Shown: piece after piece, positions 1-64,000 of the stretch
Layout of the letters: every line of letters begins with the position of its first letter
Position numbering within the stretch: position 1 is the stretch's first letter
From: Tetradesmus obliquus
Taxonomy: Eukaryota; Chlorophyta; Chlorophyceae; Sphaeropleales; Scenedesmaceae
DNA length: 64,000 nucleotides
NCBI GenBank assembly: GCA_030272155.1
Contig: CP126192.1
Coordinates: forward strand, 4,002,501-4,066,500
Direction: 5' to 3'
Program-made: the position numbers and the translations under genes
Notes under the pieces: model-generated
What the model saw: only the letters and a program-made list of their open reading frames with translations
Told to the model about the DNA's origin: nothing
Databases searched by the model: none

Positions 1-242
1 CACGCAGCAACCCTGCAAGGCACAGAACAAGGGCGCATCGTCTGTTGCACCTTCAAGCCCTAATGAGCCAGCGCCACATGAAGTGTCGACACACTGTTAA
101 CGAGCAACATCATAATGGTTCGTATGTTGATATAGCTGAGAACTTTCAAGGGGGAGGCTGCATTCGCTATGCATGCTGACTTGACCGTGCTCGTACCTGC
201 CACGCACAGCAGAACAGCACCGGTTTTCAAAATGTATGGTAG

Positions 243-810
243 TTGATGCAGAAAATCAACACAATGGATGCCGATGGTGCATGCTTAAGCTCCCAGGATG
301 GCAGCAACGGTGCCAGCCTGCCCACATCAGCAGCAGATGCAGAAGTGCTGGAGTGTGCAAGGCAGGAACGCCTGCGACAGTCACTGGGTCTCACTGCGCT
401 ACGGGACAACTACAAGCAGCTGCTGCAGGAGTTTGAGCAGTTCAGCAGCAACAAACAACAACAGCAGCAGCCACACAGAGCGTCGGACCACAGCGTTGGC
501 AGTGACCATGGGCCCAGTGATGCAGAGGATAGCAATAAACAGCAGCAGCAAGGCATATCTGTAGCTTCTACCAATGTCAAGCCTGCAGAGACTTCAGTGC
601 CGTCCGCCAGACAGGTCGCCAGTGGCAGGAAACCACCCACAAGGCCCTGCAGCAAGCAGCACACGCCTGATTTGTCCCCGAGGCAGCAGCAGCAGCAGAA
701 GCAGCAGCAGAACTGTGCCACTTCAGTACCTGCACCGCCCACAGCACCAGCACATGAACAGCAGGAGGCTGCAGCTGAGATGTTGAAGCAGCTCGCACTG
801 GGGGTCACAG

Positions 811-852
<42 letters not shown>

Positions 853-3800
853 GGCCACAGGCGAACCAGCAGAAGGCCATACATACCTTAGAAGGCAACA
901 AAGCAGCAGGGCCTTCGCAGCCAAACTCAGCGAGCCGGTGTAAAGCTGGCAAACGCGGCAGCAGCACGCGGCAGAAGCTTGAGCAGCGCACAACACAGAA
1001 CATCAGCCAGCCGCACAGCAGCCCAGTGGCAGGCATGCTTGCAGCAGTCGAGCAACTAGTAGGCCACAAGAAGAGCAGCAAGCAGCTGCAGCAGTGTGGG
1101 GAGCATGAGCAGCGCCTGCAGAAGCAGGACGAGCAGCAGCATCTGCAGGATGGGGCTGCTGCGAATGCGTGCCATCCTGCAAGCAAACCCGCTGCTGCAG
1201 AGGTACCTGCGGCATTGGCTACACTGCAGCAGGGCATGCCAGCTGCTGCTGAGCAGGGCAGCAGCGTAACAGCCGCAGCAATAAGCAGCATAAGCAGCAC
1301 AGAGGCAGCTGGCCAGCAGCTGGTAGGGCAGGGTATACGTATGAGTGCAGATGCCCTTGATGTCACGCTTGAGTCAGCTGGGCTGTCAGTCAGTATTGAG
1401 GTTACTGCACAGGAGCTGGTCACAAGCGCACCAGTGCAGGAGCAGCAGCAGCCGACACACACATCTCCGATGCAGTTCACTGCACATCCAATCCAGCCGG
1501 GGCCCAGTTGCCGCTGCGGCAGCCAAGCTGTCAGGAAGCACAGCAGCGGCTCACCCAAAAAGCGCAGCCCTGCTTGTGCACGCAAGACCACTGGCAGTGA
1601 GGACAGCGCTCGTGGCAGCAGCCAGGGTGCCACCAGCAACGTACACAAGAGCCATATCGCGCTTGCTGGGCAACAACAGAAACAGCACAGCGCGCAGCAG
1701 CAGCAGCAACAGCAGCAACAGCAGCAGCAGCAGCAGCAGAGGCCCAGGAGGCAGCGGGTCAGGGTCGACACGGCTCCAATAACGGATGTGCAGCAGTGCA
1801 CCCCACCTGTTGCACCTGCTGCACAGCAAGGGAAGCGAGTGCCGCTGCTGCCGCTGCACCAGCTGCTAGCTGCCGAGGGTGCAGAGGCGGCAGCAGGCCA
1901 TGCCAGCACAGCCAGGCCAGCTAGCAACAAGGCCAGTGCAAAGTCAGAGCAAAGTACAGCACACTCACATCACAGCGCGAGGGTCAGCAGCAGGCGACAC
2001 AGCTGCCCAGACGCAGATGGTGCACCAGGCAGGCCAGCGCAGGCAGGGCCAGCAGAAGGTGCAGCTGCGCTGCCAGCGGCAGCATGTGACGCACAGGCTG
2101 ATGCCCGAGCAGGGGCTGGCCTGAGAGCTCACCGCAGACTATCACTGCCTTGCAAAGCAGCAGCACAGCAGGTGCTGCAGCAGGCAGGCTCCAGCAGTGC
2201 TGCTGCAGCAGCAGCAGCAGCAGCAGATACGGCAGCAGCGGGCAGTGGTGCAGTGACTGGAAGGTGTGATGGAAGGCAGGCTGGAAAGCAGGCTGTGCAT
2301 GCAGGACTGCTGTGGGACGCACAGCTGCAGCTGCAGGCTGCAGAAGCTGGCAGCGCTAGCTCCTGCAGTGATCCGCTGCAGCACATAAAACAGCTGCAGC
2401 TACTGCGCAGGCGGTCAGGTGGCCTGCCAGCTCTTCCCGGAGAGAGCACGGCTGCCAGCTCTGTAATGACCAGCACTGCCTCAACTGCAGCTGCAGCAGC
2501 AGGACCAGCAGTGACTGGTGCTGCAGGTGGTGCCAGCAGCAGCCTTGCAGGCAGCAACATGCCGGTCACAGTGCTGCCAGCCATTCCATGCGCAGCCATC
2601 TCCCCGGCTGGCTCTGCTGCTCGCGTGGCTGGCCACCACAGGCGCACCAGCTCACTGGGATCAACAGCTTCTGGTGGCAGCAGCATGAATGTGACGCCAA
2701 GGGGCACTGCAGCAGCTGCTGGCAGCAGGCGCACCAGCAGCTCCCAGCTGCCACCACTGGAGGAAGGGGTAGCAGTGCTGACAGGGCTGCTGCCAGCCAT
2801 TGCTGGGACGGCAGCGTCTGCTAGCAGCAGCCGGCGAGGCAGCAGGGCAGATGATAGCAGCAGCACGGCAGCAGCAGCGCAAGCGGCAGGTCGTGCTGCT
2901 GAGCAGGGCAACAGCAGCAGTGGCAGCTGCTACCCTGCTCAGGCAAGATCAAGCCAGCGTCAGGCAGACACAGAGGTAGATGTGTTACAGGAGTGCAGTC
3001 TCAGCAGTGTTCTCAGCATGAGCAGTGCCTGTTGCAGTGATGCTGGCTTGGATGCTGGACCTGGCTTGATGTGTGACCCCTCCAGCTATGGCATGTGCGG
3101 CGACAACCCAGCTGCGGCTGTGCAGCTGCACAGACCTCCATTGGTTGGCAAGCTACAACGGCTGAGGAATAGGCTTTCCAGCAGGCAGATTCCAATGCAG
3201 GACGAGCAACCGCAGCCACAGCAGCAGCAGCTGCCCTCATCGGACGCACCGCAGCTAGCAGGAGACGCGGTTAGTGATCCAGCAGCAGTGCCTGCAGCTT
3301 CAGGGCTTGCAGGAACGTCATGCCTTGGAGAGCAGCTGCCGGTGTCATCAGCAGGCCCTGCTGCGCACCATGGCAGGAGCAAGAGCGGCAGCTTAGCCAT
3401 GCAGCCAGCTGCGGCAGCCACGTATGTGGACGCCATACCTTGTGGGCATCATGACAGGCGCCACAGCGGTGGATGCGCTCTAATGCTGGGAGCTTCAACG
3501 GCTGATGACAAGAGGTGGGCAAGCTGCACACGTTTGAGCACGGCAGCCCTGCTTGCAGGACGGGCTGAAGGTCACCATGCAATTCTGCCAATCGTCTTGC
3601 AGAACTGGGTGAAGCTGCAATATGCACCTGTCGTTCGGTGTGCTGATGAATATCGCTGAGTCTTGCATTCACGCTCAAAATGGATGCAAAGCATTTTCTC
3701 CCTATTCACTGACTACAGTTGCTGTCTGCCTCCCGCTACCTGCAGGCTGCCAGCTTCCCTGCTGCCAAGCAGTCAGCAGTGCCAGCAGCTTGGCTCAGCA

Positions 3801-4319
3801 GTAGCCGGCCTGCAACCTCAGCAGCAGCAGCAGCAGCAGCCCACCAGCAGCCAGCAAGCGCCCAACACAGGCCCAGGTCGTGTCAGGGCACGGTGGCAGA
3901 TCCCACAGCAGCCGGTGCTGCCGCCATCCCAGCACCAGCAGCAGCAGCAGCAGCAGCAGTTGGACCAGCAGCAGTGCTGGGCAGCCCCAGTGCACCGTGC
4001 TGGCACACAGCTGGCACCCCCCTGGGCTGCGCTACACCAGCAGCAGCTGCCAGCTGCTCCCCAAGCCCCTGCCCGCATGTGGTCCTGCAGGGAAGCAGCA
4101 ACTGGCAGTGCTTGGGATCAGCAGCAGTCCTCGCAGCTGCAGCCGCATGCCAAGCTGCTGGCCAGCCAGTCCTTCAATTGCACGAGTCAGCAGCAGCAGC
4201 AGCAGCAGCAGTGGCAGTGGCAGTGGCAGCAGCCATTTCATCAGCTGGAGAGGCCTCCAGCTGCAGGGTGGCCAGGTCCCAGTATGCAGCATGCACCTCT
4301 GCAACCATGCTGGCCTGGA

Positions 4320-4354
<35 letters not shown>

Positions 4355-5529
4355 GCAGGGCATGCACTACATGGCCAACAATCAGCAGCAGCAACCACAG
4401 CAGCAGTGCACAAGCTTTCCTGCCAGCTTGCCACCCCTTCCATGCATGCCTGGCTTGATGGAACGAGAGCAACAGCAGCAGCTTCCACAGCTTATCGAAA
4501 CAGGTACGCCACATGCTCCTGCATGCATATCATTGTACTAAAATGTACTAGATGGTATGCATGCCACACCATGCCAAACACAGGCTATAGCTAAACGTAG
4601 GGCATGCTCAAGCACATACAGTGTCTGGCAATGCGCTATGTGCACTGTGCCGCGACACTTGCGTTCTGTCTGGCAAGTGTTGCTGGTGCCTGAGCAGTGC
4701 CGCGCACTGCATTCCATGCTTGGCAGGATGCAGCAATTTGAAGACATTTGAAGACATTGTTGTTGTCCAGCATGTATCCTTGTATTCGCTTGCCGAGATG
4801 TGTGGTCCCTGCTGCAATGTGTGTTGTGCAGACGGCAGGCGACAGCTGATGGAGCCGCTGGCTGCTGGCAGCAGCTATGCAGCAACAGCAGATGCTGTGG
4901 CAGCTCTTGCAGCTACTGCTGCTGCAATTGCTGGTGCTGCAGGTGGCGGATTCATGACGCATGTGCCAGCACACGGTGCCCTCAGCAGGTTCACTGACCC
5001 CTGGGCAGAGAAGCAGCAGCAGCAACTGATGCAAGTTCAGCAACAGCAACTGCCACAGCATTCAGAGGGGCAGCAACCCAATATAGTCCAGCCAGACCAA
5101 CAGGCTGCAGCTGGGCCTGGAGCGCTCTCTTTGCCACCAGGTAAGGGTTGTGTTGTTGCTTGGTTGCATATATTGCTGACCATGCCAGTTGGTACTACCA
5201 GTTGCACAGGTATGTCGACTGCAGAGCTGGCTGCTTCTTTGTTTTGCATGCCATGGCAGGGAAGCTGCAAACCGACCGCATGGCTTGCATTGGAGCATGC
5301 AGCACTTGGCTGAGCAACTGAACACTGCTGTGGTCTGTTTGCAGTGACGACGTGCTCTGCTGCAGCCATGGCGCGTCAGCGCCAGGAGGCGCAGCAACAG
5401 GTCTTTGAGGGCCTGTCGCTGGAGGCTGTGCTGCGCAGCGCCAAGAAGAGCAAGCCGCCGCCCTTCAAGTCCAGGCGGCGCATGTCCCTGGGGGATGCTG
5501 ACGGCGCGGCTGTCGAGGCTGATGCCTGA
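243..5529 (+). CDS. Gln/Ala/Ser-rich protein of unknown function, multi-exon
   Basis: I do not recognise this gene. A very long open first exon starts at 243 (a second ATG at 264 is also possible) and stays open to 3659. It is dominated by Gln tracts (near 815-850 and 1695-1740), Ala runs and Ser-rich segments. The real first exon probably ends at a donor shortly before 3620. Further Gln-rich exons are likely at about 3746-4502 and 4834-5141 (donor GTAAGG). The last exon, about 5344-5529, is the only compact, non-repetitive part: a helical stretch (QQQVFEGLSLEAVLRSAKK) followed by a basic segment with RRRMSLGD, which resembles a basophilic kinase site, then a stop. The first 75 residues contain a short helical stretch (ALRDNYKQLLQEFEQF). 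No catalytic or binding domain is visible. Low complexity makes the exon joins uncertain. A Pro/Gln-rich regulatory or scaffold protein is a guess only. Confidence 0.5.
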
Positions 5530-6510
5530 GCTGTCACAGGTTAACCTGCAACGTTGCAGCGTGATGCAGCAGGGGCTGGTACGGCCCTGTTGTTTGTGGT
5601 GCGTGCATGGCACAATGGTTGGTTGCACAGTTAGGTTGTGGTCGCATATGTGGGCTAATTGCATTGCATCAGACACAGGCCACCATAGCACAGTGGTACT
5701 GCAGTACCACCAACGGGCTGTGTTGTTGTCGTGTCACACACAAATAGGGCTGTGCTGAATTTTGTGTGTACTGCCCCACATGAGGTGGTTCAACCTCAGT
5801 AAGATCGAGGCGACACATAACCGTTTGATGCAGGCCAGCATATTGTTGCCAGCAGCTGCAGCGGTCATGGCATTGACGGTGTTAGTGACGGTCAGGGGCT
5901 GTGGTGTCGATGCAGTAGCACTGTGTGAGAATATGAAAGGGTCGGCATTGTGTGCATGCCACAGCCCTGTGGTTGGCTCAACAGCATTCAAGCCAACCCG
6001 TGCTAACTTGGACTGTGTGTGGTGATTACGCGACCAACAGTTGTCACATATGTTTGGCTCATGCATGATGGCTGGACGGCGCTATGTGCTGCTCAACCAC
6101 TGCGCCAACAGGAGCCACCAGCGTTTGTCCAGCTGATCCCATCCACTTGTGTTGTCACGGCTTCAACTGCTACCTGCATGCAGTGTCAGCGGTAGAGGCA
6201 GGAGAAGGTGTACCAGCCAGATGCAGATGTCTGCACAACGGCTGCTACTCTTGTGCCTGCCATCATGCAGGCTGGGTGGCCCGCCAATACACATTGGCAG
6301 CTCAATTTCCAGCCCATTTCGCACAGCCTACAGGCCTAGATGCCATCATACTCAGCTCCATGTCTCGGTTTGTGGCCTTCTATAACCGATCATCAGCTAG
6401 GAAGGAACGCCGGCGCGCTCGCCAGGGCCTGCAACCGACCCAGGTAGCTGTAAGCAAGCTACGGAGCAGCCTACTTTCCTACTACAGTCATCGTACGTAA
6501 ATCGGCCTGG
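5530..6510. other. Intergenic, no clear gene
   Basis: This follows the stop of the Gln-rich gene and precedes the LINE tail. It probably contains the 3' UTR. A 138-residue open frame (6084-6500, +) exists but has no recognisable domain, runs up to the LINE boundary and has no supporting splice or family evidence, so I do not call it. Confidence 0.5.
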
Positions 6511-7708
6511 GAAGAAGAAGAGGGGTTACACGGTGTGCATAGGCAACTACGTTGCAACGAACACCCGAAAACACAGGAAAACTGCAGGAAGCTCAGCACA
6601 GACCGTCACTCATGTGAGGCCCAACCCCAGAGAAATGGCCCCCGTGTGTAAGTTTCGGCATATGGCCATGCTAGCACAGCCGCCTTCCTTACTCCACACA
6701 GTTCGCCCCCGGAAAATGTATCCTCATACGAGAAGTGGAAAATCAAGTGCTGCCAGCAGTGTCAGTGACGGCAAGCAACGCAGAGAGAACACAGGACCGC
6801 CATGCACTAACTGCGTTGCGGGCGGGCTGAGCTCACCAAGCCGCAGCTCAGCCTGGGGTGGAGCGCAGCTTGGGCAGCGAAAAGATGGCTGGAAAAATGC
6901 AGAGCTGCCCAAAGGCACACAAACACAACCGCATGTCACAGCGGCCTGTCAGCAGCCATTTAGCAGACCAAACAAGTTTCCACCCAACAGGCAGGTCAAA
7001 TAGCAAAGGCAAGGCACTCTTGTGCAGAACGCCAGCGCCAGCGCCAAAACATGATGCACTACCTTCGGCTGCCAGTGTAAACACGGCATGGCCCCAAAAG
7101 CAGTGGCAAGGCATGCAGCACAGGCCCAGACAGACTCGGCCAAAACATGCAGAGCCTTTAATGAGAACAAGAAGAACCACGCAAAAGGCGGCCCAGCAAA
7201 CACCATGTGCAAGCCAAGCTCACAAGAGATGCAGAGGCAGTAACAGGCATGCTGCCCAGGCATACCAAACGCCCCAAACACGCTGGCACAGATGTGCAGG
7301 CGGCCCGCCCCAACACGGAGACTGCATGGCAATCAGAGGAATATAAAGGTGTGCAGCGGTCAACACACAGACATGCAGCTAACCGGCACCACCAGCCTAA
7401 AGGTAGTCCTCGCCAACATCTGTGCTGCAAACACACAGCATCATACAATGTACAAAACAGCGTGGCTGCCAGGGCTCACGTAGTCCCCGGCCTGCCTCAA
7501 AGCGGCTAGCTCCGCTAAGAGACAGGATCCCACCACCAAAACAGCACATCAGCAATCAGGCCTGGGATCGGTTTGTTTGTTTGTGTTTGGTACACATGGG
7601 GGCCAGGCAATTCCAGCCTCTTCAACTGGCATATCATACCAGCCAGGTAGGGTTTCAAGTCCAACTCCGTCCCCCACCACCATCACGACGAACAGCAAGT
7701 CTGCAGCC

Positions 7709-10700
7709 TCACTGCCCGCCTAGCAAAATGACCACAATGCTGCAGCAGAACGGAGTGGTCGCCGCCAAGGAACAGCATGGCATGGCAAGCAAGCATGCAA
7801 GCACAGGGTATGATAAGGCATGCAAGCAACACTTACAGAGACCTGGCTGCAACACCACACTGCTGTTGAGGGCATCCCAGAAAGCACCTACTGCTGCTCT
7901 CACAGCCACTTGCTCCACCAGCTGGGGTACCCCAAGGTCACTTGACACAGCCCACGCTGCCCTGCGGCCTTTTTCAAAAGCATGCACTGCTGCAAGACAG
8001 ACCATGTCCCACACCAACCGATGTACAGCGTTATGAGGGGGGCACGCCAACCATATAGCTCGGCACGGCAGGACAGCACCTGCCGGCAACAAGTTGAACG
8101 TCCGTAGTTGACTTTCCACCTCACGCCGTACCGCCACAGCAACAGGACATGCCCAAAAATGATGCTCCACCCCAGGCCCTGCAGCAGAACATGCTGCACA
8201 CGCAGCAGTAGCCTGCATACGTTGAGCAGTAGGGAATGCATCCAAAGCCAAGCGCCACGCCGCTTCCTTGTACATGTTAGCCACCCGCACCTGCCACCAA
8301 CGAGACAACACCGACTGCACTGCAGGCAGGCTGACTGCCACCGGCAGGGCATCCAGGGCTCTAATCCGAGTAACAAAGGCAGCATGGCGGGGCGCAATGG
8401 CATCAAGCGCAGCAAGACGTTGTAGCTTCGTGGCATCAGCAACTTGCAGATCAGCCAAACGTATAAAACCGCCTGCCCCTGGCCGTTGCCAACCCAAATC
8501 AGCACACAACTGTTCGCGCGCAATCAAAATGTCCACAGGAGAAACAGAGGATAATTGTGCAACGCTCATACCAGCAGCTTGGGCAGCCGCCAGGTGCGCG
8601 CGTGCTGCAGTGTGCCACACAGACGGCACAAACGACAGCAGATGCTGCACATGCTGCCGAGCCTGCTGCCGATCACCATACTGTGGTCTACTGCGCAGCC
8701 ACGGGCCCCATATCTCGCGCTCATAGCGGAGCGCTGAACAGAAAGCCCTGGCAAGGCACAGACACGTTCAAGTTCTGACAACAGCAACACTGCCTGACCC
8801 AAACACTGTAGCTTGGGGAGCTCCAGCAGGCCACATGGCACGACCTGTTCCAAGCCCACCTCCACCTGACGCTGCTGATCAAACCATTGCCATGACTGTA
8901 CCACTGTAAACAGAGGATTGGCCCACAGCGGAGCCTCCCAGCACAAACCATCCACGTCTAAAGGCTGGTTGCCCACATGACGCAACGGCGGCAGGGCACG
9001 CAAACCCATCGCCAAAACACGCAAAGGCGATGGCAAGCAGGCATCCGCAGGGGCCGCAGGGAAGATATGATGACGGGCACACAATGCAAGGCCCCAAGGG
9101 CTACCAGCAGCAGCGCGTGTGAAACAATCCACAGCGCTAGCCCACTGTGCCCACAATTCCCGTCCCACTGCCACCCACGGTGCAGCACCGCCCTGCAGGA
9201 GGGGGATTGCTTCACAAGCCCAGCGAGACAACAAGTGATGATGAACGGGCAGAAGGCCAAACCCACCACACCTAGGATGTGCAGCCATGCAGTCCCCAGG
9301 GATGCCAGGGGCACGCCTAAGATCATCCTCAGGCCCCAAGCCAGCATCAACAAGCGCTGCCGTCCACCTGCTGAGCTGTTCCGACACAGTCGCTGGCAAC
9401 TGCCCGGCAAACTGCGCTGCATATAGGATGGTGGACAGAGCATATGCATTAGCTGCAAAAGCCCTGCCAAACGCAGACAGCTTGGAGATGCGACTGATAT
9501 TTTGCATGCGGCGACGCACTGTCTCCAGCCTGCCCTCCCAATCCACGTTGCTATTGCCACGTTCACCAAAAAACACTCCCAGAGATTTGGCGCGCTGCAC
9601 AACCTGCATGCCGCCCACATTCTGCGTTGCCCCACCCGGCGCAGCTGCCGCTGCTGGCTGCCGCCCAACATGCAGCAAACGCGACTTGGATGGGTTCAAC
9701 CGCTGCCCTGACGCTTTGGCAAAATCCTCCATGCAGCCAAGGAAAGTGGGGACATTCGCAAGCGACAGCAGAAACACCTCGGCATCATCCGCATACTGTG
9801 CTGCTACAAGCTGCTGACTAGCTGCAACAATACCAATGCCGCGCTGCTTCAGGAAGCACAACAACGCCTGCCCAACGAACAAATACAGCAGAGGTGCAAG
9901 GGGGCAGCCCTGACGCACCCCAGCCTCACACTTGTAGAAGGGGCTGCAAAAACCATTGGCTGTGGCGCATGTGTATGTCGCCGTCAGCAGAACTTGCATC
10001 CAGCTGACAAAACCCTGCCCTACACCCAGTGCTTGGGCCACATCATACAACAATGAGCGATCCACAGTATCGTAGGCTTTTGCAAAATCAGTGAAAACAA
10101 CTACCGCCATCTGCCGCTGCTCATGCAGTAGAGCAGGTAGCATTTGCAGCAGCCTGATGCTATCGCCAATATGCCGATGCTGCAAAAATGCGGACTGCGC
10201 AGGGTGTATAACATCGCCTGCCTCTGCCAGCAGCCGGTTAGCAAGTAGCTTAGCTAAGATGCGGTAATCATAGTTGAGCAGCTGGATTGGACGATAGGCA
10301 GCAGGATCTGCCACCGCACCTCCCGGCTTCAGGACAGGCAGTATGACTCCATCCAGAAAACCGGCCGGGACGCGCTGAACCGCGCCAATTGCTGAGTATA
10401 GCGCTGCTAGCACCGGCGCCATCTGCTGCTTATAGTACCTATAGAACTCTCCAGGCACCCCATCCAGGCCCGGCGACTTGCCCGGGGCGGTGCGGGAGAT
10501 GGCGACACCGACTTCCTCAACTGCCACCGCCGCTGCCCCAAGCCTGCCAGCTGCTGCAGCATCAAGGCGCTGGGAGTGCTGCGCTACTGCCTGCAGGACA
10601 GCCTGCCGTTCTGCCTGCTGCACCTGTGGCGCCACAGTGAGCGCTGCATAGCGCTGGCCGATGATACGCGACAGGCTGACACCATCTCGCACTAGGTGCC

Positions 10701-11473
10701 CAGTGCCAGGGGCGCGCAGACCTGCGATGTATGTAGCGCCCTTGGGGGGTTTGAGTACACGGGACATGGCCGGGCCTGGGCGTTCACCTTGGTGCACCCA
10801 CTGCTGGCGGCGGCGGGCACGCTGCACCGCCTCTTCCTGCTGCTGTAGCTGCGCCAGATGGCTCCTAGCTGACACCACAGACTGCAAGGCAGCAGGCACC
10901 GCTGCGTCAGCGCATGACTCCAGCTGGTTGTACGCAGTTAGCACTGCTGCCGCCGCTGCTGTACGCTGCGCTGCAGGTGCACGCGCTGCCTGGGCTTGCC
11001 GCGCAGCACGGTTTAATTCTGCAAACTTGGCTGCCAACCGGCGCTTGAAAGCCGGCCACCACTGATCGACAAGGGTCGCGGCGTCCGCAGGGGGCTGCTG
11101 GGATGCGAGCCACGTGCGCATCGCATCTCTGCACTCTGCGTCGGCCTGGAAGGACATCCGAAGCCGCTGCAGGCCAGGCCCCAGCACGCCTGGCCCACGC
11201 GGCTGCAACTGCACAACCACAGCGCTGTGATCACTGACTGCTGCACACCGATCCTCATGACGGCAGGCAACCACCTGCGGCATCAACGCATCTGAGCAGT
11301 AAATTCTGTCGATGCGGGACGCTGCGGTAGCGCGGACGTAAGTGAACGCCCTGCGCACCGGGTGCTTGGCACGCCACACATCGCACATGCGCGGCAAATG
11401 CTGTGCCCAAGCAGCTGCAGGTACGGCATCTCGCGTCTGCATGCCACGTTCCTGCTGCTGCTGCTGGTGGTGC

Positions 11474-11508
<35 letters not shown>

Positions 11509-12111
11509 TTGTGCAGCAGCAAGCTGTCTACGATCCATGATTCTACTGGGAACAAAGTTGAAATCACCAAGAACAATTAGTCCATGAGCTGGCTGGTGTC
11601 GCTGCCGCTGGTAAAGGTCTCGTAGAGGGCCACTGATGATGGCAGCATTAGCCACATGATCGTCAGCATGCATGTATACACCAACGACACGCAGCTGCTG
11701 TCCTGCCCACACCAGTGGTACCTGCAGCAGCCTGCCCTGAGCTGGCCCATCAACGGCTGCATGTACAGTGTCCGGCACCTGTACTACTCCACTGTCAACG
11801 AGACTGCGGCGAATGAGCACTGCAACACCTGCTCTGGTGCGGCCCTGCCCTGAAAGCCCCATACACCAGAACGACTTCCAGCCACGAAGCTGCAGGCGGC
11901 GCTGCTGCGCTGGCCTGTCACTGAAACTAACATGCGTATCAACAACTGCTACAACGTCTAGGCCCAACTGCTGCCACTGATCACTGAGCTGCGGCAGCTT
12001 GGCTGCAAGGCCATTGACGTTGTGCGAGCCCACCCTAAGGCTGGGAATTCTGGGCATTAAGACGTGGTTGGTGCCGCGCCCTCCAGCTGCTCGCGTGCTG
12101 CTGGCTGGCAA
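7709..12111 (-). pseudogene. LINE ORF2: endonuclease plus reverse transcriptase, frameshifted
   Basis: The N-terminal apurinic-type endonuclease (EEP fold) is visible from RVGSHNVNGLAAKL through VVAVVDTH, LIVLGDFNFVP and the SRIDRIYCS segment, with SDHSAVVV near its end. A Gln/His tract interrupts the domain after GDFN. The reverse transcriptase follows with AYRPIQLLNYDYRILAKLLA, FTDFAKAYDTVDR, GVRQGCPLAPLL and the catalytic AQYADDAEVFL. A C-terminal zinc-knuckle (zf-RVT-like, CAACSAAGPGVEHHFWACP) lies in another frame. Compared with the copy at 43346-44877, one base is missing in the stretch near 8716-8726, which shifts the frame after about residue 1130. The remaining C-terminus (8650-7709) reads on in the second frame. 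After GAFWDAL the C-terminus differs completely from the other copies. This copy is unlikely to be autonomous now. Confidence 0.9.
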
Positions 12112-12274
12112 GGCAGGGGTGAGCCGTCAGGCCCATGGTGGCTGGAGGCATCTGAGGATGACTGTCGGAGCTGCTGGGCAGGCGCCTCCACCTCAGAGGC
12201 TTTGGACGCAACTGCACTGATCTTACGCGGCGGGGAGCTGTGCCGCCTGGTGGAGCGAGGCCGCTGAGGCCCAC

Positions 12275-12333
<59 letters not shown>

Positions 12334-12607
12334 TGCTGCTGCCGCTTCTGCTGCTGCCGTGCCGGCGCATCTGCCGGCGGCGGCTGGTCAGCAGGAGGCT
12401 CCGAAGCAGGAGGCTCGGCGGCAGGAGGCTTCTCAGCAGGAGGCTGCCTCAACAGCAGCAGCTGCTGCTGCAGCAGCTGCCACTGCTCCTGACGCTGCAG
12501 CGCTGCCCTGAAGGCCGCCTCCTCCTCCGCGCTCTTGGGGCGGCGTGCCTGCCGTGGGCGCCCCACTGCTTTGAGGTCGCGCTGTTGTCGCATCTGCTGT
12601 TGCTGCA

Positions 12608-12646
<39 letters not shown>

Positions 12647-13591
12647 GCTCACGCAGGCGCCGGCTGCACCGGGAGGCTGCAGATGTACTAGCCGCCGGCG
12701 CTGCTGGCGCTGCTGGCGCCGCTGGCGCCGGCTCTGCTGCCTGCTTGTACGTGCCTACTGCCGCTGCTACTGCTGCTGCTGCCGCTGCAGCAGCTGCACG
12801 AGCTGCCGCAGCAGCCGCCAAGGGTGCTGCTTGCGCCTCCATCTGCTGCTGGCGCGCCAGCACCTTGCGGTACTCTGCAGCAGCAGCCTCCGCAAAGGGT
12901 AGCTGCTGGGCTGGCGCTTCACGTAGCACCAGGTCGAGGTGCCTGCCGTTTGGCAGGCGCAGCGTTGTGCTGGCTGGAGCGTTGCCAGTGATCGCCGCCG
13001 CAAAGCGCAAAACGTTCTTGCACTGCTGCTCGCCAGCTGTGGCGTAGGCTGCTGCTAGAACATTGATGCCTGCGCTGCGTAGGATAGCCACACACTGGTC
13101 GACACTAGCACCCTGCACACCCTTCAGCAGGAAGGCACGCACTGGGAGGTCCTGATAGTGAGCTATGAGCTGAACATCAGTGTCAGGCACGCGCACCCGT
13201 CCCGTGGCTGGATCCACCAGCTGCTGCAGCTGCTGCACGTCCTCCACCAGCAGCCCATAAGCTGCACAAGTCACTGACACCCTACCGTCGCCATCCTTGC
13301 GCGGTTCTGTTGTGTGCCAGATACGCGCCCCATCATCGCCGCGACTGAGGCCAGGGGCACCTGCCAGCTTGCCAAACAGCTGCATCGCCGCATCCAGCTG
13401 CGCGCGTGTGAGCGGATCGCCGCCAGGGAAACGCTGGTGCACCTCCAGCACCGGGAATGTGGCGAAAGGCTCGTCCGCCACAAGCTCTAGGCTGGCAGGA
13501 AACGCATGCGCCACACGATGGGCACGCCTCCTGCCCTGTCGCGCAGCTGACGCAGCAGCAGCCGCAGCAGCGCGGCTTCGCTGTTGCTGCA

Positions 13592-13646
<55 letters not shown>

Positions 13647-13895
13647 TCCCTGCCGCCGCTGCTGCTGCTGTCCCTGCCGCTGCTGCTGCTGCTGCTCCCG
13701 TGCAGGCTGCTGCCGCTGCTGTGGCTGCTGCTGCCTTTGTGGCTGCTGCGAGACAGGTGCAGGCGAGCTGGCAGCCACAGGCCGGGTGGGCGTAGCCTTC
13801 GAGGCACTCCCTGCAGCTGCTGCTGTCGCTGCTGCTTTCTTCGCTCCCGCCCCTGCTGCAGCGCCAGCCTTGTCAGAGGGTTCGCCGTGTGGCAT
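12057..13895 (-). CDS. LINE ORF1, Gln-rich gag-like protein
   Basis: A 612-residue open frame occupies the ORF1 position, immediately upstream of and overlapping ORF2 by 55 bases in another frame. The N-terminal third and the C-terminal third carry long Gln tracts (near 13591-13660, 12610-12650 and 12280-12345). Between them lies a non-repetitive domain of about 220 residues (roughly residues 125-345) with alternating hydrophobic pattern, plausibly an RNA-binding fold of the kind found in L1 ORF1 proteins, but I see no CCHC knuckle. Expected role: RNA chaperone and ribonucleoprotein formation with the LINE transcript. The overlap implies that ORF2 is translated by reinitiation or ribosome slippage. 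The frame is intact, unlike ORF2 of the same copy, which suggests a fairly recent insertion. Confidence 0.75.
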
Positions 13896-14171
13896 GATTA
13901 ACTAACCGATGACCTAGAGATAGGCTGAAGAGCATCCAAATGAACGCAGACAGGCGAGCCCCACCGGGAGCGGGAGGCCGCTCCCGGGGCGGGCTGGCAC
14001 ACCCAGACGCCCGCTAATGCAACGGAATGGGTATAACAGCAAGTTTGACGGAGTTTCAGGCGGTACTAAAAGTAAATACGCACATCAGGGAAGTCCGCCT
14101 CGGAAGAGTCGAGAGGCACCCATGGGCAAGCATGAAAGAGCGGGAGGACAGGAAAAAAAACCATGGCACTC

Positions 14172-14240
14172 GGGAGGGCGAAGAAGAAGAAAAGGGGTTA
14201 CACGGTGTGCACAGGCAACTACGTTGCAACGGGAGGGCGA
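14172..14240 (-). mobile_element. Minimal LINE 3'-end insertion with target-site duplication
   Basis: Bases 14182-14230 contain only the terminal sequence of the LINE family (tail plus the CGTTGCAACG palindrome), in minus orientation. They are flanked by a direct 10-base duplication GGGAGGGCGA (14172-14181 and 14231-14240). It is an extreme 5' truncation. It defines the 3' terminus of the family and lies about 40 bases from the upstream element of the permuted tRNA-Ser. Confidence 0.8.
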
Positions 14241-14276
14241 GAGAGGTCTGTTACAGGGAGGGCGAGAGAGGCTTTG

Positions 14277-14306
14277 AAAAATAACACTTTTGCGTTCATA
14301 TACAGG
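14277..14306 (+). promoter_or_regulatory. tRNA upstream element (permuted tRNA-Ser)
   Basis: Contains AATAACACTTTTGCG followed by CATATA. Nearly the same string occurs upstream of both tRNA-Tyr genes and, on the minus strand, upstream of tRNA-Lys. The A/T box sits about 30 bases before the likely start of the tRNA precursor. It probably acts as an external Pol III TATA-type promoter. Confidence 0.7.
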
Positions 14307-14342
14307 TAACAAACTATTGGCTGCATCGAGCACCGGCACGCT

Positions 14343-14484
14343 ATCAATTGGGAGTTCCCGCGCAGGTTCAAATCCTGCTCACCGCGTGTGATTCTACCGT
14401 GTGAGTACATTGAATCTGGCTGCTGATGCAGCCTGTACGCCTATATGGCGGTGATGGCCGAGCGGTTAAGGCGATTGACTAGAA
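14343..14484 (+). tRNA. Circularly permuted tRNA-Ser (AGA): 3' half precedes 5' half
   Basis: The 3' half is 14343-14386 and the 5' half is 14448-14484, separated by 61 bases. When the halves are joined in the anticodon loop, every stem closes. The acceptor GCGGTGA (14448-14454) pairs with TCACCGC (14379-14385), with G73 at 14386. The anticodon stem ATTGA (14474-14478) pairs with TCAAT (14344-14348). The T stem is GCAGG/CCTGC, and the class II variable arm GGG-AGTT-CCC is 14350-14359. The anticodon AGA is 14481-14483. The leader GCACCGG (14330-14336) pairs with the trailer CTGGTGC (14487-14493), giving a helix next to the anticodon stem as expected for splicing-endonuclease recognition. A T4 Pol III terminator lies at 14495-14498. 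The internal promoter boxes are in reversed order (B box 14365-14375, A box from 14455). Known permuted tRNAs (Cyanidioschyzon, prasinophytes, nucleomorphs) mature through a circular intermediate. Confidence 0.93.
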
Positions 14485-14494
14485 ACCTGGTGCA

Positions 14495-14498
14495 TTTT
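14495..14498 (+). terminator. Pol III terminator of permuted tRNA-Ser
   Basis: A run of four T directly after the trailer helix, at the position expected for Pol III termination. Confidence 0.6.
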
Positions 14499-14499
14499 G

Positions 14500-15549
14500 G
14501 CTGTTGCGCTTGTCATCTTGCTTCAGCTGCCTGTTCATGCCCCCATCGTTTGCTTTGCTGTAAACCTGTCGAATGCATTTGCTGTGGGCTGTTTCTACAT
14601 GGAATTGAGCTGTCAATGAAGAATTGCAGGGTCGCCAAACAGGTCCATTCTTTTGCCACCACCCAAGCCCTCCTGTTTCTGTTCCACCTCCACCTTTCCC
14701 ATCCTCTGGCCTGTATTCAAGAGTCATAACGTGGCCTGTGCCGTGGCCTAACTACGCCAACGTCACTGATAGTTTAAGAGTTACCCAGCTGCACCATGCA
14801 AACCATATACTCTTCGTGTCATCACGCCTGTTCACCACAGTCGAACAGCAGCAGCACACACTTGATGTGATGCTGGTGGCACAATCTCACCCAAAAACAC
14901 CTAGCCTAGCACCACAGCCCCCGCGACGGTCCAAGAGGAAACTGTGTTTTCAACGGCAGTCACACGTGTGTTAGCATCAACCAAATGCGACTTGCTCAAC
15001 ACTGCCATGCACAACTCGGCGTCATGCATCAAAACTGGCTGCAACGACACGTCAACGAGAACAATCCATTGTGTCCTGCTTTGCGAGCTGCAGCATGTTT
15101 TCCTCCCAAAAGCATACACAGCAATTTTACAACAAAGGGAACAGCCAATGCAGTATGTGCCCTGGCCATTTACAACTTCTGTCTGGCAGTACAAGCAGCA
15201 ACACCACAGTGTTTCTTCAGGCCAGCTGCCCAAGCGCTGTGCATCCTCAGAACAGAGACCTGTGCGCACACCCAGCTGCGCGTAGTACAAGAATATGCCA
15301 ACATCACTGCAGTTGTGCCCCAGGCGTTTCGCAACAGCACACATCTGTGTCAGTCGCACTCGCTGATTCAATCACGCCATCCGCACCACCCGGGCACTGC
15401 TCAGCAGTAGCCCCATCCAGCGTGCATCCTGCTGCTGATCCCCTCACACCCTTCACACCTGTGCCAGCCTGCTGCCGCCTGCAGCCTCTGCCGACCAATC
15501 CTCACCAGCAACCCTGTCAACGAACCCAAAACACCGCTGCAGCAGCTGC
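14500..15549. other. Intergenic between tRNA-Ser and FtsH
   Basis: I see no gene here. It presumably contains the 3' UTR of the FtsH gene. The open frames on both strands have no domain similarity I can recognise. Confidence 0.5.
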
Positions 15550-18500
15550 TTACACCGCCTGGTAAGGGATGCTCACGCCCGGCGCGTCGCCCTTGAGGTA
15601 CTGCGAGGCCTGGCTCTCCAGGATGATCTGCTGGAACTCATCACCATCAATGTTCTCCTTCTCCATGAGCACGGCAGCGGTCTTGTGCAGGATGTCGATG
15701 TTGCTCTGCACCAGGTCCTTGGCGCGCCTGCACGAGCAGCGACAGCAAGAGGTGAGATCAGGGGCAAAAGAAGCTGCCAGCAGAGGTGCACGGGGACATC
15801 ACGCGTACTACATTGAGCACTGTTACGCCTCAATGCAATAGCAACCAGTGGCTGAACTTCCAACCAACACATGTGAATCAACTTAGTCATGTCACGCCAG
15901 CAATCAAGCGCGCTCCACCAGGTCATTCACCTCCGCATCCAACCACATGCCAAATCCCAACATCACACACCACACCATAAGTGATTTTGATTTCGCGTGC
16001 CGCACCTGTATGCGCGCTCCACCAGGTCCTTGACCTCAGCGTCCACCTCGTCAGCAGTCTTCATTGAGAAGTCGGACGGCTGAGCCATGCTGCCGCCCAG
16101 GAAGGTGTTGCCACCGCCGCTGCTCCACGCGATCTGCAGGGCCAAAGGAAACATGGATGTCACGCGACAGGTGAAAGCTTTCCATTTACTTCATTATCTT
16201 CGACGCATGCACGCGGGATACTTCACCCAAGCGTGTAGTAATCGTTTCGTCCGCGTAGGATACAGTCTTTCAGCGCCAGCGCCAGCTTCAGTCCTGCTTA
16301 CATGTTGTGAAATGCAAACTCACCCTTTGCAACAGGAACAAGAATAAGTCGGTCGCATAATTGCGGAGAGGGAGGTGCATGTTGATATGAACCATGCTGT
16401 AATGCATAACTACACTGCAGGCATACACCACTGCTGCTGCCCCACGGGAAGCTGCTCTGCACCCTTCACAGGCCTACACTCTCGATACACCAGCAATGCT
16501 TGAAGGTGAGCAGCTTTGCTTTTTTCATGCTAGACTGTCCATCTTCACACATGATGATCAGCGCTGCGCACCTGGCCCAGCTTCTTGCTGAAGCCCAGCT
16601 GCGTGACCATGAGGCGCGCCGTGCGCGTGACCTGCTGGAAGTCGCCGGATGCGCCCGTGGTGATGTCATCCTCGCCAAAGATGAGCTCCTCAGCCACACG
16701 CCCGCCCAGCGCCACAGCCATCTGCGGCAGCAGCAGCAGCAGCAGCATGGGGTGAGAGGCCAGGAGTACCAAGCACAGGGAAGCAGCTGCAAAAGCCTCA
16801 CCCGCTCACTACGGCTGACCCATACACATCCTGCAGGTGATAACGCATCAGCAACTGCCTCAGCAACCCACTGCTGCAACCAGCCAGGGAGTCTCAGCAG
16901 CAAGACTTCTGCATTTTCTGCATCTCTGCCCCACACCCACACGCACCTGGTTCTCGAAGTAGGTCCTGCTGTACAGCCCACTCTCCAGGCGCTCCTCGCT
17001 GGGCGCGAAGAAGGTCAGGCCGCCCGCAGCGCCGCGTGGCACGATGCTGATCTTGGTCACGGGGTCGTACTCTGGCATGAGCGCGCCCACCAGCGCGTGG
17101 CCGGCCTCGTGGTAGGCCACCAGCTTGCGCTTCTTGTCAGACATGACCGCGCCCTTCTTCTCGGGGCCTGCGGGGAAATCATCGTCATGAGGTTGTCAGT
17201 TTTGTATTAGATATGTATTAGATTTGATAGTACAGCTTGCGCTTCTTGTCAGACATCACTGCGCCCTTCATCTAGGGGCCTGGCAGTGAAGCAGGCAGAA
17301 CAGCATTGACACTGATAGTTTGATAGCAGGTGGAGAAGAAGAACGAGAGGCGGACGCACAGCACCTAACATGCTTGCGTGCGGCAATGTCACCAGTCACT
17401 TGATGTGATACATAGCTTCCATCGCTGTTGTAAGCAGCATGTCCCCCGGCCCACCTGCGATGATGCGCTCCAAGGCGTCAGCAATCTCCTCCTTGCTGAT
17501 CTCCTTCAGGCTGCGGCGTGCTGCCAGGATGGCCGCCTCGTTCATCAGGTTCTGCAGGTCGGCTCCTGTGAAGCCAGGGGTCCTGCAGGCACACATCAGC
17601 AGCAGCGACACGACAGGCATGGCAGATGTCAGGATGCCATCAGCACAGCAGCTGGAACACTACACGTCAATGGTTGCTGCTGCTGCCGCTGCTGCTGCTG
17701 CTGCCGCCAAACAAGCAGATAACAAGGCACACGCAAACACGCCGCACCTGCGCGCGATCTTCTCCAGGTCCACGTCCTTGCCCAGCGCCTTGCCGCGGCC
17801 GTGCACCTTCAGAATGGCCACGCGGCCCTGCACGTCGGGGCGGTCCACGGTCACCTGCCTGTCAAAGCGCCCGGGGCGCAGCAGCGCCTGGTCCAGCACG
17901 TCAGGCCTGTTGGTGGCAGCCAGCACAATCACGCCTGCAGGAACCAACAGCAACACAATGAGGATGGTTCAAGTGGGTGGACGATTGACGGCGCTCAAGT
18001 GCGAATGACAATGCGAATGACAGTGAGTCTGTGAAGCAGAGCTTGCAGACCAAACTGTGGGGCTGACAGCTATGCCAATGGCGGCGACTGCCCAGCAGCA
18101 GCAGCAGCAGCAGCGCACCTGTGTTGCCCTCGAAGCCATCCATCTCCGTGAGCAGCTGGTTGATGGTCTGCTCGCGCTCGTCGTTACCGCCACCCATGCC
18201 AGCGCCACGCTGCCTGCCCACGGCATCAATCTCATCGATAAAGATGATGCAAGGAGCCTTGGCCTTGGCCTGCAATTGGATTCAAACGAGGCCAGCAGCA
18301 GTCTGCGTGAGCACGAGAAGTAATGACACAAGTGCTGTGCAGGGGGGCATACAACTGCTGCGCCAAACGGGGCTTGAGGAAGAAGTTGCTGATGCTGCTG
18401 CTGCCAATACTTGCAAAGGCGCTGCTGCTAATCGGGTGTGCACCCCCAAAACCCCTACAGCCCCACAAGCCACACCACCCCAGCCCATCATTCACCAGAG

Positions 18501-21454
18501 CAGCATAGCGCCCCCGCACCTTCTCGAACAGGTCGCGCACGCGGCTGGCTCCCACGCCCACGAACAGCTCCACAAACTCGGAGGCGGCGCAGCTGAAGAA
18601 GGGCGTGCCGGCCTCGCCAGCCACAGCCTTGGCCAGCAGCGTCTTACCTGCAGGCATATGAACATGAGGCAGAGCAGCAGGCAGCAGTGCTCAGTGGGTG
18701 AGGGCGTGCAAGGTGGGCTTGCTGCGAACATGTGTGCAACTACCTTGAAGCCGAAGTGCCCTCATCGGCTGGCTGGCTACCTTCCTCAGCCGATGCAGTC
18801 TGGAGCATGACGTAAGGACTTTCCTGCCACAGCAAGCTGACAGTAAGACAACCGCAACATCACTATCACAGCTGTGGAACGGCCAGCGCAATGCTGAAAG
18901 TGTCATGCAAAAGTTCACGCACCTGTTCCGGGTGGGCCCACCAGCAGGCATCCCTTGGGAATCTTGGCGCCCAGCGCTGTGTACTTGTCGGGGTTCTTCA
19001 GGAAGTCCACAACCTCCTGCAGCTCCAGCTTGGCGCCATCGCAGCCCTACACAACACCACAGGTCACAAAGACACCGTAAGATACAACATTGCGCCGGGC
19101 ACAACCTAATCAATGGACCTCAACATGGTTTTGACGCTGCTGTGCGGTGCCCTAGGCGGAGTTTATACAAATCCATCAAAACACATCCAAACCAAGTAGC
19201 TGAAACTAAAGCAGAGCATGCGCAGCCCACTCACCGCCACGTCAGCAAAGGTGACGCCAGTCTCAGGCACCTCCTGGAACTTGCTCTTGGAGCGGCCAAA
19301 CTCCATGGGCCCGCCCATGCCGCCCATGGGGCCGCCCGCGCCGCCGCCGCCGCCCTGTGCGCGCCTGAACAGGAAGAAGAGGCCGCCAAAGGCGATGAGC
19401 GGGAACAGGATGTTGCCCAGCAGCGCCACGTAGTTGCCTGCAAGAAGGGGAGGAAGGAGAAAAGGGTACAGAAGGCAGGATGTCAGACCATTTTACCACA
19501 GAAACAGACACTGAAGAACGGATGACCATGCAAGAGGATGGCCATTACGGGTGGTGCACGACAATCTGCTGCTGGCGACAGCAGAGCGGTTGTCAGCAGG
19601 CAAATGCACCTGGGTGCAATGCACGCAACATTAAAGAGCTGAGCCAAACGCGCAGATATCAGCAGGTGGTCGGCGCCTCACCCTGCTGGTCTCCCTCGGA
19701 CACGGAGATGTCCACGCCGTTGCGTGCCAGGATGTCGACCAGGTCGGGGTCGTTGGGCAGCACCACGGTGGCGCGGCGGCCGTCAATGGCGGTCAGCTGC
19801 AGCATGGTGCCGTCCTTGCTGAAGCGCACACGCTCCACCTTGCCTGCGGGCAATCAGGAGGCAGGCACACGTCATAAAAGTTTAGTAATAACAACAGGCG
19901 AAGGGCAGTCATGCTGAAGCGCACGCGCCCCACCTTGCGGGAAGTGGAGAAAATTCAACCAGCAAACAAACGAATTCAAACCAGCGCATGCAATTTCAAA
20001 GGCAAGGCAAAGCAAAGGCCGGTCATCTGAAGGCAATGCTCGCGTTCCATTCTGCCCACACACATGGTGGCAGGCACCAGCCATGTTCAGTGTCTGTTGA
20101 AAGGCAGGGCGCACGCCATGCGTATGTTAATGCAAGGCAAGTGCTCCACCACCACCAGAGGTGCCAACTTCATCACCACATGATTGTCAGCATGCGGCGA
20201 GCTCGCACCTTGCTCCACTGCGCTGACAAACTCGCTGTAGCGCCACTGGGTGCCCTCAGGCAGGGCGTTCTCGTCACGCACAGCCGGGGCGTTGGTGGTC
20301 TCGCCCTGCGCAGAACGATTCCAAAGCACACTGGTTGGGGATACGGAACAAGAAGCACTGTACGCCAGCCATCGTGTGTAGCAGAAATAAACTAGCACGC
20401 AAGCCTTCATGCGAAGTGAACATATATGTAAATGACTGCCCTGCGGGCTGTGCAGGTTGCATGGCTGCAGGTGCGCATGGAAACTGTATGGCTGCAGGTG
20501 CGCATGGAAAAAGGCGCAACAGCAGCAGCAGATCATAACAACACACGTAGCCTGACAACCGCACTTTTGGCAACGCTTGTGAAACCCATGATTACCTGGA
20601 AGGTGAAGCTGCTGGCTGCCTGGTTCTGCTCTGCCACGATGGTGTTGCTGGTGTTTGGGGCAGGTGCAAAGTCCGCTGCTGCTGCTGGGTTCACTGCAGA
20701 CAGAGAGGCAACCAGACCAGCCAGCGCTGCCACAGGCAGCTTCTGCACCAGCTCCGTTGCCATCTGTTTGCTCTGCAAGACAATAGGCAGACAGTCGAAA
20801 CAGCGGTGAGAAAGGATACATGCATAATGGCCCTTGCACACATGATCCACCAGTGGGTTGCTGCTGCAGCGCAATGCATGAAACTGAACCTGGCTGTGTG
20901 CATGCATTTGCCAGGCTAAGGACTAGTGCAGCCTGCACTATCTGTCACACATGTGGCTGGTAGTCCAGGTGTGCTGCGGGCGACAGCAATGCGCTGGCGT
21001 GGTTGCTGCAGTGCTGCTCCAGGACGTGACCACACAGCCCTGTTGCTGGCGTTGCATAACGCAGCCTGCTGTGTTCTTTGACAAAACAGCCACAGAAATA
21101 GCTGATCACACATTTTGAAGCATATTTATCCAGCTGCTGAGGCCGGCAACAAGCTGTAGACTCGTGCGTGCGTGTGTGGCCCGCTCGCGTGTCCGAAGAT
21201 CGCCAACGAGCCCTGCCGCTGCCACACACTACACGCTGTTTATATTCCTTAAAATGCATAAGAAAGCTGCAGTCTGGCTGAACGTGAGAACAGCTAGCTG
21301 AGCAGCGGGTACCCACGAGCTGCTGTGCACTGCACTTGGCCATGCTGCGCCTCTGGATCTTGGGCAGGCCAAAGGCAGCCCTCAGGCGAGATGCATTCTC
21401 AGCAGCCTTTGCGTTCGCAACCCCCCGGCCGGAAGAGAGGCGAGTGGCCTGCAT
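15550..21454 (-). CDS. FTSH1: Thylakoid ATP-dependent zinc metalloprotease FtsH, type A (FtsH1/5-like)
   Basis: Fourteen exons join in phase to about 723 residues: 21454-21317, 20772-20596, 20305-20209, 19843-19682, 19437-19235, 19046-18923, 18647-18520, 18269-18119, 17934-17748, 17582-17455, 17167-16947, 16721-16572, 16133-16006 and 15727-15550. The N-terminus is a basic plastid transit peptide followed by a hydrophobic Ala-rich thylakoid signal. Next come a lumenal domain and one membrane helix ([16 protein letters not shown]). The AAA+ module has Walker A GPPGTGKT (split by an intron), Walker B IIFIDEID, the pore motif FVG and the arginine-finger region RPGRFDR. The zinc site is HEAGH, with the third ligand expected near EELIFGEDD. 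In thylakoids such hexamers degrade photodamaged D1 in photosystem II repair. Sequence around [18 protein letters not shown] favours type A over type B. Three introns contain degraded copies of nearby exon edges. Confidence 0.95.
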
Positions 21455-22565
21455 GGCTGTAAGCTAAGGTGTGGTGGTCTCTGCTGAGTCGATCAGGCAC
21501 GCACAGTGAAACGTATACGCAAGTGAGAAACAGCAGACCCAACACGTTAGCCGCTAACCAAGGCACCACAGACCATATAACGACCTCACTCCGCTTTCCA
21601 CATCGGGCACAGTGTTTAGAGGTGGGTTTTGCGCTCGAGAACCTGCCACTTGTTGCCTTTGTATCACCGGGAAAACAGTTTCTAAGGTTAGTTAAAAAGT
21701 TTCACCAGCCGGTTTGGTGGCTCTGTGCTGACAACCACCGTTCGGTTGTGTGGGCTACAGAACGCTCCAGTCCTTCCCCACTTGGGCATCCGACGGGTGC
21801 CACACACACTCACACCAAACCTGGATGCGTAACAGCATGGTCGGTGATACGACGTTTGCAGATGTGGGTGATGCTGATGTATAACCCTCCCTCGCTACCG
21901 TAGTTTAGAAGCTGAGCAGCAAAGGTATGAGACTCCCCACCTGCATTGAATCAGAGCAGCTGTACTTCCACGCTACATCAGCTGTGAAACTGGACTGATG
22001 TTTGAAAAACGCCTGAACGGCTGCACAGCTCAGCAGTGCTGTGAAGTACACACAGCAGGCACGGTGCCTGCCGTGCATGTAAACAACATGTACAGTGCTA
22101 CTGCGCCAAGCGTTCAATGAGCTAAGCTGCAATATGCTTGAAAATTAATTGGTATCGATCTCAACGTAGCAGAAGCTACAACTGGCATCGTATCCTCATG
22201 CAAATTCGGCGTGCTTGGTGATGTCCAAGGTGTACAGGCCTGCACAAAGCGATTCGCGTCGGGCGGACTGAGTGATGCAATGTTTGCGTACATTTTCCAC
22301 CACTGCTACTTTTCACGGCGTTTGATGGTCACTCCTGGGCATACGGATCCTGTGTCCGCGTAATTTGTCACAAACGTTTTTGAAATCACAATGCCTTCGG
22401 CAAGTTTGACAGTCATTATTCTTCTGTTACCACATCAGGAGCTGATCCATCAGATAAGATTGGGTTTAGTCCTGTGTTGGTCTAATTGTTGCGGTGCCGT
22501 TGTACATCACCAACACGGTCACCTTCTCGCAGGCAGGCAAGCAAGCAGCAGCAGTTCTTAAAGCT
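21455..22565. promoter_or_regulatory. Divergent intergenic region between FtsH and TIPIN genes
   Basis: The two genes are transcribed away from each other across about 1.1 kb, so both promoters must lie here. It is less CAG-rich than the genes. I did not identify a convincing TATA box or named element. Confidence 0.5.
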
Positions 22566-25500
22566 ATGGATACATGGGACGACTATGACGATGGAGGGTG
22601 AGCTTTGAGCAGCCTTGATGCTTGGCTGCTTCACAGCAGCAGCTGCTTGCTGTACCACGCCTGACTTCTACACTGCTGCTGCTCAACGCAACAGTGGAGC
22701 TGCACCCATGGGAGCAGAAGCGCAGCAAGGAGAGGAGATGCCCGACTTGCAGAAACCGAAGCCAAAGGCGAGGCGTGCTCCCGCAAAGAAGCGGCCCAAG
22801 CTGACGATAGAGGATCTAGAGGTATGCAGTGCATGCCCACAGCAGCAGGCATCATGTAGCATAGCATGCAGGACAGCATCATCTCTGACATGTTCTGCAC
22901 TTGTCTATGATAGTATATGCTTTAACCAATGCCTGCACCCAACTGCGCCATGATGTTTTGCCTATGTACAGCAGATTGCTTGGACAAGCCTGCATGCTAC
23001 ACCAAACACACACGTCACTTCAAAACCTTCAGCTGTTATTATGCCGTGTTTCTTTCACGCCGTATCCCTTGCTGCTGCAGAAGCCCAGTGGCCTGCAGGA
23101 CGTGTATGAAAACTTCCCAAAGTGGTTTGCAGAGGGTTACAGGGGCAAGGGCCACGAGGTGAGCAGCAGCACTGGCTGGAGCATTGCTAGTGGATTGGGT
23201 TGTCCCTTCAATGAAAAGTTACAAAAATAGCAGCGCTGCTGGCAGCTGCAGCAATGCAGGGACCACCAAGAAGGGGCGACCGTGCACCTGTGTGCCAGAC
23301 ATGAACTGCATCTGCATGGTAGGAACAACCATGTTGTTCCTACCATGCAGATGCAGCTTAGGCAGTGCCGTGCTCCTGCAGACGAGTTACAGGCCAAGCG
23401 CACCCGCGCCACATATGCCGCACATTTGCGACCCGCGCCGCACGCGATGATGATGCCGCTATTCGCTGCCATGTGCGGCCTGCTGTTGCCTGCCAGGTGC
23501 GTGACCTGCGCCGCCTGCTGGAGCTGTACCAGCGCTGGCAGCCGCGCGTGTTCAACCACTGCAGCTACAACCAGTTTGAGCAGACGTTGGAGAAGATGTC
23601 CGGCACACACGCACTCAAGGTGCGGCAGCAGCAACGGGAGCAGCAGCGAGGACAGCAGTAGCAGCAGCAGTTGAGTCACGCAGCGACTCCAGCTGTATCT
23701 GTTGGTGTTGACTGTACAGTGCTGCAATGCCATGATGTGCTGTGGCAATGCTGTGTGTGCCCCGCCATTGCTGGCAGCAGGCATGCTGCCTTTGGCTGCC
23801 GACGGCGCTGCCATGTGCACAGCAGTGCGCCGTGAATGCAACAAGCTGCTGTGCGCATGTGGCCGAGATAACAAGCTGAGTAGTGAAGCATTCCATGTGT
23901 CAACCTGCTTGCTGTTTGTTGTGGGCGTGCTCTGTTTGCAGCAATGCCTCAACAAGATGCGCGACAAGATGCGCGACCAGGTGGACCCTCCCAGGGAGCA
24001 GCAGCCACTTGATTACGAGCAGCAGGACCAGCAGCAGCAGGAGCAGCAAGAACAGCAGGAGCATGACAACCAGCAGCAAGACCGCCAGCAAGGTGCGCAG
24101 CAGAACCAGCAAGAGAGGCCTGGCAGTGCAGTACAGGGACACATTTGTTTAACATCATTTTTAATCGCATGCAGCTGCCGCAGGGCCAGGCGCAGCCACA
24201 CATGTGTTGCCTGGTCGGCTTGCTGGTGCTCCAGTGGCATGTGTACGAGCTAACGCCTTGGGCTGTCGCTGCTGGTTTTGCGCTGACGTATTTGGCATTG
24301 CAGGAGATGGCGGCTTTGGTGGCTTTGACGACATTGATGATGACGAGCTGCTGGCGATGCAGGCAGAAGCAGCGATGGTGGGTAGCCTGTGCAGCAGCTG
24401 TGCACATGCAGCCCGCTCAAAGTTGAGGGGTGACATAGCACTGACAGGGGTGCAATGGCAGCTTGCACCCCAAGCCTTGCTTGCTTGCTTGCTTTTCAAG
24501 GAGCACCTGCAGACTTTGCGCCGCCAGCAAAGGTGGCAGTTGCCAGCAGGGCGCTGCCAGCAGAGCTGTTGCAAGCAGAGCATAAGAGCTTCAGAGCCAG
24601 GGGTGCATGAGCACCAACGGTGACGCGGCCAGGCTGGGCAGTGCATGTGTGCAGCTAGGCCAACATGCACAAACAACCTCGCCAGTCAACCTCTAGGCTC
24701 AGCCAGCTCCTTAAATAATGATACTGCCACAAGGCTGCTGACGTGGAGGCTGACGACTGATCTTTTCTCCCGTGATGCCTGTTGTGTTGCTGCCGCAGGA
24801 CGCTGCTGAGGAAGCAATGCCGGAGGCATTTGATGAGGCCTTTGATGAGCACGTGCCAGCAGCAGAAGTAGCAGCGCCTGCTGTCACAGCGCGCACAAGC
24901 AACACTGGCGTGGGCAGCAACATGCACACAACCACAGCCAAGCGCGGCATGCGGGGTGGGTGGCAGCGCTGCGTTGCTCTGCAGCCAGCACTTGCAGTTC
25001 CTGCAGTGATTGTCTTGCACAGAAGGCAGCTGCATCATTGTGCTGCTCAACTTGTGTGCACGTGGCTATGCGCATCACATGATGTGCCAGATTTTATGCT
25101 TGCAAGCTGCTACCTGCTTACTGGCGATCATCAACGCCACATTCAAACCAGGCGCAGCTTGATCGCATGTTTGCAGCAATCCTTTCATTTTCTGCCAAAC
25201 AGATGAGGCACTGCCACTGCTCACACTCTGCGTGACATTGACCGGGCCCGCCATCATTTTGTGGATGTGATGGCTGGCCTGCAGATTGGTCTGATGACGA
25301 TGATGACAGCGATGGCGAGCTGGGCTTTAGCAGGCAGCCGCCAGCACGCAGGCAGCAGCAGCAGCAGCGGGCGACAGCAAGCCAAGCTACTGGCAGCAGC
25401 GGCGGCGGCGCAGCAGCAGCAGGAGCTGCAGGCACGGCCGCTGCAGCAGATGCGTTAAGCGATGATGACGATGATGCTAGACTGCAGGCGCTGCCGCAGA

Positions 25501-25892
25501 AGGCTGCTGGTGCTGCAGCTGCTACTGGAGGGCGCAGCAGGTTGCAGCGGCAGGCTGCAGCAGCAAGTGAGGGTGAGGAAGACATGATGGATGCAGATGA
25601 AGAGGAGCAGCAGCAGCAGCAGCAGCAGCAGGCGGCAAAGCCTGGTGGCCGGCGGCAGATGCTGCTGGATGATGATGACAGCGATGAAGAAGGAGCAGCA
25701 GCAGCAGCAGCAAACCCAAGCTTGCAGCAGCTGGCGAGCCAGGCGCCTGGCAGCAGCCAGCCAGCCAGTCAGCAGGGTGGTGGTGGGCTGCAGCAGCTTG
25801 CAGGCACTGAGGCTGGTGCTGACCTGGATGAGCTGCCACTGGAGCTGCTGATGGGCACTGAGCTGGATGCGATCCTGGCACAGCAGGAATAG
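22566..25892 (+). CDS. TIPIN: TIPIN/Swi3/Csm3 replication fork protection protein
   Basis: The start MDTWDDYDDGG is a short acidic first exon (22566-22597). Following exons are 22695-22821, 23081-23158, 23497-23619 and one from 23942. Acidic exons lie near 24304-24378 and 24800-24953, and the last is 25285-25892. The Swi3 domain spans exons 3-5: KPSGLQDVYENFPKWF, then GKGHEVRDLRRLLELYQRW, then FEQTLEKMSGTHALK and NKMRDKMRDQ. This matches the family pattern, in which TIPIN pairs with Timeless (Tof1/Swi1) to stabilise paused replication forks and signal to the S-phase checkpoint in the nucleus. The C-terminal region is unusually long, rich in Gln and Asp, with repeated DDDD/DEEE patches. It ends in a conserved-looking hydrophobic-acidic tail (LDELPLELLMGTELDAILA). 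The exact 3' boundaries of the middle exons are uncertain. Intron 3 contains a perfect hairpin. Confidence 0.85.
23306..23356. repeat. Perfect 23-bp inverted repeat with 5-base loop in TIPIN intron 3
   Basis: Arms 23306-23328 and 23334-23356 are exact reverse complements around the loop CCATG. It lies inside the intron between the exons ending at 23158 and starting at 23497. A foldback of this size could be a small-RNA precursor or a remnant of a palindromic insertion. Confidence 0.85.
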
Positions 25893-27297
25893 TCGTTTCA
25901 TTGCATGCTTGGCACTTTGTTGATGGCTGCCTATTTGAGTTGCAGCAACGAAGAGCAGTGAACTGGCCGCGGCGCCAGCTGCTGCACTGGTGCAGTAGGG
26001 TACAGCATCTGCTGGACTGTCTGTCGTTATGGAAGCGGGGCAGGCGTGATGGCATGCATAATCATTGCTTGATGCTGATTGCACGCCTTGACGTGGTCCT
26101 TTGCATGGCCGGGCGTGCTCCTGGGCCATGACGCTCATGCGCATGGGTTGGCGTTGGTGCTTGCGACAGCTGCCGCACCTTCCAACATTTATGTATGATA
26201 CGTGCTCGGGCTGACAGATAAGCTGGATTTGCTGTGCAGCGATGCCTGCAGCAGGCATGGCATGCATGCGCGGCCACGCTCAGCTGAGTTGCATGGTCAA
26301 GGACGGCAACGGGTTAGTGCTGAGTACGTCAAGCCGCTGTTAACAGCAAGCGTTTGCCGCTGCATGCACGGTGCTCGTTGGCAGCTGCTGCGTGTGTGCT
26401 GTAACTGTGGCAGTATACAGGACTGCTGATGTTTCAAAGATGTTACAAGGGCCTTGCCATCAAACCGGCATCCACTGCATTTTGTCGAAAAGCACTGCCA
26501 GTGCTAGCGGCTTCGTACAGCCCCGCCGCTACCACACAGTGCATGCACAGGAGTACGTATGCATCTCCGTTGGTTTGCAACAAATCATCTGCTGCGCCCC
26601 ACATGCCACGACTTCACAACTGCCACGCGTTTACCCATAGAAGGAACCGCAGCCTGCCAGCCAACAGTGTACCATGGCATGAACGATGGCGTGGCCAACA
26701 TCAGATCAAACTGTGATAGCCCGGCTGTGGCGCTGGTACCTTGAGGTGCCACCTCAGCTTGCAGTGCAAGCTTGCAAGGTCACACATGCTCGTCAAATCA
26801 GTGTCCCGTCGTGACAGCCGCCACGTCAACAGGAAAATCACTGCCGCAGCTGATGACGCAGACGTAAGCGGACCCGACCCTCGACACAAGGCACAGCATA
26901 CCCGTGAGTCATACGCCACTGCTCCTGTGACAAAATCGCACTGAAGGTGACGTGCTGCTAAACAAGGTGTAGGGCACGTGCTAGCCAAGCGCTGATGATT
27001 TGCAGAGGTGCAAATGCACAGCACAGTGCCGCAACCTCCTGCATCGCTCACGCAGGTGCTTCTGTGACTGCTGCTGCGCTCAGGCAGCTGCTTTGTCTTG
27101 TGCTACGCTCATGCGGCTGCTGCCGCAGCAGGGCCTGCTGCGTCGCTCACGCAGCTGCCGTGACTGCTGCTGTTGTCAAGCTGCATTGCCTGCTGAACAA
27201 TGCAGCCCCTCGGGCCGCTGCTGGGGCGCTCGTGCAGCAACCTTCGACTGCTGCTGCTGCGCACATGCTGCTACTTTGAGTGCTGCTGCTGCCGCGC
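25893..27297. other. Convergent intergenic region between TIPIN and DsbA-like genes
   Basis: Both neighbouring genes end toward this region, so it should hold two 3' UTRs. No gene is recognisable. The right part (27045-27297) is a degenerate repeat described separately. Confidence 0.5.
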
Positions 27298-27315
27298 TCA
27301 TGCGGCTGCTGGCTG
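27045..27315. repeat. Degenerate tandem repeat downstream of and into the DsbA-like stop
   Basis: Versions of a unit with core GCTCAYGCRGCTGC recur about six times at irregular 25-45 base spacing. The last copy includes the stop codon and final Ala codons of the DsbA-like gene, so the array seems to have grown out of the coding end. Confidence 0.6.
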
Positions 27316-29043
27316 CTGCTGCAGCAGCTCCTCAAACAGCTCAGCAAACACCTCAGGGGACTGCGCGCCGCCCACACGGTGCCTGCAGAGGCGCAGCAGC
27401 GGACAACAGGGCATTTGAAGCGAGGCAGCTCTTCGTCTTGTACTGCTCTAGAGCGGATCTGTCAAGATTTCGCAACTGCAAATACCAGTATAGCTATTAC
27501 TTTATGAGCTGGGACATGTATAATACTGCACTGGCGCAGCTGAGCAGACAAGGCACAGCAGCAGGGTGACAAACAACACAGGGCTGTTGCCAGCACATTA
27601 GCTCACACGAGACCACCAAACTGCAACAGGCGACACAGCGTAAACTAGCTGCAGCAACAGCAGCACCAATACTACCCGCACACCTGCCGTTCACCACGAA
27701 GTGTGGCACGCCATTCACGCCGGAGAACTTGCCAAGCTCCTGCCGCACTAGCGCCTCCCCTGGCCCCGCCTCCTCAAGCGCAGCTGCTGGGCTGCCGCGT
27801 GACGCTGCTGCTGCTGCCAGCAGAAAGTCTGTGTCATTCACGTACTGCTCCTGTGGTTGGCAGGGGCATGGCAAGGGAAGAGGGCAACGAGAGAGAGCGT
27901 GAGAGGAGCAGGGTGCAAACTGGCTCTAAGAGCAATGCGAAGCATGCGTGAGATGTGATCAGCTGCTGCTTGGGACACAAACTCATTTCTGCCCCTTCCC
28001 ACCACACTATTGGCTCTGCCAGGCACACAATTAAAAAACACCGGTGCCGCTATTTTAACCCAGATCGAACAGCCGGAAGCTAACCAGTGTCAGTGTTGCA
28101 CCAGCACATGACGTATGACAGATTGAGCCTGCAAACTAGTCTCAAGTACGTACACGCAGGAGATGGCACGATACGCAGCTGCCACCTCCACATCGCTGCA
28201 TCGCCTGGCGAGGAGGCGCAGGGGTCTGCAGCACACGCAGCTGCCTGCAGCACTGATGTGTCGCTTCATGCAGCGGCCCCACCTGCATGTTTGGGATGAT
28301 CTGGGCTGTGCGTGCGGGCCCAAACTTGTCATTGTAGTACTGCAGCTTGTTGATGGCCTCAGACCCTGCTGCGGGGTTGAGCTGGTACGGCAGCCTGACC
28401 AGGGCCACCCACAAGCGCCAAGCGCAGTGTGGTTTGGCAGGCAGTGGTAGAGAGTTCAGTCAGTTGGCTGACAGCAGCAACAGCGATGTGGAGCCTGTCC
28501 AGGTAGCATATGTCAGGGCTGATGGCTATTGCAGTATGCTGTCACAACTGCCTGCAGGAAGGGCCAGTCGGCCATTGCTTGCTCTGCTGACAGTCGAAGG
28601 CGGGTGGTTTGCCAGGGTGGCCCGCCACTTGTCGGTCTGGCATCTGTCAGCATGGCTGTTGATTACGCATCAACCCTGTGCTGGTGATGCAACATACGTA
28701 ACCTGTGCGTGATGCAGCAGCGTTTTACAGCCATGCAGTGCGCTGTGCTGCGGCCCACGCACCAGTGCACGTCAAACTGCGCCTTGCCTTCAAACTGCTG
28801 CATCGCCTTCTCCAGCCGGCGCTTGCCCACATAGCACCACGGGCTGCGGGGCAAGGAACAGTGTCTGACTGTGATGCTCCATGTGGAGTGTGCGGATATG
28901 ATGGCGGCAATTTGACACTATGCATGCAGACAGCCGCAGCAATGCATCCACTGCTGGATGGGTGAGCTGCTCTGGCACAAATGAACTCACCACACGATGT
29001 CACTGACCACTTCTACGCTGATTGTGGGCTTCGAGGCTGCCAT
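27298..29043 (-). CDS. DsbA/FrnE-like thioredoxin-fold oxidoreductase
   Basis: Exon 1 starts at 29043 (MAASKPTISVEVVSDIV) and a split Cys codon joins it to exon 2 (about 28846-28763), giving DIVCPWCYVGKRRLEKAM with the CPWC active site typical of the FrnE/DsbA-like family. Exon 3 (about 28413-28281) gives LPYQLNPAAG and the helix ending AQIIPNMQ. A later exon (about 27845-27690) gives YVNDTDFLLAAAA through FSGVNGVPHFVVNG, containing the cis-Pro loop GVPHF. The last exon (about 27378-27298) gives RVGGAQSPEVFAELFEELL and the stop. The order matches the family. However, the segment normally between exon 3 and the YVND exon (the SHRL to YF(x)E region of about 60 residues) is not visible in the roughly 430-base interval. 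The gene is therefore either shortened or has an unrecognised divergent exon. No clear targeting peptide is present; substrate is unknown. Confidence 0.8.
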
Positions 29044-29446
29044 GCTTCCCACGGAACGCGCTCTCAATCGTGTAGCTGGGGAAACTCCTTTCAAATGTGG
29101 AACTGCTTTGAGCAGCATGAAGTGCCGAGTTCGCAACGCTCCTGTTGATGGCGAACACTAATTTGGGTCAGCACAGACAGCGTTCACAGTACCCGTGCCC
29201 ACAACCGTCCACTTGGATCGTCATGGCACTCACTTAGGACCAGGTGACAGGGTTGTGCAATCCCACGCCATTTGAATGATGCTCTAAGAAGCAACAATTC
29301 GTAGCAAGCTTGACCGATCTGTGATCGTTAACCCTTACACGCAGTTGAAGCTGCAGAAGCATCGAAACAGCCCTTGTTGCTGCTGCCTGACGTCAACTGC
29401 CTGCTTTGTCCCATCTCGGCGCTCAGCCCCGCTCATTCAACGCACC
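29044..29446. promoter_or_regulatory. Divergent promoter region
   Basis: Roughly 400 bases separate the DsbA-like start (minus) from the F-box/LRR start (plus), so both promoters should be here. No specific element was recognised. Confidence 0.45.
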
Positions 29447-30141
29447 ATGTCGTTCACGACTGTAAGTTTTTGAATGTAGCTGATAAGGCCATTTACAGAG
29501 CCCAGCGCCGGTTGTGTGAGCTGGCCCCAGCACCTTGCCAATGCAGCTAGCTGAAGCAGTAGTTGATGCATTGGTGTGGCCGCTGTGCCTGCTAGGGCTC
29601 GGCCCAGATGAAGAGCAGCAGCACCTCCCGCTGCTCAGCGTCCCGCACAATGCCCTGGTCAATCACACCATACCAGCACTCTCTGACAAGGAGAAGGCAA
29701 ACCTTGGCCTGTCCTGCACTGTCTTGTGGCAGCTAGTGGCATCGACTGTGACTTGCCTGAAGCTTAAAGAAGGGCCTGGGACGCTGTGTGAGGCTGCCAG
29801 GAGCCCAAGGCTGCTGCAGGCAGGTGGCTGTGTTGATTGCAGCAACCACGGCTGCCCTGCAGCTGCTGCAGGATGCGCACTTCAGCTGCAACAGCAGCCA
29901 GTGTCCACCGTCAAGTTCACTGGTGGTTTACTTCCCGCCAGCTGTCTCACTGCCACAGCTGCTGACAGGCGCTTGCTTCCACTAAAGGATATCAAGCCAT
30001 GCAATCACAGCCTCAGCGACGACGCCACAGCTGAACCCTGTTGGCTGCATCTCCACCTCATGACAAACAACAGCACACAAGCAACGCACGTTGCTCGCCT
30101 TCTCCAGCTCCTGTTGAACCTGCTGCTGTTGCTGCTGCTCC

Positions 30142-30173
<32 letters not shown>

Positions 30174-33100
30174 CAGTTCACGAATGTGACGCGGCTGGAA
30201 CTCACTGTGCGCGGCTGGCATGACGTGGGCACCGGCGCGCCGCAGCTGCTGCTGCAGCTGTCCAGGGCCCTGCCCAAGGTGCAGGAGGTGCTGCTGCTGG
30301 ACAGGTCACATGAGGACGTGTACGAGCCTCTGCACACGCCAACGGCAGGTGACTGCTGTGTGCTGTGCCAGCTGTCTGCGGGAACATGCCGTGCTGTCCT
30401 GCAGGTGCTGTGCATGCCTGCGACAAGCCAAGAGCACCGAGAGTCTCAACCTCCGCTTCTGCTGTGTACACAGCAGAGCAGGGCACAACAGATGTGCACT
30501 CACCGCATCAGCCTACATTACAGGAACACGTGCACACATCAATCGCCACGTATTGTATTGTCTTGCTCCGCAGGCGGCATGGCGCAGCAGGTGGGCTCCA
30601 TGCTGTGGCAGGCAGCAGCCAGCGCCGCGACAGCTACAGGCATGGCTGGCAGCAGCGGCGCCGAAATGGAGCCAGGCGTCTGTGAGGGCTGCGGCAGCAG
30701 CAGTGAGCTGCCTGACAGCACTGGTGTGCTGGTGTCGCTGCTGGCGCTGTACCCTGGGCTGCGCAAGCTGGAGGTATACACCAAGGTGGGGACGGGGGGA
30801 GGGAGGCAGGCGGCACATGCTTGGATTGTTGTCCAGAAACAGCAGCAGCAGGCAAGTGGAGGTGAACACCAAGGTGCGGGGGCAACAAGGACAGTACTGT
30901 GTGAAGCACACTGTTACACGCAGTGTGTGGGCTCTGGGGCAAGAGTGCGGCGCACGGGGCAGGGTGTATGGATTGGCCTTGACCACAAGTGGCTCAATTC
31001 TGGGCTGGACTTGTAGCAGCAGCAAGCATGCAAGCCAGCAAGCATGCAAGCCAGTGTTGCCATCGATGCCTGCAGTGAACAACATGTCGTCAGCAGCCCA
31101 GCTCCTGTTAGCTAATGCTGGGTTACATTTGTGGTTGCATCTGTGCGCGCAGCACGCATTCTTGACGTGCCTGGCTAGCTGTTCCAGTCACAGTGCACAG
31201 CAGGCGCTTCCGCGCATGTCACTCCAGAAATGTGTGCTGTGTTTGACTGCTTCCACTTGTGTTGCCCTGATGCTGCTTGTCTCCGCAGCTGTTCTCTGTC
31301 GCTGAGGTGTCTGCGCTCAGCCGCCTGCCGCAGCTAACAAGGTGCGACGCATGCTGTTGCGCATGCGCATACACGTGTGGAGCAATGGCAGCAGCAGCAG
31401 CGGGTACAGCAGCTGCAGGTGTCACATGAAGGCAGCTGCAATGGCGGCAACAGCAGCTGGAGTCATACGCTGCTGCTAGCTTGCATCGCGCTGTTCACAG
31501 CTGCAAATCGTGCAGCTGGCTCATGTTCAACCATCAGCCCTGCTTGGTGCAGCAGCACCGCCTGCAGCACTGCCATTTTTCAAGCTGCTGCTGCTGCTGC
31601 TGCTGCTATTACAGCTTTCTATCCTCCTGTCCTGATCCATGCCGCCTGCCTGTCTCGTCACTTTGCTACTTTGTTACTCTGTTACATTGTCGTTTTACAA
31701 ACCGCTGCAGCCTGACCCTGAACAGCGAGGATGGCGTGGAGCCTGGCGCGCTGTGTGCGCTGTCGCAGCTGGCCACCCTGCAGGAGCTGAAGCTGGGAGA
31801 TGTGGACGGCAACAACCGCAATGACGTGGACACAGTTTGTAACATGGTCACGCGGCTCACCTCGCTGCACATGGTGGGCTTGATCGGGTGTGACGCCTGG
31901 CTGGGCTTTTGATGCTGAGCAGCAGCACTGCACAGCAGCAGCAACTGAGCAGGCCATGCTGAGGTGTGGTTATGCACACCCACTGTGTAGGCAAGACGCA
32001 ACAGCGAGCCAACTACGTGTGAGCCAGCAAAGGGGCAATCATGCTGATTGTTTGTGCGCAAAGCCGCGCTGAGGGGGGCTGTGCTTTGAGGAGCGCTTGT
32101 TTTGCCCCTGTACGTTTGTACCCAGCGTGGCAGCTAGTGGTCGCTATCAAGCAACCAGCAAATAGTGTCGGCCGTTTGCCAACGTGTTCTATTGCGTGGA
32201 GCAAAACAAGCATGAAGCTCGTGTGATGTTATACTTGTACAACGTCAGCTTGCTGCGCTTGTGTGCAGGGCTACTGCCCGCGGCTGCAGCCGCCAGTGCT
32301 GCGCAAGCTGCTGCAGGTGCACAACGCCATGCAGCAGTACCTGCACGAGCAGCAGCAGCAGGCACAGCAGCAGCAGCGCTGGGAGGAGTTCCAAGCAGCA
32401 GGCCTTGCAGGCAAGACAGCACGCACTGCGCAGTATGCTGCATCTGCTGCTGGGTCTGCTGCTGCATCAGTGCTGGGTATGGCTGGCAGCAGCGTGCTGA
32501 GTGCGGTGCCAGGGCTTGGCAGCAGCAGCAGCAGCAGCAGCAGAGGTGGCGGTGAGGGCAGCTGGGGTGGTGTTGATCAAGCACCGGCCGGGCCCCACTT
32601 GCGCAAGTCAGAGCAGATGCTGCTGGAGGCAGGTGAGAGTGCAGCAGCAGCTGCTGCTTCCTGTGGTGCCAGTGTGATGAATGTGCATTCAAGAGGATGC
32701 ACCTGCTACTGCCTGTGATGCTGATTTGATGACAAAGCTGTACCACACGCAAATGAGTGGCGTGGGTGGCAGCTGCCAATTGCAGTTGTTGATGTTGTGC
32801 ATTCAGCGGGATGCACACCCTGACATGTTGCTTGCGGAGCAACTGCTGCAGCACGGTTGTTATAAGCTGTTGATGCAGCAGTGCTATGCCCAGTCTGCCA
32901 GCGTCGTTGTGATGGTGTCTGGCCAGGCAGCAGGATGATTTTGAGTTGCTGGAGCTGAGATGCTGCTCTGTGGCCTGCTGCTGCCCAGGTGTGCCGTATG
33001 AGGTGTTAAACAATGAGGACGGCACCCCCACCAGCAGCGCAGCAATGGCAGCCGCAGCAGCGGCAGCACCCAAGCCAGAAGGCTACACAACCTATGAGCA

Positions 33101-36100
33101 GCAAGAGCAGCAGCAGCGCGGCAGCCAATCAAACACAGCTGCTGTTGATGCCAACGCTGCAGAAAGGGCCGGGGCAGGGCCAAATGGTGCTGCAGCTGCT
33201 GCTGCTTCTCAAGCTGCAGGGGATGTGCCAGTAACTGCTGCGAGCTTCAGCTTGCCAGCAGGCAGCAGCAAGCCCAGCCCTGGTGAGTGAGTTGCTTGCC
33301 AAACGGGCGATGTTTTTTGTGTGCAAGTATGGCAGTCATGAGTTTGTTTTTGGGAGAACACATGTGAAGTCTGAGTGAGCGACTACAGCAGGCAGCAGCA
33401 AGCCCAGCCCAGGCGAGCGAGTGGCTACACAGCATGCTGGCTGATGCAGAGCGTGCTGTGGCTAGAGGCTGGCTGCATGTTAGCCTGTGGTAGGCGATGT
33501 GCTGCTGTGAAAGGACATGCATGTAGGACAGGCATGTACAGGCATACCACGCGCACTGTGTAGGGAGGCCGGGGGCGCTCGGTGGGTGCAATGACAGTGG
33601 CGGCCGGCTGGCTGTACAGCGCAATGATCCGTGGACTTGCAGCACGCACACTAGCCAGAGCCTTGGGTGTTAGAGACAGCGCCCAGCTGCGCACAACGCA
33701 CTGCTTGCATCTGCAGCAGCCCTAGTACTGTACCCTGCTATGCACATTTTTAACTGCTTTCGGTTGTGTGGCGCAGGCCCCCCGTTCCGGCTTGTGACGG
33801 AGCTGTCTGTGTGCATTGATGCGGAGGAGGGCCAGGACATCCTGTACGAGATGAGCCAGCTGGCGCTGCTGCAGTCGCTGCTGGTGGACAGCACCGACGA
33901 GTTCAGGTGCGCGGTGCTGCATGGATGGCAGCAGCAGCAGCAGCAGTGTGGCAACAGCAGCGAGTGGCAGCAGCTGCAGCTCCAGCAGCAGGTGCAGCGC
34001 CAGACAGCCGGTGCTGCCCAATCTGCCAGCTGGACTGGTTGCCGCGTCCCTGGTGTTGTTGTGCTGCTGCTGCTTGTCTGACAAGGAGGATGTTGAAGAA
34101 GCATATGCTGCATTTTTGTAATGAATGAATTCACGTGGCAACATGCCAATGATATTCTCAAAATCTTCACTGGCCGACCATGCTGTGCTGTCTCTGCAGC
34201 TACGACCCAGGCTTCCAGCCCTTTGAGCGCACCACCAACCTGCGCAAGTGAGTGGCGCACCAACAGCAGAGGGGGTCATGCTTACATGAAGCCCCTGCAG
34301 AAAACAGCAGCAGCAGCAGCCCAATGCAGACCTCTGTTTCAAGAGGAAGGTGCAGCAGGTGCTGGTTGTTTGATTCGGATCTCAACATAAGGCCCAGTGG
34401 GCGACGTAGTTATTTGCACCTTGATGCAATCAACGCCATGTGCTGCTGCCTGCAGATTGGGCATCATGTTGTGCATGGTAGTTTCAGGAATCTTCGACCT
34501 ACTGCAACACGTTCAAATCCATGCCTGCAGGCTGGCCATCACATGCCAATGCTAGCCTCACAAACCTTAAACCTGCTTTGACACATCAAGTGGTTGTTGT
34601 GCCTGCAGGCTGGCCATCACCATGCCCATGAGCCTCGCCAACACCAACAGCCTAAGCAAGTGCAGGTGGGGGGCGCTGCATTGTGGCATATCAGCAGATC
34701 TCACGGCGGCAAAAGTTGCACAGCTTGAAGGCTGGAATACTCAGCAAGAGACCATCGCAGCCATCCAGGCCAGGTGTGAGGGAGTCACGGGCGCTTCAGG
34801 GGAGCAGCAGCAGCGTTTAGCCACCTCTCGCTGTGGCAACCAGCCAGGATCTTCTGTGCGGCCTTGAACAACATTACCAAGCAAAACTCGTCCCACAACT
34901 GCTGCTTGCTGTTGCCACACTCATATTCTTTTTGCTGCAGGCAGCTGCGCGAGCTGCTGCTGTGTGCGCTGCCCAAGGACGTGCTGGGCAAAGGCGCACT
35001 CAGCCAGGTGTGGCATTTCAGCATGTGACTTTTCAGCATGGGTCTGGGTTGTGTGTGTCAGTCTGGCCTCTTGGTGGCTGCCACAATGTCATGCACAGTC
35101 AACAGTGATAGTGTGGTGTTTCAATGTGTATGCACAATGTGCTGTGCATGCCGTCCGTGCTTGTCTTGCTAGTGCTGCCTTCTGCGTGCTGTGCTGTGCT
35201 GTGCTGAGCTGCTGCGCATGGTCTGCAGCATGTGCTTCAGCTGCAAGTGTCGTGCAGTGGCAGCAGCTGCATATAGGCATCCATCCTTGCCATTGAGCTT
35301 GTGCATGTGCATGTGTTGCTGTGCTGCAGGTGACGCGTCTGGAGCTGCTTGATGTTGCTGCCAACCCTCCCAAGCCTGACCTGCTGCAGGCCTTCCCTAG
35401 CATCAGCCACCTCATCATTCGCGCAGGTGACACTGGATTTGCAAATGCATCATAACAAGCAGTTCTTGAAAGCGCCTATGCTACGTCACTACTGCCAGTA
35501 TGGTTTATATAGCAGGCTCATGCTTATGTGCGTGTGCATGCACAGTTTGCAAAGTTCATGAAAGCAGTCGTGCCTGCACTAGTCACATGCATGCTCGTAC
35601 GAGCAACAATATAGCTGAGCAGCGACCATCGGATGCAGATGAACTTGCAGTACAACAGCTTGAAATGGGAGTAACAGCACCGCTTCCTATTGTTGCACTG
35701 TGCAGCTTGCAACTGTTCCTGCCAACTCTGTGCACAAAGTGACGGCAGCTAGCAGGCACCAAGCCCTGGTGCGGCCACAGTTGGCTGTCCGTTACCCTCT
35801 TACATGCAGCTTCAACCGTTGTTTCGCTGCTGTTTAGACACACTGCACAGCCTGTATTGCAGCTGAATCGTAACATATCCGTCCTTTAAAGCTGCATGCA
35901 CCCATTGCTGCCGCTGCTGCAGGCGCAGATGATGCCACGCTGGGCACCATCGGGCAGCACCTCACCAGCCTGGTGCACCTGGAGCTGTACCAGCTGCCAG
36001 CAGGCTACAGCCAGGGCGGCCTGCGCGGCATAGCAGGGCTCAGCAGCCTCAAAACTCTCATCCTGGAGTTAGCCTCGCCAGGCACAACACTCGGCAGCCG

Positions 36101-36416
36101 CATGCGCAACCAGTGGAGCCAGCACAGCGCAGTGCTGCTGCCGTTTGAGCTGGCCGCGGAGGTTGGCAGTGAGGCTGCTGCTGCTGCCGGCAGCCTGGGG
36201 GTGCCGCTGCTGAGCACCAACCCCATCCTGGCGTTTGCTCCCCCAGCTGACTGGGGCCTGGTGAGTGCGGGTGTGGGGTGCTTTCTGTGAGCAGCATGCT
36301 GCAAGCCTTGTTGCACATCGTTGTAGAGCAGGTGGTGTTTCACTTCCCAGCCACATGTAGGATTATGCGTTTCTCCGTGTGCAGGTACACAAGACTACTC
36401 TTAACTAGGTGCCTGC

Positions 36417-36453
<37 letters not shown>

Positions 36454-37041
36454 AACTGCTGCAGATGCGGCTGCTGCCAGGCTTCAGCAGCCCTGGCTGG
36501 TTTCCCTCGCTGCGGGAGCTGTCATTGCTGGGCTACGTGGCGGCAGCAGACAAGGACCTGCACGCACTGGTGGGTCCTGCGGCTCTGCATGCAGAGCTGC
36601 TTTGTCACTCAGTCAAAATATTGAAAGGCGGACTCAGACACAGCTTGGTTGCTGCTGGCATGCAGATGCTGCAGCAGTGCCAATGACGCATCTGGCAGCA
36701 CCTGGACGCACCTCAGGTTGTTGTTACTGCTGGCAGCAGCACAAATGCTCGTAGGCATTTCACCTCTCATCTACAGTCCTTCCTCCAGCCCTGTCACCTT
36801 GTGTTTCCCCACCACCGCCACCACTGCTGCTGCTGCTGCTGCCGGCCTGCAGTCAAACCTGACAGCGCTGCGCAGCCTGAGCATGCACCTGCAGCGCCCC
36901 AGGGGCCTGGCCGGCCAGGTCACACTGCGGGGGCTGTGGAGCTTGGTGGAGCTAAGCCCTAACCTGGCCACGCTAAACCTCACGGGGTACATGGAGACGC
37001 AGCTGCTGGTGCCAGGCAGGGTGCCTGGTGTGGGGCTGTGA
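29447..37041 (+). CDS. F-box-like, leucine-rich-repeat protein, about 15 exons
   Basis: A likely first exon, MSFTT (29447-29461, donor GTAAGT), splices in phase to 29547 (LAEAVVDALVWPL). A start at 29535 without splicing is an alternative. Residues 35-70 (VPHNALVNHTIPALSDKEKANLGLSCTVLWQLVASTVTCLKL) have the spacing of a degenerate F-box. Then come LRR-like segments in separate exons: TNVTRLELTVRGW (from 30177), LLALYPGLRKLEVYT (to about 30785), LATLQELKLGDVDG (about 31710-31880), RLVTELSVCID (about 33776-33905), QLRELLLCALP (from about 34941), VTRLELLDVAANP (about 35331-35426), LTSLVHLELYQLP (about 35923-36260), FPSLRELSLLGYV (about 36465-36568) and LATLNLTGYM before the stop at 37041. Two Gln/Ala-rich exons (about 32268-32630 and 32990-33280) interrupt the LRRs. 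The family predicts a substrate receptor in an SCF ubiquitin ligase, but the target is unknown. Several joins are uncertain. Confidence 0.75.
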
Positions 37042-37687
37042 GGCGTCGGCGGCAGCCAGCTTGGCTAGTTGAGAGTGGTCAGTGTGCAGCTACATTGGGT
37101 GGCACTGGCGGCTAAAAGAGTCCAGCAGGAGCAAGCAGGAGCACGGCTTGAACATGTACGCCTTCTGCTGGCATTGTAAGATGGCTTCACATTTTGTGGT
37201 CTGAAGTTGGGAACCGGTTCATCCTTGAGGGTGAAAGCAGCGGTGCTGGTAGCCATAGGCTTTGTGACGCTTGCTTTTGTGAAAAGTGGTGAGTGCGAGT
37301 TGTGGTCGAAGGTTGGCATATGCGTCACCCTTGCCAAGGATGTTGCAGCAACGTATGGCAAGTATGATACATGCAATGGAGTTGCAAAGTCAACATTGTG
37401 CCCCTGATTTGTGTTGAGAGATGTGCTATGTGAGCCTTATGTGCTTCACAGAGTGACTCTGCACAGCTTGATGTCATGACGTTGTTTCGCTGGACACAGT
37501 CTTGGTGCCTTCCCGGGGAGCAGGGGTTCTGCTGGGCATGGCATGCTCATGCAGCTGCTGATGGCTCATCAGGCTGTATGGGCAAGGGATAACATTTCAG
37601 CAGGAGCAGTCAGCAAGCAATAGTGGTGCATCCTGCTGAACGTGAACAGGCTGTGCACTGAGCTCAGCTCACACCAGTGGTGTAGCT
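37042..37687. other. Intergenic between the F-box/LRR gene and the inverted duplication
   Basis: This contains the 3' UTR of the LRR gene. A 66-residue open frame (37207-37407, +) has no recognisable feature and I do not call it. Confidence 0.45.
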
Positions 37688-37975
37688 GGTGGCATGTTGT
37701 GAAGTGTGTCATGGCGTAGTCATTGCACGCAGCCGCCTGGCCATATGAGATTGCTGGTATGGTTTTCTATGTTTTGCGGCAGCTGGCTGGTTGATACAGA
37801 GTGGCAGGCACCTGCATAAATTCAGCGCGCGTGAATGGCCAAGAGCGCCGGTTGCTCAGCGAGCGTGCCTCAAGACTGCCACGCAGCTCCACCATTGATG
37901 CGTTGGTTCGTTTCCTGTCGGAATCTGGTGCGAGCGACGCATATCAAGCCGTTTTGAAGAAGAAAAACGAAAAAG

Positions 37976-38205
37976 AGAAGAAGAGAAGAGGGGTTACACG
38001 GTGTGCACAGGCAACTACGTTGCAACGAACACCCGAAAATCTGGAACGTCGCAGATGACTCAGCAAAACAGGCTGTCACTCAAGGAGACTCACCCCAAAA
38101 AGTCTCGATGTGTGTGTAACTTGACATATGGCCTTGCAGGCAAAGCCGTCAGTCACAGCACACGCAGTATTGATGCAAAACAAAGGCAGGACTCTAAAGA
38201 AAAAC
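37976..38205 (-). mobile_element. LINE 3'-UTR fragment, subfamily B (left arm, 1)
   Basis: 5'-truncated piece of the B-type 3' UTR with its CTT-type tail at the left end. It joins unique inverted-repeat sequence on the left and the tail of the next fragment on the right. Confidence 0.8.
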
Positions 38206-39387
38206 GAAAAAAAAGAAGAAGAGGGGTTACACGGTGTGCACAGGCAACTACGTTGCAACGAACACCCGAAAATCTGGAACGTCGCAGATGACTCAGCAAA
38301 ACAGGCTGTCACTCAAGGAGACTCACCCCAAAAAGTCTCGCGGTGTGTGTAACTTGACATATGGCCTTGCAGGCAAAGCCGTCAGTCACAGCACACGCAG
38401 TATTGATGCTAAACAAAGGCAGGACTAGTGTAAACAGTGTTAGTGACAGCAAGCTGCACTTTATGCAGTGCAGCGGGCGGGCTGAACCCACAGAACAACA
38501 CCCACCAAGCAGCAACACAGCCTGGCAGGCGGCGGTCTGAGGCGACAAACTGGGGAGAGAGAGCAGAGGACAAACCAGCTGCTGCAAGGGCCGCACGACT
38601 ACAATTTGCAGCAGCGATACGGTAACTCACAGCTTCTGCAAAGCAAGACGGCTAGCTCTGGCATGTCAGAAGCTCACAGAGAGCGCACGTACACACAGTA
38701 AGAAGAAGGCCATCACCGCCGCACCACACACAAACCATTGCCACGCAACACAGTATGCCAGGCAACAAAAGGCTGTTGTGTGAGCAGCCGATTTCTATAC
38801 CGTGACGGCACCCTAGCCGTAGCAGCAAAGTCCGCAAGGGCATCCCAGAAAGCACCTACTGCTGCTCTCACAGCCACTTGCTCCACCAGCTGGGGTACCC
38901 CAAGGTCACTTGACACAGCCCACGCTGCCCTGCGGCCTTTTTCAAAAGCATGCACTGCTGCAAGACAGACCATGTCCCACACCAACCGATGTACAGCGTT
39001 ATGAGGGGGGCACGCCAACCATATAGCTCGGCACGGCAGGACAGCACCTGCCGGCAACAAGTTGAACGCCCGTAGTTGACTTTCCACCTCACGCCGTACC
39101 GCCACAGCAACAGGACATGCCCAAAAATGATGCTCCACCCCAGGCCCTGCAGCAGAACATGCTGCACACGCAGCAGTAGCCTGCATACGTTGAGCAGTAG
39201 GGAATGCATCCAAAGCCAAGCGCCACGCCGCTTCCTTGTACATGTTAGCCACCCGCACCTGCCACCAACGAGACAACACCGACTGCACTGCAGGCAGGCT
39301 GACTGCCACCGGCAGGGCATCCAGGGCTCTAATCCGAGTAACAAAGGCAGCATGGCGGGGCGCAATGGCATCAAGCGCAGCAAGACG
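38206..39387 (-). mobile_element. LINE fragment with ORF2 C-terminus, subfamily B (left arm, 2)
   Basis: Includes the complete B-type 3' UTR (38206-38875) and the last roughly 170 codons of ORF2, with the zinc knuckle and the C-terminus ending in VVRR at 38713. It is truncated at 39387, where GTTACGAAAAAA follows. Confidence 0.85.
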
Positions 39388-39995
39388 TTACGAAAAAAGA
39401 AGAAGAGGGGTTACACGGTGTGCACAGGCAACTACGTTGCAACGAACACCCGAAAATCTGGAACGTCGCAGATGACTCAGCAAAACAGGCTGTCACTCAA
39501 GGAGACTCACCCCAAAAAGTCTCGATGTGTGTGTAACTTGACATATGGCCTTGCAGGCAAAGCCGTCAGTCACAGCACACGCAGTATTGATGCTAAACAA
39601 AGGCAGGACTAGTGTAAACAGTGTTAGTGACAGCAAGCTGCACTTTATGCAGTGCAGCGGGCGGGCTGAACCCACAGAACAACACCCACCAAGCAGCAAC
39701 ACAGCCTGGCAGGCGGTGGTCTGAGGCGACAAACTGGGGAGAGAGAGCAGAGGACAAACCAGCTGCTGCAAGGGCCGCACGACTACAGTTTGCAGCAGCG
39801 ATACGGTAACTCACAGCTCCTGCAAAGCAAGACGGCTAGCTCTGGCATGTCAGAAGCTCACAGAGAGCGCACGTACACACAGTGAGAAGAAGGCCATCAC
39901 CGCCGCACCACACACAAACCATTGCCACGCAACACAGTATGCCAGGCAACAAAAGGCTGTTGTGTGAGCAGCCGATTTCTATACCGTGACGGCAC
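39388..39995 (-). mobile_element. LINE 3'-end fragment, subfamily B (left arm, 3)
   Basis: B-type 3' UTR plus the last few dozen codons of ORF2, truncated just before GGTTACGAAAAAG at 39996. Confidence 0.85.
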
Positions 39996-40315
39996 GGTTA
40001 CGAAAAAGAAAGAAAAGGGGTTACACGGTGTGCACAGGCAACTACGTTGCAACGAACACCCGAAAACACAGGGAAACTGCAGGAAGCTCAGCACAGGCCG
40101 TCACTCATGTGAGGCCCAACCCCAGAGAAATGGCCCCCGTGTGTAAGTTTCGGCATATGGCCATGCTAGCACAGCCGCCTTCCTTACTGCACACAGTTCG
40201 CCCCCAGAAAATGTATCCTCATACGAGAAGTGGCAAATAAAGTGCTGCCAGCAGTGTCAGTGACGGCAAGCAATGCAGAGAGAACACAGGGCCGCCATGC
40301 ACTAACTGCATTGCG
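39996..40315 (-). mobile_element. LINE 3'-UTR fragment, subfamily A (left arm, 4)
   Basis: A-type 3' UTR, closely matching 6511-6830 of copy 1, truncated at about 40315. It is flanked by GGTTACGAAAAA-type sequence on both sides. Confidence 0.85.
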
Positions 40316-40454
40316 GGTTACGAAAAAAGAAGAAGAAAAGGGGTTACACGGTGTGCACAGGCAACTACGTTGCAACGAACACCCGAAAACACAGGGAAAC
40401 TGCAGGAAGCTCAGCACAGGCCGTCACTCATGTGAGGCCCAACCCCAGAGAAAT
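40316..40454 (-). mobile_element. LINE 3'-UTR fragment, subfamily A (left arm, 5, next to tRNA-Tyr)
   Basis: The shortest A-type fragment in the left arm. GGTTACGAAAAAA follows at 40455 and runs directly into the tRNA-Tyr upstream region. Confidence 0.85.
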
Positions 40455-40481
40455 GGTTACGAAAAAATAAAAAATGACAAA

Positions 40482-40507
40482 AATAACATTTTTGCGTTTA
40501 TATACGG
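40482..40507 (+). promoter_or_regulatory. tRNA upstream element (tRNA-Tyr 1)
   Basis: AATAACATTTTTGCG followed by TTTATATA (40497-40504), about 25 bases before the tRNA. The same element precedes the permuted tRNA-Ser, the second tRNA-Tyr and tRNA-Lys. Confidence 0.75.
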
Positions 40508-40528
40508 TTGGAATGGCGGTTACGACAT

Positions 40529-40620
40529 CCCCTTGTAGCTCAGTTGGCAGAGCGGGAGACTGTAGTGGTTCCACTGCCAAAGGCATCTCTAGGTCACTGG
40601 TTCGAATCCGGTCGAGGGGA
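40529..40620 (+). tRNA. tRNA-Tyr (GTA) with 19-base intron, copy 1
   Basis: Acceptor CCCCTTG pairs with CGAGGGG, discriminator A at 40620. The D arm is standard, the anticodon stem GGAGA pairs with TCTCT, and the T stem ACTGG pairs with CCGGT. The anticodon GTA is 40562-40564. A canonical intron occupies 40566-40584, directly after position 37. A T4 terminator lies at 40626-40629. Confidence 0.95.
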
Positions 40621-40854
40621 AGCTGTTTTGTCTTGCCAGTCTTCATTTTGCCACTGCCAGCAGGCAGCTGCACGCTTCTACACTCTCTCCAGCCTATTTT
40701 CAGTGTCACAGGTTGCAAATCTCTCTATTGCACTGCTGTCCAGCATCATGGCATCATAGCATCATGCGAAGTTGCGAAGCAGTGTGTGGTGCAGCCCACC
40801 CACAGCGAGGTGTGATCTCCAGACGACAACATGCCACAGGGTACGCCATCTTGC

Positions 40855-41210
40855 CATGTCTCTGGATTCTGAGGACCCCCAGATTCCTGCAGATGTTTGC
40901 TTTGGAATGACATTGTTTGGTGCTGTGGCATGTTGTCGTCTGGAGATCACACCTCGCCGTGGGTGGGTTGCAGCACACAATAGAGAGATTTGGGACCTGT
41001 GACACTGGAGATTGGCTGGAGAGAGTGTAGAAGCTATGCCCCTTGCCATGTCTTTGGAGTCCTGCAGATGTTGCTTTGGAATGACATTGTTTGCTGCTGT
41101 GGCATGTTGTCGTCTGGAGATCACACCTCGCCGTGGGTGGGCTGCAGCACACAATAGAGAGATTTGGGACCTGTGACACTGGAAATAGGCTGGAGACAGT
41201 GTAGAAGCGT
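40855..41210 (+). repeat. Two imperfect tandem copies of a ~170-190 base unit at the centre of the inverted duplication
   Basis: Unit 1 (about 40855-41035) and unit 2 (about 41043-41210) share the segment from GCCATGTCT through the stretch before GTGTAGAAG. Parts are also the reverse complement of 40690-40850, so the centre is a mixture of tandem and inverted copies. Confidence 0.75.
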
Positions 41211-41261
41211 GCAGCTGCCTGCTGGCAGTGGCAAAATGAAGACTGGCAAGACAAAACAACT

Positions 41262-41353
41262 TCCCCTCGACCGGATTCGAACCAGTGACCTAGAGATGCC
41301 TTTGGCAGTGGAACCACTACAGTCTCCCGCTCTGCCAACTGAGCTACAAGGGG
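41262..41353 (-). tRNA. tRNA-Tyr (GTA) with 19-base intron, copy 2
   Basis: Exact-looking reverse-complement copy of the gene at 40529-40620, including the intron and a T4 terminator (AAAA at 41253-41256 on the plus strand). It results from the inverted duplication. Confidence 0.95.
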
Positions 41354-41373
41354 ATGTCGTAACCGCCATTCCA

Positions 41374-41400
41374 ACCGTATATAAACGCAAAAAATGTTAT
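41374..41400 (-). promoter_or_regulatory. tRNA upstream element (tRNA-Tyr 2)
   Basis: Reverse complement of the element upstream of copy 1, including the TATATAA-type box. Beyond it lies the CGAAAAAAT stretch where the right-arm insertions begin. Confidence 0.7.
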
Positions 41401-41422
41401 TTTTGTCATTTTTTATTTTTTC

Positions 41423-42189
41423 GTTTCGCCCTGAGTAAGGCGTAAAACTGCTCCGGCTTGCTTTGCCCGCCTGGCTCTGGCTGGGCGCGGCCCGCGAGTC
41501 GCAAGCGGCGACACAGAAGACTAATGGCAGCTTAATTGGGCTAATACTAGGGCAGTCAGTTGCTTAGAGCAGCGGGCAGCGCCTGGCGACAGCACCGAGG
41601 CAGCAGCAGTAGCTTCCCGTGTTCCGCTGGTGTCTTCCCTCGACACCGCCCATACGGACTGGACTGCTTCTCCTATGAAGGCTGGAGGTTTTGTGGTTAG
41701 CCTTGTGGGGCCTTCTCGCCTGCTCTGCGCCTGTGCAGGCTTGGTGTTGGAACAGTCTGGAAGGTCCACCAGCCCCCACTGTGGTTGACGCCTGGCATGG
41801 CGTGCAGCCTTTTCTAGTGAATGCAGTGTCAGTAGTATGGTTTTCCTGGTGTGCTGCAGCGGGTGGCAGCAGCTGGAAGGCAGTACTCTTGTCGGCAGCA
41901 GCAGTAGCAGCTGCAGCAGTAGCAGCGCAGCGCACGTGCGCTGGCTTGAGTCCTGCAGTGTAGTTGGCAGCATGTGGAGGTGTAGCAGCAGCAGCCCCGT
42001 CTTGGGCTAGTTTGAGCTGGTGTTAGTGAGTGGCAGCAGCAGCATTGTGCAGCGTCTCTGCAGCGCTGAGCTCTTTGTGGCTCGCATGCAGCATTGTCAT
42101 GCAGTTCTGCTACAGCAGTGCGACAGGGCATGGTGCGCTGCAGTGCCCGTAGTCATCATGGCGGCTTGCATGTGGCGCCTCGCAACCGC
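41423..42189 (+). other. Unassigned segment between tRNA-Tyr 2 and the right-arm LINE fragments
   Basis: About 770 bases with no match in the left arm or in LINE copy 1 that I can see. It begins exactly at the usual insertion boundary and ends at the start of an A-type LINE 3' UTR. It could be the 5' part of a different element ending in the same tail. A 90-residue frame (41691-41963, +) has hydrophobic stretches but no known domain. Confidence 0.4.
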
Positions 42190-43270
42190 CCGTGCCCCGC
42201 CTGATTGCTGATTTGCTGTTTTGGTGGTGGGATCCTGTCTCTTGGCGGAGCTAGCCGCTTTGAGGCAGGCCGGGGACTACGTGAGCCCTGGCAGCCACGC
42301 TGTTTTGTACGTTGTATGATGCTGTGTGTTTGCAGCACAGACGTTGGCAAGGGCTACCTTTAGGCTGGTGGTGCTGGTTAGTTGCATGTCTGTGTGTTGA
42401 CCGCTGCACACCTTTATATTCCTCTGATTGCCATGCAGTCTCCGTGTTGGGGCGGGCCGCCTGCACATCTGTGCCAGCGTGTTTGGGGCGTTTGGTGTGC
42501 CTGGGCAGCATGCCTGTTACTGCCTCTGCATCTCTTGTGAGCTTGGCTCGCACATGGTGTTTGCTGGGCCGCCTTTTGCGTGGTTCTTCTTGTTCTCACC
42601 AAAGGCTCTGCATGTTTTGGCCGCGTCTGTCTGTGCCTGTGCTGCATGCCTTGCCACTGCTTTTGGGGCCATGCCGTGTTTACACTGGCAGCCGAAGGTA
42701 GTGCATCATGTTTTGGCGCTGGCGCTGGCATTCTGCACAATAGTGCCTTGCCTTTGCTATTTGACCTGCCCGTTGGGTGGAAGCTTGTTTGGTCTGCCGA
42801 GTGGCTGCTGACAGGCCGCTGTGACATGCGGTTGTGTTTGTGTGCCTTTGGGCAGCTCTGCATTTTTCCAGCCATCTTTTCACTGCCCAAGCTGCGCTCC
42901 GCCCCAGGCTGAGCTGCGGCTTGGTGAGCTCAGCCCGCCCGCAATGCAGTTAGTGCATGGCGGCCCTGTGTTCTCTCTGCATTGCTTGCCGTCACTGACA
43001 CTGCTGGCAGCACTTTATGTTCCACTTCTCGTATGAGGATACATTTTCTGGGGGCGAACTGTGTGGAGTAAGGAAGGCGGCTGTGCTAGCATGGCCATAT
43101 GCCGAAACTTACACACGGGGGCCATTTCTCTGGGGTTGGGCCTCACATGAGTGACGGCCTGTGCTGAGCTTCCTGCAGTTTCCCTGTGTTTTCGGGTGTT
43201 CGTTGCAACGTAGTTGCCTGTGCACACCGTGTAACCCCTTTTCTTCTTCTTCTTTTTTCGTTTTTTCGTT
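42190..43270 (+). mobile_element. LINE 3'-UTR fragment, subfamily A (right arm, 1)
   Basis: Closely matches the reverse complement of 6511-7558 in copy 1. The match stops at 42190-42200 on the 5' side. The tail CTTCTTCTTTTTTCG lies near 43240-43260. Confidence 0.85.
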
Positions 43271-43345
43271 TCGGGTGTTCGTTGCAACGTAGTTGCCTGT
43301 GCACACCGTGTAACCCCTCTTCTTCTTCTTCTTTTTTCGTTTTTC
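43271..43345 (+). mobile_element. LINE terminal fragment (right arm, 2)
   Basis: Only the last ~50 bases of the family plus tail, similar in extent to the minimal insertion at 14182-14230. Confidence 0.8.
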
Positions 43346-44877
43346 CTAGGTGTGGTGGGTTTGGCCTTCTGCCCGTTCATCATCACTTGTTGTCTCGCTG
43401 GGCTTGTGAAGCAATCCCCCTCCTGCAGGGCGGTGCTGCACCGTGGGTGGCAGTGGGACGGGAATTGTGGGCACAGTGGGCTAGCGCTGTGGATTGTTTC
43501 ACACGCGCTGCTGCTGGTAGCCCTTGGGGCCTTGCATTGTGTGCCCGTCATCATATCTTCCCTGCGGCCCCTGCGGATGCCTGCTTGCCATCGCCTTTGC
43601 GTGTTTTGGCGATGGGTTTGCGTGCCCTGCCGCCGTTGCGTCATGTGGGCAACCAGCCTTTAGACGTGGATGGTTTGTGCTGGGAGGCTCCGCTGTGGGC
43701 CAATCCTCTGTTTACAGTGGTACAGTCATGGCAATGGTTTGATCAGCAGCGTCAGGTGGAGGTGGGCTTGGAACAGGTCGTGCCATGTGGCCTGCTGGAG
43801 CTCCCCAAGCTACAGTGTTTGGGTCAGGCAGTGTTGCTGTTGTCAGAACTTGAACGTGTCTGTGCCTTGCCAGGGCTTTCTGTTCAGCGCTCCGCTTATG
43901 CGCGCGAGATATGGGGCCCGTGGCTGCGCAGTAGACCACAGTATGGTGATCGGCAGCAGGCTCGGCAGCATGTGCAGCATCTGCTGTCGTTTGTGCCGTC
44001 TGTGTGGCATACTGCAGCACGCGCGCACCTGGCGGCTGCCCAAGCTGCTGGTATGAGCGTTGCACAATTATCCTCTGTTTCTCCTGTGGACATTTTGATT
44101 GCGCGCGAACAGTTGTGTGCTGATTTGGGTTGGCAGCGGCCAGGGGCAGGCGGTTTTATACGTTTGGCTGATCTGCAGGTTGCTGATGCCACGAAGCTAC
44201 AACGTCTTGCTGCGCTTGATGCCATTGCGCCCCGCCATGCTGCCTTTGTTACTCGGATTAGAGCCCTGGATGCCCTGCCGGTGGCAGTCAGCCTGCCTGC
44301 AGTGCAGTCGGTGTTGTCTCGTTGGTGGCAGGTGCGGGTGGCTAACATGTACAAGGAAGCGGCGTGGCGCTTGGCTTTGGATGCATTCCCTACTGCTCAA
44401 CGTATGCAGGCTACTGCTGCGTGTGCAGCATGTTCTGCTGCAGGGCCTGGGGTGGAGCATCATTTTTGGGCATGTCCTGTTGCTGTGGCGGTACGGCGTG
44501 AGGTGGAAAGTCAACTACGGGCGTTCAACTTGTTGCCGGCAGGTGCTGTCCTGCCGTGCCGAGCTATATGGTTGGCGTGCCCCCCTCATAACGCTGTACA
44601 TCGGTTGGTGTGGGACATGGTCTGTCTTGCAGCAGTGCATGCTTTTGAAAAAGGCCGCAGGGCAGCGTGGGCTGTGTCAAGTGACCTTGGGGTACCCCAG
44701 CTGGTGGAGCAAGTGGCTGTGAGAGCAGCAGTAGGTGCTTTCTGGGATGCCCTTGCGGACTTTGCTGCTACGGCTAGGGTGCCGTCACGGTATAGAAATC
44801 GGCTGCTCACACAACAGCCTTTTGTTGCCTGGCATACTGTGTTGCGTGGCAATGGTTTGTGTGTGGTGCGGCGGTGA
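43346..44877 (+). pseudogene. LINE ORF2 C-terminal fragment (uninterrupted)
   Basis: About 510 codons remain open from CGGFGLLPVHHHLLSRW to the stop after VVRR. The fragment begins downstream of the reverse transcriptase catalytic motif. It includes the zinc knuckle CAACSAAGPGVEHHFWACP. It shows the frame that copy 1 lost: here VQRSAYAREIWGPWL reads straight through. It cannot encode an active enzyme because the endonuclease and the catalytic YADD are missing. Confidence 0.85.
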
Positions 44878-45384
44878 TGGCCTTCTTCTCACTGTGTGTA
44901 CGTGCGCTCTCTGTGAGCTTCTGACATGCCAGAGCTAGCCGTCTTGCTGTGAGTTACCGTATCGCTGCTGCAAATTGTAGTCGTGCGGCCCTTGCAGCAG
45001 CTGGTTTGTCCTCTGCTCTCTCTCCCCAGTTTGTCGCCTCAGACCGCCGCCTGCCAGGCTGTGTTGCTGCTTGGTGGGTGTTGTTCTGTGGGTTCAGCCC
45101 GCCCGCTGCACTGCATAAAGTGCAGCTTGCTGTCACTAACACTGTTTACACTAGTCCTGCCTTTGTTTAGCATCAATACTGCGTGTGCTGTGACTGACGG
45201 CTTTGCCTGCAAGGCCATATGTCAAGTTACACACACCGCGAGACTTTTTGGGGTGAGTCTCCTTGAGTGACAGCCTGTTTTGCTGAGTCATCTGCGACGT
45301 TCCAGATTTTCGGGTGTTCGTTGCAACGTAGTTGCCTGTGCACACCGTGTAACCCCTCTTCTTTTTTCGTTTTTCTTCTTCAAA
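43346..45384 (+). mobile_element. 5'-truncated LINE with ORF2 C-terminal half, subfamily B (right arm, 3)
   Basis: Starts inside ORF2 at 43346. It contains the ORF2 C-terminal region, the B-type 3' UTR and a tail near 45350-45384 that joins unique inverted-repeat sequence. Confidence 0.88.
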
Positions 45385-46503
45385 ACGGCTTGATATGCGT
45401 CGCTCGCACCAGATTCCGACAGGAAACGAACCAACGCATCAATGGTGGAGCTGCGTGGCAGTCTTGAGGCACGCTCGCTGAGCAACCGGCGCTCTTGGCC
45501 ATTCACGCGCGCTGAATTTATGCAGGTGCCTGCCACTCTGTATCAACCAGCCAGCTGCCGCAAAACATAGAAAACCATACCAGCAATCTCATATGGCCAG
45601 GCGGCTGCGTGCAATGACTACGCCATGACACACTTCACAACATGCCACCAGCTCACTGCACAGCCCCTGCACGGGGCATGTGCCCGTCCAGCATGATGGG
45701 AGTACGACCACCTGCTGACCACTCCTGCTGAAAGAACAAATCCTTCACCTACACAGCTTAGTGGCCCATCAGCAGCTGCAGGTGCATGCCATGTCCAGCA
45801 GAACACTGTCACAGCACGTTGTCGCAACTTGCGGTTGTGTTGAACACAGCAAAGGCTGTGACCTGTTACGCACTTCCACAGCAAGAAGCAGTACGCCTAA
45901 TGCAAATTGGAGATTCTTAATCTGAAACATCAAGCAAATCAAGCTGCAGATTATACATGGGTTTGATCATCCTGCATGCTGGCCGTTTATCAGTCACTCT
46001 CATGTTATTGAGTTGTATTGACAGCTGCCATGCACCAGCTACCAGTCTGTGTTCGCTGCCATGTGCCCCCTGCCCTGTCCTTCAGCAAATACAATCGCCC
46101 GCAAGGTGACACTGCTGCATTTTGGTTTTGTGCCACAGTACTTAACCGTGCTCAGTATGCCTGGCAAACATACAAATTGGCTCACCTGCAGGCCGTGCAG
46201 CAGCAGTCCAGGGTGTTGACCAGGATTCCTCCTGCATCCAATGTGGTGCACAGGTTGAGGATTACTCTGGCCAGACTGCAAGAGCAGCTCTGCAGTGCCA
46301 CACACATCCTGGCTCTGTGCGCTCTTTGCAGCAGGTGCACAGTGCTTCATCCATGGCAAGACAGAACGGCCGGTGAACACATATGATGTAATATGACATT
46401 TTCAGGCATGGTAAATGCACAGCCGTTCACCTGCAAGCAATGGTGGTCCAGAAGCCCCCTGCCCGAAGGCTCCTGGCGCTCCAAGTGGGCGCTCCAAGTG
46501 GGC

Positions 46504-46641
46504 TGATGTGCAGGTGAGTCACCCATGATGTGCAGGTGAGTCACCCATGATGTGCAGGTGAGTCACCCATGCAATCAAATGATGTGCAGGTGAGTCACCC
46601 ATGCAATCAAATGATGTGCAGGTGAGTCACCCATGCAATCA
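46504..46641 (+). repeat. Minisatellite with repeated CAGGTGAGT motif
   Basis: Five copies of GATGTGCAGGTGAGTCACCC plus ATG. The later copies carry an additional CAATCAAAT, so the unit grows from 23 to 32 bases. Every copy contains CAGGTGAGT, a consensus 5' splice site. Confidence 0.85.
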
Positions 46642-47164
46642 AATCAACTGCTGCCTGGCCTGTGCTCATCCAGTCGCCATGTCAGTCGTGGCGGCCAGCC
46701 CTTTCACATTGTAGCTGCAGTGCCTGCCTGTTCTACTGCTGGACTGCCTTGTGGTGCTGCTTGGGCAAGTGCTGGTGCTGGCAGTCTGCCTGTGTGGCAT
46801 GCAACGCGTTGACAACCATTCAGCATTTAGCGATGATGCTTGCGGCCAGCAGAACTGCCCACTGCAAGATCCCGAAAAGGCATGCCACCATGCTGGCAGG
46901 TGAACTGAAGCTGCACGTACACAGCTTTGTGAACCACCTCTGCAGGTTGTCCAAGGTAAATGAAAGATAGCAGCACATTCATTGTGCCTTTGCATGTCGA
47001 GGTGGTTCCGTCCTGGTTACGTATAGGCTTCACTCAAGTAACCTGTGTAATCGAGCAGGAGACAAGAGAGTCGTGGTGCGCTGCAGAAAGAAACTGATGT
47101 GGCCTGAGGTCTGCAGGCCCTCAGGCGAAGGGCGTGCACTTCTGCTACCTGCCAATCAGCAGCC

Positions 47165-47446
47165 ATGTCCGAAGTGAACATGCACGAGTGGTATCGGCAG
47201 CAACCCATGAGCAAGTGGTTGTACTGGTCGTTTTTACACTGCGTTACTGTGGTGCACAGCGGCGGCAGACCCACTGCAGTATCTAACAAGCCCTGGTTCC
47301 TGGGCCCTCTATATGACTCGCTTTCAGCGCCTGCAGGAGAGGTGATATACCGCCTGATGACCAATGATGTGTTGTTAGATGATGTTCTGAAAGGCATTTC
47401 TCTGCATTCAGTGCGCAAACACCAGAGATTCCTCGTCTCGGAGTAA
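47165..47446 (+). CDS. Possible small protein, unknown
   Basis: A 93-residue frame (MSEVNMHEWYRQQPMSKWLY... ending HQRFLVSE). It is free of the low-complexity runs that mark shadow frames in this genome and is rich in Trp, Tyr and His. No domain is recognised, no splice evidence is available, and a minus-strand frame of similar length overlaps it. It lies just upstream of the CDPK gene and may be non-coding. Confidence 0.2.
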   Translation: MSEVNMHEWYRQQPMSKWLYWSFLHCVTVVHSGGRPTAVSNKPWFLGPLYDSLSAPAGEVIYRLMTNDVLLDDVLKGISLHSVRKHQRFLVSE

Positions 47447-47603
47447 GGGCCTGGCAGGAAGCGCACGATCCTACAATCTCTGCATTTGAACAGCGAAACA
47501 TAATACTTGGTTTGTAAAAAAAGATTATGATCAAGGCACTTTGAGGAGCGTACAACGGTTCATCTTCACGACAGCATCTGGCGTCACCGCTAGTGGTGTG
47601 GCG

Positions 47604-49046
47604 ATGGGAAATTGCCTTGCACGCCCAAAGACGCCAACAGTACAACATGAACCGCCTAAGGTGCACGAAAGCTCTGCGATGAGGCTTCTTGCGGGCCTCA
47701 GGCGGTCCCCACAACAGCAGCAGCAGCAGCAGCAGCAGCTCATCAATGCTGTTGACCTGCATGCTGTTTAGACAGTGAGCCACCTGCAGGTCAATGCAAG
47801 ACGGAGTTTGAAGTTGACAGCTATGAACACCTAGCAATGTTTTGCTGCTGCAGGTGCAGGAAGAAGCGCAGCCTGACCTGGCATGCGCATTTCCTCCAGT
47901 GGACAAACAATCGCAGCTGCAGCGTTCGCTGCTAGGCAAAAGACATGCCGAAGATGTGACAGAGCACTACGAGATAGGCAGAGTGCTGGGTGCAGGGTAT
48001 TACGGCACCACTAGGATAGCCGTCCACAAAGGCACCGGAGAGGTGTTTGCATGCAAGTCCATCAACAAGAGCAGGTGCGCTGCCTGAAGCGCAGCTCAGT
48101 GCGGCGGTAATGCAGGGCGATGGAGACAAAGCATGCATTTCATCAGCAATCAATATTTGCTGCTTACTGCTTGCAGTTGAAGCAGCAGGTGTGTACAGAG
48201 TTACATGTTTTAACTGGGACATCCACACATGTTATGCAGCCCTGGCTACCTCCCTGACATGCTGTGGACCTGAGGCCAGGGCAGCATCCTGCATAATTGT
48301 GCTGCTTAGACTAGTGCTAGTAGCAGTTCAACGCGTTGCAGCAGAAGCTGTGGTGTGGCTGTATGAATTGCCGAGGCTGCTGACGCTGGTGTCGTTCTGT
48401 GTGCAACAGGCTAGGCGATGGTGATGCAGCAAACGTCAGGAGTGAGCTGCAGATCATGCACCACTTGGCAGGTAGGTGCAAGGACGCAATGCCATCCAAG
48501 ATGGTGCCAGGAACCACATGTAACTAATGCTGCCTCCACAGCATGTGCCCCGCAGCAGTGCGTTGTTGCTCCATGCTGTGCGAATTTTACGACCGTAGAG
48601 AGCTCATATGTTCTACACTGATACCCACACAGTAACAGGGGTAAGGGTAACGCTAAATGTGAAGGTAAACAAGGTAAACAGTCATTGGCACACCTAGCTG
48701 TGCACATCGAGTGTCATGCTGTCGCTTGTGGCTGCCAAGCAACATTCTCTGCCCACGCTGGCTGCTGCTGCTGCTGTGTTGATGTGGTGCAGGCAACCCC
48801 AACATAGTCACCCTCCATGAAGCTTTTGAAGACCACGTGTATGTGAGTGGCCACACTGTAGGCAGGGCCATCACCTGTATTGCATCAGCTTGGCAGCAAA
48901 ACAGTACATAGAGGCAGCAATGCACAGAACAAGTATCTACTGTTCCGTGCATTGTGCACCTTCGCCAGGGCTCTATGCTGTCAAGTTCAAGACACAGTGC
49001 TGAGCCAACATTGACGACACCATAACTAAACGATGCCTACTGTCTG

Positions 49047-49097
<51 letters not shown>

Positions 49098-49105
49098 GCT
49101 GCTGC

Positions 49106-49145
<40 letters not shown>

Positions 49146-49561
49146 TGCACCTCATCATGGAGCTGTGCAGCGGGGGCGACCTGGTGGAGCGCATCATGTC
49201 CAAGGGCAGCTACACGGAGCGCGACGCGGCAGCAGCAGTGCGCAAGATGCTGGAGGTGCGGCGGCGCTGACAGGGACACAAGGGAGTGCGGCTGGGGCTT
49301 ATGTTGTGGCAGTCACAACGCTTGACTAGGCGGCAGCAGCAGCAGCAGCAATGGCAGCATGCAGTGTTGGGACATATGGGCTGCACAATGAGGCAATGAG
49401 AGTGTGGCGTAACGTGGGCAGCCATAAGGCTTGTTTGTGCAACAGCAGCAGCAGCGTGCGCAAGATGCTGGGGGTGCGGCAGGGCTGGTAGGGGCACACG
49501 GGTTTGATGACGTGGGAGCGTGACTGTTGTATAGGGTGCGGGAGTCACAAGGAGTGACTAT

Positions 49562-49595
<34 letters not shown>

Positions 49596-50656
49596 GCAGC
49601 ATTGAAGTGCGGGGCTGGAGAGCCGTCCATAGACAGCAGCAGGAGGAGAGTGCAGTGCTAGGGCACAATCCTGGCATGACATTTCGTGTCAATTCAAGCA
49701 TTAGCAGTGCACGCTGTTTGCTCTGCACTGTTCTTGCACTTTGCTGCAGGTGGTTGCGTACTGCCATGAGCTTGGGGTGGTGCACCGCGACCTGAAGCCA
49801 GGTGCGCCTGAAGCTGTTTTTGTGCCAGCTGGACTGCTGGTGTTTGTCCAGCAGGCATCTGGCAGCATCACTGCATGGTGCGCCTGGTCCATGGTGCATC
49901 TGCATGCGGTTGAAGATTGTTGTCCTGTGGTCTAGCTACTATTAGTTGTAGCTTGCACGGTGGGTCAATACAGACACATGCTGTTGTTGCGGACAGCAGC
50001 GCTGCAGTTCAGGCTTGATTGTTTACGTGTCGCTGTATGCTGCTGGCCCCTGCAGACAACTTCCTGCTGAGTGACCCAACGGAGCGCGCTGACCTCAAGG
50101 CAACAGGTGCGCAGCAGCAGCTCAGATTGGACATGCAGCTTGACTGTTGATGCACATGGAGACAGAGGTAGCCGTTGCTGCTAGTTGCAACAGTACTGTG
50201 CATATTGTGTGCTTTGCTCTGCGGTGATGTGCCCGGCCGGACCGCAGCTTGTGAGCTTGTCCTGCTGTTTTGCTGTGCTGTGCTGCTGTGTGCTGCGAGC
50301 AGACTTTGGGCTGTCCACCTTCATCAAGCCTGGCCAGCAGCTGAGCGAGGTGTGTGGCACAGCCTACTACATGGCACCTGAGGTACTGCTGGTGAGCACG
50401 CCTGTGCTGTTATGTAACATGTTATGTAACATGTTATGTGCAGCGAACCATGTGCCTGCCTTGCTGCAGGGCCTCCTGCAAGACAGCAGGCAACTGAGTG
50501 CTACATAGCTGTTGTTCTCAGCACTTATGGGGTCAATCCAGCAGGGCCGCATCGTATCTGGTTTGTTAGCATGCTGTGCCGTCCCCCTGCAGGATGTTAC
50601 GCTGTCATCGTGCACCCCAACCGCCTCACCCAGCACGCTCTTTCCCTTGTTCCCTC

Positions 50657-50729
<73 letters not shown>

Positions 50730-53386
50730 GCTGCAGCGCTCCTACACTGAGAAGGCTGACGTGTGGGCGCTGGGTGTGGTGCTGTACATCCTGCTGTGTG
50801 GGCGGCCGCCGTTTGAGCACGCGCTGGACGAGGAGATCTTCCGCATGGTGGTGGATAACGGCGTGCCTGACTTCACCTACCACGCCTGGGACAACATCAC
50901 GGAGCCGGCTAAGGTAAGAGGCCCTGCTGGTGCAGCGCGGCGGCATGCTGGCAGCAGCTGCTGTTCTGCGTGGACTTGAGATCTTTGATATTAGATCTGC
51001 CGCATGGTCGTTGCAGGATGCGGCACTTATGGTTGTCTGTGAGTGTCGCCTGCATGTGTCAGCAGCAGCTGCAGTACTGTACAGTACTGTGATAGTCTGT
51101 GCATGTCGGTACATTGGCTGCCGCTGACTCACATTATGAATGGCACCAGTAAGCTGCGTGTCATGCTGGCGCCAGCTGCGTTCCTGCAACAACATAAATC
51201 TGCCGTTCCCCTCACCCAAGCCACCACCTGTGCTGCGCAGGAGTGTGTGCGGCTGATGATGACGTACAGTGACAAGCGCCGCCCCTCAGCGCGCGACATG
51301 CTGGGCCACGAGTGGATCCGCGAGGGTGGCGTGGCTGGCAGCAACGTGATCGAGCCTGAGGTGCTGCACCGCATGCGCAGCTTCGCGGCCATGAACAAGC
51401 TCAAAAAGAAGGCGCTGCTGGTGAGGCGGCAGCTTAGCAGCAATTGACATGCAGCTTTGTGGCTTGATGATGCAGCTTTGCGGCGTTGAATGTGCTGCTT
51501 CGCAGCCATGAACAAGGTCAAGAAGAAGGCGCTGCTGGTGAAGGCAGCAGCCGGCAGGAGGCGACTGTTGGGTGCAGCTTAGACATATGGGATGTGTGTC
51601 TGCCTCCAGAGGTATATGCCGTTTTGTCATGTGTGTCTGCGCAACAGTGAAGCGTCTCGCTGTCCTGTGGATAGTGTTAACAGAGTGTGAGGCAGGTGTT
51701 TTGCGTCGCACACAAATTCATGCCCCTGTTTCTTGACAGCACAACCGCTCGCGCCCGCTTTGTTGCTTCATGTCGCAGTTCATCAGCCAGCACCTGGCCC
51801 CTGATGAGATCCGCGGCCTGCGTGAGCTCTTCGCCTCCATGGATGCAGACGGCAGCGGCACCATCACGCTGGACGAGCTGCGCACGGTGTGTGGCATGGA
51901 ACCTTTGATCTGCCGTGTGCTGCTGCTGTGCACAGCTTGAAAGGTGGCTGAACCCTGCAATCATGCAATCATCACACACGATGTGCTCTGTACCTATGCT
52001 GACAGCCGGCACGCCCGCACTGCAAACACTGTTGGGCATTGAACTTGGACAAAAAGATCCAGTTACTCACGGCATGTCCGTATTGTTTGTCACGCAGGGC
52101 CTGGCCTCGCGCGGTGCGGCGCTGCCTGAGGGTGAGCTTGCTGCGCTGATGGCCATGGCTGACGTGGACGGCAGCAGGGAGCTGGACTACACCGAGTTTG
52201 TGGCAGCCACGATGCACGCGTGCAAGGTGCAGCACGAGCAGCTGCTGATTGAGGCGTTCCAGGTGAGGCGGCTGCTGCGGTATGGCTGGGAGATGGCTTG
52301 AAGAAGGTGGAGCCTCACTTCAGCTCTGGTTGCAGCTGTGCAGGTGGATCATTTGTCCACCTCTTGGGTGAAAGGTCGTGGGTTTGTGGATTCAGCTGTA
52401 CAGTGGTGCTGACTGGCTTGCAGCTGCTGCTAGGCCGCCCCTTTGTCTGCTGATACTGCTGTGGCTGCTAGATACGGCCCACGCACACACCGCACAGCTG
52501 GGCAGCACTCATGCTTGTTGTGTTGCTGTGCGCGCAGCATTTTGACACTGACAACAGCAGCTGCATGAATGGTTATGGCTACTACACATCACACGCTGCA
52601 CACTGCACACTGTACTTGACGACTGCCATGTCTGTCTTTGCTTGGCTGGCTGTGGCCGCAGCACTTTGACACTGATGACAGCGGCTTCATCACGAGGGAG
52701 GAGCTGGAGGTGGCGCTGCGGGAGCATGCAGCAGACGCGGGGCAGCTGCAGGGAGACATCGACGCAGTGCTGGCGCAGGTGGGAGCCCAGGTTGTGGTGT
52801 AACGGTACACCACATGCTGCTGTTGTTGACAAAGTGATTGCTTCCAAGGGCATGCAAGCGGGTCTAGCCTGGCTCGCAACAGATCTTGACTGGGATAGTT
52901 GTGTGGTGCAGCGGTTGTAGGCTTGCATGTGCAGAGCTCTCGCAGCCAGTACACAGGGGGTCAAGGACGCAAAGCAGACCGCCTGGTCTTGCGCTGGAAT
53001 GCGTAGCCTTGCAGCGCCGCTGCCAACTGCTCGCCTTGCCCACTCAGGCGACAGCCTACAGCAGTGTAGGCCGCGCCCAGCATGCATGCAACTATCAAAC
53101 TACTTTCCTGCTGCTGCTGCTGCTGCTGCTGCTGATGCTGCTGCTGATGCTGCTGCAGGCTGACAAGGACGGCAACGGGCTGATCGACTATGCAGAGTTT
53201 GTGCAGATGATGCTGCCAGGAGACCGCGCCAGCCAGTGCAATGCAGCCAAGTTTGCCGCCAACTGGGCTCGCACGCACTCCCAGAAGCGCAGCAGTAGCA
53301 GCAGCATGCAGCAGCTTAACGACACAGCTACGTCTGGAGGCGACCAGCAACAGCAGGAGTGCTGCAAGTGCGCTGCAGGTACCTAA
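47604..53386 (+). CDS. Calcium-dependent protein kinase (CDPK)
   Basis: The start MGNCLARP is an N-myristoylation signal with a palmitoylatable Cys4, so membrane attachment is expected. The kinase domain is spread over many exons: glycine loop LGAGYYGTTRIAV and VFACKSI (about 47854-48074), NPNIVTLHEAFED (from 48794), VHLIMELCSGGDLVERI (from 49145), VVHRDLKP (about 49751-49801), NFLLSDP, DFGLSTFIKPG through APEVL (about 50302-50391), then EKADVWALGVVLYILLCGRP (from 50737). The autoinhibitory junction follows (RMRSFAAMNKLKKKALL, to 51420). Four EF-hands follow: DADGSGTITLDE, DVDGSRELDYTE, DTDDSGFITREE and DKDGNGLIDYAE. The second has Arg at an unusual loop position. Calcium binding releases the autoinhibitor and activates Ser/Thr phosphorylation; targets are unknown. 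A Gln run lies in exon 1. The exon 1 donor is unclear. At least three introns carry copies of neighbouring exon edges. Confidence 0.93.
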
Positions 53387-55631
53387 TGGCTGCTTATCCA
53401 GCTGCCACTTCGATGTCAGGTATCTGCAAGAATCTTGGCAGCGGCTGCAGCAGCCCTGGCCAGAGCCATCAATGCAGTTGACTGCCCCTAATCATGCTGC
53501 AACACACACTGTGCGGCATGCATGCGTTCAAGTGACTGCACTAAAATCTTTTGCCATACAAAGTAGCACTCAAACTCTGTTGCCCAAACACAGGTGTGTG
53601 GGCTTTCCGCATGGCACCGCCTGCTCTTCTTTCTTTAGTGGCGCTGAGCACTGTCTTTTGGCAGTGCCTTTCAGCAGCCAGGCCTTGTTTTCATTCAGCA
53701 TCCAACTTGTTTCCGTTGCCCTTCCTTTGTTTGTAGCCTGCATCATGCACCCTGCATACTGCATGGGCTTATCAGCTGGCCCTCGCTTGTGCTCGTGGCA
53801 GCTTGTGAGCGTTACTTTGCGCATGGCTGCTGCTGATGTGGGCACAGCAATGCAGATGCTCACAAGCGCCTTCCTGCAACACGGCAGCGCGGCTTGCCAT
53901 GTCCATGTGTACACATTGCTGCTGCTGCATTACTACCGCGCATACACATCCCCACCATTGTTGCAGGAATCATACGTTGGTGCATTGCCGCATTGTGTGT
54001 TGCGCACGGCTTCCTGCAAACATTCTTGATGTATACACCGTGCAAATCTCTATAGCACATTTTGTCAGGGTACTGCCACTGGCAGTTGCACAGTGCCGGC
54101 TGATAGATTTGCTGCCATGCATGTGGGGAGGCTATGCATGGCACAATCTGTGTTTTCCTAGAGCTCCATTTGACATTGACCATGCATTTCGAAGCGTAAG
54201 CTGCCAGTCGCCTTGTCTCAAGTATGTTATGCTCGTACACATCATAATGTGCATGGCCATTATCATCGTTTGCCAGGGGGGATGAAATTCACTGCCATGT
54301 TTGTGCTGCAAACCTTGGCATGTTCTCTGCTGATGGTGGCGGTGCAGTTGACGCACATGGCAGTGCACGTATTCCTGTTGCAGCCTTTTTTTGTGGTTAC
54401 CAAGGGGGATGTTGCAGCGGTTACACGCTCGTGTAACAGCAAAAACCTTGCACAATCTGCTGCCTTGCCAAACGGTGGTAAGCACACCATACAAGCCCTT
54501 ACTCCAACACACAACGCTAGATACATGTCAGCGGGCGCATTGACAAGAAGAACAGCACACATGTGGAAGCACCCTTGTCAGCAGACGCGCAGCCTGGTAC
54601 GGCCACAACATTCCAGGGTGCACCCCTAGCAGCTGAAACCGGTGCTGCAACCCACTGGCTGACTGGCAATCAGCACACCAGGCACATGACCATGCTGTTT
54701 GTGTTGAGGATGATTAGGCCAGAAGTTCTCAACCCCAGGACCGTTCGCAGCCAGTGCAAAACGACACAGTAATGCCATCCTCACACCGTGCTCAGATCTT
54801 TACCACACTTCTCACCAAGCTGATCGGCCTGAGGGAATCATGCAAGCCAGATGTACAGATGTAGAATGTGGCAAGCAGTCAGTGCATTGCCTGGTGCCAG
54901 TCAGTGCATTGCCTGGCAAGAGTGTTGAACCTCACTGTGACAAACAGCAAAAGCCCAGATGATTCCTGGATCCTGGGTGTGTGTGGGGCTTGCGGAGCCA
55001 GAAATTGCCCAATAGGTGCATGGCAAGGTCTGCTTATGCAAACCCACTATCAAGCAGATGACAGCCACTTGTAGTACGCACACCAGAACGAACACTCCAA
55101 AACAGCGCAAGACGCGCCAACCATGACGTTCAACTGCCTGCAACCGCACGCACCACACAGGTTTGACAGCCTCAGCAAGTGACACCTGCAGCTCCTGCAG
55201 AGTCGCCTTGCTGTGTGTTCTCATGCCGGAGTGCACCCCACAGCCAGGCCAGCACAAAGGTCCTGCGCACAAAAGCGCATGTAACACCCATTCAGATGCA
55301 GCTGTTTCATAGCTGCTCTACAGGTCACAATGAAAACTGCACAAAGCCATCAACAGCGGCGTTCCAGCACCGTGAATCACACTAGCCTGTGCCACAAGCG
55401 CCACACGCACGCAGCCCAAGCCACAATGCAACCACGCCGTGCAGAACTACCCACCTCTCCAGTGTGGACATCAGAATGCCAGACCACTGCAGCAGCAAGC
55501 GGCAGCCTCCTGTACCGGTTCAGCACACCAGCTGCTGTGCTGCTGCTGTGGGGCCGTTCATAAGCTACTGGCAGCCTCGCCTTGCCCAGTGCAGCCGCAC
55601 TGCTGCTGCTGCTGCTGCTGCTGCTTGCTGC
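53387..55631. other. Convergent intergenic region between CDPK and USP genes
   Basis: No gene recognised. A 22-base tandem pair (CAGTCAGTGCATTGCCTGG) lies near 54876-54918. The 3' UTRs of both neighbours should be here. Confidence 0.45.
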
Positions 55632-55736
55632 TCAGTCTGTGGCATCCTCGTGCTTGACGACCACCACCGGGCACGGCACGCGCAGCATGGTGTAGTAGCT
55701 CACACTGCCAAAGCCCAGCAGGTTCTGCACGTGCCT

Positions 55737-55784
<48 letters not shown>

Positions 55785-57209
55785 TGATTGGGTTGCACTT
55801 TGGTACACAGGTCACACCTGACAGGCTGGATGAACAACAACCTGCGAACGAACAACCAGTTCTGCACGACTTTGACAGCACCGCAATGACAGCTGCGTGC
55901 TGGGGCGTCAACAAGTGCAGGGTAGCGCAGCCTAGTATGCGCGCGGGCTACGTATGCAGCAGCCTGCTGAGCGGAGCAGGGCACGTTCCCAGCAGCTGGA
56001 TTGTGGCTGAACAGCATGCAAGAAAAAGCTTGCAGGAAACAGCTTGCAGGTAACAGCTTGCAGGAAACAGCTTGCAGGAAACAGGCTGCAGCCGCCTTGC
56101 CCTCACCGCTGCCAGCCGTGCAGCCCCCTGCTGCCCAGCACCACCATGTCTGCATTGGCCTCCAGCACGTAGTCAGCCACAGACGCGCCCACGCCACTGG
56201 CACCGCCAGTGGCTGTGCGGGCGGCAACCCTGATGCTGCCTGGCTTCACCTGGGAGGGCAGGAGGAGGAAAGCGTGCAGGGGAAGTGGACAACAGTAGAG
56301 GGCAGAGGCAGCAGTGATGTTAGATGCTGAATGATAAGGCTGACCACAGCTGCCGCGGCTGGTGTGATGGCAGGTCACGATGGTGACTTGCACTGCGTGA
56401 GTGAGTGAACACACAGTGCACGTTGGACCTTTGACTACTGCTGCCGTAGCTCACCACTGTCCTGATGCTTGAAGTCACGGTTCTTAATGATGCGTCATGC
56501 GGTACAAGTAGTATGTGCACCAGCTGCAGCAGCTCCTGGAGTCTGCATGCCTGTGTGAGTCACCCAGGTGACAGCGCACACAGTCACTGCAGGTAAGCAT
56601 AAAGTGCAAGCTGTGCTCGAGCAGCTGCACACAGCTGCAACCCATTACTAGGCTCAATCAACCTGCTTTTGCTATGGCGGCGCTTCTCATTGTGTGCACG
56701 TACCCCTAAATTGAAGGCAGCATGCTGCATGTACGTCAGCAGCGCCAGGGTCTCTGCTTCCCGTGCATGCTGCTCTGACCGCCAGGCCTTCACAGCTGAA
56801 GATGCAGCCGCTGGGACGTCAGTCTCCACGATCTGCAACGTTCAGGATTAGTTTAGAGACAGGCAAGAAGCAGATCCAGGCCCAGCTACAGGTGTAGTCA
56901 GCGGCAGGTACTGCAACTGCCCAGCAGTAGCATGTGCTCCGTGAAATTTGCCAGAACATCAAACTACACATCAAATGGCAAGTTGTAGATCATAATCACC
57001 TCCGCTGGGTAAGGCCCTGCTACTCTCGGCACTACCGAAAGCAAGTGCAGCTGGTCTGTCTCCTGTTTGTACACGTTGCCAATGGCCCACTCCAGCGCAT
57101 GCAGGGACTGCTTGGTCTCGTCAACCGGAATCACTAATAGGCGATTGTTTTCCCCGGGTGCCTTTGCTGTGCTGCGCTGGGCGGGCCTCAAGAAGTCGAA
57201 GAATCCCAT
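55632..57209 (-). CDS. Universal stress protein (USP) domain protein
   Basis: Four exons. Exon 1 is 57209-57000 (MGFFDFLRPAQ... NNRLLVIPVDETKQSLHALEWAI, the first beta strand and helix of the USP fold). The second is about 56832-56700 (AREAETLALLTYMQHAAF). The third is about 56250-56105 (VADYVLEANADMVVLGSRGLHGW). The last is about 55735-55632 (HVQNLLGFGSVSYYTMLRVPCPVVVV). The nucleotide-binding signature GSRG...GSVSYY and the closing PCPVVVV strand are present, so this is probably the ATP-binding class of USP. Such proteins are small cytosolic or organellar stress-responsive nucleotide binders; the specific role is unknown. The start MGFF could be a weak myristoylation signal. The intron before the last exon contains a 15-base tandem repeat near 56029-56085. 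The gene lies 248 bases downstream of SEN2 on the same strand. Confidence 0.88.
56029..56088 (+). repeat. Tandem repeat of ~15 bases in USP intron
   Basis: Four copies of AGCTTGCAGGAAAC (one with GTAAC) between 56029 and 56085, close to the 5' splice site of exon 3 on the minus strand. Confidence 0.8.
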
Positions 57210-57457
57210 CTATGTCATGCAGAGCTGATAGGAAGTCGTGACGCAAAAGTAAAAGCAAGTAAGAGACACAGAAGTTGTGTTCACCAGCAGAGCTACCACA
57301 GGCCCTGGAAAAAGGCAAGAGCTAGCTTGCCTACTCAGCAGTGTTACCCACTGCAAAAACCCTAAACCAGCTGGCCACCATAACCCCTGGCTGGCAACTG
57401 CCTCAAAAAGACCATTCGACAGAGGCGCTTGTGCACACTCCCATCGTCCAAAGCCTG

Positions 57458-58119
57458 TTAGGCCTTGCCATCTTCTCGGTGCTCGCTCGGCACCCAGCGC
57501 TGCAGCAGCACCTCCCGCACTGTCAGCTGCTGCATGCACTCCAAGCTGCCTAGCTCCAGACCTTGTGGAATCACCACGTACAGCAGCAGCAGCTGCTTCA
57601 GCACCTGGCGTGCCAGCCGCTGCATGATGTGCGCATCCAGCCAAGTCAACCGGGTGGAGCTGGCAGCATCGCACACCTGCAGCACAAACTGCCGCTGCTC
57701 TCCACTACTCCCACTGCCGCTGCAATCATTCACCGCCCGCTGCTGCTGCTGCTGGTGGTCCTGCTGCCCTGCTGCATCAGATGCCTCCCCTGCTGCTACC
57801 GTGACAGCAGCAGCCTCTCCAACAGCAGCAGCAGGCCGCCCCACCATCACCATCACCAAGAAGTCCGAGTGTGCCCACTCCGGATGCAGCTTGTACAGTG
57901 CATAGTCAGCGCCATACAGCAGCCCAGGCAGCGGCAGCCAGCCCTTGCTGCGGAAGTGCTTGTACGCTGCGTAGCGCGACACAAACTGCAGCGCACCACC
58001 TGGGGCAGCGCTGCAGCACCAGCGCCATAGCTCCGCTGGCGCCAGCGGCCCTTGCACCTGCTGCTGCTGCTGCTGCTGCTGCTGTTCTTGAGCTTGTGAC
58101 TGCTTCTCCCGCGCTACAA

Positions 58120-58150
<31 letters not shown>

Positions 58151-58888
58151 CTGGCCTTCCTGCGCTAAGTCTTGCTGCGTGACAAACACACTGCAGCAGT
58201 TGAGGACATGTGCCAGGAAGAATGCTTCCTGGCAGGACAGCTGCACCAGCTGCAGCTGCTGCAGCTCTTCTTCGTTCACGGGCAGGCCGCACTCTGGGTC
58301 TGAATGCGATCCAGCAGGGCAACCATTGCCAGCCTCGCCGTCAACTGCCAAGCCCCCCTCATCAGCATCTGCTGTGTCTGCTGCTGCTGCCCCTGGATCC
58401 TCATCTGGTTGCACATCCAGCTCCTGCGCTGCCTCTGTAGCAGCAGCAGCAGCAGCTGCTGCTTCTGCTTGTTGTCCTGAGGTTGCTGCTGGTGCTGTGA
58501 TGCCTGCTGTCACCACATAGCTAGGTGTGCGCCGTGCCCTGCGCTGCTTCCTAGCCAGCTGCTGCATCTGATGCTGCTCAAACTGCAGCAGCACCTCCTG
58601 GGAAGCCCTGTTCACACCAGCAGCAGCTGCAGCAGCAGCCAACTGAGCCGTGCTGCTGCTGTTGCTGCTGCTGTGATCAACGCCGTCATTATCACCAGTG
58701 GCAGCTGCATTGGGCACGGGTCTGCCAACGCAGCAGCGGTCCAGCAGCCACGCAACAGCCGGCTCTGCTGCTAGCACGATGGTGCTCTGCAGTGCTGCTG
58801 CCACCAGCTGCTGCTGGCCCAGGGTGTGCAGCATGTCTGCTGCTGTCAGGTACTCGCCAGGCACTAGCTGGCGCTTGAACTTCGGCAT
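57458..58888 (-). CDS. SEN2: tRNA-splicing endonuclease catalytic subunit SEN2
   Basis: A single-exon frame of 476 residues, the only intronless conserved gene here. The N-terminal part (residues 1-60) and LSCQEAFFLAHVLNCCSVF (about 220-240) match SEN2-type subunits. The catalytic fold is YAAYKHFRSKGWLPLPGLLYGADYALY..PEWAHSDFLV, followed by the closing region HIMQRLARQVLKQLLLLYVV. The predicted triad is Tyr in LYGADY, His in WAHSDF and Lys in QVLKQL. SEN2 cuts the 5' splice site of precursor tRNAs in the heterotetramer with SEN15, SEN34 and SEN54. Two Gln tracts (near 58108-58155 and 58055-58085) and Ala-rich linkers separate the N-terminal and catalytic parts. A (CAG)n tract also sits just upstream of the start, in the presumed 5' UTR. 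It is relevant to the intron-bearing tRNA-Tyr and permuted tRNA-Ser in this window, although linkage is likely accidental. Confidence 0.9.
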
Positions 58889-58889
58889 C

Positions 58890-58953
<64 letters not shown>

Positions 58954-59329
58954 TGTGCCGGGCTGCTTACGCTCTGCTGTGCTGTGTTGAGCCCTGTGCT
59001 TGCGTGTCACACTGGCCAACCACTGCTACTGCTGCTGTAAGGCAAGTAGCTGGGAAGCAGTGCACAAGGCAGCCGCTTGCTTAGCCCCTTTTGCGTGCTT
59101 TGAACTGCGGCGACAGGAGATGGCAGCACAGGTAGCAGCACACGGAGCAGCAGCTGGAAAGCAAGCACAATTTCCTGTCTTCCCTTCCCCACCTTGCCCT
59201 GCTGAGAATGCCAGGCGATTGCATCGCTTGAACTAGAAGCAGCTTGCAACAGACACGTGTCTGCATGGCAGCCACCTGCTGTCACACAGGCCCAGCAGCT
59301 ATGCATTTTTTAGGTGCGTAATCATGCAT

Positions 59330-59851
59330 TTACTGTATAAATGCGTCCTTTGGCATTTGACCCCAGCTCACCTCCTTCACAAAGCACTGCTTCAGAGACT
59401 GAAACTCTCTCTGGCAGCAGCCTTTCTCAACCTGCACGCCAACAGAAACTGATCAGCTGTGCTGCCACCTGAAAGCAGCGTAAAGCTGCCAGCCACACGC
59501 ATACATCTTGCCAAATTCACACATGGTCTTGCTTTCTGGCAGTGCTGGGTACCAGCCACATGGTGCGCATTGAGTCATTTGCTAGGGAGCATGCACAGCA
59601 CAGCCGCAGCTCACCTCTGGAAGTCGATCAGACAGGCACTTGCCATATGCTTGAGCCTGCACAACAGCATGCTGTGTCAGTTGCAGCTGCCTGCACTGCC
59701 AGGAGTTGCTGCTGCCATCGCCATTGCTGCTGCCGCGGTTGCTGCTGTTGTGACTGCGTTGCACCTGAGCAGAGCAGGCAGCCAGGCTTGAGGCGAACGC
59801 TCGCATGTATCGGTCCGAGTTGGTGCCAGCAGCGTTCTGCTGTGGTGGCAT
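59330..59851 (-). CDS. Twin CX9C protein, NDUFAF8-like complex I assembly factor
   Basis: Three in-phase exons: 59851-59765, 59656-59615 and 59431-59330, giving 76 residues. The first CX9C (C-SAQAQAYGK-C) is created only by joining exons 1 and 2. The second (C-QREFQSLKQ-C) is in exon 3 within VEKGCCQREFQSLKQCF. This coiled-coil-helix-coiled-coil-helix pattern, with AYGKC followed by an E-rich turn and EF(x)xLKxC, resembles NDUFAF8, an intermembrane-space protein imported by the Mia40 disulfide relay and involved in assembling respiratory complex I. The C-terminus reads through a possible donor (GTGAGC after KE) to the stop at 59330; splicing there to another exon is an alternative. It is divergent from the DUF493 gene and sits between that gene and SEN2. 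Other twin-CX9C families cannot be excluded. Confidence 0.75.
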
Positions 59852-60227
59852 CGCAGTGAGTTCAGTGCATGCAGCAGCACAGGTGCTGGCAGCAGTGAGG
59901 CAGCCTTGGCTGTGCGGTGGTAGCAGGTTCAGAAAGCTAACAAAATGATCAGAGTGCTATCATAAAGCCGTGTGGTTTGCGCGTAGCTTACTCCATGCGG
60001 CTGTAGCACAACTTGTGCCCTAGTGAACTTCGTGTTACTTGCATATTGAGGTTTGTTGCCGAAAACAGCAGTACGGCTTGATGGAGTGATAATCAACAGT
60101 TTTCATCTCAAAGTGGCACGTCTCAAGTGCGCAGAGCCCTCTTCAACACGTACAAAAAGCTGTTCACATCGGCAGAAGTCAAGGCTGGTGCTGCTGCCGC
60201 CAATTGACACGCATTGGAACAGCAGAC

Positions 60228-61838
60228 ATGGCATTAGTAGCGGGTCAACAGCGGTTGCATAGCAGCTTGCAGGCACAGCCGTGCAGGCGCCACCAGCTGG
60301 CGCCACTGCTCAGGACCACACGACCATGCAGGGTGCATGCATCACAGGAGAGCGATGGTGAGCTAAAAAGCACAGCAATCGTTTACATAAGGGCATGAGT
60401 GGATTGTCGCTGCTGCACACACACATCACAGATGTGTCAGAGTCAGGAGGAGCTGCAACAGCAAAAGCAACAGCAACAGCAGCAGCAACACCAGCTCTAC
60501 TTGCAGCAGCTGTTTGCATGTGTTGAGGGGGCACCATGCAGGAGAGCACATTGTACATACAAAGAAACTTGTTTGAAATTGTGTATCCTTCACAGCTCCT
60601 CCCCCAACTGTCAGTGGGCTCGCCAGCGGCTGAGGTAGCATGTGTCACAGTTGCTGTCACGACATGCTGATTGCCCATGTTGCAAACTTCCACATGCAAA
60701 CGCTTAACGTCCATCTGATGCAGCATATGTCGATGCGCCTTCTTCACTGCTGCAGCGCTCCCAGCAGATGATAAGCCTAGCAGCTCAGGAGGTTCACTAG
60801 GGGACTTAGGCTTCAAGGCGTTTGTGTCGGAAGCAGAGTGGCGCAGGATTGACAAAAAGGTGCGCAGGTGTGCAGGAAGCGTGTGGAGCAGATTGTCACA
60901 TTTGGCACACAACTGCAGCTGCGCGGGTAGCAGGGGTGTTTCGGCAGCATCGGCTTTCAAGCCAGCTGTCGCAACAGCATGACATATGACACAGTCACAG
61001 TGAGGCTACACTTGTCCATGCTGCTGCTGCTCCTGGCCACATGCAGCAAGCACTTGCTAGCTGCAAGAACGTCCAGCGGCAGAGTACCAGCAGTTGAGGA
61101 CTGGGGCATGCGCTTGGTGCGTCATCACAGCAGTTGCACAATCAGCTGATTTGGGATCAAATGTAGCACAGCCTGGCGCCAGTTTGATGACCTTGGCAAT
61201 GGTTGAAGTCGTGCGCATCCCGCTCCTTCTGCGCTCTCTGCGCCCTCAGGTCAACAAGTACCCAGGGCAGCGCACATTCACAGCCATAGGCACAGGCGGC
61301 GATGATTTCAAAGCCACCATGCTGGCGGCAGTTGAGGGCGTGGTGGGGTCAGTACACGTCGAGTGTGTTTCACAGCGGCCGTCATCTGGCGGCAAGTATG
61401 TGTCAGTGCGCATTGGGCCGGTGTGGGTGCAGGACGCCGACCAGGTGAGGCAGCAGCAGCAGCAGCAGCGGCAGCGGCAGCAGCAGTAGCAGCAGTGGCA
61501 GCGTTCACGGCGGCAGCATGAAATTTGTTGCAGTTAAGCTGCTGTGGTTTGCACAGTCTTCTAATTAGGTTACAGTGCTGCTACTTGACAAGGCAACAGC
61601 TGTTTCATGAGAGCTGACCAGGTGGCATAGAATCAGCCCAACTAACTTGTCATGCTGTGCGTCGCCAGGCTGTGCGTCGCCAGTTGTGACTCAGCAAGGC
61701 AGTTGTGTGATAGTTAGCGCAGTGCAAACATTAAGTGCCCACTTGATGTCGAGCACATATGCTGTGTTTGATTGCTTGCAGGTAGTAGCAGTGTTCAACA
61801 AAATGCGGGAAGATCAGCGGCTGAAGTGGTACATGTGA
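60228..61838 (+). CDS. Plastid-targeted DUF493 (YbeD-like) protein
   Basis: Exon 1 (60228-60357) begins MALVAGQQRLHSSLQ and continues with a basic, Ser/Arg-rich, acid-poor segment ending VHASQESDG, a typical chloroplast transit peptide. The next certain exon (61250-61444) encodes 65 residues: NKYPGQRTFTAIGTGGDDF, then SQRPSSGGKYVSVRIGPVWV, matching the DUF493 core (YPx...FxxIG...SSxGKYxSV). The last exon (61783-61838) encodes VVAVFNKMREDQRLKWYM and the stop, matching the final helix and strand. Exon 1 ends in phase 1 and exon 2 starts in phase 0, so at least one exon between 60358 and 61249 is missing from my model. The family has an ACT-like fold; bacterial YbeD is a small conserved protein of unclear function. 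Confidence 0.75.
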
Positions 61839-63171
61839 TGGCTGGCTGCCTGGACAGATCAAGAAAGTGCTTAGCAACGTCCTGCTGGAGGGGAGTACTT
61901 GCTATCGCAGCAGCTGGCAGTTTTGGGGCCTGGTCAGCTGGACCATGACTTGTGATGCGCAGCAGCACAAAAAAACATGTGACTGGCTGCTCAGCAGCAG
62001 CAGGAGGAGCAACGGCAAGTTGTCCTTCGAACAAGCTGTGGTGCTGACTGTGGCAGTTATGGTGCTCTATCTAGTTGCAGTATGCGTGCACAACCTCCTC
62101 AAATATTCAACAATTCTAGCAGGTTTTTGGTTGTCTCCTTGAGTCAACAGCGCTGCACGGTGTCTCATTGTGTTGCGCAAGCCTGCTGTGCAAAGTGTTA
62201 CATGAAGTGTCACAGCCAACAGCAGGCAATGACACTGACTCTGCTGCTGCTGCTGCATGCTGCATGCTGCAAGTTATGTGCATGCAATGGCTGGTCAGCC
62301 TTTAAGCATGCAGCAGGCATGAGGCACTTGGCATTGCGGCTCAGCATTTGCCAGCTTGTATACTTTCTCATGTCGCTGTAGCTATGTTGCGTTAACACAC
62401 AGCAATGTGTTCTGACGTGTGGCAGCTGCAGACAGCCCGTGTGGCACACATTGTGCAGGCACCTGCTGTGCAGAGGTGTTGCTGATGCGTGGGGCCGCAC
62501 CACTCAGCCGCTGGTATGGCCATGGAAAGCTATTTGGCATGGTATGTGTGTGTGCTCTGACTGTGCTCATAAGTGGCAAATATCCTGGCACTACTGAGAC
62601 CTGCCGCAGCAGTGCAGTAGGTCTGCTGCAGTGGGCGCAGCAAAGCAGGTGCCAGGCGCTGGCAGCAAGTGCTGTCAACAGCACGTCCAGGCTTGAAAAT
62701 GCTGTTGAAGGAACATGGGGTTTGTGGCTCTGCACTCAGGGGCTCAAAGCTTGTGGCTGCAAGCCATGATGTACTTGCCTGAAAAGGGCAGGCGTCACTT
62801 TACAAGTTGTTGTATGAAGCATATTATGCTTGCACGGATTGTGACAGCAGCATGTTGTGCAGACTGCAAGGCTGTCCCTGAGCACTGTGCATTCGCGTGT
62901 AAGGTCCTCGGGTACCACACTTGACTGACTGGCCTGACCTGACAGGTCTGCGCAGCCTGTGCAACCGCCGCTGGAGGTGTGTCAGCATCGGCAAGCAGGG
63001 ACCACTGTGCATCGGCAAGAGGGAAAAAGGTGCATGTGCTGCTCCCTGGTCACACCACCAGGGCGGGTTTTGCCCACAGCCGTCCCAAGGGTGGCACCAG
63101 GCAGCACCACAGCAAAAGTGCGGTGCCCCAGGTGTGGTGATGACCTGTCAGTTTCAATACCCCAGGGTGCA
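61839..63171. other. Intergenic, no gene recognised
   Basis: Between the DUF493 stop and tRNA-Lys. Open frames on both strands lack any domain. The right end contains the T4 terminator of tRNA-Lys. Confidence 0.45.
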
Positions 63172-63174
63172 AAA
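63171..63174 (-). terminator. Pol III terminator of tRNA-Lys
   Basis: A run of four A on the plus strand, six bases past the discriminator of the minus-strand tRNA. Confidence 0.6.
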
Positions 63175-63179
63175 TCGAT

Positions 63180-63252
63180 CGCCCGATGTGGGGCTCGAAC
63201 CCACGACCACAAGGTTAAGAGCCTTGCGCTCTACCGACTGAGCTAACCGGGC
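63180..63252 (-). tRNA. tRNA-Lys (CTT)
   Basis: The cloverleaf is complete: acceptor GCCCGGT with ATCGGGC, D stem GCTC/GAGC, anticodon stem CAAGG/CCTTG, loop CTCTTAA with anticodon CTT, T stem GTGGG/CCCAC and discriminator G. No intron. Confidence 0.97.
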
Positions 63253-63323
63253 CGCTTCTGATGAAGCGGCAGGATCCCGATGGGGGGCTGCTCCCATTTC
63301 GATGCTCCGACGAAGGCTTCGAC

Positions 63324-63351
63324 CATTTATGAGCGCAAAAGTGTTATTTTT
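63324..63351 (-). promoter_or_regulatory. tRNA upstream element (tRNA-Lys)
   Basis: On the minus strand: AAAAATAACACTTTTGCG followed by CATAAAT. It is the same element as at the other three tRNA genes, but here it lies about 72 bases from the tRNA, so a leader of some 45 bases is implied. Confidence 0.65.
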
Positions 63352-63352
63352 C

Positions 63353-63870
63353 GTTTTCCGGAAAAAATCTCGCAAAATACAGCCTTGCAGCACCTCTGCA
63401 CCACTTAAAACCACTGCCCTGCTAGGCGGCTTCCTCTCTGACCCCAGCTGGCCGGCCCAGAAGCACGCATGCCTCCGCGGCAGCACCAACCGACTCCCAA
63501 CAAACGCTCCCGAGCGATCGCGCACCATACGGTCCACGCATGCAATCACAACCCTGCGCTTACTGTGCAGTGCCAGGTGCTGGGCCCTGCACAGGACCGC
63601 AGGACTCGCAGCAGCACAACTGCTTCCACCCACGCTCCACTTCTGTTGCAGTGGCTGTGGTACACTCGCAGGCAGGGCTGTGCACGAGCTGATCCGGCCA
63701 CAGGCTGAACACCACGCTATGCTATGCTGCAGCCCTGTGCAGCTCCTGCAGCACGTTTGCTGTGCTTGCATGTGACTGGTCCAGACCATGCTGCAGGAGC
63801 TTTGCCCAGGAACTGCAACCACATGCTCCCCAACTATGTTGCCTGTGCATGTACGTGTCTGAGCTGGCCT
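63353..63870. other. Right-edge region, no gene recognised
   Basis: No confident feature between the tRNA-Lys upstream element and the possible exon at 63870-63915. Confidence 0.4.
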
Positions 63871-63915
63871 GAAGTACTCACAGTCGAACAAAGCATAGCG
63901 CCAGCCTGCGGGCAA
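63870..63915 (-). CDS. Possible ADF/cofilin-like exon (partial gene)
   Basis: On the minus strand, an acceptor-like TTTTGTAG is followed by codons reading LPAGWRYALFDCEY. This resembles the (C)RYAxxDxEY strand of actin-depolymerising factor/cofilin domains. A donor GTGAGTAC overlaps the end. Only one short exon is visible and the rest of the gene would lie beyond the window or in unresolved sequence. It could be chance. Confidence 0.3.
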
Positions 63916-64000
63916 CTACAAAAGACACACACATGCACGTCAGTGGCGTCACGTCAGTCAGTCGTGCAAAATGACATTGTTCATTACAGCCTGAGTGTCC

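Follow-up and report, generated by a model that had tools for sequence, protein, structure and literature searches.

Organization of the locus

The window analyzed here, a stretch of 64,000 nucleotides, lies on contig C2 in a genome of 104.66 Mb and 17 contigs. At 14330-14498 on its plus strand, the window letters contain, in order, a leader, the 3′ half of a tRNA gene, a spacer, the 5′ half, a trailer, and TTTT. When checked against these letters, the coordinates and the reversed order of the halves in the initial annotation were exact to the base, and the four-T terminator that it had named was present. The features are as follows:

14282..14301 (+): upstream element TAACACTTTTGCGTTCATAT, a putative Pol III promoter element; 28 bases separate its end from the leader helix
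14330..14342 (+): leader, paired with the trailer through 14330-14336; G14340 is intron position -3
14343..14386 (+): 3′ half of tRNA-Ser(AGA), positions 38-73 (A38 to G73), without an encoded CCA
14362-14378 (+): T arm of the 3′ half, with the B box
14387..14447 (+): intervening sequence of 61 bases, proposed to be excised from the acceptor end
14448..14484 (+): 5′ half of tRNA-Ser(AGA), positions 1-37, carrying the A box
14481-14483 (+): anticodon AGA, within the 5′ half
14485..14494 (+): trailer, paired with the leader through 14487-14493
14495..14498 (+): TTTT, a candidate Pol III terminator

Neither ARAGORN nor Rfam at gathering thresholds called a tRNA at 14330-14498, while three other tRNAs were found in the window; this silence is the expected behavior of these programs because the gene is permuted. 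A collinear intron-containing tRNA gene was ruled out from the window letters and ARAGORN, as the 5′ half does not precede the 3′ half.

Elsewhere in the window, two tRNA-Tyr(GTA) genes in inverted orientation, each interrupted by a 19-base intron, lie at 40528-40621 (+) and 41261-41354 (-), with the upstream element at 1 and 2 edits, and a tRNA-Lys(CTT) gene lies at 63180-63252 (-), with a weaker element (3 mismatches) at 63327-63346. An ORF resembling those of retrotransposons, in which endonuclease and reverse transcriptase domains were detected, occupies 8566-12126 (-); similar, truncated-looking ORF pieces were noticed by eye at 38713-39387 (-) and 43168-44877 (+).

The joined halves form a class II tRNA-Ser

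On folding, the 81-mer produced by joining the two halves gave a complete class II cloverleaf, its acceptor, T, and D stems having seven, five, and three pairs, together with an anticodon stem and the variable arm GGG-AGTT-CCC, bearing out the acceptor-stem, anticodon-stem, T-stem, and variable-arm pairings that had been claimed for it. The anticodon loop, CTAGAAA, presents the anticodon AGA. Eukaryotic tRNA-Ser, a class II tRNA, is marked by a long variable arm, a Ser anticodon, G73, and the lack of an encoded CCA, and the locus displayed all of these features.

Four permuted paralogues

At least four loci in the genome carry a permuted Ser(AGA) gene, a pair on C2 and one each on C8 and C10, and in all four the 3′ half lies upstream of the 5′ half on one strand. 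The second C2 copy (C2:3991250-3991418) is identical to the window locus at 169 of 169 bases, and the diverged C8 and C10 copies lie on the minus strands at C8:3202299-3202443 and C10:767505-767668. The spacers measured 61 bases at both C2 loci (identical in sequence), 38 bases at C8, and 56 bases at C10, and a run of 4-6 T residues follows the trailer at every locus. When the two C2 copies were aligned with 1.5 kb of flank on either side, the similarity ended about 53 bases upstream and 8 bases downstream, so that the shared block comprises the upstream element and the transcription unit.

The mature joined forms of C2 and C8 both folded as cloverleaves. The C10 form has a D-stem mismatch and the discriminator A73, and its free minimum was not a cloverleaf. 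In the T stems of C8 and C10, A49-T65 replaces G49-C65, a change on both sides of the pair, and the acceptor stem is kept. The C8 and C10 copies may have lost some or all of their activity, C10 being the likelier case. Downstream of the C10 permuted gene (L077 / L004), the terminator is followed by a second, degenerate 5′ half (GCGGTGATGGC...), which resembles one mentioned for O. lucimarinus Cys(GCA) in PMC3978253.

Junction, leader–trailer helix, and processing signals

The junction lies at 37/38 in all three distinct permuted loci, and in each of them A38 is 13 bases from the start of the helix. At C2, the leader/trailer helix GCACCGG/CTGGTGC comprises 7 bp with one G-T, exactly as the initial annotation had it, and the break that it placed in the anticodon loop beside a helix is the 37/38 junction, adjoining this helix and a C32:G-3 pair. 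The helices at C2, C8, and C10 measured 7, 7, and 6 bp, with shuffle P values of 0.024, 0.10, and 0.20, each modest evidence when taken alone. The outer GCACC/GGTGC pairs are kept across the loci although the spacers and flanks differ, and the C8 helix has a T.G in place of the G.T at one pair.

Position 32 with position -3 is the usual anticodon-intron pair. C32:G-3 was present in all three distinct permuted loci and also in the introns of this genome's Tyr and Lys(TTT) genes; of three intron-bearing tRNAs compared, one (Thr-like, L092) was without the pair. Anticodon-intron pairs are recognized by the yeast endonuclease (PMC3978253). Of an hBH-type motif at the junction, the loci keep the outer helix and C32:G-3, but the BHB central helix was imperfect, forming two of four pairs at C2 and three of four at both C8 and C10. 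With the tRNA pairs enforced, the precursors of C2, C8, and C10 folded at -63.1, -44.9, and -47.0 kcal/mol, compared with free minima of -67.9, -45.0, and -48.6 kcal/mol (gaps of 4.8, 0.1, and 1.6 kcal/mol); the free minimum of the C2 precursor differs from the tRNA fold.

Two tRNA-intron endonuclease genes were found in the genome. A Sen2-like gene (window 57458-58966, minus strand; PF01974, E 8.9e-15), which matches PDB Sen2 chains, is 43 kb away from the permuted gene. The second, a Sen34-like gene on C6, had an EndA-like chain as its best match, with Sen34 chains next.

The upstream element marks a subset of tRNA genes

At up to 3 mismatches, the upstream element occurred three times in the window and never in 100 shuffles. 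Across the genome, TAACACTTTTGCGTTTATAT at up to 2 mismatches was found in six places, compared with none in the reversed control, and all six precede tRNA genes, namely the two C2 permuted genes, the window Tyr, Arg(TCT), Cys, and Ser(CGA). At up to 6 edits, in a count without a shuffle control, 14 of 69 distinct upstream regions carried an element and 55 did not. Of the 14, two belong to permuted loci, of which four are known here, and 12 to other sequences; among these 12, Arg(CCT) (L069) and a Thr(GGT)-like repeat (L074) matched only at the 6-edit limit. Thus, the element marks some tRNA genes and is not a general tRNA promoter, because only 14 of the 69 upstream regions carry one.

The element was not found in the C8 and C10 upstream regions at up to 6 edits; at C10, TTTTTTGCG was noticed by eye at about the same distance. 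An AT-rich or TATA-like region upstream and a T stretch accompany many, not all, of the known permuted members described; both are present at the C2 copies, and only the T stretch at C8 and C10. The 28-base distance at the C2 genes would fit a TATA-like element. The earlier proposal that the gene is transcribed from the upstream element gained support, in that all six close matches precede tRNA genes, though two of the four permuted loci are without one.

Search for a collinear Ser(AGA) gene

The initial annotation held that a collinear Ser(AGA) gene with identical halves elsewhere, together with a lack of reads joining 14484 to 14343, would make the locus a rearranged pseudogene. Such a gene was not found in searches by similarity and by patterns, which are less thorough than a full tRNA scan. 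No collinear Ser(AGA) was found when the genome was queried with the 81-base mature sequence, the best collinear match being Ser(CGA) on C16 at 88%. A Ser A-box pattern at up to 3 mismatches matched 11 places (the four permuted Ser(AGA), five Ser(GCT), one Ser(CGA), and one without a tRNA); this search was not exhaustive, as the collinear Ser(TGA) gene on C16 escapes the pattern. The joined anticodon arm TTGACTAGAAATCAA had no exact match in the genome and two matches at one mismatch, equal to the two in the reversed control. The Sen2-like ORF in this window uses TCT and TCC for 4 of its 48 Ser codons, so a tRNA reading them would be needed.

These results bear on the leading alternative, namely that the loci are rearranged tRNA pseudogenes whose halves were shuffled by duplication, which are silent, and whose function is served by an unseen collinear gene. 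The D-stem mismatch, the mature form that misfolds at its free minimum, and the second degenerate 5′ half downstream at C10 would be in keeping with it, as would the absence of the upstream element at C8 and C10 and the reverse-transcriptase ORF nearby in the window. However, the 81-base query, the Ser A-box pattern, and the joined-arm pattern all failed to reveal a collinear gene, and the C2 copies are intact and identical and carry an element found only before tRNA genes. We therefore consider this alternative improbable.

Ser(AGA) was the sole permuted isotype in the set examined. Ser(GCT) was collinear at five loci, and Leu (TAG, CAG, AAG, and TAA) at 12 of 14 A-box places, the other two being without a tRNA. 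A Met(CAT) pattern matched 162 places, compared with 18 in the reversed control; the six with 0-1 mismatch were checked and all were collinear genes, which we take to be of the initiator type, and the remaining 156 lay outside the survey. Also outside it were Pro, His, Glu, Gly(GCC, CCC), Ile(AAT), Val(CAC, TAC), Arg(ACG, CCG), Leu(CAA), and elongator Met. In an RF00005 family search, 63 of 1714 candidates were scored, giving 62 matches. Two scans of a viral-contig collection with tRNA-half patterns gave no match.

A permuted covariance model recovers the loci

We built a covariance model from 24 other tRNAs of the genome that had been artificially permuted, keeping Ser(AGA) out of the training set, and ran it on 38 sources (9, 9, and 20), including all four permuted loci. 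The window locus scored 52.2 bits (E 1.3e-14 in 86,459 bases), whereas the next-best match inside the window reached 26.0 bits; the second C2, C8, and C10 loci scored 52.2, 55.6, and 49.0 bits. By the score of this held-out model, the window locus is more than a chance match. The best match in the 38 sources outside these loci was a real confounder, a tandem pair of Lys(TTT) and Gln(TTG) genes that reached 50.0 bits, and all remaining matches were at or below 29.0 bits. The two genes of this pair lie six bases apart (L022 / L059) and mimic a permuted tRNA in the model.

The score of this tandem pair, as high as that of a true permuted locus, lends something to the notion that the permuted loci are remnants of tandem tRNA pairs. 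Yet ARAGORN finds no tRNA gene at the four loci, which implies that the outer halves are missing; each locus forms its acceptor, anticodon, and T stems within a single tRNA; and the order of halves is retained at four loci although their spacers differ. A remnant of this kind is thus highly improbable as the present state of the locus, and a tandem pair may instead be the origin of the permuted gene. An assembly artefact or inversion is scarcely credible, as nothing was found in its favor and the four loci lie on three contigs with the same half order and diverged flanks; like the pseudogene and tandem-pair explanations, it was considered and rejected on the evidence against it.

Proposed expression of the permuted gene

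Taken together, the evidence from sequence favors, with a probability of roughly 0.87, the reading that the C2 locus is a working type II permuted nuclear gene for tRNA-Ser(AGA), belonging to a set of at least four paralogues and probably the sole source of this tRNA; that it works is inferred from conservation. Pol III would initiate about 28 bases downstream of the element and terminate at the T run, and the transcript would fold with its leader paired to its trailer. A splicing endonuclease of the Sen2/Sen34 type could then cut after A37 and before A38, and tRNA ligase would join A37 to A38, giving a circle from which RNase P and tRNase Z would remove the 61-base spacer. CCA would be added to the trimmed tRNA, and A34 would presumably be converted to inosine, which decodes UCU, UCC, and UCA.

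If the gene is the sole source, the permutation would be essential rather than redundant. The four paralogues reveal which parts of the leader, trailer, and spacer have been kept, and the upstream element would offer a direct handle on the transcription of a gene whose A and B boxes stand in reverse order. A tRNA scan may report an isotype as missing where its gene is merely reordered.

Host lineage and known permuted tRNA genes

Two exon pieces of a D1 protease gene matched PDB 1fc6 at 89 of 89 and 53 of 54 residues. Tetradesmus obliquus, which we take to be the current name of Scenedesmus obliquus, belongs to the Sphaeropleales, Chlorophyceae, in the NCBI taxonomy. The 1fc6 structure is from Scenedesmus obliquus (table in PMC2868010). 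The identity of 89 of 89 residues points to Tetradesmus obliquus or a close relative as the host, a single protein being compatible with either, and supports the initial description, made without knowledge of the source, of a green alga, Chlorophyceae-like.

Auxenochlorella belongs to the Trebouxiophyceae. Strain UTEX 250-A likewise has reversed tRNA halves in a core green algal nuclear genome (PMC12636532, 2025), and its omission leaves the initial annotation's list of known hosts (Cyanidioschyzon, some prasinophytes, and nucleomorphs) incomplete. A 2014 review (PMC3978253) counted 34 permuted tRNA genes from six algae and one archaeon, with none in C. reinhardtii in that tally. According to its table, the prasinophyte Micromonas pusilla has a type II Ser(AGA) with the same anticodon and 37/38 junction and a spacer of 64 bp compared with 61 here, a likeness to the C2 gene by table description; the Bigelowiella natans nucleomorph has a type II Ser(AGA) with the same anticodon and junction and a spacer of 5 bp (PMC3978253). 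The permuted tRNAs of Cyanidioschyzon merolae, for which a circular RNA intermediate has been reported, share the reversed halves, an upstream TATA-like sequence, and a downstream T stretch, but this species is a red alga and its junctions lie at 20/21, 37/38, 50/51, and 59/60 (PMC3978253).

The C2 locus is a genuine type II permuted tRNA gene of a known kind, and its occurrence in Chlorophyceae is apparently unreported before, no earlier report of a permuted tRNA from this class having been found in a literature search that mostly excluded subscription papers. Permuted tRNA genes would thereby extend to the class of Chlamydomonas. Because Micromonas pusilla and the Bigelowiella nucleomorph have this tRNA permuted at an identical site, one might speculate, doubtful as it is, that permuted Ser(AGA) is an old, vertically inherited green algal trait, and that a sole source could persist through a strong Pol III element freeing a subset of tRNAs from A/B-box order.

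Other tRNA-related sequences

Twelve near-identical tRNA-Thr(GGT)-like sequences (L051-L055, L058, L070-L072, and L074-L076) are perhaps tRNA-derived short repeats, and a tRNA-like sequence in L073 bears TTA as its anticodon and would decode TAA, a stop codon. A conserved structured RNA of 72-74 bases lies directly upstream of all five Ser(GCT) genes found (L086, L087, L092, L094, and L095) and had no Rfam match at E up to 1. Two-sided changes occur at 7 of its 17 predicted pairs, all from one split between two identical sequences and the other three. This RNA and Ser(GCT) possibly form a two-gene Pol III transcript.
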